A DNA stretch of 64,000 nt. It comes from Sphingomicrobium sp. GTDB lineage: Bacteria > Pseudomonadota > Alphaproteobacteria > Sphingomonadales > Sphingomonadaceae. Position numbers and translations under genes: made by a program. Below the pieces are notes generated by a model. The model had not been told where the DNA came from and did not search any database. It saw nothing but the letters and a program-made list of their open reading frames with translations. Shown in pieces: positions 1 through 64,000 of the stretch. The stretch lies in the NCBI GenBank assembly GCA_030447545.1, contig JAUJOV010000007.1, positions 1-64,000 of the forward strand. The letters run 5' to 3'. The stretch's first letter is position 1; every line of letters begins with the position of its first letter.

Positions 1-1044
1 AATGGTGATCTTCGAATGGACGTAGATGTCGTCGCCGCCCTCGGTCACGGGTGAGTAGATTCGGAAGCGGCCCTCATGGTCGCACTTGCGCAGCTGCCGC
101 ACGATCTCGGCGCGCGCAGGGCTCATCACCTCGTCGTCGAGCCAGGCTTTGCCCTCCTTCGGGTTGACGACCACGAACTCGGGACCTCCGCTCTCGCTGA
201 GCCTCTTGGCCATCGCTTCGGCGATCACGCGCGAGGCGAAATACTGGTTTTCGAAATAGACGAAGCGCTTCGCCTGACGGATCATGTCGACGTAGAGCGC
301 CTCGATCTCCCGGATCGATTGCTGGTCCCCGTGCTCCGCGCGCGTGCGCGCAATCGCGAGGTCGACGTTGCGGAACTGCGGCTCCAGCTCCTCGGGCCAT
401 GGGTCGCTTCGCGCCTGCGGCCGGGGAAGATCGCCCCCGCCGGCAATCGACCAGCGATTGCGGGCCAGCTCGCCCAGCGCTCTGGCCGCCCCGCCGTCGA
501 CCGCCATGCTCGAGTCATGCCACGGATCGTAGCGGCGCTTGGTGGTCGGCCGGCGCCGGTGCTCGTCGCAGTCGAGATGCCCGCGCGTGTCCCAGCGCGA
601 GCCGGTCATATCGATCCCGCCGCAAAAGGCGAGCGCATCGTCGATCACGACGATCTTGTGGTGGTGACTGGCGCCGGTTGCGTGAGCGCCGTCGAGCTTG
701 AAGTGGATCTGCTTGTTGCGCGCCCAGCGGGCGAGGCGCAGCAGGGTCGTCCCGCGGCCGAGCAGGTAGACCGTGCCGACATCCCACTGGAGGATGTGGA
801 TCTGGACCTGCGGGCGGTGCTTGGGCAGCCATGTGAGGAATTCGCCAAGCTCGACCGGAGCACCGTCGTCGGCGTCGTAATCGAGGCAAATCCGGGTATC
901 GAAATCCCAGCCGATCAGCAGGATCTGACGCTCCGCGCGAAGCATCGCCTTGCGCGCGAGCCGGAAATAGTCGGCCGCGTCGACGATCAGGCTCGCTCGG
1001 CCTGCGGGTTCGATCCGCCAGCAATTTCGGCCAGGCTCAAGCAC
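1..1044 (-). CDS. Phospholipase D-like protein (two HKD motifs), 3' end off the window
   Basis: Enzyme of the phospholipase D/cardiolipin synthase superfamily, acting on phospholipid headgroups at the membrane; the exact substrate cannot be told. The window edge removes the C-terminus. In one uninterrupted frame it shows a first HKD motif near 640-670 (HHHKIVVID), an ENQYF block near 240-265, and the beginning of the second HKD at the very edge (YVHSK). The start is uncertain. A GTG at 1044 has GGAGG 12 bases upstream; a TTG at 1086 would add 14 residues that read plausibly (RVPFRW). It is divergent from the phosphatidylcholine synthase gene, so the two may share a control region of about 130 bp. 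Unlike many genes here, the frame is not broken. Confidence 0.8.
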   Translation of the reverse strand, partial: MLEPGRNCWRIEPAGRASLIVDAADYFRLARKAMLRAERQILLIGWDFDTRICLDYDADDGAPVELGEFLTWLPKHRPQVQIHILQWDVGTVYLLGRGTTLLRLARWARNKQIHFKLDGAHATGASHHHKIVVIDDALAFCGGIDMTGSRWDTRGHLDCDEHRRRPTTKRRYDPWHDSSMAVDGGAARALGELARNRWSIAGGGDLPRPQARSDPWPEELEPQFRNVDLAIARTRAEHGDQQSIREIEALYVDMIRQAKRFVYFENQYFASRVIAEAMAKRLSESGGPEFVVVNPKEGKAWLDDEVMSPARAEIVRQLRKCDHEGRFRIYSPVTEGGDDIYVHSKITI

Positions 1045-1173
1045 TTCGAGTTCGGGCCTCCAGCGGAAGGGAACGCGCAGAGACAACGCGGCAGTCAGGG
1101 CCGGGTTTCGGCGGCGAAACGGCTGCTTGAAAAAGTGGAACGTGTGCGGCTTCGCTGTCGTTCGCGCTTGGCC

Positions 1174-1902
1174 ATGGTTGAGCGGCAGGATTCGATCGGC
1201 ACGAGCGCGCGTGCGGCTGCATGGGCAGTCCACCTGTTCACCGCCTCGGGCGTCGTTCTTGCGCTTCTGGCGCTTGCCGCGCTGCTCGACGGCAACGAGC
1301 GCCTCGCCCTGCTGTGGCTGGTCGCCGCGATCATGATTGACGGCGTCGACGGCACCTTCGCCAGGGCCGCGCATGTCAAGACGCGGCTTCCGCGCATCGA
1401 CGGCGACGCGCTCGATCTGGTGATCGACTATCTCACCTTCGTCTTCATCCCGGCGATGCTGATCTGGCGGGGCAATTATCTGCCGGAATCGCTCGCTCTG
1501 CCGCTGACGGCGCTGATCCTGATCTCCTCGCTCTACGTGTTCGCGCGCCGCGACATGAAGACCGACGACGGCTATTTCCGCGGCTTTCCCGCGCTGTGGA
1601 TCATCGTCGCCTTCTACTTCGTGCTGGTGCCCGTATCGCAGCCGCTTGCGGCAGCAATCGTCGTGGCGCTTGTCGGCCTGACCTTCGCTCCAATCCTCGT
1701 CATCCACCCGTTCCGCGCCCGCGACTTCGGCTTGTGGCCGGTCATCGTCACGGGGCTCGGCGCCCTGGCGATCTTCGCCTTGTTCCTCCCCGGCTGGCCG
1801 GCACAGGTGGAAACGGCGCTGATCCTGACGACAGTGGCAACCGTCGTGATCCTGTTCGTGATGGGAATGGTCCGCACGCTGCGCGGCCCGAAGCTTCAGT
1901 AA
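1174..1902 (+). CDS. pcs: Phosphatidylcholine synthase (CDP-alcohol phosphatidyltransferase)
   Basis: Integral membrane enzyme of 242 residues that would condense CDP-diacylglycerol with choline to make phosphatidylcholine and CMP, the one-step bacterial route. The CDP-alcohol phosphotransferase signature is present near residues 47-80 (DGVDGTFAR, then a GDALD segment), in the spacing typical of Pcs rather than PgsA or PssA. Hydrophobic stretches covering most of the length suggest seven or eight membrane helices. ATG 1174 is chosen because the family motif then lies at the usual distance from the N-terminus; the frame is open further upstream, but only as antisense of the neighbouring gene. 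Its 3' end overlaps the convergent polyprenyl synthase gene by 7 bp. No frame break. Confidence 0.88.
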   Translation: MVERQDSIGTSARAAAWAVHLFTASGVVLALLALAALLDGNERLALLWLVAAIMIDGVDGTFARAAHVKTRLPRIDGDALDLVIDYLTFVFIPAMLIWRGNYLPESLALPLTALILISSLYVFARRDMKTDDGYFRGFPALWIIVAFYFVLVPVSQPLAAAIVVALVGLTFAPILVIHPFRARDFGLWPVIVTGLGALAIFALFLPGWPAQVETALILTTVATVVILFVMGMVRTLRGPKLQ

Positions 1903-2909
1903 GCGCGAGCGATCGCGAACTCGACGGCTTCGCTCAGCGCCGCCTTGGCCTTGCCGCCGGGGAAGCGCGCCAGCGCATCGAGCGCTCGGCGGCCGTAGTG
2001 GCGCGCTCGCTCGAGCGTGTCGTCCATCGCTCCGGTCCCGCGAAGAAGCGCAATGGCGTGCGCAAGGTCCTCGTCCGACACCCGCTCGCCGGCCATCGCC
2101 GAGCGCCAGAAGGCGCGGTCCTCGGCCGAGCCGCGCGCAAAGGCGAGGATCACGGGCAGCGTGACCTTGCCGTCGCGAAAATCGTCGCCGACCCCCTTGC
2201 CCATCACCTCCTGCCTCGAGCCATAGTCGAGCACGTCATCGACCAGCTGGAAGGCGATTCCGAGGTGCCTGCCATAGCAGTCGAGCGCAAGCTCGGCCTC
2301 CTCGTCCGCCTCGGCTACGACAGGCGCGATGCGGCAGGCGGCGGCGAACAGGGCCGCGGTCTTTGCAGCGATGATCCGCAAATATTGCTCCTCGTCCGTC
2401 TCGATCCGCCGCTGCGTGGTCAGCTGCTCGACCTCGCCCTCGGCAATCACTGCCGAGGCATGGCTGAGGATCCTCAGCACGCGCAAGCTCCCGTCTTCGA
2501 CCATCAGCTCGAAGGCGCGGCTAAACAGGAAGTCGCCGACCAGCACGCTCGCCGGATTGCCCCAGATGAGATTGGCGGTGCGCTTGCCGCGGCGCAGGCC
2601 CGAGCCGTCGACGACGTCGTCGTGAAGCAGGGTCGCGGTGTGGATGAACTCGACGGTGGCGGCGAGCTTGTGGTGCCGAGTGCCGCTATAGCCGAGCAGC
2701 GCAGCGCAGCCGAGCGTCAGCATCGGCCGCATCCTTTTGCCCCCGCCCGCGATCAGGTGCCCGGCAAGCTCCGGGATCAGCCCAACCTTGCTCTGCATCC
2801 GCTCGAGGATCACCGCATTCACGCCGTTGAGGTCCTCGGCGACGAGGCTCATCAACGGCTCGAGCGACGGAGCTGCGGCGCTGCGGAGGGGAACGACGGT
2901 CGCGGTCAC
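1896..2909 (-). CDS. ispB: Polyprenyl (octaprenyl/decaprenyl-type) diphosphate synthase
   Basis: Trans-prenyltransferase of 337 residues that extends farnesyl diphosphate with isopentenyl units to make the side chain of ubiquinone. Both aspartate-rich motifs are intact: DDVVD at residues 97-101 and DDVLD at 224-228. GGGKRMRP near residue 55 is the usual substrate-binding block. Length and motif spacing match the IspB/decaprenyl synthase group rather than short-chain farnesyl synthases, but product length cannot be read from sequence. The frame is unbroken. It ends convergently with pcs and lies about 30 bp downstream of the histidine kinase gene on the same strand, so it may be read from that operon. 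Confidence 0.9.
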   Translation of the reverse strand: MTATVVPLRSAAAPSLEPLMSLVAEDLNGVNAVILERMQSKVGLIPELAGHLIAGGGKRMRPMLTLGCAALLGYSGTRHHKLAATVEFIHTATLLHDDVVDGSGLRRGKRTANLIWGNPASVLVGDFLFSRAFELMVEDGSLRVLRILSHASAVIAEGEVEQLTTQRRIETDEEQYLRIIAAKTAALFAAACRIAPVVAEADEEAELALDCYGRHLGIAFQLVDDVLDYGSRQEVMGKGVGDDFRDGKVTLPVILAFARGSAEDRAFWRSAMAGERVSDEDLAHAIALLRGTGAMDDTLERARHYGRRALDALARFPGGKAKAALSEAVEFAIARAY

Positions 2910-2941
2910 GCTGGCGCCCTAGCCGCGGAGGCGGGTTTTTC

Positions 2942-4348
2942 CTAGCCTGAGGGAAGGCTGAGCCGGGCGAGCAGGCCGCCGAGGTCCTCGCTCTCCTCGA
3001 GCGTGATCCGGCCGCCGTAGATGTGGGCGACGTCGCGCACGATCGCCAGGCCAAGGCCAGTGCCCGGCTTGTCGGTGTCGAGCCTCGCGCCGCGCTGGAA
3101 GATCGCCTCGCGCTCCTGCGCGGGGATGCCCGGCCCGTCGTCCTCGACCACGACGTCGACCATCGGCCCGTTGGGCTCGACCGTGACGAACACTCGTCCG
3201 CCGCCATATTTGGCCGCGTTCTCGACCAGGTTGCCGATCATTTCGTCGAGGTCCTGCCGCTCCACGCGGACCTGCGCCTTGCGGTCGCCGGCGACGTCGA
3301 CGGTCACTTCCTCGTAGAGCCGGTCGACCGCGCGCTCCACGGCCTCGACGCTGTCCCGCACGCACGCCCGCGCCTGGGCCGAGGCGCGCCGGCCGATCGC
3401 TCGGGCTCGGGCGAGGTGGTGGTCGACCTGGCGGCGCATGATCGAAGCCTCGCGGCACACGCTGTCGGCGAGGTCCGGCGCGCGCGCGGTCGCCGCGTTG
3501 GTAATCACCGTCAGCGGCGTCTTGAGCGCATGGGCGAGGTTGCCGGCGTGCCGCCGCGCCTCCTCCGCCTGCTCCTCGCTGTGGGCGAGAAGCTGGTTGA
3601 TCTCCTCGGTCAGCGGCTGGATCTCGGCCGGAAAGGCCTCGGTGATGCGGGTCTTGGCGCCCGAGCGGATCAGGGCGACCTCACGGCGGACGCGCCGCAA
3701 TGGCCACAGGCCGAAGAAGGTCTGGAGCGCGGCGAGGATCAGCAGGCCGACGCCGAGCGCGAGGAAGCTCCAGAACAGGGTCTCGCGCAGGTCGCGGATC
3801 TGCTGATTGATGGTCTCGCGCGACTGCGCGACCTGGAAGCGCCAGCGCACGTCGGAGCCGGGCAGGACCACGTCGCGCTCGGCGATCCGCAGCGGCTCGT
3901 CCGCGAACTCGTTGCTGTCATAGAAATGGACCTCGATGTCCTTGTGGCGCTCGAGCACCCGCAGCCGGCGGTCCCACAAGGAGCGCGACGGGAAGGTGTC
4001 GGCGCCCTCCCCGCTGACCTGGAAGTAGCGGCCGGAATAGGGCTGCAGGAAGCGTTGGTCGGCGGGCGGGCGGTTGAACCGGACCTCGCCTTCGGGGCCG
4101 ATCTCGGACGCCGCCACGAGCGCAGTGTTCAGGACATATTCGAGCTGCTCGTCGAAATTGTTCTGGATCGAGGCGGTCAGCACCCGGTCGAGCGCGAACC
4201 CGCCGATCAGCAGGAGCGCCGCGATCCACACGGCCGCCACGCCGATCATGCGCCGGGTCAGCGAGCCGACACGCGTTTGCCTGGCTCGCGCCTTTCCGGC
4301 CGGTCGGTCCTCAGCCGCCGCCGCTACGGGGGCGGCATATTCGTTCAA
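2942..4348 (-). CDS. Sensor histidine kinase (PhoQ-like two-component sensor)
   Basis: Membrane-bound sensor kinase of 468 residues, partner of the response regulator encoded 6 bp upstream. Order of parts: cytoplasmic N-terminus, first membrane helix about residues 35-53, a periplasmic sensing segment of about 135 residues, second helix about 192-213, a HAMP-like linker, dimerisation/phosphoacceptor helix with NLAHALKTPLT (phosphorylated His at 273), and a HATPase domain with N-box NLVENAAKYG, G1 DDGPGIP and G2 GTGLGLAI. The AHALKTPL form of the H-box is typical of PhoQ-type kinases. The stimulus is unknown; magnesium or envelope stress would be a guess by family. The frame is intact. Confidence 0.88.
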   Translation of the reverse strand: MNEYAAPVAAAAEDRPAGKARARQTRVGSLTRRMIGVAAVWIAALLLIGGFALDRVLTASIQNNFDEQLEYVLNTALVAASEIGPEGEVRFNRPPADQRFLQPYSGRYFQVSGEGADTFPSRSLWDRRLRVLERHKDIEVHFYDSNEFADEPLRIAERDVVLPGSDVRWRFQVAQSRETINQQIRDLRETLFWSFLALGVGLLILAALQTFFGLWPLRRVRREVALIRSGAKTRITEAFPAEIQPLTEEINQLLAHSEEQAEEARRHAGNLAHALKTPLTVITNAATARAPDLADSVCREASIMRRQVDHHLARARAIGRRASAQARACVRDSVEAVERAVDRLYEEVTVDVAGDRKAQVRVERQDLDEMIGNLVENAAKYGGGRVFVTVEPNGPMVDVVVEDDGPGIPAQEREAIFQRGARLDTDKPGTGLGLAIVRDVAHIYGGRITLEESEDLGGLLARLSLPSG

Positions 4349-4354
4349 ATGCTC

Positions 4355-5020
4355 TTACCCTCCGACTTCTTCGAGCGTGTAGCCAAGGCCGCGGATCGTG
4401 GTGATCACGTCCGCGCCCAGCTTCTTGCGGATGCGGGTCACGAACACCTCGATCGTGTTCGAATCGCGGTCGAAGTCCTGGTCGTAGATATGCTCGATTA
4501 GCTCGGTCCGGCTGACCACCTTGCCCTTGTGGTGCATCAGATAGGACAGCAGCTTGTACTCCTGCGCCGTAAGCTTCACCGGCTCGCCGTCCTTGGTGAC
4601 CTTGCCCGAGCGGGTGTCGAGGCGGATGTCGCCCGCGATCAGCTCCGACGAGGCATTGCCCGACGAGCGGCGGATCAGCGCGCGCAGCCGGGCGATCAGC
4701 TCCTCGGTCTGGAACGGCTTGGCGAGATAGTCGTCGGCGCCGGCGTCGAGCCCCGCGACCTTGTCCGACCAGCTGTCGCGCGCGGTGAGCACGAGCACCG
4801 GCATCTTGCGGCCTTCCTTGCGCCAGCGGTCGAGCACGGTGAGGCCGTCGATCTCCGGAAGGCCAAGGTCGAGGACCACCGCGTCATAGCTCTCGGTCGA
4901 GCCCAGATAGTGGCCGTCCTCGCCGTCCGTGGCGAGGTCCACCGCATAGCCTGCCCCCTCGAGCGTCGAGCGCAGCTGGCGGCCCAGATTGGGCTCGTCC
5001 TCGACGATCAGCACACGCAT
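4355..5020 (-). CDS. OmpR/PhoP-family response regulator
   Basis: DNA-binding response regulator of 221 residues. The receiver domain has the acidic pocket ED at 7-8, phosphoacceptor Asp51 (VVLDLGLP), Thr79 and Lys101 (LAKPF). The C-terminal OmpR-type winged helix contains LTAQEYKLLSYL and the recognition helix region around TIEVFVTRIRKKL. It is first in the operon and separated from its kinase by only 6 bp. In the 135 bp before the next gene no clear operator was identified. Similarity is closest to PhoP-type regulators of alphaproteobacteria; the regulon cannot be inferred. The frame is intact. Confidence 0.9.
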   Translation of the reverse strand: MRVLIVEDEPNLGRQLRSTLEGAGYAVDLATDGEDGHYLGSTESYDAVVLDLGLPEIDGLTVLDRWRKEGRKMPVLVLTARDSWSDKVAGLDAGADDYLAKPFQTEELIARLRALIRRSSGNASSELIAGDIRLDTRSGKVTKDGEPVKLTAQEYKLLSYLMHHKGKVVSRTELIEHIYDQDFDRDSNTIEVFVTRIRKKLGADVITTIRGLGYTLEEVGG

Positions 5021-5155
5021 GCGGTCCCCTTGGCAAAGTTGGTTCGCGGCTCAAACACCCGCGAAGCTGAACGGTTGCTTGAGCGGAATGATTCAAGCTG
5101 GGGAGCGGCCCGCAAATGTCAATCGGCGGCGGTGCGGCGCAAGCTGCGGCCCAGC

Positions 5156-5320
5156 CTAGCTCCCCTGCATGTCGAGAAGCGAGGTTGCGCCCCAGAAGGC
5201 GGCGGCAATCACCACGGTCAGCAGAAGCGCGACGCCGGCCGAGCGCATCATGTCGCGAACCGCGCTTCGCCGACGGCGCCGGACGCTCTTCTCGTTGAAC
5301 GAACGTTCCCAATCTTCCAT
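5156..5320 (-). CDS. Small single-helix membrane protein of unknown function
   Basis: A 54-residue reading frame starting MEDWERSF, with a very basic patch (VRRRRR) followed by one hydrophobic helix (AGVALLLTVVIAAAFWG) and a short tail. This is the layout of an inner-membrane protein with its N-terminus in the cytoplasm. An AAAGGA lies about 14 bases before ATG 5320; a GTG at 5353 would add 11 residues. It follows ftsA by about 40 bp on the same strand, exactly where ftsZ would be expected. No family was recognised. It could be a division-cluster accessory protein or simply a small gene uncovered by a deletion of ftsZ from the assembly. Confidence 0.5.
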   Translation of the reverse strand: MEDWERSFNEKSVRRRRRSAVRDMMRSAGVALLLTVVIAAAFWGATSLLDMQGS

Positions 5321-5359
5321 GTACAACCCGTCTGTCCTTTCAAATGCTTGCACGAGAGA

Positions 5360-6602
5360 TCACGGTCCGCGCATTGCAGCGAGCAGCCGCCCGAGCATCC
5401 CGCTCGCGGGCTTCTTGTAACCAGGCGTCCCGGCCGCAAGATCGCGAATGTCGCCGCTGCCCGACGCTGCCAGGCTGGCGAGCCCGACGAGCGTCGAGAA
5501 CGCTGGCCCGCTGTGCGCATCGGGGAGCCCCGAGAGCTGCCTCGGCCGGCCGACCCGAACCGATCGGCCGAGCACGCCCTGCATGTAATCGGCGATGTTC
5601 TTCAATTCCGCGCCGCCGCCGGTCAGCACCACCTGACGGCCGACCGGTCCCGAAAATCCGAGGCTCTTCAGCGCATCGTCGATGTTCGCGGTCAGCTCCT
5701 CGGTGCGCTGGCGGATCACGGTCATCAGCTGGGCTCGGGTAATGCGCATCGGCTCGGCGCCCTCGTCCGAGCCCATGTGGCGCGCCTCGATCATCTCGTG
5801 ATTGTCGCGCGGGGACGTCATTGCCGAGCCGTAGAAGCATTTGAGCCGCTCGGCCTCGCGCCGCTGCACCACGAACGCGCAGGCGATGTCGTCGGTAAGG
5901 TCCTTCGCGCCGAGGGGAATGGACTGCATGTCGACCAGCATCCCGCCCGCGTGGAGCGAGACGTTGGTGACGTCCGCGCCGAGCTCGATCAGAGCGACTC
6001 CAAGGTCGCGCTCGTCCTCGGTCAGGCAGGCGAGCGCGGCCGCCACCGGCGAAGCGACGATCGCCCGAACGCCAAGATGCGCCGAGCGGATCACATAATC
6101 CACGTTCCTCAGCGGCGCCGCGTCGGCGGCGATCACGTGGATGTCGACTCCAAGCCGGTCGGCATGGAGGCCGATCGGCTGTTTGACACCCTGCACTCCG
6201 TCGATCGTGTAAAGCGCCGGATGGGCGTGGAGAACGACCTGCCCGTTGCGGTCGATCGCCCCACGTCCCTCGGACAGCAGCTCGTTGATGTCAGACTGCT
6301 CGATCCTGTGGCCGCCGAGCTCGACCTCGACATTGGCCACTCCGCTCGACAGGCTGCCCGCGCCTCGCCCATACTTCGATCGTCCTCCGACATGCGCTCG
6401 GCAAGCTCGACCGCTTCGGCGCACCGCATGCTCGCTCGCTTCCATGTCGGTGATGTAGCCGCGCTTGACCCCGCGGCTTTCGCGCTGGCCGGTGCCGAGC
6501 ACCTGCAGGCGGTTGTCGTCGCCGAGCGTGCAGATCAGCGCCCCGACCTTGGAGGAGCCGATGTCGAGCGCTGCGATCAGGCTGGTCGGTCGGCGAAGCC
6601 AC
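5360..6602 (-). CDS. ftsA: Cell division protein FtsA (actin-like), frame broken
   Basis: Actin-fold ATPase that tethers FtsZ filaments to the inner membrane and recruits the division machinery. Visible parts are the phosphate-1 motif ALDIGSSKVG near 6555, the SHS2 (1C) region with SSGVANVEVELGGH near 6315, VLTGGGAELKNIADYM near 5600-5640, and a C-terminal amphipathic-type stretch GMLGRLLAAM expected of the membrane anchor. At least three frame changes occur: one within the first 12 codons after GTG 6602, and a pair that shifts the segment AEAVELAERM (about 6365-6425). Conservation continues across each of them, so they look like sequencing indels. It begins 10 bp after the ftsQ stop. No ftsZ follows. 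Confidence 0.85.
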
Positions 6603-6612
6603 GGCGGTGCTT

Positions 6613-7500
6613 TTATCCCTCCGTCGGCGCGGAGCCTCGGGGAAGATCGGCTCGCCAGGTGCGCGCGGCACGCGCACGATCATCTTGCCCGGAACGCGCA
6701 GGTCCAGCCGCACCAGCCCGCGACCGAGAAGCCCGTTGGAGCGGTCGAGATCTGCGAACCTTGACGAGCGCGGTGCGAGCGGCCGCATCGCCTTCGGGAA
6801 GCGCGACCGTCTCGCCCGACTGAAACTCAGGTCCCAGCGGCGGCCACTGACCCGGCTAGCCGAGGGCGAGCTGCGGCTGAAAGCGCCGGCACAGCCCCCA
6901 GCGCGGTTGAGATCGCGCGCGCGGGTGTTGGCGCCGGGGCCGATCAGCAGCGGCAGGTCGGGCATGTCGTGCACTGGCACCCGGTCGAGGACCACGCCCT
7001 CGGCATCAATCAGAGCGAGCTGCTGCCGGTCCTGCCACAGCGCCGCAGGCGTTCGCTCGACGATGTCGATGACCAAAGTGTCCGGCAGCCGCCGCGACAC
7101 GCGCGCGTCGCTGACCCAGCCGAACTGCAGCAGCCGCTCGCGGATTCGCGAGACATCGACCAGCGGCTGCGCCGCTTGGCCGCGGCTCGGGTCACGGCGG
7201 CCGCTCGGCGAAGCTCGTCGACCACCACCGCGTCGACCAGCTTGCGGTCCATCTGCTTCAAGCCGACGATCTGATAGCCGTTCACGCGGAAGCCCGCCTG
7301 GCCGACCCACTCGCCGGCCTGGACCATCGCCTTCGCCGGAAGGTCGAGCGCGACTGCCGCCGCCGCGCCCATCAGCACGAGAAAGCCGGTGAAGCCGAAC
7401 GCTGCCAGCCGGTTCGCCCGCGCGTCGCTCACGCTGAACGCTTCGCGGCGCTCCTCGGCGCGGCCTTGCGGGTCCCCCGCTTGATGCGCGCTGCGTTCAT
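6613..7500 (-). CDS. ftsQ: Cell division protein FtsQ, frame broken
   Basis: Bitopic division protein linking the early and late divisome. The N-terminus MNAARIKRGTRKAAPR is basic, followed by one membrane helix (FGFTGFLVLMGAAAAVAL, about 7350-7400) and a POTRA domain recognisable from FRVNGYQIVGLKQMDRKLV and RERLLQFGWVSDARVSRRLP. Later segments include LVRLDLRVPGKMIVRVPR. The pieces lie in three frames, implying single-base errors near 7435, 7200, 6850-6900 and 6640. The start ATG 7500 overlaps the ddl stop (ATGA), and the inferred stop TAA at 6613 lies just before ftsA. Corrected length is about 295 residues, normal for the family. Confidence 0.82.
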
Positions 7501-8439
7501 CCGCCCCCTCGCTCCCCAAGCGCCTCGACAATGAGCCGCTCGACCAATTGCACGTAATCGATCCGCGCGCACCTTCGCCTGCTCGGGCACCAGGCCAAGC
7601 GGGGTCATTCCGGGCTGCGTGTTGACTTCCAACAGAAAAATGCCGGCCTCGCCCTGCTCGTCGTCCCAGCGGAAATCGGACCGCGAGGCGCCGCGGCAGC
7701 CGAGCAGGCGGTGCGCGAGAGCAGCCATGTCGAGCATCGCGGCGGCGATCTCTTCGGGGACCTTGGCGGGGCAGATGTGCTCGGTCAGCCCGTCGGTATA
7801 CTTGGCGGCATAATCGTAAAAGCCCGCCTTGGGCCTGAGCTCGGTCACCGCGAGCGGCTCGTCGCCGAGCACCGCGACCGTAAGCTCGCGGCCCCTGACG
7901 AACGGCTCGGCGAGCAATTGATCGAACTCATTCCACGGCCCCGGCACGTCGCGGCCGATAGGGTTTCCGTAATTGCCGTCCGGAGTGACGATCGCCACTC
8001 CGACCGACGAGCCTTCGTTGACGGGCTTGAGCACATAGGGCCGCGGCATCGGGTCCTGCGAAAACAGGGTCTCGCTTTCGATCACCCGGCCCGCGGGCAT
8101 GCGGATGCCGTGCGGCACCAGCACCATCTTCGTGAGCTCCTTGTCGATGGCGATCACCGACGTCTCCAGCGCGCTGTGAGTGTAGGCAATGCCCATCAGG
8201 TCGAGCATGCCCTGGACGGTGCCGTCCTCGCCCGGAGTGCCGTGGAGCGCGTTGAACACGACGTCGGGCCTGATCTCCGCAAGGCGCCGCGCAACGTCGC
8301 GGTCCATGTCGAGCTCGGTGACGTTCGACCAGCCGCCAGTCCGCAAGGCCTCGGCGACCCCGCGGCCGCTGGTCAGCGAAACCTCGCGCTCCGACCCCCA
8401 GCCACCCATCAGCACCACAACGTGCAAGTCCTTGTTCAA
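7497..8439 (-). CDS. ddl: D-alanine--D-alanine ligase, one frame break
   Basis: ATP-grasp ligase that makes D-Ala-D-Ala for the peptidoglycan stem peptide. Seen are VLMGGWGSEREVSL at the N-terminus, HGTPGEDG, YVLKPVNEGSSVGV in the ATP-binding region, and the C-terminal catalytic block EVNTQPGMTPL. One indel near 7570 moves the last 25 codons to another frame (IDYVQLVERLIVEALGERG). Corrected, the gene ends TGA at 7497 inside an ATGA overlap with ftsQ. The start is probably TTG 8439, which overlaps the murB stop (TTGA); an ATG at 8469 would lie within murB. These overlaps indicate translational coupling along the cluster. Confidence 0.88.
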
Positions 8440-9374
8440 CCCTCGACTCCGATCCGCTGGATTTCCCATTCAAGGCTGACGCCGCTGTTTGCCAGCACGC
8501 GCCGGCGGACTTCCTCGCCCAGCGCCTCGATGTCCGCGCTGCTCGCCGTGCCGAGGTTGAGGAGGAAGTTGCAATGCTTCTCGGAAACCTGGGCGCCGCC
8601 GACCGTCAGCCCGCGGCAGCCGGCCTCGTCGACCAGCTTCCACGCCTTGGCCCCTGGCGGGTTCTTGAATGTCGAGCCGCCCGTTCGGCTGCGCAGCGGC
8701 TGCGACGCCTCGCGCTCGGCGGCGATGCGGTCCATCTCCGCGCCGATCTCCGCCGGGTCGCCGGGAACGCCCTCGAACAAGGCTTCGACCACGACCGCGC
8801 CGTCGGGCACCTCGCTGTGTCGATAGGTGTAGCCGAGCCGCTCGAGCGGCCAGGTCTCGACGCGTCCATCCCGAAGCACCAGCCGCGCCTCGACCAGGAT
8901 GTCCTTGACCTCGCGCCCGTAAGCGCCGGCGTTCATCCGCACCGCACCGCCGACGGTTCCCGGAATGCCGCGCAGGAACTCGAGCCCGGCGATTCCCGCG
9001 TCGCGCGCGGCCGAAGCGACGGTGATGCCCATCGCTCCGCCGCCGGAGCGAAGGCGATTGCCGGGTTCAACGATTGTCTTGGAAAAACTTTTGGGCAGGC
9101 GAACAACCACTCCCGGAACGCCGCCGTCGCGCACGATCAGGTTCGATCCGACGCCTACGGGAGTAACCGGCAGTGCCGGGTCCAGCGCGGCCAGAAAGCG
9201 CGCAAGGTCCTGCTCGTCACTCGGCCTGACCAGCCATTCGGCCGGGCCGCCGGTGCGGAACCAGATGAAATCGGCAAGGCTCCCATTGGGCTCGATCGAG
9301 CCGGCAACGACCGGCAGCTCCCCCGGCCGCGTTCGGGAGGCGGTTGGGGGGAAGGACTGTTCCTGCAGCTTCAT
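8436..9374 (-). CDS. murB: UDP-N-acetylenolpyruvoylglucosamine reductase
   Basis: FAD-dependent enzyme that reduces UDP-GlcNAc-enolpyruvate to UDP-MurNAc. FAD-binding motifs [14 protein letters not shown] and [17 protein letters not shown] are present, as is [10 protein letters not shown] with the catalytic serine region. The frame is intact at 312 residues. ATG 9374 is chosen because it overlaps the murC stop (ATGA); the frame is open about 50 codons further upstream, but that lies inside murC. The first 25 residues ([20 protein letters not shown]) are low in conservation and may come from a neighbouring palindromic repeat. Confidence 0.92.
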
Positions 9375-10819
9375 ACAGGCCCGACCCCTCCCGCGGGCGG
9401 GAGTGGGGATTTGTTGCGCCTCGCCTGGCAAACTCCGTCGGCCATCGCGGCCGCCCATTTCGTGATGTCCCCGGCCCCCATACAGATCACCAGGTCCCCT
9501 GGCGCGGCGAGGTCGCGAAGCTCGCGGCACAGCTCGTCGAGGCCATCGACGGTGCGGGCCATGCGGTGGCCATGCGCGCGCAGTCCCTCGACCAGCACCT
9601 CGGAGCTCACCCCCTCGATCGGCTCCTCGCCCGCGGGGTAGACCGGCGCCACGAACACGACGTCGGCATCGTTGAACGCGCTCTGGAACTCGTCCATCAG
9701 CGCGTGAAGCCGAGTGTAGCGGTGCGGCTGCGTCACCGCGATGACCCGCCCCTCGGCACCTTCGCGAGCAGCGGCAAGCACCGCCCTGATCTCGACCGGG
9801 TGATGGGCATAATCGTCGATGATGGTGACTCCGTCGATCTCGCCGACCTTGGCAAAGCGGCGCTTCACGCCCTCGAACCGGGCGAAGCCCTCGCGGATCC
9901 TGTCGTCGTCGATGCCGAGCTCGAGAGCCACCGCGATGGCCGCAAGCGCATTCTGCACGTTGTGGCGCCCCGGCATCGGCAGGAACAAATCGTCGATCGT
10001 CCGCCGCGACCCCTCGCGCTCGAGCACCACCGCCTGGAAGCGGCTCCCGCCCGGCTCGGGCGCGACATTATCCGCGCGAAGGTCGGCAAGCGCCGAAAAG
10101 CCGTAGGTGACGATGCGCCGGTCGCGGATGCGGCCGAGGATCGCCTGCACTTCGGGATGGTCGATGCACAGCACCGCTAGACCGTAGAACGGCACGTTCT
10201 CGATGAACTCGCAGAACGCCTTTTTGACCTCGTCGAAGCTGCCGTAATGCTCGAGATGCTCGGGATCGATGTTGGTCACGACCGCGATCGTGCCGTCGAG
10301 CCGAAGGAAGCTGCCGTCGCTCTCGTCGGCCTCCACCACCATCCAGTCGCTTTTCCCGAGCCGCGCATTCGAGCCGTAGCGATTAATGATCCCGCCGTTG
10401 ATCACGGTCGGATCGAGCCCGCCGGCGTCGAGCATCGCGGCAACCATGGAGGTGGTCGTGGTCTTGCCGTGAGTGCCCGCGACGGCGATGGTCTTTTGCA
10501 TCCGCATCAGCTCGGCGAGCATCTCCGCGCGCTTGACGATCGGCAGGCGCCGCTCGACCGCTGCCTCCACCTCGGGATTGCCGCGGCTCACGGCCGACGA
10601 GCAGACGACGACCGCCGCCTCGCCCAGATTGTCCTGGCTGTGGCCGATCGTCACCGGGATGCCGAGCTTGCGAAGCCCCTCGACGACATAGCCGTCCGAT
10701 ATGTCCGACCCCTGCACCTTGTAGCCGAGCTGGTGCATCACTTCGGCGATCCCCGACATGCCGATCCCGCCGATGCCGACGAAATGGATCTTGCCGATGT
10801 CCGTGCCCAAAGCCTTCAT
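9371..10819 (-). CDS. murC: UDP-N-acetylmuramate--L-alanine ligase
   Basis: Mur ligase that adds L-alanine to UDP-MurNAc. The N-terminal Rossmann motif [15 protein letters not shown], the ATP-binding loop [12 protein letters not shown], and the C-terminal [10 protein letters not shown] are all present in one frame of 482 residues. ATG 10819 is preferred to a start at 10876, because the extra 19 residues would overlap murG by 26 bp. The last 17 residues ([16 protein letters not shown]) are encoded by a GC-rich dyad at 9385-9408 and look like an addition to the normal C-terminus. The murC stop overlaps the murB start. Confidence 0.92.
9385..9408. repeat. GC-rich palindromic repeat at the murC 3' end
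   Basis: Imperfect inverted repeat with arms CCCCTCCCGC and GCGGGAGTGGGG. It lies inside the final codons of murC, 10 bp before the murB start. It resembles other dyads of this window (24159, 55817, 57764, 59337) in its CCCCTCCC/GGGAGGGG core. In the mRNA it could form a hairpin upstream of murB. Confidence 0.5.
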
Positions 10820-10850
10820 CTTTGGAGGCGTCCTGTCGAAAGACTCGCTT

Positions 10851-12023
10851 TCACGCGGGGACACCTCCGACGGCAATCGCGGGCGTCGCCCGGCGCGGGC
10901 TCAGCGCCGGTCCGACCTCGACCGGCGCAAGGCCGCCGCCGACCCGCTCGACCAGATCGGCAAGGTCGCTCGCGGCGTGCGGCCGCCCGACGGACAGCGC
11001 TCGCGCCGCGGCGTTGGCAAGCGCCTGCGGGTCCTGCGCCATCGCCTGGATCTGGCGCGCGAGCACCTCCGGCGTGAACTGCGTCTGGTCGACCGTGCGC
11101 GCACCACCGGCCTTGGTGATCTCGCGCGCATTGGCGGTCTGGTGGTCGTCGGTCGCCGACGGATAGGGCACCAGAATCGCCGGCCGCCCGGCGACGCTCA
11201 GCTCCGCGACCGTCGAGGCGCCGGCGCGGCCGATCACCAGATGCGCCTCGGCGAGCCGTCCCGGCATGTCCTCGAGATAGGTCGTAAGCTCGGCCGGGAT
11301 GCCGAGCTCGGCATAGCGCGCACGGACCGCCTCGATGTCGTCCGGCCGGCACTGCTGCATCACCTGGAGCCTGAGGCGAAGCGAGGTGGGAAGCAACCCG
11401 AGCCCCTCGGGCACGACCGTGCTCAACACGCTCGCGCCCTGGCTTCCGCCAGTGACGAGGATCTTGAACGGCGCGAACTCGTCGAATGGCGGAAACGGCT
11501 CCTCGCCGAGCCTCGCGATCTCCTCGCGTACCGGATTGCCCACCAGCACGACCTTGCCGCCATGCCGGCTCTTGACCCGGTCGACCTCGGCATAGGCAGT
11601 GGCGATCACCGCCGCGTCATTGGCGAGGAAGCGGTTGGCTCGGCCGAGCACCGCATTCTGCTCGTGAAGCACGCTCGGGACACCCCTCGTGCTCGCGGCC
11701 ATCAGCGCCGGGACTGCCGGATAGCCGCCGAAGCCGATCACCGCGTCGGGCGGGTGGTTGCGATAGAGGTTCAGCGCCTCGCGCCGCCCCGCGAGCAGCG
11801 AGCTCACGCCGCGGATCAGGCCCATCGGGCTGCTGCGAAGCCTCCCTGCGGGCAAGATATGCACCGGCACGCCCTTGAACAGGCCAGGAAAACGCGCGCC
11901 GCGATCGTCGGTGATCAGCATCACGCCGTGGCCGCGATTCTTCAGCTCGGTGGCGAGCGCGTGGGCGGGGACCATGTGCCCGCCGGTCCCTCCGGCGGCG
12001 AGGACGAAATTCATGCGCGCCAT
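10851..12023 (-). CDS. murG: Undecaprenyl-PP-MurNAc-pentapeptide GlcNAc transferase
   Basis: Membrane-associated GT28 glycosyltransferase that converts lipid I to lipid II. The N-terminal loop [14 protein letters not shown], the [10 protein letters not shown] segment, the HEQNAVLG motif and the C-terminal donor-binding region ([11 protein letters not shown], then [14 protein letters not shown]) are present in a single frame of 390 residues. ATG 12023 lies 4 bp after the ftsW stop; a second ATG at 12014 would also serve. The order ftsW-murG-murC-murB is the usual dcw order. Confidence 0.93.
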
Positions 12024-12027
12024 CAGA

Positions 12028-13245
12028 TCAGCCGGGGCTCTCGCCGCTCCATTTCACGACATAAGGGGAGCGCGTCAGATAGGGGTTTCGCCGAGTGAAA
12101 GCGAGCAGCAAGCCCATTCCGATCGACAAAGCCAGAAGCGAGCTTCCGCCATAGCTGATGAACGGCAGGGTCATGCCCTTGGACGGGGCGATCTGGACGT
12201 TCACCGCCATGTTGATCAGCGCCTGGAGCCCGAACTGTATCACCAGCCCGGCCGCCGCGAGGATGGCGAAGCTCGACTCCTCGTCGAGCAGCTTGATCAG
12301 CACCCGGGCGACGATCGTCAGATACAGCAAAGCGATCGCAAGGCAGGCGATCAGGCCGAATTCCTCGCCGATCACCGAGAAGATATAGTCGGTGTGCGGC
12401 TCGGGCAGCCCGAACTTGCGCGTGCCGCCCCCCGGACCCATGCCGAACATCCCGCCCGCGGTCAGCGTGCGCATCGCATTGTCGGTCTGGAACGTGTCGC
12501 CCTGGCCGAACAGGAAGCCGTCGATCCGAGCTGTGGCCACCGGATAGAAGAAATAGGCGAGGATCACGCCCGCGACCGCGCCGGCCCCAAGCAGCGCAAG
12601 CAGCCGCACCGACACTCCGGCAAGCGCAAGCATCGCGATCCACACGAAGGCGAAGATGATGGTCGAGCCGAAGTCCGGCTGCTTCATCAGCAGGAAAGCG
12701 ATTGCCGCGGTCAGCGCCGCCGACAGCGGGAAGACCGGCAGCGACTTGTCGGCCTCGCGAAGCGACAGCAGCCAGGCGAGCGCCACCACAAAGAAGGGCT
12801 TCAAAAACTCCGAGGGCTGCACCTGGCCGATGCCGATGTCGAGCCAGCGCCTCGCCCCGTTCACTTCCGGGCCGAGCACGGGCACGAAGATCAGAAGCAC
12901 GAAGAAGAAGGCCGCTCCGGCCAGCGACAGGCGCTTGGCCCGCTCGCGCGACATCATCGAAATGGCGATCATCACCGGCACGCCCACGGCGATCCAGATG
13001 ATCTGGCGATAGAAATAGTGAAGCTCGGAAAAGCGCACCGACCCGCCGGAGAATCGCTCGCCTGCCGCCGGCGAGGCTGCCGCAACCGCGATCAGCCCGA
13101 TGCCGATGAGAGTGGCGATCAGCAGCAGCAGGACCTTGTCGATTTCCCAGAACCAGCGGCCGATCGCCGACGTGTCCGAGCGGCCGTAGCGGCTCGGGTC
13201 GACCAGCGCGGCCTTGGCCTTGATGCTCCTCGAGATGCTCCCCAT
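12028..13245 (-). CDS. ftsW: Peptidoglycan polymerase FtsW (SEDS family)
   Basis: Polytopic SEDS glycosyltransferase that polymerises lipid II at the septum with its partner FtsI, which is also encoded in this cluster. Ten hydrophobic segments can be followed. Family motifs include GARRWLDIGIGQVQPSEFLK, MKQPDFGSTIIF, and the C-terminal PFISYGGSSLLA. The frame is intact at 405 residues. ATG 13245 shares bases with the murD stop; an in-frame GTG sits one codon earlier. Confidence 0.93.
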   Translation of the reverse strand: MGSISRSIKAKAALVDPSRYGRSDTSAIGRWFWEIDKVLLLLIATLIGIGLIAVAAASPAAGERFSGGSVRFSELHYFYRQIIWIAVGVPVMIAISMMSRERAKRLSLAGAAFFFVLLIFVPVLGPEVNGARRWLDIGIGQVQPSEFLKPFFVVALAWLLSLREADKSLPVFPLSAALTAAIAFLLMKQPDFGSTIIFAFVWIAMLALAGVSVRLLALLGAGAVAGVILAYFFYPVATARIDGFLFGQGDTFQTDNAMRTLTAGGMFGMGPGGGTRKFGLPEPHTDYIFSVIGEEFGLIACLAIALLYLTIVARVLIKLLDEESSFAILAAAGLVIQFGLQALINMAVNVQIAPSKGMTLPFISYGGSSLLALSIGMGLLLAFTRRNPYLTRSPYVVKWSGESPG

Positions 13246-14540
13246 CACAGCGCCCCCACCAGATCCCGGAACCTGTCCCCGCGCTCCTCGAAGTCGCGGA
13301 ATTGATCGAAGCTCGCGCAGGCCGGCGACAGAAGCACCGTATCACCTGGGCTCGCGTCCGCAGCCGCTTCCTTCACCGCTTGGCCAAGTTCTCCACAATT
13401 TTTCACCGGCACGTGCGGGCGGAGCAACCGCTCGAACAGCCCGGCCGCCTCGCCGATGGTGTAGGCCGACTGGACATGGCCCAGGTGGCCCAAGCATTCG
13501 TCGAGGCTGTCGGTCTTGGCTTGACCGCCGCAGATCCAGCGGATGCTCTCGAACGCGGCGAGCGCCGGGGCGGCCGCCGTCAGGTTGGTCGCCTTGCTGT
13601 CGTTGACGAACAGCACGCCGTCTCTCTCGCGCACCCGCTCCATCCGATGCGCAAGGCCGGGGTAGGTGCGCAGGGCCTTCTCGACGATGCGTTGGTCGAT
13701 CCCAAGCACCTCACTCACCGCAATCGCGCAAGCGGCGTTCTGATGGTTGTGAGGACCTTGGAGCGCGGGCCAATTGGGCTGCCGATCGCCGTAATCCAGC
13801 GCCAGCATCATGGTCGTATTCGGGATCAGATCTATGAGGCCATCATCTGTTCGTTTCGTCGGATCTGCAGGCTCGCCTAGAACAGCGGCGTGCCACGGTT
13901 CCGACGGGCGCTGCATTTCAAAAAGCCTGAGCTTCGAATCTCGATAAGCCTCGAAGCTCTCGTAACGGTCGAGGTGGTCGGGGGTGATGTTGAGCAGCAC
14001 GGCGACGTCGCAGTCGAGGCTCTGCGTGAGGTCGATCTGATAGCTCGACAGCTCGAGCACATAGACGCCGCCCTCCGGCAGCGGGTCCTGGGCGAGGATC
14101 GGGAGACCGATATTGCCGCCCATCGTCGTCGGCACGCCGGCGGTTTTCAGGATGTGGTGGACCAGCGCGGTCGTCGTCGACTTGCCGTTCGTGCCGGTAA
14201 TGCCGACCACCTTGTGCGGCACAAGCTCGGGCCGGGCGCGGGCGAACAGCTCGATGTCGCCGATGATCTCCACATTTGCCTCGCGCGCGCGGGCGGCAAT
14301 GGGGTGGCGGTTGAGCGGCAGGCCCGGAGTGACGACGAGGCTGTCGAACTGCGACAAGTCCGCTTCGTCGAGGTCGGCGATCGCGGTGCCGGCCGGCGCC
14401 TTCGCCCGCGCTTCCTCCTTCGCGTCCCACGCCGTCACCTTCGCCCCGCTCGCGAGCAGCGCCTCGACCGTCGCGAGCCCCGACCGCGCAAGGCCGTAGA
14501 CCGCGTAGTGCTTCCCGGCCCAGGCGCGCGCGGTGATCAC
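13245..14540 (-). CDS. murD: UDP-N-acetylmuramoylalanine--D-glutamate ligase
   Basis: Cytoplasmic Mur ligase adding D-glutamate. The N-terminus [18 protein letters not shown] binds the UMP part. [14 protein letters not shown] is the P-loop, and [17 protein letters not shown] and [22 protein letters not shown] are the central and C-terminal signatures. The frame is intact at 431 residues. The start is GTG 14540, which overlaps the mraY stop as GTGA; upstream in-frame codons belong to the antisense of mraY and are not conserved. The stop runs into the ftsW start. Confidence 0.92.
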
Positions 14541-15606
14541 CTGAGCTTGAGCGTCGAAAGGCCCGCAAGCGCAAGCACGAAGCTGATGATCCAGAAGCGG
14601 ATCACCACCGTCGCTTCGGACCAGCCGATATGCTCGAAATGATGGTGGATCGGCGCCATCTTGAACACGCGCCTGCCGGTGCGCTTGTAGACGAACACCT
14701 GGATGACGACAGACAGCGCCTCGACCACGAACAGTCCGCCGACGATGACCAGCACGAACTCGTGGTGCGTGGCGACGGCGATCGCCCCTAACGCCCCGCC
14801 CAGCGCGAGGCTGCCCGTGTCGCCCATGAAGACCGCGGCGGGCGGCGCGTTGAACCACAGGAAAGCGAGCCCCGCCCCGACGATCGCGAGGCACAGCACG
14901 CTGAGGTCGCCGACCCCGAGCACGTGCGGGATCCCCAGATACTCGGCGAACCGCGCGTTCCCGACCAGATAGGAGATCAGGAGGAAGGCCAGCGCGGCGA
15001 TGATCACCGGCATTGTCGCAAGGCCGTCGAGCCCATCGGTCAGGTTCACCGCATTGCCGAAGGCGACAATCACGAACGCACCGAAGACGATGTAGAACCA
15101 GCTGAGATCGAGCACCGGCCCCTGGACGAATGGCAGGTACAGGTTGCTGCTGCTGGCCTGCACGATCAGCCAGGTCGCAAAGCCGGCGATCAGGAACTCT
15201 AAGACCAGCCGGGTCTTGCCCGAAAGGCCCGCATGGTGCGCTTTCCTGACCTTGTCGTAATCGTCGAGGAAACCAATCAGCCCGAACCCGGCGGTGACCA
15301 GCAGGCACGCCCAGACATAGGGGTTGGACAAGTCCATCCACAGCAGGACCGAAACGTCACCGCGGCGAGAATGAGGAGGCCGCCCATGGTCGGAGTGCCG
15401 CGCTTGGCAAGGTGGCTCTGCGGTCCGTCGGCGCGGATCGGCTGCCCCTTGCGCTGGCGGACGCGCAGGTAATTGATCAGCCACGGCCCGAACAGCAGCC
15501 CGATGACAAGCGCGGTCGCGCTCGCCGCGCCGGCGCGGAAGCTGATGTAGCGAATGAGGTTGAGCGCGCCCGGGAAACCGAGCTGCTCGGCGATCAGGTA
15601 GAGCAT
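14537..15606 (-). CDS. mraY: Phospho-MurNAc-pentapeptide translocase, one frame break
   Basis: Polytopic enzyme that transfers phospho-MurNAc-pentapeptide to undecaprenyl phosphate, giving lipid I. The N-terminal part ([20 protein letters not shown], then KRGTPTMGG) is in one frame, and the rest ([49 protein letters not shown]) in another, with an indel near 15355. Both catalytic aspartate clusters and the triple-His loop are present. Corrected length is about 356 residues. It starts at ATG 15606, inside the end of murF, and ends in a GTGA overlap with murD. Confidence 0.9.
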
Positions 15607-16972
15607 GGTCTGAGCTCTCCCTGAGACGCGTTCGATGACCTTGGCAAGGCCGACCGAGTTCGAGGCCTTGACCAGAACCGCATCGCCGGGCCGAAGCATG
15701 CGCGCGCGAGCACCCGCGCGGCATCGTCGGCATCGGCCGCGCGGCTGACGCGCACCTGTCCGGCAAGCGCGGCTTCGAGCGGGCGGGTCTCGTCGCCGAC
15801 GAGGATCAGCTCTTCGACCTTCGCTCCGATGACCGCCGCAGCAAGCCCCGCATGAGCGCGTCGCTGTGCGCGCCAAGCTCGCGCATGGCCCCCGAGCACC
15901 GCGATCCGCCGGTCGACGCCGATCTCCGCGCCGAGGCTCTTGAGCGTCGCCGCCATCGACGCGGGGTTGGCATTGTAGCTCTCGTCGATCAGCAGCACTT
16001 CGCCGCGCTCGACCGACAGCCGGTGGCGCTCGCCGCGGCCCTTGAACGCGCCGAAGTCGGCCAGGGCAAGCCCGGCGACCGCGACGTCCTCGCGCAGCGC
16101 CTCGACCGCGGCAAGCACGGCAAGGAGTTCGACACCCAATGGTCGCCGCGCTGCGAGATGGTGAAGGTGAGCTCGCTTTCGAGCAGGGCCGCCGTGATCA
16201 GGCTCCCGCCGTCCGACGATCGCACCGCGTGAAGCGCGTGAACGTCGGCATCGCCGCCGCCGAAGGTCAGGATGGCGTCGGCAAACCGCCGCGCCGCGCG
16301 CAGCAGCCGGTCGCGGTGCGGACTGTCGTTGGGGATGATCGCGATTCCCTCCGGCTCGAGCGCCTCGAAGATCTCCGCCTTGGCGTCGGCGATCGCTTCC
16401 TCCGACCCCGAGAGTCTCGATGTGCGCCGGAGCAATCGCCGTGATCAGCGCCACGTGCGGCCGGACCAGCTGCGTCAACGCAGCGATCTCCCCGGCATTG
16501 TTCATGCCCATCTCGAGCACCGCGAGCTCCGCCTCGCGCGGCATGCGCGCGAGGCTCAGCGGAACACCCGTATGGTTGTTGTAGCTCTTGACCGAGCGGT
16601 GGACCGTGCCGGGCCGGCAGCGATCGAGCGCCGCGTACAGCGCCTCCTTGGTGCTGGTCTTGCCGACCGATCCCGGTCACTCCGACGATCCGCGCGCTCG
16701 AGCGCTCGCGCGCCGCGCGCCCGAGGTCCTGCAGAGCGCGCGCACGGGTCATCGACGAGCACATGCGGCCCATCGACCGCCTGCGACACGATTGCGCCCG
16801 CGGCACCGGCGGCAAAGGCCTGTGCAACGAACCGGTGACCGTCATGGACGGTGCCCGGCATGGCGATGAACAGGTCGCCCGGCTGCACCTCGCGGCTGTC
16901 GAACGTGGCCCCGCTCACCTCGAACGACGCTTGCGCTGCCCCCGTGGCCAGCGCGATTTCCCAGAGGTCCAC
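15594..16972 (-). CDS. murF: UDP-MurNAc-tripeptide--D-alanyl-D-alanine ligase, many frame breaks
   Basis: Mur ligase that adds D-Ala-D-Ala to the stem peptide. The sequence can be followed only by switching frames. [17 protein letters not shown] with [18 protein letters not shown] gives the N-domain. A degraded P-loop follows (RIVGVTG). Then come [47 protein letters not shown] and [19 protein letters not shown]. At least six indels are needed in 1.4 kb, the densest in the cluster. The start is taken as GTG 16972 (VDLWEIA); an in-frame ATG 17023 would add 17 residues from a repeat-like stretch. The 3' end is inferred to overlap mraY by about 13 bp. Confidence 0.8.
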
Positions 16973-16979
16973 AGCGGGT

Positions 16980-17010
16980 CCCCTGCTCGCGGAGGGGGCC
17001 GGCGGAGGTC
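16980..17010. repeat. Possible palindromic repeat at the murE/murF junction
   Basis: CCCCT and AGGGG arms surround CGCGG, followed by GGCCGGCGGAGG. It resembles the dyads elsewhere in the window but is shorter and could be chance in a GC-rich gene end. It obscures where murE stops and murF starts. Confidence 0.25.
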
Positions 17011-17023
17011 CTGTCCAGCGCAT

Positions 17024-18468
17024 CCGCCGCTCGACAAACGCCGCGCGTGAACTCCCGCGCCGATCAGCGCATCGTCGAACGGAAGCACGCGCTCGCTGGC
17101 GCCGGCGCCGATGATCTGCCCGGTCTCGTGGCCCTTGCCGGCAAGCAGGATGATGTCGCCGCTGCCGGCCATCCGCACCGCCTCGGCGATCGCCTCTCGC
17201 CGCCCGCCGATCTCGATTGCTCCGGGAGCTCCGGCAAGAACCTCCGAGCGGATCTTCGCCGGCTCCTCGCCGCGCGGATTGTCGTCGGTGACGATCACCA
17301 CGTCGGAAAGCCTCGCCGCCACCGCGCCCATGCCCGGCCGCTTGCCCTGGTCGCGGTCGCCACCGCGCCGAACACGGTGATCAGGCGGCTGTCGACGTGC
17401 GGCCGAAGCGCGGCGATCGCCGCTTCGAGCGCGTCGGCGGTATGGGCATAATCGACATAGACCGGCGTTCCGGCGCGGCTGATCACCGCCCGCTCGAGCC
17501 GCCCGCGCACCGGCGACAGGCGCTGCAGCGCCGCGAACACCGCCTCGAAGCTGCTTCCAGCTCGCCATTGCCAGGCCCGCCGCAACCAGCACGTTCGACG
17601 CCTGGTAGGCGCCGATCAGCGGCAGCGCGAGCCGGTACGTGCCCTCGCCGTGACGGACCGCCAGATTCCGCCGAGCGTGGTCGGCGCCTGCTCGACCAGC
17701 TGGATCGTCTCGCCCGAGCGCCCGACGGTCATCACCGCGATCCCGCGGCGGCGGACGCGCTCGACGACTTCCGCGAGACTTGGGGTCGTCGGTCCACACC
17801 ACCGCCGTGCCATCGCCGGGCAGAAGCTCGTCGAACAGCCGCATCTTGGCCTCGAAATAGGCCTCCATGCTCGGATGATAATCGAGATGGTCGCGGCTGA
17901 AGTTGGTGAAGGCGACGGCGTTCAGCGGCACGCCCTCGCAGCGATGCTGGTCGAGGCCGTGGCTCGACGCCTCATAGGCGACATGGCTGATCCCGAGCCG
18001 CCTGAGCCCCGCCATGTTCGACAGGAAGGTGACGATGTCGGGCGTCGTCAGCCCCGTTTTCACCTGGTCGTCCGAAGTGGTCACCCCGAGCGTGCCGATC
18101 GAGGCGGAGCGCTGGCCTGCCATGCGCCAGATCTGCCGCGTCATCTCGACCGTGGACGTCTTGCCGTTGGTCCCGGTGACCGCGACCACCGTCTTCGGAT
18201 AGGGCGCGAAATAGCTGGACGCGAGCTCGGCAAAGCGCCGGCGCGGGTTGTCGTCGGCGATGTGGGGCACGCGCGGCACCGCGGCCTCGGCCCTCGCCAC
18301 GACACCGATTGCGCCGCGCTCGACCGCGTCGCCGATGAAGTCCTCGCCGTTGAACAGGCTCCCGCGGAACGCACCGAACAGGCTTCCGCGAGCCACCTTG
18401 CGGTGATCGATCGCAAAACCCGTCACTTCGGAATCGTCGTCGGTCCCGGCAAGCTCCCGAAGCCGCAT
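17024..18468 (-). CDS. murE: UDP-MurNAc-L-Ala-D-Glu--diamino acid ligase, frame broken
   Basis: Mur ligase that adds meso-diaminopimelate (by expectation for a Gram-negative). ATG 18468 begins MRLRELAGTDDD. The P-loop VVAVTGTNGKTSTVEM, FTNFSRDHLDYHPSMEAYF and the C-terminal VTDDNPRGEEPAKIR and LAGKGHETGQ are clear. The diaminopimelate-specificity DNPR motif is present, which supports that substrate. Between about 17300 and 17790 the frame switches several times, around the region encoding TYRLALPLIGAYQASNVLVAAGLAMA. The 3' end is not resolved: the terminal codons run into a repeat-like stretch without a stop in the expected frame, so the boundary is approximate. It starts 5 bp after ftsI. Confidence 0.85.
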
Positions 18469-18473
18469 GGCGA

Positions 18474-20179
18474 TCAGTGCTCCGGGTCTTGGCTGATGTA
18501 GGGCAGCACCTCGGCCATGTTGGGCTCGCGGTTCTTGTCCGGCCGCACGCCGAGCATCGGCGCGATCCGGCTGACGGTCTTGCTGACCACCGGCGCGACG
18601 TTCCAGCCGGCGGTGCGGAAGCCGTAAGTTTCGGCGGTGGCCTTGGGCTCGTCGAGCATCACGACGATCACATAGCGGGGTTCGTCCATCGGGAAAACGC
18701 CGGCGAAGGTCGTCACCAGCAGCGAGCGGTTGTGATATTTCTCGGCCGATCCGGTCTTGCCGCCAATGCGATAGCCCGGAGCGTCGGCCTTCCCGCCGGT
18801 GCCTTCGGTCACCACCAGCCGAAGCAGCGCGCGCATCTTGTAGCTCGTCTCCTCGCTGAACACGCGCCGGCCGTTTGCGGCCGAATGGTTGCGGTCGACC
18901 TTGAGCAGGGTCGCGGGCCGGAAGATCCCGCCGTTGAACAGCGTCGCATAGCCGCTCGCAAGGTGAAGCGGGGTGACCGCAATGCCGTGGCCGAAGCCAA
19001 CGGTCATCGTCTCGATCGGCCCCCATTGCGAGCCGGGGCTCAAGGTGCGCCCCTTTTCCCTCAGTTCGACCGCGACCGGGTCAAGGAAGCCCATCTTCCT
19101 CAGGAAAGCCTTTTGCCGCTCGGCGCCGAGCTGCTGCGCGATCTGCGCAGTGCCGATGTTGGAGCTTTCCTGCATGATCTCGGCGACGCTGCACGAGCGG
19201 CCGAACGGGTGCGTGTCGTTGATCGTGCGGCCATAGACGTGGAGCGCGCCCGGGCAATTGTACATCTGCCCGAACGACTTCACGACGCCTGAGTCCATCG
19301 CCATCGCGACGGTGAACGGCTTGAACGTCGAACCAAGCTCGTACACGCCCAGCGTCGCCCGGTTGAACCGCGCTTCTGGCGAGCCCTGGCCCGCGGCATT
19401 GGGGTTGAGCTGCGGCAGCGAAGTCATCGCGAGCACTTCGCCATTGTGGATGTCCATGATGATCCCGGCCGCGCCGACGGCCGAGAATTTGGTCATCGCC
19501 GCAAGCAGCTCGTGCTCGAGCGCCTGCTGGATCCGGCTGGAGATCGACAGCTGCACCGGCTGCCCCACGCGTCGCCGGGTTCGACAGCTTGTCGTCATAG
19601 GCCCATTCGAGACCCGCCACGCCGCGCCCGTCGACATCGGTATAGCCGATCACATGGGCGGCAAGGCTGGTCTGCGGATAGAGCCGGTCGGGCTCGCGCT
19701 CGAGCGCAAGGCCCCGGCTCGCCGATCGCGTTTACCGCCTCGACCAGCCCCGGAGCGGCGCGGCGGCGCAGATAGAAGAAGGGCTTGTCCGACCGGAGCA
19801 TTGCGAAATAGGTCGCCTCGTCGCGCTCCGGCATCAGCTTGGCCAGCCTGCGCGCGAGATCGAGCTTGTCGCCGATCACCTTTTTCGGATGAAGCCCGAT
19901 GGTCCAGGCGTCGATCGTCCGGGCAAGCGGCTGGCCCTCGCGGTCGACGATGTCGCGCGCGCTCGGGCACCAGGCTGGTCAGGCCCTGCTTGGCCCCCGC
20001 ATGGTCGCCGAACAGCGCAAGCCACAGGATGCGCGACACGATCAGGGCGATGATTCCGGCATAGACCAGCATGCCGAACATCAGCCGCTGGTGCATCATG
20101 GCGAGGATCTGGCGCCGCTGCCCGACGAGTCGGAGCCGCTCGGGCCGGGGTGCGACGAGAGCGGCGTCGGAGCGTTCAT
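18474..20179 (-). CDS. ftsI: Penicillin-binding protein 3 / FtsI transpeptidase, frame broken in the N-terminal half
   Basis: Septal class B PBP. The basic N-terminus (RRQILAMMHQRLMFG) precedes one membrane anchor (MLVYAGIIALIVSRILWLAL). The transpeptidase domain shows the SxxK serine in GSTFKPF, the SSN motif in QESSNIGTAQ, and KTGSAEK. The last 370 residues are in one frame. Upstream, indels near 19970, 19720 and 19575 split the pedestal domain (KVIGDKLDLARRLAKLMPERDEATYF). ATG 20179 overlaps the stop of the FtsL-like gene (ATGA), which fixes the start even though a frame change follows soon after it. Confidence 0.88.
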
Positions 20180-20994
20180 CGAGCCGTGGTGTTTTTCCTG
20201 CCGGAACCAGGCCCCGCGCCAAGCGGTGCGAGCGGGTCGAGATTGGCCGTGCGCACCGGCTTTGTCACCGCCTTGGGCCCAGCTTGAGCCTTGTTATCCC
20301 CAGCTTTGTTTGCCGCCGCTGCAACCTTCGGCGGAGCCTTCTTCGAAGCTGCCGCAACCTTCGGCGGAGCCTTCTTGGAAGCCGCCGCAACCTTGCGCGG
20401 CGCGCTCTTCGAAGCTTGGCTCGCGCAGCGCTCTTCGAAGCCGTCGCAACCTTCGCGCCGCCGTCTTCGGCCGGTCACGGGCGGCCGCGGAGCCTGCGTC
20501 ACCTTCACCGCCGCCGGGACCGGCCTGCGCTCCGGCAGCTTCAAGCTCGCCTCGCGCATCAGCTGCGCGACGGGCGCGCCGCGCGGCGGGGTGGCGCCCG
20601 CGCCGTCATCCGGCCGCTCGCCCTCCACGAGCGGCACGGATTGGGGCGCGGCGCGGGCGCCGAGGCTAGCACCACCGGTGCATCCACATTGATCTGGGGC
20701 TCGGGCCGGCCGAGCCGCGCGAGCTGGAACCCGCCTTCGAGGAACTGGTCGGCCGAAGGCGCCGAAAGGCTGAGCACCCGGACGTTCCACCGCTCGAGCT
20801 GGGCAAGCCGGCCGCGAGTGCCGATCTCGGTCTGGAAGCAGGCGGATGTCGCGCTGGGCAAGCACGATTTTCGTCTCGACCTCCTCGAGCGCGGCGCGCT
20901 CCGACGCCACGTTGAGCGATACGAGATAGCAGCCGAGCGCCGCGCCGGCGCAGCTTGCCACCATGAACACCGAGCGGAAGCTTCGGGCGCTCAT
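20176..20994 (-). CDS. ftsL: FtsL-like division protein with long Lys/Ala/Pro tail
   Basis: Position between rsmH and ftsI and structure point to FtsL: a short cytoplasmic N-terminus, one membrane helix (VFMVASCAGAALGCYLVSLNVA), then a short coiled-coil stretch (ERAALEEVETKIVLAQRDIRLLQ). An indel near 20835 moves the next part (IGTRGRLAQLERWNVRVLSLS) to a second frame, and others restore it. Beyond residue about 100 the protein is low in complexity and ends in three 11-residue repeats (KKAPPKVAAAS type). At about 270 residues it is far longer than typical FtsL (90-120). The assignment rests on position and topology, because FtsL is poorly conserved. Confidence 0.65.
   Translation of the reverse strand: MSARSFRSVFMVASCAGAALGCYLVSLNVASERAALEEVETKIVLAQRDIRLLPDRDRHSRPACPARAVERPGAQPFGAFGRPVPRRRVPARAARPARAPDQCGCTGGASLGARAAPQSVPLVEGERPDDGAGATPPRGAPVAQLMREASLKLPERRPVPAAVKVTQAPRPPVTGRRRRREGCDGFEERCASQASKSAPRKVAAASKKAPPKVAAASKKAPPKVAAAANKAGDNKAQAGPKAVTKPVRTANLDPLAPLGAGPGSGRKNTTAR
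20315..20413. repeat. 33-bp tandem repeat (three units) in the ftsL 3' part
   Basis: Three head-to-tail copies of a 33-bp unit, the first two nearly identical and the third diverged. They encode 11-residue Lys/Ala/Pro units. Copy number of such units often varies by slippage. Confidence 0.85.
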
Positions 20995-21012
20995 TTCCTG
21001 TCTCCTGAAGTC

Positions 21013-21952
21013 TTATGCCAGGCCGGCGCGGACGTGCGCACGGCGCTTCTCAGCCGCGCCGAGCGCGAACAGGGGTTGCCGGCCAGCTCGCGCTCCGTCG
21101 GGAGAAACCGGCTTGGCGACATGTTCGAAGGTGGGCTCCTTCGGGTCGACAAGCTCGGGACGGTGGCGCGAGCTGGCCGGCCTGCTTCCGCTTCGTTCGC
21201 GGAAGAAGCGCTTCACGATCCGGTCCTCGAGGCTGTGAAAGGTGACGACCGCCAGCCGCCCGCCCGCCTTCAGCGAGCGCTCGGCCGCCTCGAGCCCCTG
21301 CTCGAGCTCCTCGAGCTCGGCGTTGAGATGGATCCGGATCGCCTGGAAGGTGCGGGTCGCCGGGTCGCTCTTCAGCCCCGGGTGATAGCCGGCCGCGCGG
21401 CGAACGATCGCGGCAAGCTTGGCCGTCCGCTCGATCGGCCGGTTGGCGACGATCGCGCGGGCAATCGCGCGCGCCCGCGGCTCCTCGCCATATTCGCGAA
21501 GCACGCGGGCGATCTCGCCTTCGTCGGCGCTGTTGAGGAAGTCGGCGGCCGTCGGCCCGACTTCTCCATGCATATCGAGCGGACCGTCGGCCGAGAAGGA
21601 AAAGCCGCGGTCCGCCCGATCCAGTTGCATCGAGGAGACGCCGATATCGAGCGTGATGGCATCAACCAGGCCGATGCCGCGCTCGGCAAGCACGCGGTCC
21701 ATCTGGCTGAAACTTCCTCGATGAGCTCCAGCCTGAGGTCCGGGACGAGGATCTTCCACCCTCGATCGCGTCGGGGTCACGATCGAACCCGATCACTCGT
21801 CCCGCCCCCACCTCGAGCAGGGCGCGTGAATAGCCCCCTGCTCCGAAAGTCCCGTCCACCGCCGTCTCGCCGGGCTGGATGGCGAGCGCGCGGATCACTT
21901 CTTCGAGCAGCACCGGCACGTGCGGCGCCTGGGAGGAAGCGCGGTCGGTCAT
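21013..21952 (-). CDS. rsmH: 16S rRNA m4C1402 methyltransferase RsmH, one frame break
   Basis: S-adenosylmethionine-dependent methyltransferase acting on N4 of C1402 in 16S rRNA. The N-terminal part ([13 protein letters not shown], then [15 protein letters not shown] and [11 protein letters not shown]) is in one frame. The rest ([51 protein letters not shown]) is in another, with an indel near 21740. Corrected length is about 312 residues. ATG 21952 overlaps the inferred mraZ stop (ATGA), and the stop lies 18 bp before ftsL. Confidence 0.9.
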
Positions 21953-22435
21953 GCCGACCGCCCCTTTCCTCGAGCCGGAAGCGCGCAATGTCCTTCAGGT
22001 CCTCGGGCACGCGCGGTCGTCGAGGAACAGCCGCGGGTTCCAGATCTGGAACGTCTCGCCCGCGCCAAGGAACAGCGCCAGGTCCTCGATTCGGCCCTTG
22101 CGGCGCATCATCGGCGGAAGGACGACACGCCCCGAAGGGTCGTACGGCACTTCCTCCGAAGCGCCGAACGCCATCAGATTGCGCTGCTGATACTCAAGCT
22201 CGGCGTCGGGGCCGGTCTCTTCCTTCGAGCAGCCGCTCGAGCTTGGAATGCTTGAGCGCGGCATAGCCGGGGTCGTAGGCGCTCAGCGCGGGAAGGTCTC
22301 GTGCTTGGCAAGGACGATGGTGCGCGCTTCGCCGCGCCGCTCGATCACCGAACGAAGGAATGCGGGCACGGACAGGCGGCCCTTCGCGTCCACCGCGTTC
22401 AGCGCACTGCCCTGGAACAGATGCTCAAGCGCCAC
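21949..22435 (-). CDS. mraZ: Transcriptional regulator MraZ, frame broken
   Basis: First gene of the dcw cluster; AbrB-like DNA-binding protein known to repress its own operon. N-terminal segment [30 protein letters not shown] is in one frame, and the second half ([40 protein letters not shown]) is in another. Indels fall near 22280, 22220 and 22005. The start is GTG 22435 with GGGGAG 5 bases upstream. The corrected C-terminus ends in an ATGA overlap with rsmH. The two MraZ signature repeats (DAKGR and DPSGR) are both visible. Confidence 0.85.
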
Positions 22436-22729
22436 GACCACTCCCCGTTCGCAGCGCAAAGCTTCCCGTTCGCGGAAACGCGGCACCAGCCGCGGTACCC
22501 GCCCCTTCGTCAGGCAATGGGTCCCCGCACTACAGAGAGTGTTGGTAACTCAAGCGCGGTGGGGAGACAATGGATTTCGATGCCATTTTACGGGATTTAG
22601 TGCCGGCGCGCGGAAATCCGCGGCTTTTTGCCTCACATCACGGACGCTGTTCTACGCTTGTTCTCCATGGTCCCCGCTGTGGATAAGTCTGTGCATCACG
22701 CGACTCGCCGAATCAACGGTCCGCCCTCC
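22436..22729. promoter_or_regulatory. Upstream region of the dcw cluster
   Basis: About 290 bp without a gene, between the DUF4350-like gene and mraZ, both on the minus strand. It must carry the dcw promoter unless transcription reads through from upstream. A consensus DnaA box lies at 22679-22687. The spaced TGGG repeats typical of MraZ operators were looked for and not convincingly found. No sigma-70-like promoter could be chosen with confidence in this GC-rich sequence. Confidence 0.4.
22679..22687 (-). promoter_or_regulatory. Consensus DnaA box upstream of mraZ
   Basis: TTATCCACA on the minus strand, an exact match to the strict DnaA-box consensus. It lies about 245 bp upstream of the mraZ start. 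A 9-bp perfect match may be chance, but the placement before the division cluster is suggestive. Confidence 0.4.
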
Positions 22730-23471
22730 TCAGCGGCTCTCGAGCGCCGCGAGCTCGGCCAGCAACGCGTCGAGGTTCTGCTCCCCGGCCCCGCCGAGCT
22801 GCGCCACGTTGAGGAGTCGGCGTCGGCGATGATCGTCGCACGGCCCGCGCCGATCCGGCAGCGCGCGACGAAGCCGTCCCCTCTGACCTCGCAGCGCCCG
22901 CTAAGATGCCCCGGCGAGGAGGCGAGCACCTTGCGCGCGCCGAGCTCGCGCTCCACCGGCCCCGCCTTGTCCGGCGCGTCGAGCCTCAGCCCCCAGCGAG
23001 CGAGCAGCCCGGTGTCGGCAAAGGCCGGCGGGGGCGCAGATTGTCGCCCATCGCCCGCTCGCTCGGCCAGTCGAGTCGAGGGTCGGCGAGCAGCAGCACC
23101 TTCCACCGGCGCGAACCCAGGCGTCGAGATCGACCAGCGCCTCGGCCGGCTGCGCCAGCGGATGCGCCATCAGCAGCAGCCGCGCCTTGGCAAGCGCCTG
23201 TGCGTCGGTGGTTCCGATCGGCGCCACCGAGTAGCGGGTCTCGAGCGCCTCGAGCGCCTTCGACCCCCGCCTTCGAGGCCGAAGCTCTCCGCGAAGATCA
23301 GCGGCAGCGATGTCACCAGCATCAGCGCCGGCCGCTTCGACGGCGCGCGCGCGGGCAGCGGCGACGCGCGGTCCTGCCCGACCAGCGCAAGCGCGCCCGC
23401 GCCCACCAGCAGTGCCGCAGCAACAGCAATCGCCACGCGCGCGCCGAGCGGCGGCGAAGCGCGCCGGTCAC
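22730..23471 (-). CDS. DUF4350-like membrane-anchored protein, frame broken
   Basis: A predicted membrane-anchored protein: a helix near the N-terminus (VAIAVAAALLVGAGALALVG) followed by a soluble domain with MLVTSLPLIFAES, LAKARLLLMAHPLAQPAEAL, DTGLLARWGLRLD and a C-terminal ADADFLNVAQ-like segment. The arrangement (anchor, then a domain reminiscent of GldG/DUF4350 proteins encoded beside MoxR-type AAA genes) suggests DUF4350, but the partner genes are not in this window. Four or more indels break the frame. The start is taken as GTG 23471, which overlaps the stop of the preceding small gene (GTGA). It ends about 295 bp before mraZ. Function unknown. Confidence 0.55.
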
Positions 23472-23707
23472 TGGCCGTTGCTGCTGGACGCGTTGGCCGC
23501 GTCCTCGGCTCCGCCGGGCGCCACTCCAAGCTCGGCGAGCGGCTCGTTGGGCTGCGCGTCATTGGCCTCGGCGGCGGTTGCGCCCCCCGGGGCCTCTCGT
23601 CGCGAGCGGCTGATGACCGAGCCCAGGAGCACGAGCAGGAAGGCGAAGGCGAGGCCGGTCAGCCCGATCCGGATGCGCTGGGCAGTAATGCCGCCGTCGT
23701 CAGCCAT
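23468..23707 (-). CDS. Small membrane protein upstream of the DUF4350-like gene
   Basis: 79 residues: a polar N-terminus (MADDGGITAQRIRIG), one hydrophobic helix (LTGLAFAFLLVLLGSVI), and an acidic, alanine/asparagine-rich tail. ATG 23707 is the natural start; the frame is also open into a tandem repeat upstream (PSLPSLPNLP), which is unlikely to be coding. Its stop overlaps the next start as GTGA, so the two genes are translated together. No family was recognised. It may be a subunit or partner of the downstream membrane-anchored protein. Confidence 0.6.
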   Translation of the reverse strand: MADDGGITAQRIRIGLTGLAFAFLLVLLGSVISRSRREAPGGATAAEANDAQPNEPLAELGVAPGGAEDAANASSSNGQ

Positions 23708-23741
23708 CGGGCGCAAGCTATGGCCCGCGCAAATACAATGC

Positions 23742-23786
23742 AAGCTGGGCAGGTTGGGCAAGCTGGGCAAGCTGGGCAAGCTGGCG
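23742..23786. repeat. 9-bp tandem repeat between two divergent genes
   Basis: Five head-to-tail copies of AAGCTGGGC (second and last imperfect) in the 117-bp gap between the small membrane protein gene (minus) and the lipoprotein gene (plus). They fall where the promoters of both should be. Confidence 0.85.
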
Positions 23787-23824
23787 GCTTGACGTCAGGT
23801 CCGCGGCCCGTGAAAGGCCCACTC

Positions 23825-24153
23825 ATGACTCGCACCCTCCCCCTCATCGCCCTCGCCGCTGCAGCCGCCCTCGCCGGCTGCGAGCCCGAAACCGTCATCC
23901 AGCAACCCGGCGGCCTGACCCGCAGGCCGACGCCGTCGCCAATGTCGGCAACGTCGCCTCCCCCGTCGATCGCGGCGAGCAAGGCCTATCGCTGCAAGGA
24001 CAATACGCTCGTCTACGTCGACTGGCTGACCGACGGCAGCGCCCGCGTGAAGAAGACCCGCAACGAGGTCGGAACGGCCGTCCCCGCCGGCGACACCTCG
24101 CTCCAGGGCGACGCCCAGGCCGCGACGATCACCTACAGCGGCCAGTCGTGTGA
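23825..24153 (+). CDS. Small lipoprotein, possibly MliC-like (lysozyme inhibitor fold)
   Basis: Starts MTRTLPLIALAAAAALAGCE, a clear lipoprotein signal with lipobox LAGC, so an outer- or inner-membrane lipoprotein. The mature part has AYRCKDNTLVYVDWLTDGSA and ends near YSGQSC. Two cysteines framing a small beta-rich domain are reminiscent of MliC-type inhibitors of C-type lysozyme, but this is a weak resemblance. The reading frame has no stop here and continues through a palindromic repeat to 24316, into purL. The likeliest explanation is one missing base before TGA 24151-24153, giving a protein ending in SC. Length would be about 109 residues. Confidence 0.55.
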
Positions 24154-24156
24154 AAG

Positions 24157-24235
24157 TTCCTCCCCGGCAGTGCCGGGGAGGGGAACCGTAGCTGGTGGAG
24201 GGGTAACTGGCGCTACGTCAGCACCCTCCACCATC
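24157..24235. repeat. Paired palindromic repeat element before purL
   Basis: Two nested dyads. CCTCCCCGGCA/TGCCGGGGAGG (24159-24181) is a perfect 11-bp stem with a one-base loop. GGTGGAGGGGT (24194-24204) pairs with ACCCTCCACC (24223-24232). This is the form of the dispersed REP-like elements seen between genes in sphingomonads. It begins at the lipoprotein stop and ends about 45 bp before purL. Confidence 0.7.
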
Positions 24236-24281
24236 CTCGCGCGCCCGCTAGCCGTCGCCGCCGCCCCGCTAATGCCCGCCC

Positions 24282-27070
<2,789 letters not shown>

Positions 27071-27082
27071 GCGCCTGAACTG

Positions 27083-27099
27083 TTGCGAACGCGTCGCAA
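27083..27099. promoter_or_regulatory. Inverted repeat upstream of bfd, possible iron-responsive operator
   Basis: TTGCGA-N5-TCGCAA, a perfect 6-bp inverted repeat 19 bp before the bfd start. Size and placement fit a dimeric regulator such as Fur or another iron or Fe-S sensor, and the gene is one normally induced by iron limitation. The regulator is inferred, not shown. Confidence 0.45.
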
Positions 27100-27118
27100 T
27101 AGCGCTATAAGCCAGCAC

Positions 27119-27316
27119 ATGATCGCCTGCGTCTGCAATGCAATCACCGAAGACGAGGTCCGCGCCGTCGCTCAAAAGGGCGCGCGCACGACCGAGCAGG
27201 CCTATGCCGCGCTCGGCTGCGAGCCGCAGTGCGGAAGCTGCCTGTGCTATACTCAGGAGCTGATCGACGAGGAACTGAAGGCGCGTCCGCGGCCCAACCT
27301 CCGCGCCGTCGCCTGA
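27119..27316 (+). CDS. bfd: Bacterioferritin-associated ferredoxin
   Basis: Small [2Fe-2S] protein of 65 residues that reduces the bacterioferritin core so that iron can be released. Cysteines at 4, 6, 38 and 41 (CVC ... CGSC) fit the cluster-binding pattern of Bfd; there are extra cysteines at 34 and 43. ATG 27119 is chosen because the family begins MIACVC; the open frame upstream contains the putative operator. It is followed by a strong terminator, then by bfr, so the two genes are neighbours but probably separate transcripts. Confidence 0.9.
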   Translation: MIACVCNAITEDEVRAVAQKGARTTEQAYAALGCEPQCGSCLCYTQELIDEELKARPRPNLRAVA

Positions 27317-27348
27317 CGCCCTAGCTGCAACTGACTATCAAGTGCAGG

Positions 27349-27373
27349 AAATGGCGGTTTTCCGCCATTTTTT
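27349..27373 (+). terminator. Rho-independent terminator after bfd
   Basis: AATGGCGG-TTTT-CCGCCATT hairpin followed directly by a run of T. It lies 33 bp after the bfd stop and 58 bp before bfr, so it probably separates the two transcription units. Confidence 0.85.
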
Positions 27374-27430
27374 CGCTTCCTCACGGGCCCGCAATCGGCT
27401 AGTGCGCGTTGCAGGGTCAGGAGGCTGCGA

Positions 27431-27910
27431 ATGAAGGGCGACACACGGGTCATCGAGCTGCTCAACGAAGCGCTCAAGAACGAGCTGACGGCGATCAACC
27501 AATACTGGCTGCACTACCGGCTGCTCGACAGCTGGGGGATCAGCAAGCTCGCCCAGTACGAGCGCGAAGAATCGATCGACGAGATGAAGCACGCCGACCG
27601 GATCGCCGAGCGCGTGCTGTTCCTCGACGGCCTGCCCAACTTCCAGGCGCTCGGCCGGCTGCGAATCGGCCAGACGGTCGAGGAAGTGCTCCGCTCCGAC
27701 CTCGAAGCCGAGCTCGAGGGCGCCAAGCTCTACCGCGAGCTCATCGCCCATGCCGAGAGCGTGCGCGACTATGTGACCCGCGACCTCGCCCGCGAAGTGC
27801 TGGCCGACGAGGAACGCCATATCGACTTCCTCGAGGTACAGTTCGGCCTGATCACCTCGATGGGCCTGGCCAACTACATCCAGCTTCAATCCGGGCCCGC
27901 CAAAGAGTAA
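27431..27910 (+). CDS. bfr: Bacterioferritin
   Basis: Haem-containing ferritin of 159 residues that stores iron in a 24-subunit shell. The di-iron ferroxidase ligands are all present: Glu18, Glu51, His54, Glu94, Glu127 and His130. Met52, the haem axial ligand, is present in [15 protein letters not shown] sits 7 bases before ATG 27431. The frame is intact. With bfd upstream this is a complete storage and release pair. Confidence 0.95.
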
Positions 27911-27932
27911 GCCCCGCCGCAAGGGGGCCTAC

Positions 27933-29213
27933 ATGGCGACACTTCCATCGACCGAGGCGTCGCGGCGCATCGTCACGCTCGACATCCTTCGCGGAGTCGC
28001 GGTGATGGGCATCCTGGCGATGAACATCGTCGCCTTCGCAATGCCGTTCCAGGCCTATGCCAACCCGCTCGCCTACGGCGCGGACGAGGCGATCGACTTT
28101 GGCGTGTTCGTGTTCAACTTCGTGGCCGTCGAAGGGAAGATGCGCGGGCTCTTCTCCGTCCTGTTCGGCGCCTCCATGCTGCTCGTCGCCCTGCGCGCCG
28201 AAGCCGCCGGCGGCTCGCCGAGCTCGGTCACCTACCGCCGCCTCGCCTGGCTGCTGGTCTTCGGCATGGCCCATTATTACCTGATCTGGTTCGGCGACAT
28301 TTTGATCGGCTACGCGCTGGTCGGCATGGTCGCGTGGGGCTTCCGGCGGATGGCGCCGCGCGCGCTGATCGGCTGGGCGGTCGCGCTGGTCGCGGTCCAG
28401 CTCGCCGTCTCCGGCGCCCTCGCCTCCTACGCCCACTCGCTCGCCGCCGCAGTCGCGGGCGCGAGCCCGAGCGCTGCCGATGTCCAGGCGTGGAAGGGCC
28501 TTTCGAACGAGGTCGGAGTGCCCGGCGCCGCCGCGCTGCGCGAGGACATGGCGCTCCATCTCGGGCCCTGGACCGGCATCGTCGAGAAACAGATGACCGA
28601 TAAGGCGCTGCTGCCCCTGTTCTTCACCTTCATGTTCGGCTGGGAGACGCTCGCCTATATGCTGCTCGGAATGGCCGGGCTGAAGAGCGGCTTCCTCACC
28701 GGCGGGTGGGGCGAGCCGCGCTACCGCAAGCTCGCGCTCGTCTGCCTCGCGATCACTGTCCCCGCATATCTCGTGCTCGCCGCGCTCCTGTTCAGCGACG
28801 GCTTCACCGTGCCCGGCATCTTCACTTACTCGTTCGCGGCGAGCGTGCCGTTCCGGCCGGTGATGGTCCTCGCCTACGCCGCGCTGATCATCCTCGCCAC
28901 CCGGCACGGCGGCTGGCTCACCGGGCGAATCGCCGCCGCGGGGCGGGCGGCCTTCACCAATTATCTCGGCACCAGCATCGTCATGACCTTCGTCTTCTAC
29001 GGCTGGGGCCTACGCCTCTACGGCTCGCTCGGCCGCGCCGAGCTGTGGCTGGTGGTCCTCGCGATGTGGGCGGTGATGCTCGCCTGGTCGAAGCCCTGGC
29101 TCGACCGCTTCGCCTACGGCCCGATCGAATGGCTGTGGCGAAGCCTTGCGCGGTGGAAGCTGCAGCCGATGCGAAAGCCGCTCCGCGCGGGAGCAAAGGC
29201 GCTCGAAGCCTAG
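27933..29213 (+). CDS. DUF418 (YeiB-type) polytopic membrane protein
   Basis: 426 residues with about ten hydrophobic helices. The N-terminal LDILRGVAVMGILAMNI and the C-terminal block GRAAFTNYLGTSIV are hallmarks of DUF418 proteins, which resemble acyltransferase-3 membrane domains. Function is unknown, although transport or membrane acylation has been suggested for the family. It starts 22 bp after bfr, so it may be co-transcribed with it. The last 4 bp overlap the convergent Hpt gene. The frame is intact. Confidence 0.85.
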   Translation: MATLPSTEASRRIVTLDILRGVAVMGILAMNIVAFAMPFQAYANPLAYGADEAIDFGVFVFNFVAVEGKMRGLFSVLFGASMLLVALRAEAAGGSPSSVTYRRLAWLLVFGMAHYYLIWFGDILIGYALVGMVAWGFRRMAPRALIGWAVALVAVQLAVSGALASYAHSLAAAVAGASPSAADVQAWKGLSNEVGVPGAAALREDMALHLGPWTGIVEKQMTDKALLPLFFTFMFGWETLAYMLLGMAGLKSGFLTGGWGEPRYRKLALVCLAITVPAYLVLAALLFSDGFTVPGIFTYSFAASVPFRPVMVLAYAALIILATRHGGWLTGRIAAAGRAAFTNYLGTSIVMTFVFYGWGLRLYGSLGRAELWLVVLAMWAVMLAWSKPWLDRFAYGPIEWLWRSLARWKLQPMRKPLRAGAKALEA

Positions 29214-29647
29214 ATCCGCCCGAAGTCCTGGTTGGTGACCTTGCGGCCGAAAGCGCCCTGCCGGCCCGGACGGGTCAGCAGCGGGTTGGTCGCCTTGTCG
29301 AACAGCTCGACGGTGCGGTTGAACAGCCCCCTCATCTCCACAACCTGCGGCACGAGCTCGTCCGGAAAGCGCCGGGTCTCGATGCACAGGCGCGCAGTGC
29401 TTTCGACCAGCTCGGCGACCTGGGCAAGCGGCTCGGCGCCGAACTGCCGCGCCTCGCCCTTGATGGTGTGCGCCGGGCGCACCAGCGCGACCGTATCCTG
29501 CTCGCGCATCGCCTGCTCGAGCTCGCCGATCGACCTTGCGCCATCTTCGCGAAAATAGCTCAGAATGCGAATGAAGCCGGCGCCAAGCTCGGCGCGGCTT
29601 TTCTCGAAATGCACCCAGTCGACGATTTCAAGCTCGTCGTCGCTCAT
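29210..29647 (-). CDS. Histidine phosphotransfer (Hpt) domain protein
   Basis: Stand-alone Hpt protein of 145 residues, a relay between a hybrid kinase and a response regulator. The phosphoacceptor is His60 in RPAHTIKGEARQFGA, with the usual Lys-Gly at +3 and +4. The helical pattern before and after it fits a four-helix bundle. ATG 29647 (MSDDELEIVDW) is chosen because residues encoded further upstream look non-coding. No kinase gene adjoins it; a hybrid histidine kinase with its own receiver is encoded about 20 kb away (49560-51818). Whether they interact is unknown. Confidence 0.8.
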   Translation of the reverse strand: MSDDELEIVDWVHFEKSRAELGAGFIRILSYFREDGARSIGELEQAMREQDTVALVRPAHTIKGEARQFGAEPLAQVAELVESTARLCIETRRFPDELVPQVVEMRGLFNRTVELFDKATNPLLTRPGRQGAFGRKVTNQDFGRI

Positions 29648-29876
29648 CCGCCATCCTTCGAAGCACCGACGTGCATCGGTCACGTTCCCGCTTCCACTTA
29701 GCGGCACAAGGGTAAAATTAGCCTTAGCGGCCGCGGCAAGCGGACGGATACGCAAGCGACAACCGCGGCGTCCCCGGAGGAACGGCCGACGTACAGGTGC
29801 GGCGCCGTCTCCTGATGGTCTCGCCCTCGGGTAGATTCTTCAATTCGGCAGCTTTGACTGCTAGGCGTAAAACACC

Positions 29877-29960
29877 ATGCGCATTGCGATGTATGTCATG
29901 CTCGCCGCGGCGGTCCTGGTCTTCGCCTATTCGGCGTGGCGCTTCAGGCGCCAGGGCTGA
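29877..29960 (+). CDS. 27-residue membrane microprotein (possible)
   Basis: Open frame of 27 residues: short start MRIAMYV, a hydrophobic helix (MLAAAVLVFAYSAW), then the basic end RFRRQG. This is a credible single-pass membrane peptide obeying the positive-inside rule. It fills the gap between the Hpt gene and the convergent der, whose stop is 2 bp beyond. There is no clear Shine-Dalgarno sequence before the ATG. It is too short for statistical support from one genome. Confidence 0.4.
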   Translation: MRIAMYVMLAAAVLVFAYSAWRFRRQG

Positions 29961-29962
29961 CC

Positions 29963-30760
29963 TTAGCCTGCGTCGAACGGGTTCCTGGGTGATCGCAGCG
30001 ACAGGCGCAGTGGCACCGGCCCAAGCTTGAGGTCGCGGCGCATCGCATTGAGCAGGTAGCGCCGATAGCTTTCGGGCAACTGGTCGACCCGCGTTCCGAA
30101 AACGACGAAGCTCGGCGGGCGCGTCTTCACCTGCGTGATGTAGCGAAGCTTGATCCGCTTGCCGCTCGGCGCGGGCGGGGGGTTCGCCTCGACCGCCGCT
30201 TCGAACCAGCGGTTGAGCTCGCCCGTCGACACCCGCCGCGACCACGAGTCCCGCAGGTCGAACGCGACCTCTAGCAGCGTGTCGACCCCCTTGCCCGTCT
30301 TCGCCGAGACGGTGAGCACCGGCACGCCGCGCAACTGCGCAAGCCCCTCGTCGAGCGCCGCCTTCACCCCGTTGAACAGGCTCGAAGCGTTTTCCGCCAC
30401 GTCCCATTTGTTGATCGCGATGATCAGCGCCCTGCCTTCCTCGACCACCTGGTCGGCGATGCGCAGGTCCTGCGCTTCGAGCCCGCGCGTCGCATCGAGC
30501 AGCAGGACAACCACTTCGGCATGCTCCATCGACCGGCGCGCGTCCATCGCCGAAAGCCGCTCGAGCTTGTCGTCGACCTTCGCGCGCTTCCTCAGGCCCG
30601 CAGTATCGACCAGGCGCACCGATCGCAGCTCGCCTGAAGGACTTGGCCACTGCCAGTCGAGCGTGATCGAATCGCGCGTGATCCCGGCTTCGGGCCCGGT
30701 GATCATCCGATTTGCGAACGTTCGGGCGGCCGACGATTGCAACGGTTGAAGGTAGGGCAT
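29963..30760 (-). CDS. der: GTPase Der (EngA), first G domain missing
   Basis: Ribosome-assembly GTPase that normally has two G domains and a KH-like domain (450-490 residues). Here the second G domain (RMITGPEAGITRDS, LVDTAGLRKRAKV, IAINKWDVAEN, LTVSAKTGKGVD) and the KH-like domain (IKLRYITQVKTRPPSFVVFG) are intact in one frame. The stretch just after ATG 30760 reads, in a shifted frame, VAIVGRPNV, the start of the first G domain, and then jumps straight to NRMITGPEAG of the second. The whole first domain and the second P-loop are therefore absent. The protein would be about 265 residues and could not bind GTP. An assembly collapse between the two similar P-loop regions is likely. Confidence 0.85.
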   Translation of the reverse strand: MPYLQPLQSSAARTFANRMITGPEAGITRDSITLDWQWPSPSGELRSVRLVDTAGLRKRAKVDDKLERLSAMDARRSMEHAEVVVLLLDATRGLEAQDLRIADQVVEEGRALIIAINKWDVAENASSLFNGVKAALDEGLAQLRGVPVLTVSAKTGKGVDTLLEVAFDLRDSWSRRVSTGELNRWFEAAVEANPPPAPSGKRIKLRYITQVKTRPPSFVVFGTRVDQLPESYRRYLLNAMRRDLKLGPVPLRLSLRSPRNPFDAG

Positions 30761-30898
30761 CGCGGCGCGACTAGCCGATGATTGTGCCCGTGCGAAGGCC
30801 GGGCGGGCTCCCCGCGAACGGGGACGATCTGCGGCCGCAACGGAACGAGTCACCCGCCCAGTGGATTGACCTGCCCGGCCATTCTCAAGGAGCTGAAC

Positions 30899-31821
30899 AT
30901 GGCGGCGCGTCCGATCTGGCGAGGACAAGTCCGGCTGGGCCTCGTGTCCATCCCGATCGAGATGTATTCGGCGACCAAGAGCGGCGCGACCATCTCCTTC
31001 CACCAGGTCCACGAACCGACCGGCAAGCGCATAAAATATGAAAAGGTCGTCCCCGGCGTCGCCCCGGTCGACCGCGACGAGATCGTCAAGGGCTTTGAAG
31101 TGTCGAAGAGCCATTACGGCTGCTTCTCGACCTCGAGGAGATCGAGGCGTCAAGCTCGAGCCGAAGACGTCGACCTCGTCCAGTTCGTCGACGCGAACGA
31201 CATCGACGCAATGTATTACGAGAAGCTACCTTCGCGGTCCCGCCGACGACCTCGCCGAGGAAGCTGTTCGTCGTCCTTCGCGAGGCGATGCGCCAGGCGA
31301 AGAAGATCGGCGTCGGCCAGCTCGCGATGCGCGGCCAGGAATATGTGGTGGCGATCAAGCCATGCGGGCGCGGCATATTGCTCGAGACTGCGTTACGCCG
31401 AGCCGAGGTCAACAAGGCGCAGTCCTTTTCCGCGACATCGGCGACCACAAGCCGACCCCGGAGCTGCTCGACATGGCGACCATGCTGATCGACCAGCACC
31501 GGCGAGTTCGACGCCGCCGAGTTCCACAACCGCTACGTCGATGCGCTGAGGGGCTTGATTGCCGAGAAGCAGCGCAAGAAGGGCGAGAAGGTCATCCAGG
31601 ACCCGGACGCGGACGAGCCGCCGTCCCGCGGCTCCAACGTCGTCGACCTGATGGCGGCGCTGAAGAAGAGCCTCGGCGGCGATTCATCGGGCGCAACGAC
31701 AACCGCGGCGCCGCCGCGAAGAAGCCGGCGGCAAAGCCCGCGGCGAAAGAGCTCCCGCGCGCAGCACCGCCGCCAAGAAGGCGCCTGCCAGAAGGTTGCG
31801 GCGGGCGGCCGGCGGCGGTAA
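30899..31821 (+). CDS. ku: Ku homologue for non-homologous end joining, frame broken
   Basis: Homodimeric ring protein that binds DNA ends and recruits LigD. The N-terminus is WRGQVRLGLVSIPIEMYSAT with SFHQVHEPTGKRIKYEKVVP. Further on are DLVQFVDANDIDAMYYEKP, AMRQAKKIGVGQLAMRGQEY and a dimer-bridge region. The C-terminus is a Lys/Ala/Pro-rich tail, as in bacterial Ku. At least six indels break the frame. AAGGAG precedes ATG 30899 by 7 bases. TAA 31819-31821 abuts the inferred ligD start, so the two form an operon. It is divergent from der. Confidence 0.88.
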
Positions 31822-34305
31822 ACGGCGACCACCAAGCTCGACATCGACACGTACAACCGCAAGCGCGACTTCACCCGGACGAAGGAGCCCAGGGGCCGCA
31901 AGCTCAAGGGCAAGGGCGACAGCTTCATCGTCCAGAAGCATGACGCGTCGCACCTGCATTATGACTTCCGGCTGGAGATGGACGGGGTGCTCTGGAGCTG
32001 GGCCGTGCCCAAGGGGCCGAGCATCGACCCCGGCGAGAAGCGCCTCGCGATGCGCACCGAGGACCATCCGCTCGACTATGGCGACTTCGAAGGCACGATC
32101 CCGGCGGGCGAATATGGCGGCGGGACGGTGATGCTGTGGGACCATGGCCGCTGGATCCCCCACCCCGACAAGGACCCGCGAAAGACCATCGAGGAAGGCC
32201 ATCTGCACTTCACGCTCGAGGGCGAGCGGATGAAAGGCGAATGGGTGATGTTCCGCCTGAAACCGCGGCCCGGCGCCAAGCGCGAGACCTGGATGCTCAA
32301 GAAGGTCACCGACGAACATGCCGACGCCGCGCGCGGCGACGCGCTGGTGGACGATTGCGTGACCAGCGTCACCACCGGCCGCACCATGGCCGAGATCGCC
32401 AGCGGCGAGGACGTGTGGCGCTCCAAACGCGGCGGCCAGAAGGGCGGCCGCGCGAAGAAGAAGGCCGCCGACGCTCCCCCGCCGTTCCGCGCGCCGCAGC
32501 TCGCGACCCTCGTGGACGAAGTGCCGACCGGCTCCAAATGGCTGTTCGAGTATAAATATGATGGATACCGGCTGCTGATCGCGACCGGCAGCGGCGCCGC
32601 GACCGCCTGGACTCGCAACGGCAAGGACTGGAGCGACAAGTTCCGCGCGCTGGTAAAGGCCGCCGCTAGCCTTCCGCCCGGCTGCCTGCTCGACGGCGAG
32701 GCTGCAGCCCTCAACGACCAGGGCAGGCCCGACTTCCAGCTGCTCCAGTCGACCCTCAAGGAAAGCCGCGGCAAGAACCTCGTGTTCTACGCCTTCGACC
32801 TGCTGGTCGACCGCGGCGAGGACATCACCAGGCTCCCCAACATCGAGCGCAAGGAGCGGCTGCGCGCGCTGCTCGACGGAGTGCCGCCGCCGATCCTCTA
32901 CGGCGACCATGTGATCGGCCAGGGCGAGGCCCTGCTCGAGCAGATCTGCGCCCAGAAGGGCGAGGGCGTGATCGCCAAGCGCGCCGACGCCCCCTACCGC
33001 GGCGACCGGACGCGCTGCTGGCTCAAGATCAAGTGCATCCAGCGCCAGGAATTCGTGATCGTCGGCTGGTCGGAAAGCGACAAGCGCCGCGGCTTTCGCT
33101 CGCTTCTGCTGGCGGTGCGGGACCGCGGCAGGCTGACCTATGCAGGCAAGGTCGGCACCGGCTTCAACGCGAAGATGATCGACGATCTGATGGACCGAAT
33201 GCAGCCGCTCGCCGCCGACGAAGCCGCGGTCGAGGTGCCGCGCGCCGACGGCAAGGGCGCTCACTGGATCCGGCCCGAACTGGTCGCCGAAGTCGCCTTC
33301 GCCGAATTCACTTCGGACGGAATCCTGCGCCACCCGAGCTTCATCGCCCTTCGCGAGGACAAGCCGGCAAAGGAGGTGGTGCGCGAAGTCCCCCAGCACC
33401 TCCGCAAGGCAAGGAAGAAGCGCGAGCACCCGACACCCGAAAGCTTCGGCATCCGCATCAGCAATCCCGAGCGCGAGATCTACCCCGAGGGCGCTCTCAC
33501 CAAGGGCGACCTCGCCAACTATTACGCGGCCGTCGACCCGCTGATCATGGTCGATGCCGCGCGGCGCCCGATCACCCTGATCCGCTGTCCACAGGGGCGC
33601 GCGAAGAAATGCTTCTTCCAGAAGCACGACAGCGGCTCGTTCGGCGAGCACGTGCTGCACGTCCCGATCGAGGAGAAGAAGGGCGACATCCAGGACTATC
33701 TCTACTTCGACGACGTGCGCGGCCTGCTCGCCTGCGTGCAGATGGGCACGATCGAGTTCCACGGCTGGGGCAGCAAGGTCGATGCAGTCGAAATGCCCGA
33801 CCGCCTGGTGTTCGACCTCGACCCCGACGTCGGCCTCGACTTCGCCAAGGTCAAGGAAGCCGCCCTGCGCATCCGCAACTTGCTCGCCGACCTGAAACTC
33901 GAAACCTTCCCGATGCTCACCGGCGGCAAGGGCCTCCACGTGATCGCCCCGCTCGACGCCTCGGCCGACTGGGCGGCCGTGTCCTCCTTCGCCGAACGCT
34001 TCAGCCGAGCCATCGCCGAAGCCGAGCCCGACATGTTCACCGCCAACATCCGCAAGGTGCAGCGCAAGGGCCGCATCTTCCTCGACTGGCTGCGCAACCA
34101 GCGCGGCTCGACCGCCGTGCTCCCCTATTCCGCACGCGCGCGCGAAGGCGCCCCGGTCGCCGCGCCCATCGCCTGGGCGGAGCTCGACGAATATGCCGGC
34201 GGCAACGCCTTCAGCATCCGCGACCTCGACCTCTTGATCGACCGCGCGGGCTCGAAGCTGCTTGCCGGCTGGTGCAAGGCCAGCCAAGCATTGCCCAATG
34301 CATAG
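31822..34305 (+). CDS. ligD: Multifunctional DNA ligase D (phosphoesterase-ligase-polymerase)
   Basis: NHEJ repair enzyme. Domains in order: 3'-phosphoesterase (HDASHLHYDFRLEMDGVLWSW, then EGTIPAGEYGGG), ATP-dependent ligase with catalytic lysine in FEYKYDGYRL (about residue 245) and LKIKCIQRQEFVIVG, and archaeo-eukaryotic primase-type polymerase (GSKVDAVEMPDRLVFDLDPD, TGGKGLHVIAPL). The order PE-LIG-POL is that of Pseudomonas LigD. About 827 residues in one unbroken frame. Conserved sequence begins right after the Ku stop, but the first codon is ACG (ACG GCG ACC ACC). A sequencing error in an ATG overlapping the Ku stop is the likely cause. The first true ATG in frame, 31978, would delete the phosphoesterase histidines. 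Confidence 0.93.
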   Translation, partial: TATTKLDIDTYNRKRDFTRTKEPRGRKLKGKGDSFIVQKHDASHLHYDFRLEMDGVLWSWAVPKGPSIDPGEKRLAMRTEDHPLDYGDFEGTIPAGEYGGGTVMLWDHGRWIPHPDKDPRKTIEEGHLHFTLEGERMKGEWVMFRLKPRPGAKRETWMLKKVTDEHADAARGDALVDDCVTSVTTGRTMAEIASGEDVWRSKRGGQKGGRAKKKAADAPPPFRAPQLATLVDEVPTGSKWLFEYKYDGYRLLIATGSGAATAWTRNGKDWSDKFRALVKAAASLPPGCLLDGEAAALNDQGRPDFQLLQSTLKESRGKNLVFYAFDLLVDRGEDITRLPNIERKERLRALLDGVPPPILYGDHVIGQGEALLEQICAQKGEGVIAKRADAPYRGDRTRCWLKIKCIQRQEFVIVGWSESDKRRGFRSLLLAVRDRGRLTYAGKVGTGFNAKMIDDLMDRMQPLAADEAAVEVPRADGKGAHWIRPELVAEVAFAEFTSDGILRHPSFIALREDKPAKEVVREVPQHLRKARKKREHPTPESFGIRISNPEREIYPEGALTKGDLANYYAAVDPLIMVDAARRPITLIRCPQGRAKKCFFQKHDSGSFGEHVLHVPIEEKKGDIQDYLYFDDVRGLLACVQMGTIEFHGWGSKVDAVEMPDRLVFDLDPDVGLDFAKVKEAALRIRNLLADLKLETFPMLTGGKGLHVIAPLDASADWAAVSSFAERFSRAIAEAEPDMFTANIRKVQRKGRIFLDWLRNQRGSTAVLPYSARAREGAPVAAPIAWAELDEYAGGNAFSIRDLDLLIDRAGSKLLAGWCKASQALPNA

Positions 34306-36460
34306 ACTGAGCTCCCGCGCCGCACTCCTCCCCCTCCTTTTCCTGCTCACTGCCGCGTCTCCAGCGGAGGTGCAGCAATGGCGCGAGCAGGCGCAGCGCA
34401 TCACCATAACCCGCGACGACTGGGGCATCGCCCACGTCCACGGCCGCACCGACGCCGACGCCGTGTTCGGAATGATCTACGCCCAGGCCGAAGACGACTT
34501 CCCTCGCATCGAAGCCAATTACCTGACCGCGCTCGGCCGAACCGCCGAAGCCGAAGGCGAAAAGGCGATCTGGCAGGACCTGCGCGCCCGCCTCTACGTC
34601 AGCGAGGACGAGCTCAAGGCGCATTATGCGGCGAGCCCCGACTGGCTGAAGCGGCTGATGGACAGCTGGGCCGCGGGCCTCAACTACTATCTCGCGACCC
34701 ACCCGAACGTCCGCCCGCGCGTGCTCACCCGCTTCGAGCCATGGATGGCGCTGAGCTTCACCGAAGGCAGCATCGGCGGCGACATTGAACGGATCGACCT
34801 TGAGGAGCTCGAGCGCTTCTACTCGGGCACGCGCACCGCCGCGGTCCCGCCCGAGGACCCCGAACCCCGCGGCTCCAACGGCATCGCCATAGCCCCGGCG
34901 CTCACACAGGACGGGCGGGCGCTGCTGCTGATCAACCCGCACACCAGCTTCTTCTTCCGCTCCGAGCTGCAGATGACCAGCGACGAGGGCCTCAACGCCT
35001 ACGGCGCCGCGACCTGGGGCCAGTTCTTCATCTACCAGGGCTTCAACCCCAACACCGGCTGGATGCACACCTCGAGCGGGGTCGACGTGGTCGACGAATT
35101 CGCGCAGCGCGTCGAGCGCCGCGCGGGCGGCGCCTGCTACCGCTACGGCACCGTGTGCCGCCCGCTTGGGCTCCGCCCGGTGACGATCCGCTACCGCACC
35201 GCCAACGGCACGCTCGCCTCGCGCAGCTTCACCACCTGGCGAACCCACCACGGCCCGATCGTTCGCGAGGATCGCGGCCGCTGGATTGCCTTTGCAATGA
35301 TGAACCGCCCGGTGCCGGCGCTCCAGCAGTCGTTCCTTCGCACCAAGACCCGCGACCTCGCCGATTTCCTCAAGGTCGCCGAGCTCAAGGCGAACAGCTC
35401 GAACAACACCATCTTCGCAAGCTCGAAGGGCGAGATCGCCTACCTCCACCCGCAATTCGTGCCGCGGCGCAACGACCGCTTCGACTTCACCAAACCGGTC
35501 GACGCAAGCGACCCCGCGACCGACTGGGGCCCGCTGCACGGCCTCAGCGAGCTTCCCGCGGCGATCAACCCGCGCACCGGCTGGGTGCAGAACACCAACA
35601 GCTGGCCCTATCGCGCCGCCGGCGCCGCGAGCCCCGATCCCGCGCGCTTCCCGAAATACATGGACGTGTTCGGCCCCAACTACCGCGAGATCCACGCGCT
35701 GCAGCTGCTCGAAGGCAGCCGCGGCTGGACTCTCGACAAGCTGCAGGCCGCCGCCTTCGACCCCTTCCAGCCGGGCTTCGCGGCGCTGATCCCGCCGCTG
35801 GTCGCCGCCTATGACGCGCTCCCGAGGCGCGACGCGCGCCGCGCCCGCCTCGCGCAGCCGGTCGCGGTGCTGCGCGGCTGGAACCACCGCTGGAGCGGCC
35901 AATCCGTCGCCCAATCGCTCGCGATGTTCTACGGCGACGAGCTGCGCAAGCGCCTCGACCCGCCGCGCGGCGAGCCCGGCAACGTCTCGATGATGCGCCT
36001 CGCGCGCGACACCAGCCGCGAGCAGAAGCTCGCCTCGCTCGGCGAAGCCGTCGCCCGCCTCACCCGCGACTTCGGCCGCTGGCAGGTGCCGTGGGGCGAG
36101 ATCAACCGCTTCCAGCGCATCTACCCGGCGATCGACCATCCGTTCAGCGACGCCGCGCCGAGCATTCCGCTGCCCTTCGCATGGGGCGTCTACGGCTCGC
36201 TCGCATCGGTCAGCTCCTCACCCAAGCCTGGCACCAAGCGCTGGTACGGAACGAGCGGCAACAGCTTCGTCGCGGTCGTCGAGTTCGGCCGCCGAGTGCG
36301 CGCCCGCGCCGTCACCGCCGGCGGCGAAAGCGGCAACCCCGCATCGCCCCACTTCAACGACCAGGCCGCACGCTATGCGTCCGGCGCCCTGCGCGAGGTC
36401 TATTTCTACCCCGACCAGCTCAGGGGCCACACCGAGCGGCGCTACCGCCCCGGCGGGTAA
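34298..36460 (+). CDS. Penicillin-acylase-family (S45) Ntn hydrolase
   Basis: Secreted or periplasmic amidohydrolase of 720 residues. A signal peptide (RAALLPLLFLLTAASPAE) precedes the alpha chain. The autocatalytic nucleophile is Ser193 in PRGSNGIAIAP, the expected beta-chain start; downstream are LLINPHTSF and the NNTIFASSKGEIAYLHP block. The SNGIAI form resembles the acyl-homoserine-lactone acylase side of the family more than true penicillin G acylases, but the substrate is not predictable. ATG 34298 overlaps the ligD stop by 8 bp (ATGCATAG), so it should be translated with the NHEJ operon. The frame is intact. Confidence 0.88.
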   Translation: MHRLSSRAALLPLLFLLTAASPAEVQQWREQAQRITITRDDWGIAHVHGRTDADAVFGMIYAQAEDDFPRIEANYLTALGRTAEAEGEKAIWQDLRARLYVSEDELKAHYAASPDWLKRLMDSWAAGLNYYLATHPNVRPRVLTRFEPWMALSFTEGSIGGDIERIDLEELERFYSGTRTAAVPPEDPEPRGSNGIAIAPALTQDGRALLLINPHTSFFFRSELQMTSDEGLNAYGAATWGQFFIYQGFNPNTGWMHTSSGVDVVDEFAQRVERRAGGACYRYGTVCRPLGLRPVTIRYRTANGTLASRSFTTWRTHHGPIVREDRGRWIAFAMMNRPVPALQQSFLRTKTRDLADFLKVAELKANSSNNTIFASSKGEIAYLHPQFVPRRNDRFDFTKPVDASDPATDWGPLHGLSELPAAINPRTGWVQNTNSWPYRAAGAASPDPARFPKYMDVFGPNYREIHALQLLEGSRGWTLDKLQAAAFDPFQPGFAALIPPLVAAYDALPRRDARRARLAQPVAVLRGWNHRWSGQSVAQSLAMFYGDELRKRLDPPRGEPGNVSMMRLARDTSREQKLASLGEAVARLTRDFGRWQVPWGEINRFQRIYPAIDHPFSDAAPSIPLPFAWGVYGSLASVSSSPKPGTKRWYGTSGNSFVAVVEFGRRVRARAVTAGGESGNPASPHFNDQAARYASGALREVYFYPDQLRGHTERRYRPGG

Positions 36461-36466
36461 ACGCGC

Positions 36467-36922
36467 TCAGCCCTGAACGTTGACGATCTGTCCGCGGATT
36501 GCGCCGTTCGGGAATTCCGCCGTGTGCACGTTGACATAGAAGTTGGTCGGGTTCCGGCGGATCTCGTCCAGCAGCGCGTCCTCGACAGCATCGCAGTCGT
36601 TGCTGTCATCGTCGTCCGGCGCGTCGAGCGTGATCACCGGCGGGCCGTTCACGCCGGCTGGCCCGCGGTGAAGGTGCGCAGCGGTGACTGCACCGATGTT
36701 GCGCACTTCCAGGCCCGTGCAGATCCGGTTGGTCGCATCGTCGGTCGAGATCGTCGCGGTGCCGACACCGTCGGGGTCGCCCGCGGGGACTTCGTTCGCG
36801 CCGTTGAGAGTCGCGGCGAAAGTATTGCCGATGACGTCGGTGACCGCCCGCTCGACGGTCTCACAGCCGGCGAGCAAGAGCGCTCCGGCGCCTGCAACAA
36901 TCAGTGTGGATCGACGGGACAT
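36467..36922 (-). CDS. CHRD-domain lipoprotein
   Basis: 151 residues. The signal with lipobox (LIVAGAGALLLAGCETV) gives a lipoprotein, and the rest is a single CHRD domain with the typical motifs FAATLNGANEVP, VTAAHLHRGPAGVNGP and FYVNVHTAEFPNGAIRGQI. CHRD domains occur in chordin and many bacterial surface proteins; their biochemical role is unclear. ATG 36922 is chosen for the signal sequence. It is convergent with the acylase gene, stops only 6 bp apart. The frame is intact. Confidence 0.85.
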   Translation of the reverse strand: MSRRSTLIVAGAGALLLAGCETVERAVTDVIGNTFAATLNGANEVPAGDPDGVGTATISTDDATNRICTGLEVRNIGAVTAAHLHRGPAGVNGPPVITLDAPDDDDSNDCDAVEDALLDEIRRNPTNFYVNVHTAEFPNGAIRGQIVNVQG

Positions 36923-36992
36923 GTTCGCCTCCTCTGGATCAGCGAGTATCCCGTCAAATCCCGTGCCGGAGAGAGGTTCCGGCATTGCCGCG

Positions 36993-38288
36993 CTAGCGGA
37001 TCGACTCCAGCTCCACTCCGCGCGTTTCCTTCGCGAACAGCGCAGACAGGCCGCTGATCGCGCATGCGACCCCCACATAGATCGCGACCGGCGTGGCCGA
37101 ATCGTAGCGCTGGTAGAGCGCCAGCGCGATGATCGGCGCCAACGAGCCCGCGACGATCGAGGTCAGCTGGTACGCAAGGCTCACGCCCGAGTAGCGGATT
37201 CGAGTCGGGAACAGCTCGGTGATGAACGCCGCCTGCGGCCCGTACATCGCTCCGTGCAGCACGAGACCGACGACCAGCGCGAGAAAGATCGACGCATTGT
37301 CGCCGCTGCCCAACAGCTCGAACAGCATGAACGACCAGGCGGCAAGCCCCAGCCCGCCGAATGCATAGACGGGCTTCCGGCCGATCTGGTCCGACAGCCA
37401 GGCAAAGAACGGAATTGCAAAGAACTGCACCGCCGCGCCGATCAGCAGAGCATTGAGCGCAAGGCTCCGGCTCTCGGCCGCGACGTCGACCAGATAGGTC
37501 AGCGAGAAGACGGTCAGGATGTAATAGGAGATGTTCTCGCCCACGCGCAGGCCCGCGCCGAGCACCAGTGCCCTGGGCCGCTCGCGCAGCACCTCGATCG
37601 CGGGCGTCCTGGGCGGCGCTTGCACCTCTCCCACTGCCTTCTCGAACATGGGGCTCTCGGACACCCGGTTGCGGATGTACCAGCCGACCACGACCAGAAA
37701 TGCCGACAGCAGGAACGGCACGCGCCAGCCCCATTCGAGGAAATCCTCCTCGCTCTGGAACCCGGCCATCAGCGCGAGCACGCCCGCAGCGAGCAGATTG
37801 CCGGCCGGAACCCCCGCCTGCGGCCAGCTCGCCCAGAAGCCGCGGCGCTTGGCATCGCCATGCTCGGCGGCCATCAGCACCGCCCCGCCCCACTCGCCGC
37901 CGACCGCAAAGCCCTGCACCAGCCGAAGCAAGATCAACAGGATCGGCGCCCACACGCCGATCTGCGCGTAGGTCGGCAGAAGCCCGATCAGCACGGTCGC
38001 GACGCCCATCAGGACGAGGCTCAGCATCAGCAGCCGCTTGCGCCCGATGCGGTCGCCGAAATGGCCGAACACGATCCCGCCGACCGGCCGCGCGACGAAG
38101 CCGAGCGCGTAGGTCGCGAACGCCAGCAAAGTGCCGGTCAGCGGGTCATATTCGGGGAAGAACAGCCGGTTGAACACCAACGCGGCGGCCGAGCCGTACA
38201 GGAAGAAGTCGTACCACTCGATCGTGGTTCCGATGAGGCTCGCCCCGACGACGCGGCGGAGCGGAGTTCGCTCTTCCCGGTCCGCCAC
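36993..38288 (-). CDS. MFS transporter, metabolite:H+ symporter family
   Basis: Twelve-helix carrier of 431 residues. TIEWYDFFLYGSAAALVFN at the first helix and the loop 2-3 motif GHFGDRIGRKRLLM are typical of the MHS group (proline/betaine, citrate, shikimate carriers), and LVQGFAVGGEWGGAVLMAAEH is the conserved helix 4 region. The substrate is not determined. The start is taken as GTG 38288, two bases after the stop of the peptidase gene. A longer open frame into that gene lacks conservation. Probably translated with the peptidase. The frame is intact. Confidence 0.87.
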   Translation of the reverse strand: MADREERTPLRRVVGASLIGTTIEWYDFFLYGSAAALVFNRLFFPEYDPLTGTLLAFATYALGFVARPVGGIVFGHFGDRIGRKRLLMLSLVLMGVATVLIGLLPTYAQIGVWAPILLILLRLVQGFAVGGEWGGAVLMAAEHGDAKRRGFWASWPQAGVPAGNLLAAGVLALMAGFQSEEDFLEWGWRVPFLLSAFLVVVGWYIRNRVSESPMFEKAVGEVQAPPRTPAIEVLRERPRALVLGAGLRVGENISYYILTVFSLTYLVDVAAESRSLALNALLIGAAVQFFAIPFFAWLSDQIGRKPVYAFGGLGLAAWSFMLFELLGSGDNASIFLALVVGLVLHGAMYGPQAAFITELFPTRIRYSGVSLAYQLTSIVAGSLAPIIALALYQRYDSATPVAIYVGVACAISGLSALFAKETRGVELESIR

Positions 38289-38289
38289 G

Positions 38290-40637
<2,348 letters not shown>

Positions 40638-40649
40638 TGCGCCTGCGCG

Positions 40650-41383
40650 TTAGCGCCAGTCCCCGGCAAGCGCCATATAAGCGGCGAGCGCGGCAAGCGC
40701 GGCGCCGTCTCCGCCCGCAGGATGCGCGGCCCAAGCGAGATCGGCACCCGCGCCCGCAGCGGCGCGGACGGCGGCGCGCTCCTCGTCCGTAAAGCCGCCC
40801 TCGGGACCGGTCAGGATGGTCGCCGCGCCCGCCTCGAACGCCGCCGCAGCAGGCTCCCCGCCGGCCTCGTCGGCGAAGTAGAGCGCGCCCCTCGACCTCG
40901 AGCAAGCGCGCGAGCGCCATCGGCTCGCACACGTCCGGCAGCCGCGTGCGCCCGCACTGCTCGGCCGCCTCGATCGCGATCTGCTCCATGCGCTCGATCT
41001 TCACCTGCTCGACATTTGTGCGCCGAGGATCACCGGCACCAGCCGAGCCGCGCCGAGCTCGGTCGCCTTTTCGACCAGCCAGTCGGTCTGGGCGCGTTTG
41101 ACCGGAGCGAAGGCCAGCCAGAGGTCGGGAACCGTCTCCGCCTCGCGCATGCGCCGCTCGACGGCAAGCGCCATGCGCTTCTTCCCGCCTCGGCAATGCG
41201 CGCGAGCCACTCGCCCGAAGACCCGTCGAAAACCAGCAGCTGAGCCCCCTCGCCAAGCCGCATCACATTGCCAAGGTAGTTCGCCTGCCCCGGTCCAGCT
41301 CGATGCGAACCCCCTCGCCGAGGCGCGCCCGCACGAACAAGCGCGGGAGGCTCCTGGGCGGCCATGCGGCGCGTCGCGGGCAT
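40650..41383 (-). CDS. rsmE: 16S rRNA m3U1498 methyltransferase RsmE, frame broken
   Basis: SPOUT-fold RNA methyltransferase. ATG 41383 starts MPATRRMAAQEPPAL. Then come ANYLGNVMRLGEGAQLLVFD, FAPVKRAQTDWLVEKATELG, IAIEAAEQCGRTRLPDV, the knot region TILTGPEGGFTDEE (frame-shifted) and the end LAAYMALAGDWR. Five or so indels. Corrected length is about 245 residues. It is first of the run rsmE-gshA-pip-MFS on the minus strand. Confidence 0.85.
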
Positions 41384-41411
41384 GACCAGCGCTTAGCCAC
41401 AAAGCACTCGC

Positions 41412-41673
41412 TTAGGCTACGGCCGCTCCGTTCCCGTCCGCGGGATTCCCGTCGCGGGGCTCGTCCTGGTTCAGGTTGAGCAGGTCGCCGAAATAGCGGC
41501 ACGCCTGGAGGTGGATCGACCGCTCGAGCAAAGTCTCCGCGGCTCTCAGCGAGCACCATCTCTTCGATGAAGCGTCGGAGCAGGAGCGTCGCGCACACCG
41601 GCGTCGCCGATCGATGTTCGCCTGGCTCGCCCTGGGCGCCTTGGCAATGCGCAGCGCCGGCTAGAAAACGCAT
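41412..41673 (-). CDS. Unrecognised gene fragment
   Basis: On the minus strand, LLLRRFIEEMVLAESRGD can be read, and one frame over ERSIHLQACRYFGDLLNLNQ then DEPRDGNPADGN up to a TAA at 41412. These read like one natural C-terminal region of 60-80 residues broken by an indel near 41530. No family was recognised. Upstream of 41673 the sequence changes to the ubiA-like region on the other strand, so the 5' part of this gene is missing, or the region is mis-joined. Confidence 0.3.
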
Positions 41674-41700
41674 TAAGCAGAAGGAGTTACGCCCGAATCA

Positions 41701-42872
41701 TATGTCGCGCCTCTGGCCGCTGCAGCGGCCGCGCTGCTCCCGCCGCCTGGGCGCTGGTCGCCCTGCTCGGCGGCACATCCTCGCTCGTCCTCGTCCAGCT
41801 CAACCGCACCGCCGACATCGTCGCCCTCGCCAGCGAGCAACGCGCCCTGCCCGTTCATGAAGCGCATGACCTGGTGGCCGCAGCGCCTCAGGCCTGGTCT
41901 TCTCCTGGGGCGCTGATGTCGGCTCGACCGGCCGATCGGCACCCCGGCTGCTCTGCTGTGGCTCGTGCATCGCCTGGGATCGGCTACGCGCTCTACGCGA
42001 TCCAGGACGTCGGACACGCCCTCGTCCAGGTCGAATCCTCGGCCCGCCGCCTCGGCGACGAAGGCGCCGCTCGGCGCGCATCTTCTACGCCCTCGCGCAG
42101 CGCCGGTTGCGTCTACAACGACATCGTCGACAGGCTCTCCTCGACAGGCGGGTCGAGCGCCAACCAGGCGCTTGAGGCCGCTCCGCGAGCGCTCTCGCCG
42201 GGCGTTCGATCGAACCGCACCGCATGGCTGCTGGTCTTCCTCGCTCTGCGCAATCGGCCTCTTCGTCCTAGGCGCCTGTCCATGCTCAACCGCACCGCGG
42301 CGCTGGTCGCGCGCGCGCAGCATCGCGCCCGTCGCCGCCTATCCGTTCATGAAGCGCATCGTCCTGGTGGCCCTGGGCGTGGCCTGGCCTGGTCTTCTCC
42401 GAAGGCGAAGAGCTCGGCTGGGTCTTCCTGGCCCGCGGTCACCGCCGCCCTCGATCTCCCCGGCGCTGGCCTGCTCGTCACCCGGAAGCATCGCCTGGGG
42501 TGGTCGGCTACGACCTCGCCCGGCAAACCTGATCCAGGATGTCGAGGACGATGCTCTGGCCCGACCCCACCGCCCTGCGCCAGCCGCCTCGGCGACAAGG
42601 CGCCGCTCGGAGTGGCGATCTTCTACTCCGGCCGCGCTCGCCGGCTGGGCCGCCGCGATCTGGTCGGTGCGCCTCGACTGGCTCGCCTTGCTCGCGCTGG
42701 CCCCCGCCGCGGTCCACCTCGCCAACCAGGCCTTGCGCGCGCCACCTCGAGGACCTCGCTTGGCGAGCTCGCGCTCAGCGCGCGTTGCCCGCGTCGGCGC
42801 GCAGCGCGGGCCTGCTGGTGTTCCTCGCGATGCTGGTCGTCGGCCATTTCCGGCGCGATCAGGCGCTCGCCA
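41701..42872 (+). CDS. ubiA: UbiA-type prenyltransferase, scrambled and frame broken
   Basis: Pieces of a 4-hydroxybenzoate polyprenyltransferase (ubiquinone synthesis, membrane). First come segments from the middle of the protein: VLVQLNRTADIVALAS (about 41790), PFMKRMTWWPQ (41850-41882), AIQDV (about 42000), SARRLGD. Then the order steps back to CVYNDIVDR (42109), the first Asp-rich motif, and runs forward again: APVAAYPFMKRI (42327), LDLPG, QDVEDDAL (42535, second Asp-rich motif), LGDKAPLGVAIFYS and the last helix LLVFLAMLVVG (42810). The N-terminal 70-80 residues are not found. It looks like two partial, slightly different copies joined, with about ten indels. Confidence 0.7.
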
Positions 42873-44360
42873 ATGCTCAGCACCGAACAGGCTCCAGGCG
42901 ACCGCGCAATCGCTCGTGGAGCGCGCCCGCGCGGCCGGCGCGAGCGCCGCCGACGCAGCCTATCTCGAGCGCATTGACTGGTTGAAAACGGCGTCCAGGA
43001 TCGCCGCGCGTCGGCGAGCTCCGAGCCCCCACCGTCGACCGCGCGCGAAAGCGAAGAGCTTGGCCTTCGCGTGTTCCTCGGCACCCGGTCGGCCAGCGCC
43101 GCCTCGTCCGACTTCTCGTCCCACGCGCTTGCCGAGCTGGTCGCCAGACGGCGTGACCTCGCAATGCGGCGCGGCGGGCCAAGCGGCGGCGCGAAGACCC
43201 CTATCCGGCCTCGCCCGAACCGCGGACCTGCTCCACCGCGGCGACCCGCCCGACATCGCTTCGCAAGACATCGACGCCCCGACCCTGCACGCGCTTCGCC
43301 GGCGCGCTCTGGCGGCCGAACACGTCGCGCGCGGCGTTCCGGGATGAAGCCTCACCAACTCGAGCGGCGGCGGAGCATCGATCGGGTTTGCCGTCGGCAG
43401 GCCTCATCGCGTCTTGCAACCTCGACCGGGATGCCGGCCAGCGCGTGCCGCCATCGACCGGCCACAGCTGCTCGGCGAGCGTCATCGCGGACGCTCCCGG
43501 CTCCCCGACATGCAGCGCGACCATGATCGGCACGGCACTCGCCACCTCGACGACCTAGATGTTCTTGCCGTTGGTTCGCGCCGGAGCAGATCGGGCGTCC
43601 TCGCCGGCGAGCGCGCAGGTGAACTTCACGCCGCCGGGACTTGCGCCGCGCCCCGGCCGCTATCCCGTGCTGTTCGACCCGCGCGTGTCGATGGCCCGCT
43701 GCTTAGCCATTTCATCGGCGCGATGGCCGGCGCGTCGGTCGCGCGCAAGTCCAGCTTCCTCCAGGACAGGCTCGGCACGCAGCCGCACCGCGTCGGGCGT
43801 GAACATCATCGACGAGCCGCTTCGCCCGCGCGGGGTGCCGTCGCGTTCAGGTCGACGGCGAAGCTCTCGCGCTCGGCGAAGCTTGCTCCGCGCCACGTCG
43901 AGGACGGAGTGCTGAGGGAGATCGATCGCTGTCGATCACCCAGGCTTTGCGGCCCGGCGGATCGCAAATCCAACCCACCGGCCATGACCTTCTCCCCGGG
44001 TCCAGCGGCCCTGCCTTTGCCGGCTACGAGCAACTTGCGTCTCGCCGCCGGCTGCGCGCAGCCGCGACGATCTGCTCGCCGCCTTTCCCGAGGCCTGTGC
44101 TGGTGACCGAGCTGATCGGCCTGGCGTGAGCGGACGTCACCGGCGACTACAGCCGCTTCGGGCGCACCGCCGGCTCACCGACGAATTGCGCGGCGGATAC
44201 TGGTTCGACCGAGCCGGTCGAAACGTCGGCCTCGGCGCATCGCCTCCAACCTCATCGACATGCCACCGAGCAACGGCGATCGAGCCTTTTGCGTCCGATC
44301 TCGAGCTTCGCCGCGGCATCGACGCGCCGACGGTGCTGATCCCCGAAATGACCGTCGTGA
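42873..44360 (+). CDS. pmbA: TldD/PmbA-family metalloprotease component, heavily frame broken
   Basis: TldD/PmbA proteins form a heterodimeric zinc protease that degrades unfolded peptides and processes some modified peptides. ATG 42873 opens MLSTEQA; AQSLVERARAAGASAADAAY follows. Further pieces are SQDIDAPTLHALR (about 43265), LLSHFIGAMAGASVARKSSF (43700-43760), DRLGTQPHRVG, VLVTELIGL (44098) and DLELRRGIDAPTVLI near the end, the usual order for PmbA. No single frame covers more than a fraction, so dozens of bases are wrong or missing. The 3' end is approximate. It meets the CoA-binding gene tail to tail. Confidence 0.75.
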
Positions 44361-44363
44361 CCG

Positions 44364-44805
44364 TCATGGGCGCGCAGGCTCGACCGCCGGGATCCGCAGC
44401 CGCACGATCTCGATCTTGATGCAGCTGTCCATCACCACCTTGAGCCCGGCCGCCTCGGCGCGAGCGGCAGCCTCCTCGTTGACGATGCCGAGCTGAAGCC
44501 ACACCGCCTTCGCGCCAGCCGCAATCGCCTCGTCCACCGCCTCGCCCGCCGCCTGCGGCCGGCGGAAAATGTCGACGATGTCGATCGGCTGCCCGATCCC
44601 GCCAAGGTCGCTCACGACCGTCTCGCCAAGCACTTGCTCGCCCGCGATCTGCGGGTTGACCGGGATCACCTTGAATCCGTGGCGCTGAAGGAACGCCATC
44701 ACGCCATGCGACGGGCGGCTCGGCCGGTCCGACGCGCCGACCACGGCAATCGTGCGCGCATCTCCCCAGCAGCTCGGCAACATCATCGGCCCGGGTCAGC
44801 GGCAT
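44364..44805 (-). CDS. CoA-binding domain protein (YccU-like), one frame break
   Basis: Rossmann-type CoA-binding domain of about 146 residues. TIAVVGASDRPSRPSHGVM, GFKVIPVNPQIAGEQVLG, IDIVDIFRRP and AKAVWLQLGIVNEEAAARAE are typical of the stand-alone CoA_binding_2 family, whose role is unknown. ATG 44805 (MPLTRADDVAELLG) is in a second frame, with an indel near 44763; an upstream-free version would start at 44786. It lies downstream of mrp on the same strand with a repeat-like dyad between. Confidence 0.82.
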
Positions 44806-44815
44806 CGGTCCTCCT

Positions 44816-44847
44816 GTTCCTCCCCGAGCGCGCTCGAAAGAGGGAAC
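44816..44847. repeat. Inverted repeat between mrp and the CoA-binding gene
   Basis: GTTCC and GGAAC arms enclose a GAGCGCGCTC palindrome. It may act as a hairpin terminator or be another copy of the dispersed GC-rich repeats; there is no T-run. Confidence 0.3.
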
Positions 44848-44862
44848 CATCGCACCAATGCT

Positions 44863-45825
44863 TCAGCGCGGCGCCGTTTCCATCGCCGCAAGCAGGCTGC
44901 GCGCAAGCTCGGCGAACGCCGCCGCTTCGGGCCCATTCCCGGCTTATGATCGGGAGTGCCCGCGTCCGACGCCGCCCGAAGCGAGCGCGACAGCGGCAGG
45001 CGCCCAAGGAACGCCACGCCGACCTGCGCCGCCGCCGCTTGCGCGCCCCCGCTCCCGAACGGGTCCGACGCTCGCCGCAATGCGGACAGACATAGCCCGC
45101 CATGTTCTCGACCAGCCCGAGCACCGGCACGTCCATCTTGCGAAACAGGTCGATCGCCCGCGTCGCGTCGATCAGCGACAGGTCCTGCGGAGTGGACACG
45201 ATCAGCGCCCCGGCGGGCCGCGCCTTCTGGATCAGCGACAATTGCACGTCGCCGGTGCCCGGCGGAAGATCGACCAGCAGCTCGCAATCCCCCCAGTCCG
45301 CCTCGATCAGCCGGGCAAGCGCGCCGGTCGCCATCGGCCCGCGCCACGCGAGCGCATGGCCCGGGGCCACCAGCTGCCCCAGCGACAGGAACCTCAGCCC
45401 ATGCGCCTCGACCGGGATCAGCCGGTCGTCGCCGCCTCCGGCTTCTCGCTGCTGCCAAGAAGGCGTCGGCTGCGACGGCCCGTAAACGTCGGCATCGACC
45501 AGCCCGACCTTGCGCCCGCTGCTCGCCAGCGCGACTGCAAAGGTTGGCCGCGACGGTGGACTTGCCAACCCGCCCTTGCCGCTGCCGATGGCGATCAGGT
45601 GCGCTGCGGCTGGGAGGCGGTGAGCGCGATCCGCACCTGAGCGACACCGGGCACTGCCGCCACCGCCTCGTCGAGCTCGCGCTCGAGCCGCGAGCGCGCC
45701 GCCGCGTCGAGCCCGCTTGCCTCGACGATCAGAGTCGCAACTCCGCCGACCAGCCTGCGCGAAGCGGATCCGTCGCCGTGCGGCAGGCCGGCAAGGGCGG
45801 CCGATGCATCGCTGTCGGTGCTCAT
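44863..45825 (-). CDS. mrp: Mrp/ApbC-family Fe-S cluster carrier ATPase, frame broken
   Basis: P-loop ATPase that carries Fe-S clusters. The short N-terminal domain (ERELDEAVAAVPGVAQVRIAL) is a MIP18/DUF59-like remnant. The deviant Walker A lies around 45560-45600, where KGGVGKST can be assembled only across an indel. Then follow VGLVDADVYGPSQP, DLPPGTGDVQLSLIQ, STPQDLSLIDATRAIDLFRK, ENMAGYVCPHCGE with the CxxC, and LGRLPLSRSLR. The C-terminus is AFAELARSLLAAMETAPR. ATG 45825 and TGA 44863 give about 320 residues. It is divergent from hflK. Confidence 0.87.
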
Positions 45826-45897
45826 CGCGCGCGCGAGATAGGCGCCGCCCGGGCGCTTGCCACTGTTTTTCGCCCCGTGGGGCTCTATAAAGGTTCG

Positions 45898-46987
45898 ATG
45901 ACCATCTTTCCGGGGCTGGGGAAAAGGGCGCGAGGCCTGCTCAGCGACATCAAGGGCCCCTGGGTCCGTCGGGCGGGTCCGATCCCGACCAGGGCGAAAC
46001 GCCTCCGCCGGCCGGTCCATGGGGCGACGGTTCGGAGCGCAAGCGGCGGACCGCGGGCGCCCCGTCAACGTCACTTCGCTCGACGAATTCTGCGCAAGAG
46101 CCGCGCCCGCTTCGGCGGCGGCGGCGGCGGCTTTTCCGGGCACGCCCAACCGCTCGATGATCATGTGGGCGATCCTTGGCCTCTCGCCGTGTGGCTCGTG
46201 TTCACTTCCTTCCACCTGATCTCGGCCGCCGAGCGCGGCGTGGTCAGCCGCTTCGGCCGCTACAGCCACACCTTGGCGCCGGGCGTTGGAATGACCCTGC
46301 CCTCGCCGATCGACCGCGTGCGCAAGATCGACGTCGAGAACATCCGCAACGTCGAGCTCGGCTCGGCCAAGCACCGAAACGCTGATGCTGACCGGCGACC
46401 AGAACATCATCGACATCGCGTATTCGGTGCGCTGGAACATCCGCGACCCGGAGCTTTACCTGTTCCAGCTCGCCCAGCCCGACGAGACCATCCGCGAGGT
46501 CGCCGAAAGCGCGATGCGCGCGGTGGTCGCGACCGTGTCGCTCGACCAGGCGATCGGCGAAGGCCGCGGCGAGATCGAGCGCCGGGTCACCGTCGCGATG
46601 CAGGGCATCCTCGATGCCTATCGCGCCGGCGTCACCGTCCAGGGCGTCGCCATCCGCCAGGCCGATCCGCCGCAGGCCGTCAACGAAGCCTTCAAGGAAG
46701 TCACCGCCGCCCAGCAGCAGGCGCAGAGCTGGCATCAACCAGGCCAATGCCTATGCGATCCAGCTCACCGAGGAGGCCGAAGGCGCGGCGCGCGTCGTTC
46801 GACAAGGTCTACGAACAATACCGCTTGTCGCCCGACGTCACCCGCCGGAGGATGTATTACGAGACGATGGAGCAGGTCCTGCAGAACGTCGACAAGACGA
46901 TCATCGAGGCTCCCGGCGTGACCCCCTATCTGCCGCTGCCCGAAGTCCAGGAAGCAGTCGCAGCCGCCGCAGGGAGTCGCCCAGTGA
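45898..46987 (+). CDS. hflK: HflK, SPFH protein of the FtsH modulator complex, frame broken
   Basis: Inner-membrane protein that with HflC encloses the FtsH protease. The N-terminus is a polar, glycine-rich cytoplasmic segment (MTIFPGLGKRARGLLSDIKG, FGGGGGGF), followed by one helix (AVWLVFTSFHLISAAERGVV) and the SPFH domain (GRYSHTLAPGVGMTLPSPID, LTGDQNIIDIAYSVRWNI, ALVVATVSLDQAIGEGR-like). The C-terminus reads YLPLPEVQEAVAAAAG. Indels fall near 45980, 46090, 46380, 46730 and 46970. The corrected stop TGA 46985-46987 overlaps the hflC start as GTGA. The run of open frame into hflC is a result of the last indel, not a fusion. Confidence 0.87.
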
Positions 46988-47834
46988 CCGGCCCAGTGAC
47001 CGGCCTGATCCGGCGCCGCCCGCTGCTCAGCGGCATTCTCGCGCTCGTCACCCTGTTCATCATCCTCAGCGCCTTCCCGATCATCCCCGAGACCAAGCAG
47101 GCGGTGGTCGTGCGCTTCGGCAAGCCCGACCGGATCCTCGGAGCGACGCGCGCGGGGATCAACTTCAAGATCCCCTTTGCCGAGAGCATCGTGTGGATCG
47201 ACAAGCGCGTGCAGTCGGTCGACATGGACCGCCAGCAGGTGCTTTCGACCGACCAGCGCCGGCTCGAGGTCGACGCATTCGCCCGCTACCGGATCGTCAA
47301 CCCCTATCTGATGTACATCCGCGCCGGCGACGAGGACCGCCTGCGCATCGCCCTGGTGCCGATCCTCGGCTCGGAAATCCGCAACGAGCTTGGCCAGCAG
47401 CCGTTCGCCGCGCTCCTTTCCCCGAACGCCAGGGCGTGATGAAGAACGTCCGAAGCAGCCTCGACCGAGTCGCCGCCCAATATGGCGCAAGGATCATCGA
47501 CGTGCGCATCAAGCAGGCCGATCTGCCCAGCGGCACCCCGCTCGAATCCGCGTTCGAGCGGATGCAGACGGCGCGCCAGCAGGAAGCGCGCTCGATCCGC
47601 GCCGAAGGCGCCAAGCGCGCGGCGATCATCCGCGCCGAAGCCGACGCCCAGGCCGCCCGGGTTTACGCCAACGCTTTCGGCAAGGACCCCGACTTCTACG
47701 AATTCTACCGGGCGATGCAGTCCTACACGAGGACCTTCCTGGGCGAGGGCGGCCAGCCGCCGACGGCAGGAACCAACATCATCTTGTCGCCTGACAACGA
47801 CTATCTGAAGGAATTCAACGGAAGGGGACGCTGA
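46984..47834 (+). CDS. hflC: HflC, SPFH protein of the FtsH modulator complex, one frame break
   Basis: Partner of HflK. One N-terminal membrane helix (LLSGILALVTLFIILSAFPI), then the SPFH domain (ETKQAVVVRFGKPDRI, VQSVDMDRQQVLSTDQRRLE, VDAFARYRIVNPYLMY). After an indel near 47430 come RVAAQYGARIIDVRIKQADL, the coiled-coil MQTARQQEARSIRAEGAKRA and the end FLGEGGQPPTAGTNIILSP. GTG 46984 or 46996 could start it; a duplicated CCAGTGACCGG there makes the choice uncertain. About 283 residues. Confidence 0.88.
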
Positions 47835-47934
47835 GCCCGCGTTCAAATCGCGTTCAGGCGTTCGGTCTAGCTGGATTGTCGGGCTAGACGAGTAAGAGGT
47901 CATGCGGTGTCGATGAAATCGAAGGAGTCGGGAA

Positions 47935-49493
47935 GTGCGCTACGCCTATGGGGTCGCAACGGCTTTGCTTGTCGGCGGAACCGCCTTTTTCGCTCGCCAC
48001 CGGGACCGCTGGAGCGCAGGTCGCGCAGAACGCGCCGGTCGCGCTTGCGCCGGGCGGCGGCCCGATCTCGTTCGCCGATCTGTCCGCGCGGCTTCAGCCT
48101 GCGGTGGTCAACATCTCGACCAAGCAGCGCGTGCCGGCGAGGGCCCAGGGCGCCGACCCGCTCGAGGAATTCTTCCGCCGCTTCGGCCTGCCTGAGGGCC
48201 AGGGCCAGGGCCAGGGCGGCGGTGGCGGCGGTGGCGGCGGTGGCGGCGGCGGCCGCGTAGCTCGCGCGACCTCGGGCTCGCTCGGCTCAGGCTTCGTCAT
48301 CTCGCCCGACGGCTATGTCGTCACCAACAACCATCTGATCCAGAGCGCCAACGGCACCGGCACGGTCGACGAAGTCACCGTGATCTTCGCCAACCGCCGC
48401 GAATATACCGCGCGCATCGTCGGCCGCGACCAGCTCGCCGACCTCGCCTTGCTCAAGATCGACGGGCAGAACCTGCCCTACGTGCGCTGGGGCAACAGCG
48501 AGCGCGCCCGCGTCGGCGACTGGGTGCTTGCGATCGGCAACCCCTACGGCCTTGGCGGCACCGTCACGGCCGGGATCATCTCCGCGCTTCACCGCGGAAT
48601 CACCGGCGCCGGCGCCTACGACCGCTACATCCAGACCGATGCGTCGATCAACATGGGCAATTCGGGCGGCCCGATGTTCGACCTCAACGGCAATGTCATC
48701 GGGATCAACACCGCGCTGATCTCGCCGACCGGAGCATCGGTCGGAATCGGCTCGCCATCCCGACCGAGCTGGCCAAGCCGGTGATCGACGCGCTTCGCCG
48801 CGGCCAGCGGCCGCAGCGCGGCTATCGGCGTCGGCCTCCAGCCGCTCGAGGAAGGCATTGCCGAAGCGCTCGGCCTGCCCAAGGACCGCGGCGAGCTCGT
48901 CCGCTCGATCCAGCCGGGCGAGCCTGCGGCCCGCGCCGGGCTCCAGCAGGGCGACGTGATCCTGCGAGTCAACGGCCGCGACGTCACTCCGGACGAGACC
49001 GTCTCCTTCCTGATCGCCCAGACTCCGGTCGGCGCGCGAATCCCGCTCGACGTCATCCGCGACGGCCGCCGCCAGACGGTGACCGTCGCCGTCGGCCAGC
49101 GTCCGACCGAGGAAGAGCTCGCCCGCCGGCTCGGGACCGAACCCGAGCAGGAGGACGGCCTCGCGCCCGAGAACGCTCCGGCGATCCCCGGCAGCTCGGC
49201 GCTCGGCCTCCAGCTCAGCCGCTCAGCCCGGCCATCGCCCGCTCGCTCAACCTGCCCGCCGGAGCGCGGAGTGGTCGTCGCCGCGGTCGATCCCAACAGC
49301 GACGCGGCCGACAAGGGCCTTCAGCGCGGCGACGTGATCATCTCGATCAACCGCCAGGCGGTATCGAGCCCGGCGCAGGTGCAGTCGGTGGTCCAGTCCG
49401 CGCAGCGCGCCGGCCGCTCGAGCGTGCTCCTGCTGGTCAAGCGCGGCACTGCGCCCGGAAGCCTTCGTCGGAGTCGAAATCGGCGGCCGCTGA
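47935..49493 (+). CDS. degP: DegP/HtrA-type periplasmic serine protease, frame broken
   Basis: Do-family protease and chaperone. GTG 47935 has GAAGGAG about 7 bases upstream and opens a signal sequence ([18 protein letters not shown]). The trypsin-like domain has the triad His in VVTNNHLIQ, Asp in LADLALLKI and Ser in [10 protein letters not shown]. Two PDZ domains follow ([19 protein letters not shown] with [12 protein letters not shown], and [20 protein letters not shown]). A run of about 13 glycines precedes the protease domain. Indels fall near 47980, 48750, 48815, 49225 and 49460. The corrected end is VGVEIGGR at 49493. Next to hflKC it forms an envelope quality-control group. Confidence 0.9.
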
Positions 49494-49559
49494 GCAGCGC
49501 AGCCGGAAGCTTTTTGCCCGATTGTTCAGCCGGATGCTCGCTGCTGGCTGCAGGTGGTC

Positions 49560-51818
49560 ATGGACACAGGGTCTGACGGAGCTTCGGACGGCACGTTTGC
49601 ACACCGCCAGCGCTCGGCTCCGATTTCGAGCACGGCTACTGGCGCTCTGCTCCAATCGCGCCGGTCCTGCTTCCCGACCTCGCGCCCGAGCGTATCGGAA
49701 CCGAGGAGTTCCAGCTCCTCGCCGACAATATTCCAACCCTGTGCTGGATCGCCAACGGCGATGGCTACATCGTCTGGTACAACCGGCGCTGGCACGAATA
49801 TTGCGGCACCGCGCTCGAGGAGATGGAGCGCTGGGGCTGGCAATCGGTCCATCATCCGGACGTCCTCCCGGCGGTGATGGAGCGTTGGACCACCGCCAGT
49901 CTGCGCGTTCGAACACCGAAGATGCGGCCGGCCGCTCCACGACGTCATCCACCACAAATATCGCGGATGGCCGCTGTTACGGCCGCTTCACGAATGCCCG
50001 CGTCCCGCGTCCGAAGCCGATCCGCGACTCGCAGCGGCGCCGTCGTTCGCTGGTCGCCGGTGCGAACACCGAGATCGGCGCTCAGCGCGACGGCCGAAGC
50101 ACGCGCTTCGCGAGCAAAGCCGGATCCTCGAGACCCTCAACCGCACCGGCGCAGCCGTCGCCGGCGAGCTCGACCTGCAGAAGCTGGTGCAGATGGTGAC
50201 CGATGCCGGCGTCGAGCTGGCCGCCGCCGAGTTCGAGCCTTCTTCTACAATGTCGCCAACGACGCCGGCGAGAGCTACATGCTCTACACCTTGTCGGGCG
50301 CTGACTCGTCGCAGTTCGGCTTCGGCCTGCCGCGCAACACTGCGGTGTTCCAGCCGACCTTCAGCGGCGCGGTAGTGCGCTCCGACGACATCACCAAGGA
50401 CCCGCGCTACGGCAGGAACGCACCCCACCACGGCCTTCCGCAAGGCCATTTGCCGGTTCGAAGCCACCTCGCCGTGCCGGTGATCAGCCGGTCGGGCGAA
50501 GTCATCGGCGGCCTGTTCTTCGGCCACGCCGAGCCGGCGCAGTTCACCCAAAGCCACGAGCGGCTGATGACCGGCCTCGCCTCGCAGGCGGCGGTCAGCA
50601 TCGACAATGCCCGCCTCTACCAGGAGCTGCAGCGCTCCAACGAGACTCTCGAGCAGCGCGTTGCCGAGCGCACGGCCGAGCTCGCCACCGCCAACGAAGC
50701 GCTTCGCCAGGCCCAGAAGATGGAAGCGATCGGCCAGCTGACCGGCGGCATCGCGCACGACTTCAACAACATGCTGACCGTCATCCGCGGCTCGGCCGAC
50801 GTGCTCCAGCGCGGTCTGGGCGACGAAGCCAGGCGGATGCGCTACATCCAGGCGATCGCCGACACCGCCGACCGCGCCGCGCGCCTCACCGGCCAGCTGC
50901 TCGCCTTCGCCCGGCGCCAGGCGCTCAAGCCCGAAGTGTTCGACGTCGAGCAGCGCGTCGGCGGGATCGCCGACATGCTGCGCACCGTGCTCGGCTCGCG
51001 CATCTGCCTGGTCATCGCGAGCACCTGCCCCGACTGCTTCGTCGAGGCGGACTCGGCGCAGTTCGAGACCTCGCTCGTCAACATGGCGGTGAACGCGCGC
51101 GACGCGATGGATGGGGAAGGCGAGCTTCGGCTCGACGCCGGGCGCGCCGAGGCGCTTCCCAGCGGCGGCACCGGGGAGCCGGCGCGGCACGGCTACATCT
51201 GCATCACGGTGTCCGACACCGGCGAGGGGATCGCGCCCGACGCGCTCCAGCGCATCTTCGAGCCCTTCTACACGACCAAGGAGACCGGCAAGGGAACCGG
51301 CCTCGGCCTCAGCCAGGTGTACGGCTTCGCCAACCAGTCGGGCGGCGAGATCCACGTCACCAGCGAGCTTGGCCGCGGGACCAGCTTCACCCTGTTCCTG
51401 CCGGCGCGGCCGCGCGCGGCGAGAAGGCCGACGCGTCGCCCCGGCAGCGACGGCGGAGCCGCACGCGGAGGGCTGCATCCTGGTCGTCGAGGACAACGAC
51501 CATGTCGGCCAGTTCGCCGAGCAGGTGCTTGGCGAAATCGGCTTCCAGACCCGCCGCGCCGCCTCGGCCGCCCAGGCGCTCGAGCTGCTCGAAACCGACG
51601 AGCGCTTCGACCTGGTGTTCAGCGACATCGTCATGCCCGGGCAGAGCGGGATCGAGCTCGGCCACGAGATCCGCCGGCGCTGGCCCGACATGCCGATCAT
51701 CCTCACCACCGGCTACAGCGACGCGCTTGCCCGCGGCGACCATTCCTTCCCGGTGCTCCACAAGCCCTATTCGCTCGAAGCGCTGGCCGACGCGATCGGC
51801 CGCGCCGTCAAACACTAG
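49560..51818 (+). CDS. Hybrid sensor histidine kinase (PAS-GAF-HisKA-HATPase-REC), frame broken
   Basis: Soluble hybrid kinase. The PAS domain is near 49715-49900 ([20 protein letters not shown]). The GAF-like domain spans about 50190-50610 ([40 protein letters not shown]). HisKA has its His in [17 protein letters not shown], HATPase has [13 protein letters not shown] and [14 protein letters not shown], and the C-terminal receiver has phosphoacceptor Asp in [13 protein letters not shown] (about 51625) and HKPYS. No membrane helices were seen. Indels fall in the PAS-GAF linker (49900-50240) and near 51430. The start is uncertain (ATG 49560 chosen). It follows degP by about 70 bp, so it may belong to the same stress-linked unit. 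Confidence 0.82.
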
Positions 51819-52062
51819 CCCACCGCGCTCGCCACCGGCCCCTGCGCGCCTCCGCGTCAGGCCACACACGGAGGCGGGGCCTCAAGGGCTGGCGAATCCG
51901 GCAGATCGTTCCTCCCGCTGATCGCTGTCACGCCCTCAGCCTCGCCGCGGAGCCTTTGGGCAGGCCAAGGATCGCTCGCCCGACGATCGCGAAGGCGGCA
52001 AGACGCGCAAGCTCTGCCCGCGCGCAAGTCCCTGGTGCAGGCGCTTTCCAGCCGGCCCGCGC

Positions 52063-52467
52063 GTGGCAGGTGACAGCCGCAAGCTGATCCGCTCGCTCGA
52101 AGGCGAGTTTCGCGACGCGCTCCTGTCCAAGGACAATGAGCGGCTGCGCGCGCTGATCCATCCGCGCTTCGTGCTGATCGGCACGCGCTCGGCCGGCCCG
52201 TTCACGATCGACCGCGACGAATGGCTCGACAGCGTCAAGCGGCGCGAGATCGTCCGCATCGACCTCGACATCCGCGAGGCGATCGTGTTCGACCAGGTGA
52301 TCGTCGCGACGATCGACGCTCGCTGGACCGTGCGATATCTCGGCGCCGAGATCCAGGACCGGGTGCTTCTGACCGACGTCTGGGTGCTCGACGACGGGCG
52401 CTGGTCGCGTGGTGCGCAGGCATTCGAGCCCCGTCCCGCCCAACCAGAAAAGCGACGGGGGACGAAC
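52063..52467 (+). CDS. NTF2-like (DUF4440/SnoaL-type) small protein
   Basis: About 130 residues: RSLEGEFRDALLSKDNERLR, then ALIHPRFVLIGTRSAGPFTI and LLTDVWVLDDGRW, the pattern of the cone-shaped NTF2-like fold often annotated DUF4440. After GRW a shift of frame gives VVRRHSSPV, the usual ending of such proteins, so an indel near 52410 is likely. As it stands the frame runs straight into the transporter gene; the apparent fusion is not believed. The start is GTG 52063. Function unknown; such domains bind small ligands or act as steroid-isomerase-like enzymes. Confidence 0.65.
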
Positions 52468-54444
52468 ATGGCGACGCTCGCGCAGCAGGAGGCCGATCGC
52501 GCGATCCGCGAGCTGACTCTTCGCGCAATCGTCCTTGGCGCGCTGATCACCGTGCTGTTCACCGCCGCCAACGTCTATCTCGGCCTTCGCGCCGGCCTCA
52601 CCTTCGCGACCTCGATTCCCGCCGCGGTCATATCGATGGCGGTGCTTCGCTTCTTTACCGGCTCGACCATCCAGGAGAACAATATCGTCCAGACGATCGC
52701 CTCGTCGGCGGGCACATTGTCGGCGATCGTGTTCGTCCTTCCCGGCCTGGTGATGGTCGGCTGGTGGACCGGCTTTCCCTACTGGCTGTCGGTCGCGGTG
52801 ATCGCGATCGGCGGAATCCTCGGCGTGATGTATTCGGTCCCGCTGCGCCGCGCGCTGGTGACGGGAAGCGACCTGCCCTACCCCGAAGGAGTCGCCGCGG
52901 CCGAAGTGCTCAAGGTCGGCGCCGGCGTCGGCGGAGCCGAGGAGAACCGCCGCGGGCTTCGCGCAATGCTGCTCGGCTCGCTGGCCGGTGCAGCCTATCC
53001 GCTGCTGGCCAAGATGCGGCTGGTAGGCGAGGACGCGACCGGCACCTTCTCGATCGGCACCGGCGCGACCACGCTCTCGGCGGGCCTGTCGTTAGCCTAT
53101 CTCGGCGTCGGCCACCTCGTCGGGCTGACGGTCGGTCTGGCGATGCTGACCGGCATCGTCATCGGCTTTCTCGTTCTTCTGCCGATCTTCACCGCCGGCG
53201 GGCCGCCTGCGGGCACCGAGCTTGCCGACTTCGTCGGAACGACCTTCGCCCAGAAGGTCCGCTACGTCGGCGCGGGCACCATCGGGGTCGCCGCGATCTG
53301 GACGCTGCTCAAGGTGCTCGGCCCGATCGCGCGCGGAATCACCGGAGCGCTCGCCGCCAACCGCACCCGCGGCGCCGGCGAGGGCGCAAGCCTTCCGCTG
53401 ACCGAGCGCGACATCCCGATCACCATCATCGGCGCGGTGATCCTGCTGTCGATGCTTCCCATCGGCCTGCTGCTCGGCGACCTTCGCCAACGCCGAGCCG
53501 ATCGCCTCCAACCCCGGAGCAACGATCGCGCTCAGCATCGTCTACGTGCTGATCATGGGCGTCGTCATCGCGGCGGTGTGCGGCTACATGGCCGGCCTGA
53601 TCGGCGCGTCCAACAGCCCGATCTCGGGCGTCGGCATCCTCTCGGTGCTCGGCATCTCGCTGATCCTCGCAATGCTGTTCCCCGGCTCCGACGCCGACGC
53701 CACGAAGTCGCTGGTCGCCTTCGCCTTGTTCGTCACCGCCGTCGTGTTCGGCGTCGCGACCATCTCCAACGACAATCTCCAGGACCTCAAGACCGGCCAG
53801 CTGGTCGGAGCGACGCCATGGCGCCAGCAATTCGCGCTGGTGCTCGGAGTGATCTTCGGCGCAGTCGTCATCCCGCCCGTCCTCGACCTCCTCAACCGCA
53901 CCTTCGGCTTCGCCGGAGCGCCCGGCGCAGGCCCCGACGCGCTCGCCGCCCCGCAGGCCGCGCTGATCTCGGGCATCGCCCAGGGCGTGCTCGGCGGCAC
54001 GCTCGCATGGGACCTGATCGCGCTCGGCGCCTCGATCGGCGTCGCCGTCGTGATCATCGACCAGGTCCTGCGCAGCCGCGGCCGCGGAGCGCCCCGCCGC
54101 TCGCCGTCGGAATGGGCATCTACCTGCCCGTCGCCGTGACCGCGATGGTCGTCGCCGGCGCGGTCATCGGCCATCTCTACAACCGCTGGGCAGAGCGCCA
54201 GTCCGACCCCGGCTTTGCCGAGCGAATGGGCGTCCTCTCGGCAACCGGCCTGATCGTCGGCGACAGCCTGTTCAACGTCGCCTTCGCCGGCATCGTCGCC
54301 GGCAGCGACAATCCCGAAGCGCTGGCCATCACGCAAGCCGCCGACTGGCAGCGCTGGGTCGGGATCGCATTGTTCGCGGCAATCGTAGTCCTGCTCTACG
54401 GGTGGACTCGCAGGCAGTCGGTTCAGGGGCTCCCATCAAAGTAG
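52468..54444 (+). CDS. OPT-family oligopeptide transporter, frame broken
   Basis: Polytopic carrier of about 660 residues, around 15 helices. The opening ELTLRAIVLGALITVLFTAA then NVYLGLRAGLTFATSIPAAV, the GSTIQENNIVQTIASSAGTL block and later LIGASNSPISGVGILSVLG are strong OPT signatures. Members move small peptides or metal-siderophore complexes with protons. Indels fall near 53490 and 54095. ATG 52468 is preceded by a purine-rich ACGGGGGAC. Its stop lies in a perfect inverted repeat that ends the gene. Confidence 0.87.
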   Translation: MATLAQQEADRAIRELTLRAIVLGALITVLFTAANVYLGLRAGLTFATSIPAAVISMAVLRFFTGSTIQENNIVQTIASSAGTLSAIVFVLPGLVMVGWWTGFPYWLSVAVIAIGGILGVMYSVPLRRALVTGSDLPYPEGVAAAEVLKVGAGVGGAEENRRGLRAMLLGSLAGAAYPLLAKMRLVGEDATGTFSIGTGATTLSAGLSLAYLGVGHLVGLTVGLAMLTGIVIGFLVLLPIFTAGGPPAGTELADFVGTTFAQKVRYVGAGTIGVAAIWTLLKVLGPIARGITGALAANRTRGAGEGASLPLTERDIPITIIGAVILLSMLPIGLLLGDLRQRRADRLQPRSNDRAQHRLRADHGRRHRGGVRLHGRPDRRVQQPDLGRRHPLGARHLADPRNAVPRLRRRRHEVAGRLRLVRHRRRVRRRDHLQRQSPGPQDRPAGRSDAMAPAIRAGARSDLRRSRHPARPRPPQPHLRLRRSARRRPRRARRPAGRADLGHRPGRARRHARMGPDRARRLDRRRRRDHRPGPAQPRPRSAPPLAVGMGIYLPVAVTAMVVAGAVIGHLYNRWAERQSDPGFAERMGVLSATGLIVGDSLFNVAFAGIVAGSDNPEALAITQAADWQRWVGIALFAAIVVLLYGWTRRQSVQGLPSK

Positions 54445-54456
54445 TACTTTGATGGG
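54432..54456. terminator. Inverted repeat at the 3' ends of the OPT and queF genes
   Basis: CCCATCAAAGTA and TACTTTGATGGG form a 12-bp perfect stem around one base, including the transporter stop codon and lying 7 bp beyond the queF stop. The two genes converge here. There is no long T-run, so it may be a barrier or a bidirectional terminator. Confidence 0.6.
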
Positions 54457-54462
54457 CTGCCC

Positions 54463-54908
54463 TCAGCCTCTGCCGCGGTAGGGGGCGACGCCCTGGTCGG
54501 GCAGCCACAGCCCCTCGGGCGGCGGACCGCTCTGCCAGAACACGTCGATCGGCATCCCGCCGCGCGGGTACCAGTATCCGCCGATCCTCAGCCACAGCGG
54601 CCGCATCTCGTCGGTCAGCCGCTGCCCGATCCCCACCGTCACGTCCTCGTGAAACCCGCAATGGTTGCGGTAGGACCCGAGCAACAGCTTGAGGCTCTTG
54701 CTCTCGACGATCTGCTCGCCCGGCGCATAATCGATCACCAGATGGGCAAAGTCCGGCTGCCCGGTCACCGGGCAAAGCGTCGTGAACTCCGGCGCCGTAA
54801 ACCGCACCAGGTAAAGCGCCCCCGCCCGCGGGTTCGGCACATAGTCGAGCCGAGCCTCCTGCGGCGATGCCGGGCAGCGCCGCGGCGGCCAAGATGCGTC
54901 GTCTCCAT
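54463..54908 (-). CDS. queF: NADPH-dependent 7-cyano-7-deazaguanine reductase
   Basis: Reduces preQ0 to preQ1 for queuosine in tRNA. The short (unimodular) form of about 148 residues. The catalytic cysteine is in [20 protein letters not shown]. The QueF motif with the NADPH contacts is [20 protein letters not shown]. One indel near 54880 separates the N-terminus METTHLGRR from [22 protein letters not shown] 54908 fits the family. It converges with the transporter gene. Confidence 0.92.
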
Positions 54909-54982
54909 CGCGCGGCGGCCACCTAGTCAGCGAGCGCAGCCAGGCTTCGGGAAAACTGCCCGCCGCATCACGGAGAACCACC

Positions 54983-55814
54983 ATGGACGACCTCGTCTCG
55001 ACCGACTGGCTGGCCGAGCATCTCGGCGCCGCCGACCTCGTCCCGCTCGACTGCAGCTGGCACATGCCCGCAAGCGGCCGAAGCGCCCGCGACGAATTTC
55101 TCGCCGCCCACGTCCCCGGCGCGCGCTTCCTCGACATCGACGCTTTGTCCGATGCACCGCCACCGCGCCGCACATGCTCCCGAGCCCCGCCGACTTCGCC
55201 CGCGCGATGGAAGCCATCGGCATCAACCGCGACGACCGCATCATCCTCTACGACAACAGCCCGCTGCGCACCGCCGCGCGCGGCTGGTTCATGCTGCGCC
55301 ACTTCGGCGCGACGCGCGTCGCGATGCTCGACGGCGGCCTGCACAAATGGCTGGCCGAAGCCCGCCGACCGAAACCGGCGAACCCGAACCCCGCCAGGCC
55401 CGCTTCGAACCGGCCGAGCGCCCCGACCAAGTCGTCACGCTGCGCGAAGTGAGCTCGGGGCCCTCGGCACCGTTGCTCGACGCGCGCGGCCGCGCGCGCT
55501 TCGAAGGCGCCGAGCCCGATCCGCGCCCCGGCGTCGCCGCCGGCCACATCCCGGGCGCGCGCAACCTGCCCTTCGCCGAGCTCTACAAGCCCGACGGCAC
55601 CTTCAAGCCCGCCGACGAAATCCGCCGCCTGTTCACCGCAGCCGGAGCCGACCCCGACCGCCCGTTCATCGCCACCTGCGGCTCGGGCGTAACCGCCAAC
55701 TCGCTGATCTTCGCCGGCCGCCTGCTCGGCAATTGCGACACCCGCCTCTACGACGGCAGCTGGGGCGAATATGGCGCCGACCCCACCACCCCCAAACAGC
55801 AAGGCCCCGCCTGA
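54983..55814 (+). CDS. sseA: 3-mercaptopyruvate/thiosulfate sulfurtransferase (tandem rhodanese), frame broken
   Basis: Two rhodanese domains, about 277 residues. The first is [20 protein letters not shown] with [13 protein letters not shown], then [20 protein letters not shown] and [15 protein letters not shown] after an indel near 55160. The second, after another near 55375, has [20 protein letters not shown] and the active-site loop [13 protein letters not shown] with the catalytic Cys. The CGSGVTA loop suggests mercaptopyruvate as donor. It is divergent from queF, 74 bp apart. Confidence 0.9.
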
Positions 55815-55816
55815 TC

Positions 55817-55850
55817 CTCCTCCACGGGGGAGGTGGCGCAAAGCGCCGCA
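55817..55850. repeat. GC-rich palindromic repeat after the sulfurtransferase gene
   Basis: CCTCCTCC-ACG-GGGGAGG followed by a second small dyad GGCGC-AAA-GCGCC. The second part matches, inverted, a segment of the repeat at 57763-57855. It lies between convergent genes and may act as a terminator. Confidence 0.6.
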
Positions 55851-55863
55851 GGGCCCGACCGAG

Positions 55864-56214
55864 CTACCGCCGAAGCAATTCCGAAAGATCCCCCAGCCCA
55901 ACCCGAATCGTCCCCGCCACCAAATCCACCGCAACTAGGTTCGGCTCGCTGCCCGACGAACGCACGCCGACCACCGCCTCGAGCCCCGCCGAAGCAGCCC
56001 CGATCACCCGCTCCGACCGCCCGTCGAAGCAGCGCCGATGCGCCTCGCTGGCAAACTCGAAAACCTCGTCCGCATCCGCCGAAGGCCCGCCCCGCTCGGC
56101 TCGAGCAGCCGCAGCGCGCCTCAACCCTGCCATGCGCGCAGCCACTTCCCCGCCGCTGACCGGCGCCGGATTGGCAGCAGCAATGGCAAGCAGGTGGATC
56201 ATCCGCCCGACCAT
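55864..56214 (-). CDS. Hypothetical protein, about 116 residues
   Basis: An unbroken frame: MIHLLAIAAANPAPVSGGEV then AARMAGLRRAAAARAERGGP, ADADEVFEFASEAHRRCFDG, and a C-terminal part GVRSSGSEPNLVAVDLVAGT ending SELLRR. The N-terminus is moderately hydrophobic but not a clear signal peptide. No family was recognised. It lies between two repeats and on the same strand as the winged-helix regulator upstream. The start could be GTG/ATG 56214 or the Met four codons later. Confidence 0.45.
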   Translation of the reverse strand: MVGRMIHLLAIAAANPAPVSGGEVAARMAGLRRAAAARAERGGPSADADEVFEFASEAHRRCFDGRSERVIGAASAGLEAVVGVRSSGSEPNLVAVDLVAGTIRVGLGDLSELLRR

Positions 56215-56253
56215 CGCCGCCGCCGGTCAAAAAGTGTGAACGCCCGCGCCGCC

Positions 56254-56289
56254 CCGTCATTGCAAGGAGCGAAGCGACGCGGCGATCCA
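56254..56289. repeat. Dispersed CGTCATTGC-type repeat
   Basis: CGTCATTGCAAGGAGCGAAG followed by CGACGCGGCGATCCAG. This closely resembles a short intergenic repeat (CGTCATTGCGAGGAGCGAAG... AATCCAG) found in many unrelated bacteria. It contains a small GCGAAGCGACGC dyad and sits between two genes. Confidence 0.6.
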
Positions 56290-56306
56290 GCACACGCCAG
56301 CCCGCG

Positions 56307-56848
56307 CTAGCGCGCCTGGATGTCGCGCAGGATCCACCCGCGCTGCGGAATGGTCTCGATGAATTCCACCCCGCCCGACGCATTGCGCAATTTCTTGCGC
56401 AGCTTGGAGATGAACACGTCGATGATCTTGGGCTGCGGCTGGTCGTCCGAGCGCCGGTACAGATGCTTCAGAAGCATCGCCCGAGTCACCACATTGTTGC
56501 GCGCATAAGCGAGAAGCTCGAGCACTCGATATTCCATCTCGGTAATCCCGATCGGGTGCCCGTCGATGCGGATCAGCCGCTGCACCTGGTCGACCGACAG
56601 CCGCCCGCCGCACAAAGTCTCGGGCATGTCGGTCCCGAAGCCTTGATCGACGCAAGCAGCCGCGAGGCGGCTTCCTCGCTGTCCTCGGCCGACATCCGCT
56701 GCGGGCTGCCGATCAGCGCCTGCTGGATCTCGCCCAGCAAATGCTGCGCTTCCTCGACCAGCCGGACGCCTTCGTCGAACCGCCGGCGCGATCGCTCGAG
56801 CATCGATTCGAGCTCGACCAGCCGCGCGGAAAGTGTCTCTTCAGCCAT
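56307..56848 (-). CDS. Receiver-less winged-helix regulator with N-terminal coiled coil, one frame break
   Basis: About 179 residues. The N-terminal half (MAEETLSARLVELESMLERS, RRRFDEGVRLVEEAQHLLGE) is a charged heptad-like coiled coil. After an indel near 56640 comes a complete OmpR/CtrA-type winged helix: RLIRIDGHPIGITEMEYRVL, then AMLLKHLYRRSDDQPQPKII and DVFISKLRKKLRNASG, with IPQRGWIL at the wing. The recognition-helix segment KIIDVFISKLRKKL closely resembles CtrA. There is no receiver domain, no Asp pocket and no space for one: the gene starts 29 bp after the preceding stop. It should bind DNA without phosphorylation, dimerising through the coil. Target unknown. Confidence 0.75.
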
Positions 56849-56877
56849 TGGCTTTCCCACCCCTGTGGCCCCGCCGC

Positions 56878-57280
56878 TTACTGCGGAACCTGGGCGGAAG
56901 CGACCTGCCCGTCCTGCTCCGGAGCCGACAGGATGGCGCTGGTCACCGGCCCTTGTCGACCACGCGCGTATCGGGGTCGCCGATCGTCGAGCGAGCGCCG
57001 ACCGGCGCGCGGTCGCGCCCCGCGCGCTCGAGCAGGCTGGTCTCGCTCTGGCTGCGCGGAGCCGGCCCGCCGAACAAGGCGTCGATCGCCTGCTGCTGAG
57101 CCCTTCGGGAGTCAGCGCGGCAGTGCCCGCCACCGGCGGCGTCAGCGTATAATCGGGCGGAATGATCAGCGGAGCGTTGCGCGCCACCGCGAACTCGTCG
57201 GGAGTGCTGCGTCCACCAAACACCGAGCAGCCGCTCAGCGCGATCGCGGGAAGCAGCACCAAAGCAACCATCTTACGCAT
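56878..57280 (-). CDS. DUF3035 lipoprotein, frame broken
   Basis: Lipoprotein of about 133 residues. The signal MRKMVALVLLPAIALSGCSV has a lipobox (LSGC), followed by the typical DUF3035 opening STPDEFAVARNAPLIIPPDY then TLTPPVAG. Two or three indels between 56950 and 57100 break the rest (SLLERAGRDRAPVGARSTIG can be pieced together), and the inferred end is VASAQVPQ at 56878. It follows lspA directly, with an overlap at ATGCGTAA. Function unknown; in sphingomonads the pair lspA-DUF3035 is common. Confidence 0.75.
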
Positions 57281-57758
57281 GTTCGGCATTCTCCTGGGCT
57301 GCTCCTTGATCAGGAAGGCCCGCAGTAACAGGATGGCGACGCCGATGCTAATCGCTGCATCGGCGACATTGAAGATCAAAAACGGCCGAAAGCTCCCGAA
57401 GTGGAGGTCGGCGAAATCGACGACATAGCCAAACCGGACCCGGTCGAGGATATTGCCCAGCGCCCCGCCCAGGATCATGCCCAGCGCAATCTGGTCCCCG
57501 CGAAGCTTCTCGCGCCCGATCCACACCGCCACGCCGATGGCGATCGCGCTGGTGATTGCGACCAGCACCCACTGGCCGATCGCGGTCCGGGCGTTGAACT
57601 TGCCAAGCGAAATCCCGTAATTCTCCGTCCAGGTGAGATTGAACATCGGCAGCAGATAAATCTGCCCGACCTCGCGCAGCTCGAGCGGCCCGCTGACCAA
57701 CCACTTGCTCAGCTGGTCGGCGACGAACACAACTGCAAACCCCAGCCCCCGACGGCAT
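57273..57758 (-). CDS. lspA: Lipoprotein signal peptidase (signal peptidase II), frame broken at both ends
   Basis: Aspartyl protease in the inner membrane that removes lipoprotein signal peptides. ADQLSKWLV carries the first conserved region. MFNLTWTENYGISLGKF is the NxGxxF-like block. GGALGNILDRVRFGYVVDF has the first catalytic Asp (GNILDR) and FNVADAAISIGVAIL the second. About 161 residues with four helices. ATG 57758 follows GGGAGGAATTG, a strong Shine-Dalgarno sequence provided by the adjoining palindromic repeat. Indels occur near 57745 and 57310. The corrected stop TAA 57273 lies inside the first codons of the DUF3035 lipoprotein gene, whose product would be one of its substrates. Confidence 0.88.
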
Positions 57759-57762
57759 CAAT

Positions 57763-57855
57763 TCCTCCCCTCAAGCCCGCGGCTGACGCAGCCCCTCCGC
57801 CGCTTCGCGCCACGCCCCCGGCATGGCGGCGCGCTTTGCCCCCGACCGGGGAGGG
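57763..57855. repeat. GC-rich palindromic repeat between ileS and lspA
   Basis: Outer arms CCTCCCC (57764-57770) and GGGGAGG (57848-57854), with an inner GCCCCTCCGCCGCTTCGCGC segment that matches the repeat at 55817-55850 in inverted orientation. It fills nearly the whole gap between ileS and lspA and supplies the ribosome-binding site of lspA. Confidence 0.65.
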
Positions 57856-57869
57856 TTTCTGCAGCACCA

Positions 57870-60869
57870 TCACGCATGCAATACCCCCTCGCAGCGCCCG
57901 CACAGCGACCCATCCGCCTTCACCTCCGGCAAATGCCGCCAGCAGCGCCCGCACTTGCCGTTCTGCGTCCGCGCGGCCTGCACCGCATCATGCGCGGTCG
58001 TCACCACCACGTCCGAGCTGATGAACAGTTCGGCAAGCTCGGCCGCGCCGAATCCCGCCGGCACCGGCGCCAGGTCGCCAAGCCGCACCTCGGCCTGCAA
58101 GCTCGACCCGATCACCTTGTCGCGCCGCAGCGGCTCGATCGTCTCGGTCACCTGCGCGCGAAGCTGGCGAAGCGCCGCCCACCGCGAAATCGACCGCAGC
58201 GATGCTGGGTTGGGCCATGGTTTCGAGATCCGACCATTCGAGCAAATGCACTGACCCGGCATCGGGGAAGCGCGTCCCCCACACCTCCTCGCTCGTGAAG
58301 ACAAGCACCGGCGAGACCACCGTACCAGCGCGTGAACAGCAGGTCGAGCATGCTGCGATATTGGCGCCGCTTGTCGGTCTGGAAGCCCGTCTGCGCGTTC
58401 ACCTCGCAATACAGGACGTCCTTGCGGATGTCGAAGTAGAAGGCCGACAGATCGTTGTTCGCGAAGTCGGCGATCAGCCGCGTGTAAGTCGGGAAGTCGA
58501 ACTCCTCGACCGCCTGGCGCAGCCTGGTCAAGCTGCGCCGTCAAATGCAGCATGTACCGCTCGAGTTCCGGCATTTCGTCCACCTCCGCGTCATCTTCGT
58601 CTTGCGAAAAACCCTCGACGCGCGCCGAGCAGATAGCGAAACGTATTGCTCAGCTTGCGATACTGGTCCGCGACCCCGCCGAGCGATCTCCTTGCCGATG
58701 CGGTGATCCTCGCTCGAATGACCGACAGCGCCCACAGCCGCAAGATATCGGCCCCATGCTCCTTCATCAGCTCGAGCGGGCTGATGGTATTGCCTAGGCT
58801 CTTCGACATCTTCATGCCGCGCGCGTCCATCGTGAAGCCGTGTGTCAGCACAGCCGCAAACGGCGCCCGCCCGCGCGTCCCGCAGCTTTCCAGAAGCGAC
58901 GACTGGAACCAGCCGCGGTGCTGGTCTCGAGCCCTCGAGATACAGGTCGGCCGGCCAGTCCTGGTCAGGCCAGCGCCCGCTCTCCAGCACGAATGCATGG
59001 GTCGACCCGCTGTCGAACCACACGTCGAGAATGTCGCGCACCATCTCGTAATCGTCCGGGTCACGATTGCCCAGGAACCGCGCCGCATTGGCTTCGTCCC
59101 AGGCATCCACGCCCTCCTCGCGGATCGCCTCGACGATGCGCCGGTTGACCTCGAGATCCACCGAGCTCGCCGGTCGTCCTGCGCGACGAACAAGGCGATC
59201 GGCACGCCCCACGCGCGCTGCCGGCTGATCACCCAGTCCGGCCGCCCCTCGACCATCGACCCGATCCGGTTGCGCCCCTTCTCCGGCACGAACCGCGTAT
59301 CGGCGATCGCCCCATCGCCGTCTCGCGCAGGGGAAAGCCCCTCCCCCTTGCGGGAGGGGCGACCGGCGGCAGCCGAGGGGTGAGGGGACCCGCAGCGTTC
59401 GGCCCTGGAGGACAGCGCCGCGGGCCCCTCCCTCTCCCGAGGGGGAGGAGGGGCCTGTCCATCGCGATGAACCACTGCGGAGTGCAGCGATAGATCACCC
59501 GCGCCTTCGACCGCCACGAATGCGGATAGCTGTGCCGGAAGTCCGCGCTCGCCGCGAGCAGCGCGTCGGCGTCGCGCAGGTCCGAGCAGATCGGCCCGTC
59601 CGGCGCGTTGAACTTGGCGTTGATCACCGACCCCTGCCCGCCGAGCCACAGCCAGTCGTCGCGGTACCGCCCATCGTCGGTCACCGCGAACACCGGGCCG
59701 ATGCCATGGTTCTGGCACAGCGCGAAATCCTCCTCGCCATGGTCTGGCGCCTCGTGGACGAGGCCGGTGCCCTGGTCGGTGGTGACGAAGTCGGCGGCGA
59801 GGAACGGCCGCGGCCTGGCGAAGAAGCCGCCGAGGTGGTGCATCGGGTGGCGCGCGACCGTGCCGGCGAGGTCAGAGCCCATGCCGCTACCATGATCTGC
59901 GCTTATGCCGGAGTTCGATACTTCGGCGCATCCGGGGTGCGCTGCGATCTTCCGGCGTCGTCCTTGAGTTCGCCTGCGACGACGAACGACGGTCCTTCAA
60001 TAGGCGCCGATAAGAAGCTGAACAAGATCAACTGCAACGACGGTATCGGCATGGCTGGCCGTTCGACGATCAGGGCGTACTCGACCTCCTCGCCATAACC
60101 GATCGCCTGGTTCGCCGGGATCGTCCACGGCGTCGTCGTCCAGATCACCGCATGCGCACCGACCAGATCGGCATCGTTCGGCGCCTCGACGATCTCGAAC
60201 GCAACATCGATCTGCGTCGACACCACGTCCTCATATTCGATCTCGGCCTCGGCCAGCGCGGTCTTCTCGACCGGCGACCACATCACCGGCTTCGCCCCGC
60301 GATAAATCTGCCCGCTCTCCGCAAACTTCATCAGCTCGGCGACGATCGTCGCTTCGGCGTCGTATTCCATCGTCAGGTACGGCTTGCCCCATTCGCCGGT
60401 AATCCCGAGTCGCTGGAACTGCTCGCGCTGAACGTCGACCCAGTGCCGCATAGGCGCGGCACTCGGCGCGAAATTCCTTCAGCGGCACCTCGTCCTTGTT
60501 GAGCTTCTTCTTGCGATACTGCTCCTCGATCTTCCACTCGATCGGAAGCCCGTGGCAGTCCCACCCCGGCACGTAGGGCGCGTCCTTGCCCAGCAAAGTC
60601 TGGGTGCGCACCACCATGTCCTTCAACACCTTGTTGAGCGTATGCCCGATATGGATGTCGCCGTTCGCGTAAGGCGGCCCGTCATGCAGGATGAACTTCT
60701 CGCGCCCCGCCCGCGCGCGCGCACCTGCCCGTACAGGTCCTGGCTCCTCCACCGCTCGAGGATCGCCGGCTCCTTCTGCGGCAGCCCCGCCTTCATCGGA
60801 AAGGCGGTCTTCGGCAGGAACACGGTCGGTAGCGCCGGTAATCGGGTTTTTCGGCGGGGCGTCGGACAT
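57870..60869 (-). CDS. ileS: Isoleucyl-tRNA synthetase, frame broken, with in-frame palindromic insert
   Basis: Class I aminoacyl-tRNA synthetase. The N-terminus MSDAPPKNP, then [20 protein letters not shown] (HIGH signature), [113 protein letters not shown] (KMSKS loop) and the C-terminal zinc site [11 protein letters not shown] ... CGRCEGVL are all present. About ten indels break the frame. Two segments do not fit the family: 59325-59462, a palindromic element read in frame, and about 59895-60062, an AT-richer stretch. It is divergent in neither direction: ribF lies upstream on the same strand, lspA downstream. Confidence 0.9.
59337..59455. repeat. Palindromic element inside the ileS coding sequence
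   Basis: Two GC-rich hairpins. GCCCCTCCC/GGGAGGGGC are the arms at 59337-59360, and GGCCCCTCC with GGAGGAGGGGCC the arms at 59423-59454, about 60 bp apart. They have the same core as the intergenic repeats of this window. On the ileS strand they read as [20 protein letters not shown] and onward, without a stop. Confidence 0.75.
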
Positions 60870-60935
60870 GGATGCGGCGCTCTAGCGGCCTGCCTGCGAG
60901 GATGCAAACCACAGGCGGATCCCGGATCAAGGCGA

Positions 60936-61871
60936 TCAATCCCCAGCAGCCGCTTCGCCTCCAGAGCATCCTGCCCCATCCGCGCCGCAAGCGCCTCGAT
61001 GCTCGAAAACTTCTCCCCAGCGCGGATATAATGATGCAGCCCGACCTCGATCGTCCGCCCGTAAAGATCGCCCGTCGAACCCGAACAGATGCGCCTCGAT
61101 AGCTCGACCGCGGGCTCGAACGTCGCCGCACACGCCCAGGCTCGCGACGCCAGCAAACTCTGCATCATCCTCGAGCCGCACCCGCACCGCATAAATGCCG
61201 TAGGCCGGCCGCTGGTAATCGCCGAGCGACAGGTTGGCGGTCGCCAGTTAAGCTCCGGCCCTCCCCTGCCGTCGCCGCGCTGCACCACGCCCTGAACCGC
61301 GAACGGCCGCGTAAGCAGCCGCGTCGCCTTTCCCGGATCGGCCGCGCCGAGCGCATCGCGCACCCGCCCCGACGACACCCGCACCCCGTCGAGATCACCT
61401 GCGGCACCGCCTCGGCGATGACTCCGGGCGGCCTCGCACAGCCTGCTCAGCAGCGCGACGTCGCCGCTGCGCCCCTTGCCGAAGCTGAAATCGTCGCCGG
61501 TGATCAGCCCGGCCGCGCCGATCCGCTCGACCAGCACCTCGCCGACGAACTCGTCGGCGTCCATCGCCGCAAGCTCGGCGCCGAAGCGGAACACCAGCAT
61601 CGCATCGGCCCCGGCATGGGCGAACAGCGCGCTCGCGCTGGTCGAGGCTGGTCAGCGCGAACGGCCGCACGTCGTGGCCTCGAAGAAGCTCACCGGGTGC
61701 GGATCGAACGTCGCCACCAGCACCGGCCGGCGCAAGTGAAAGCCAAGCGCAACCGCGCGGCTGACCACCGCTTGTGTGACCCAGGTGAAACCCGTCGAAA
61801 TTGCCGAGCGCGATCTCGACGCCCACGCGCATCGCCTCGGGCACCGCCGCGTCATGGTACAAGCGCTGCAT
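60936..61871 (-). CDS. ribF: Bifunctional riboflavin kinase/FAD synthetase, frame broken
   Basis: Makes FMN and FAD. The N-terminal FAD-synthetase domain shows [17 protein letters not shown] with the HxGH-type nucleotide-binding site, [36 protein letters not shown] and [19 protein letters not shown]. The C-terminal riboflavin-kinase domain shows [39 protein letters not shown] and [20 protein letters not shown]-like sequence. Several indels break the frame. ATG 61871 fits; the 3' end is uncertain (TGA 60936 is the best candidate). It lies 66 bp upstream of ileS on the same strand, a common pairing. Confidence 0.85.
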
Positions 61872-62222
61872 TGCGCGCGCTGCCTAGAGGCGCTGGCCGC
61901 CGCTGCAATCAAGGCTGGGAATGTAGGATCTGGTTTGCAAGGGCGTCGGCCGCCATGCCTTCGCTCTGCGGCCGCCCGAACTTCCGCCCGGTACCGACGT
62001 ACCGCCGCGCCGAGCCGGCGGCGAGTTGCTTGACTTCGCCCGTGCCTCTTCCTATCGCCGCCGCCATCCCGATCCACCGGTATCCGAGGAGACGGCGGCG
62101 CACCCGTGCGCGTCGGCTTTTTCGTCTGGAGGCGGGTTCAAGGCGTCGAGATGGGCGTGGAAAAGCGTGGGATTTTCCCTCTCGCAACTTCCACTCCCGT
62201 GGAGCTGAAAGAAGGGTAGCGA
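61872..62222. other. Gap between ribF and rpsM, no confident gene
   Basis: About 350 bp between two divergent genes. On the minus strand a frame ending at 61909 reads AAGSARRYVGTGRKFGRPQS EGMAADALANQ and could be the C-terminus of a broken gene, but no family was recognised and there is no clear start. On the plus strand TTGACT at 62030 with TATCGC 17 bases downstream is a possible promoter for rpsM. AAGAAGGG sits before the rpsM ATG. secY and adk, which usually precede rpsM in alphaproteobacteria, are absent. Confidence 0.4.
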
Positions 62223-62591
62223 ATGGCTCGTATTGCCGGGGTCAACATCCCCACCAACAAGCGCGTGGAAGTTGCGCTGACCTACATCCACGGAATTGGG
62301 CCGAGCACGGCCCGCGACATCGTCGGCAAGCTCGGGATCGGCCCCGAGCGGCGGGTCCAGGACCTGACCGACCAGGAGGTGCTTCACATCCGCGAAGCGA
62401 TCGACCGCGACCATCAGGTCGAGGGCGACCTCCGGCGCGAGACCGCGATGAACATCAAGCGGCTGATGGACCTCGCCTGCTACCGCGGGCTTCGCCATCG
62501 CAAGGGCCTTCCGGTCCGCGGCCAGCGCACGCACACCAACGCGCGCACCCGCAAGGGCAAGGCCAAGCCGATCGCGGGGAAGAAAAAGTAG
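62223..62591 (+). CDS. rpsM: 30S ribosomal protein S13
   Basis: 122 residues in one frame: [40 protein letters not shown], and the C-terminal [20 protein letters not shown] ending KKK. It contacts 16S rRNA in the head of the small subunit and the P-site tRNA. AAGAAGGG lies about 6 bases before the ATG. It is first of the run rpsM-rpsK-rpoA, the 3' part of the alpha operon. Confidence 0.97.
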
Positions 62592-62667
62592 CAGCTTTTT
62601 CTCCGCCGGATGGCGTGACGAAATAGGCGCGACGCCCCAGCACCGCTTTTGAAGGATGTAATAACCA

Positions 62668-63056
62668 ATGGCTCAGGCACCCCAGCGCATCCGCGCCGTG
62701 AACGCAAGAACATCACCGCCGGCGTCGCCCATGTGAACGCCAGCTTCAACAACACGATGATCACCATCACCGACGCTCAGGGCAACGCCATCGCGTGGAG
62801 CTCGGCCGGCATGATGGGCTTCAAGGGCAGCCGCAAGTCGACTCCCTACGCCGCCCAGGTCGCCGCCGAGGATGCGGGCCGCAAGGCCGCCGAGCATGGC
62901 GTTCGCACGCTCGAGGTCGAGGTCAAGGGTCCGGGGTCGGGCCGCGAAAGCGCGCTTCGGGCGCTCCAGGCGGTCGGCTTCACCATCACCTCGATCCGCG
63001 ACGTGACCCCGATCCCGCACAACGGGGTCCGGCCGAGCAAGCGGCGCCGCGTCTGA
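62668..63056 (+). CDS. rpsK: 30S ribosomal protein S11, one frame break
   Basis: About 129 residues. ATG 62668 gives MAQAPQRIR, and after a single missing or extra base near 62698 the protein continues [60 protein letters not shown] and ends [14 protein letters not shown], all strongly conserved. It shapes the mRNA platform of the 30S subunit. A functional gene cannot have this break, so it is evidence that the frame changes in the window are errors. Confidence 0.95.
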
Positions 63057-63060
63057 CTTT

Positions 63061-63083
63061 CGGCCAAAGCATTACTTTGGCCG
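63061..63083 (+). promoter_or_regulatory. Hairpin between rpsK and rpoA
   Basis: CGGCCAAAG-CATTA-CTTTGGCCG, a perfect 9-bp stem with a 5-base loop, 4 bases after the rpsK stop. It is followed by GAGGGAAGAAAAACAGG rather than a T-run. It could be an RNA-processing or stability element, or a weak attenuator before rpoA. Confidence 0.55.
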
Positions 63084-63141
63084 AGGGAAGAAAAACAGGT
63101 TTTAACAAGGGGTTCCAAGCCCCGTACTGCCAAGAAAACAG

Positions 63142-64000
63142 ATGGCCGTCAACGCGAAGAACTGGCAGGAACTCAAGAAGCCCAACGCGCTCGAGCGCAA
63201 GATCGGCGGGGCGATGCGCGCCGCGCGGTGTTCGTCGCCGAGCCGCTCGAGCGCGGCTTTGGAATGACTCTGGGCAACTCGCTTCGCCGGGTGCTGCTCT
63301 CCTCGCTCCAGGGCGCGGCGGTCACCTCGATCCGATCGAGGGCGTGCTTCACGAATTCTCGAGCCTCACCGGCGTTCGCGAGGACGTGACCGACATCGTG
63401 CTCAACGTGAAGCAGCTCGCGCTGCGCATGGAGGGCGAAGGCCCCAAGCGCCTGAGGCCCTGTCGGCGACCGGCCCGGCCGAGGTCACCGCGGGGATGAT
63501 CCAGACCACCGGCGACATCGAGGTCACCAACCCCGAGCTGGTGATCTGCCACCTCGACGAGGGCGCGACGCTCAACATGGAGCTGACGGCCGACGTCGGC
63601 AAAGGCTATGTGCCGAGCCAGGCCAACCGCCCGGCCGACGCGCCGATCGGCCTGATCCCGGTCGACGCGCTCTATTCGCCGGTGCGCCAGGTCGCCTACA
63701 AGGTCGAGAACACCCGCGTCGGCCAGGAGTTCCTCGACTACGACAAGCTCACGCTGACGATCGAGACCGACGGCACGATCGCGCCCGAGGACGCGCTCGC
63801 TTATGCGGCGCGGATCCTCCAGGACCAGCTGCAGCTGTTCGTCCACTTCGACGAGGGCGCGGTCCGCCCGGCCGCGGTGCCGACCGGAATGCCGGTGAGC
63901 GCGGTCGAGACTCCGACCGACACCAACCAGCTCAACCGCTATCTCTTGAAGAAGGTCGACGAGCTCGAGCTCCAGCGTGCGCAGCGCCAACTGCCTGAAG
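63142..64000 (+). CDS. rpoA: RNA polymerase alpha subunit, partial (right edge) and frame broken
   Basis: ATG 63142 opens [20 protein letters not shown]. Then come [85 protein letters not shown] and [20 protein letters not shown]. This is the N-terminal assembly domain and the start of the linker; the C-terminal DNA-binding domain lies beyond the window. Indels fall near 63222, 63335 and 63455. rplQ is expected next. Confidence 0.95.

Follow-up and report, generated by a model that had tools for sequence, protein, structure and literature searches.

The window, by which we mean the whole 64,000-nucleotide stretch of DNA analysed here, carries on its minus strand the gene for isoleucyl-tRNA synthetase (IleRS), ileS, and within this gene an insert built from two palindromes. 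The insert is not an isolated case; it is one instance of a wide pattern. The features on which the following rests are these:

57890..60869, minus strand: ileS (isoleucyl-tRNA synthetase), placed by frameshift-aware alignment to the related loci L025 and L037, open reading frames (ORFs) and tblastn segments
59457..59474, minus strand: the conserved WFIAMD codons, upstream edge of the loop
59334..59456, minus strand: paired-palindrome insert of about 41 codons, placed by ORFs, fold and matches in its own draft genome
59423..59455, minus strand: first hairpin in gene order, with outer arms GGCCCCTCC/GGAGGGGCC of 9 bp
59337..59360, minus strand: second hairpin in gene order, GCCCCTCCC-GCAAGG-GGGAGGGGC, with 9-bp arms and a 6-nt loop
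59287..59330, minus strand: conserved downstream edge, with a frame change inside it near 59312 (a G run)

The initial annotation had described two GC-rich hairpins after WFIAMD in IleRS, and both are present on the minus strand, at 59423-59455 and 59337-59360. The second of them differs by one mismatch from the core of a repeat family, here called A (CCCCTCCCGCNNGCGGGAGGGG), and the 125 nt from 59334 to 59458 fold with a z-score of -3.48, a value reached by none of 200 dinucleotide shuffles. The insert had been drawn more widely, as 59325-59462 with about 45 codons; the element is real, but the end part of that stretch, LRETAMG (~59330-59310), is ordinary family sequence, since relatives have TLRQ or TLRETAL there, and the element is thus limited to about 59334-59456.

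Read-through of the element in frame had also been proposed, and this holds for one side only. The frame coming from WFIAMD is open throughout the insert (ORF 59229-59882, minus strand), but the ADTRFV block sits in a different frame of the assembly (ORF 58591-59718, minus strand), so that the gene as assembled has no read-through. Frameshift-aware alignment places the frame change nearest to the insert at ~59312, in a G run outside both hairpins, and finds 17 (against L025) or 18 (against L037) frameshifts in the assembled ileS, a density of ~1 per 170 nt. Because shifts are this frequent in ileS, and because the draft genome (2.32 Mb in 99 contigs, 70% complete) is noisy, the one at ~59312 looks like general assembly noise. 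We infer that the window's own ileS is in frame in the living cell; with the downstream frame shifted in the assembly, the “in frame” status of the element rests on relatives. The density of frameshifts in 57890-60869 suggests that the assembly was left unpolished or is noisy for some other reason, and gene calls in the window should be read accordingly.

A search of the same draft genome returned no near copy of the whole insert, only short partial matches of which the best covers 24 nt at 96%, together with four core sites; the assignment of the window insert to the A/A' class therefore rests on core motifs. In the closed genome of a relative, G020, family A also lies in other genes. The supposed likeness to hairpins between genes elsewhere in the window extends to one pair at 9321-9406 and, loosely, to one hairpin at 24158-24182. 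The two hairpins at 9321..9406 (minus strand) again resemble family A and stand at what is apparently, judging by the translations, a murC/murB junction; the upstream frame there enters the pair and ends inside it. G020 has a family-A pair at 1426806-1426886, upstream of a MurB match with which it shares one long frame. Rfam gave no match on the window at gathering score, and ARAGORN found no tRNA on it.

The site itself is presumably the short connection where the editing (CP1) domain of IleRS returns to the catalytic core. The 40 residues between 456 and 497 of the G020 protein correspond to just three in a solved IleRS structure, 8c9e. In an AlphaFold model of the G020 enzyme (mean pLDDT 78.5, from 37 sequences), residues 464-491 are predicted without secondary structure at pLDDT below 50, and the low-pLDDT loop runs between a strand at 446-455 and a helix at 496-506; other segments of the model, such as 430-447, also fall below 50. 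On this model, the ileS loop is predicted to be disordered.

To see the loop in relatives, we drew on two sets of loci. The upstream IleRS query matched 57 of 61 genomes, and 29 loci from this set (L025-L053) show clearly different kinds of insert at the same place. From a scan of named genomes, the best 80 of 579 confirmed loci were taken, of which 79 were readable. Together these gave 108 rows, 93 from the main sphingomonad clade and 15 from outside it, the latter including L131, which is titled Sphingomonadales; of 109 relative loci, the edge pattern missed one, L141, whose title is not that of a sphingomonad. Rows were chosen by having both loop edges in one frame, so that an ileS broken in frame would be left out of the counts. 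Aligned with these 108 relatives (79 of them from the best 80 of 579 loci), the residues of the insert proved not to be normal family sequence. The expectation that family members would have a shorter, different linker at this place needs restating, as the loop is hypervariable in sphingomonads: the distance from PQWF to RPDW is 45-111 amino acids (median 75) in the 93 sphingomonad rows versus 44-55 in the 15 others.

In 84 of the 108 rows the loop was long enough for a fold test, with 60 dinucleotide shuffles of its DNA as the reference; the remaining 24 loops were too short and were scored as not palindromic. By a threshold of z <= -3, palindromic repeats stand inside the coding gene with the frame kept in 32 of the 108 one-frame loci (79 of these rows being from the best 80 of 579), with the lowest z at -13.3 and three at -3.1. 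Among the genus rows 7 of 29 reach the threshold, as do 25 of the 64 from named sphingomonads and none of the 15 from outside the main sphingomonad clade. It was passed by 3 of 324 control windows, which were similar in length, lay within these genes or next to them and were given 40 shuffles each; one of the three proved to be a further palindromic element of the L112 ileS: at ~4060-4160, upstream of the loop in the same gene, lies another paired palindrome with an open frame. Carriers in the same loop include the named isolates Sphingomonas jeddahensis, S. azotifigens and S. rubra. The ileS inserts form at least five groups, the 32 palindromic rows being divided among A/A' (17), B (4), C (3), D (3), E (2) and other (3), where A/A' denotes the CCCTCCCGC..GCGGGAGGG or CCCTCTCCC types. 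Five further rows with a family label but z > -3 were counted as not palindromic. Among five loci that were read later and are unscored, three loops look palindromic, namely L348 (B) and L351 and L352 (A'-like). The last of these belongs to a genome, G008, with two IleRS loci, one on C44 (L034) with a family B insert and one on C54 (L352) with an A'-like insert, and this doubling is either contamination or a true second copy. In four family-A ileS inserts (L046, L085, L118 and L139), both hairpins are read in the same phases, 2 and 1.

The insert states change repeatedly along the phylogeny. Trees built without the loop require 21 (FastTree) or 23 (IQ-TREE) changes of palindromic state, at least 16 of which are forced by well-supported (starred) branches in both, and 25 and 26 on the two trees when changes are counted by family; these changes may be losses as well as gains. 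Comparisons of near relatives give the same picture at close range. L118 and L120 are 97.6% identical over 878 columns outside the loop but differ in their inserts, which both fall in the broad A/A' class; L081 with an insert and L082 with a 7-residue linker share 94.0% identity outside the loop; and L046, with a family A insert, shares 88.8% and 88.1% with L047 and L048, which have a short linker. Within single clades, for instance among L118, L120, L122 and L124, an ancestral insertion followed by divergence may account for the variants.

The same kinds of repeat occur elsewhere in the genomes. Core patterns of families A, B, C and D, searched with at most two mismatches, were found in 26, 25, 24 and 9 of 61 genomes, respectively, and the reversed control patterns matched in 2, 1, 2 and 0. 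Site counts vary sharply by species, family A having 49 sites in G020 and none in G023, and for family D in G022 the ileS copy is the sole match. In the closed G020 genome, of which 2.44 Mb of 2.85 Mb was examined, family A cores at up to three mismatches amount to 41 hairpins in 26 clusters, including 15 pairs. In each pair two palindromes stand in inverted orientation with starts 51-99 nt apart, and the pairs are multi-copy, which is the arrangement of a REP dimer or REPIN; three to five of the six frames are free of stops across the 15 pairs. Our main count uses pairs only, because a single 22-nt hairpin match can be chance native sequence (the one at 1781114 reads like a lipoprotein signal).

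Ten G020 clusters lie within genes recognised by family, with matching sequence on both sides: MutL, HrpB, ValRS, PCC, DnaE2 (two), ImuB, GcvPB (where the left match is just ~23 residues), CFA synthase and IleRS; the name ImuB is our own reading of matches to IMS and DUF6504. This set takes in six of the 15 pairs, those in MutL, HrpB, ValRS, PCC, DnaE2 and IleRS, and several of the remaining nine are between genes or at gene ends; sites outside the set include some near EF-Ts, ribosomal protein L15 and the RNA polymerase Rpb1-type gene. The frame in which family A is read differs from gene to gene, so that no one peptide has been conserved. In G020 the element divides the profile matches of ValRS and PCC. 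At the ValRS site, read in 21 of 30 loci, G020 has 69 amino acids and the 20 others have 33; for PCC, read in 29 of 30 loci, 5 have a long loop, with at least three kinds of insert, including family A (G020) and a C-type (G026); and the HrpB element of G020 stands in a linker whose length and sequence differ among the 17 other matched genomes. Split ValRS matches in G022, G018, G008 and G028 were considered as further inserts and rejected, as by eye these are longer loops with no evident palindrome. Long unrecognised ORFs that surround some G020 elements (L186:3-1226 and L214:832-4029) match no family, and Pfam identifies EF-Ts and YlxR on the opposite strand, so these elements were excluded from the in-gene count. 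Family B forms 18 clusters in G020, nine overlapping no called gene and the others in or at the edge of called ORFs.

We consider it very probable that elements resembling REP dimers have repeatedly landed in a permissive, predicted disordered loop of IleRS and have been kept when free of stops and in frame. Under this scheme an element consisting of two inverted GC-rich palindromes and a spacer would insert at the short ileS connection; elements that are stop-free and keep the frame would survive, because the essential protein still folds, and selection would remove all others. Across Sphingomonadales, elements of several families would have entered the ileS loop, decayed and been replaced many times, and members of the genus to which the window belongs also carry elements of these kinds in frame in other enzymes. 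Selection on frame would then be the filter for inserts, and the extra peptide is probably neutral in function. The usual mover of REPs appears to be missing, since the RAYT-type transposase (PF01797) was found in just 2 of 41 genus genomes and was absent from G020 and from G000 (70% complete). Inspection by eye of the flanks of the 15 G020 pairs gave no clear case of target-site duplication.

Several other readings of the insert have to be weighed against this one. That palindromes were misassembled into the ileS of a noisy draft is suggested by the 17-18 frameshifts in the gene and by an assembly of 99 contigs that is 70% complete, but comparable elements occupy the same loop in closed G020 and in S. 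jeddahensis, S. azotifigens and S. rubra. Misassembly would not recur at one loop, and as these carriers include a closed genome and independently assembled named isolates, the phenomenon in relatives is independent of this assembly; we regard an artefact as highly improbable. Some evidence also favours a single ancient insert that diverged in place, with the families as its decayed descendants: most of the 93 sphingomonad rows have a long loop (the median is 75 amino acids), a RWxEGG loop that, on a likeness noted post hoc, resembles the tail of one repeat family is conserved in 30 of the 93, and the same question has been raised for Rickettsia RPE-4/6/7 in the portions of PMC3767692 consulted. 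Nevertheless, this history is unlikely to be the right one, because the inserts match several families with multiple copies in genus genomes (apart from D in G022, with its ileS copy alone), near relatives have linkers of 7-8 residues instead, and L029 and L351 have the RWxEGG loop plus a repeat.

A function that keeps the element in place, whether mRNA hairpins pausing ribosomes at a domain boundary to aid folding or a peptide tuning the enzyme, would fit three observations: the element recurs at a single loop of a single essential gene, the mRNA folds are strong (z as low as -13.3), and four family-A ileS loci have their two hairpins in identical reading phases. Many relatives, however, have short or unstructured loops with z near 0, different families give unrelated peptides, and the same repeats occur in unrelated loops of other proteins, so that we give a retained function a small though real chance. 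REPINs, reportedly described in a 2011 study, are two REPs in inverted orientation that form one element, and our elements are like them in having two inverted palindromes per element, with starts 51-99 nt apart and many copies. They are unlike REPINs in that 39 of 41 genus genomes yielded no RAYT gene and in that at least 6 of the 15 G020 pairs are intragenic. With PF01797 in only 2 of 41 genomes and none in G020 despite its 49 core sites, it is improbable that the inserts are REPINs mobilised by RAYT in the strict sense.

Repeated landing of REP-dimer-like elements, the reading we favour, can be carried further. The loop could be a standing landing pad for mobile palindromes throughout the order, with replacement on the scale of sister species, a mover other than RAYT, and a RW(E/D/N)xEGG loop that is a domesticated remnant; this extended version is speculative, though possible. 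Of the 93 sphingomonad loops, 30 contain RW(E/D/N)xEGG or something close to it, and one of the 30, L029, is also palindromic. When DNA of the RWxEGG loops was compared with the A'-type repeat tail, the median best match was 17 of 24, and controls reached at least 17 in 10 of 1800 windows; the query was written after the likeness had been seen and the 30 loops are related, so that this is a lead only. From sequence likeness, these loops may be domesticated remnants of repeats, and if that reading is true, part of the fixed sequence of a core enzyme has come from mobile repeats. The RW(E/D/N)xEGG loop (L079-L140) is common to Sphingopyxis, Novosphingobium, Erythrobacter and the window's genus.

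Among bacteria, palindromic elements read in frame are best known from Rickettsia, and the initial annotation had proposed that a sphingomonad-type element in an essential synthetase would be a comparable case. That comparison is supported by the in-frame elements in the same loop of relatives and by near relatives that are empty there. The portions of PMC3767692 consulted describe RPE palindromic repeats (68-192 in its Table 1) that lie in ORFs without destroying them, in solvent-exposed areas, and the same table gives an RPE-7 of length 144 in a Rickettsia isoleucyl-tRNA synthetase, RJP_0691. The sphingomonad elements are thus like Rickettsia RPE-1 to RPE-7, as far as these are described there, in being in-frame palindromes in coding genes, isoleucyl-tRNA synthetase included, a likeness that is functional. 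According to the same parts of PMC3767692, every orthologue examined there has DNA inserted at the same positions, and the authors prefer a common origin for RPE-4/6/7; they ask whether the Rickettsia sites are hotspots or one diverged ancient insert, and the shared history leaves both possible. Unlike the RPEs so described, the sphingomonad elements have near relatives that are empty or hold different elements. The many changes on the trees, the sister alleles with short linkers and the different families at one loop make the hotspot idea testable, and sphingomonad ileS allows that test in free-living, culturable bacteria. The loop also shows a route by which selfish repeats can enter the protein sequence of core enzymes, and it calls for caution, as gene models in this order can hold repeat-derived segments within conserved proteins.

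Intragenic repeats of the GTAG/CGTC type were reportedly the subject of a 2013 study by Di Nocera, and two of the species that matter here, E. lithoralis and S. alaskensis, we take to be sphingomonads. In its parts consulted, that study (PMC3733652) reports intragenic GTAG/CGTC REPs and REP dimers in genes for repair and RNA-binding proteins, with head-to-head dimers predominating, and REPs in tRNA synthetases of X. oryzae, E. lithoralis and S. alaskensis. It also describes different REPs at about the same recB site in two Xanthomonas species, and CGTC REPs without association to transposase genes, with which the missing RAYT in G020 accords. The stems differ: family A, CCCCTCCCGC-NN-GCGGGAGGGG, has a 10-bp stem and a 2-nt loop, figures that follow from how the pattern was constructed and are also seen in the listed copies, and the window hairpin at 59337-59360 has 9 bp and a 6-nt loop, whereas CGTC REPs as given in these parts of PMC3733652 have 8-9 bp and 4-5 nt, a range outside which family A falls. 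The inner ends of family A are TGTC in 13 of 30 and CGTC in 4 of 30, with TGTC in 108 of 3000 random 18-mers. The parts of PMC3733652 consulted contain no repeated reuse of one loop by several families across an order, and among the papers listed by our literature searches none, judged by title or the start of the abstract, deals with palindromic elements in sphingomonad ileS. Elements of this kind are already known, Rickettsia ileS included; what is new against those papers is that several families turn over at the IleRS loop across the order.

Genes for DNA repair recur among the G020 sites. Between 1785358 and 1790412, the adjoining error-prone repair genes for DnaE2 and an ImuB-like protein together carry three family-A clusters, and MutL and the C-terminal end of UvrA have one cluster each. 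These clusters echo the repair-gene bias that PMC3733652, in the parts consulted, reports for REPs.
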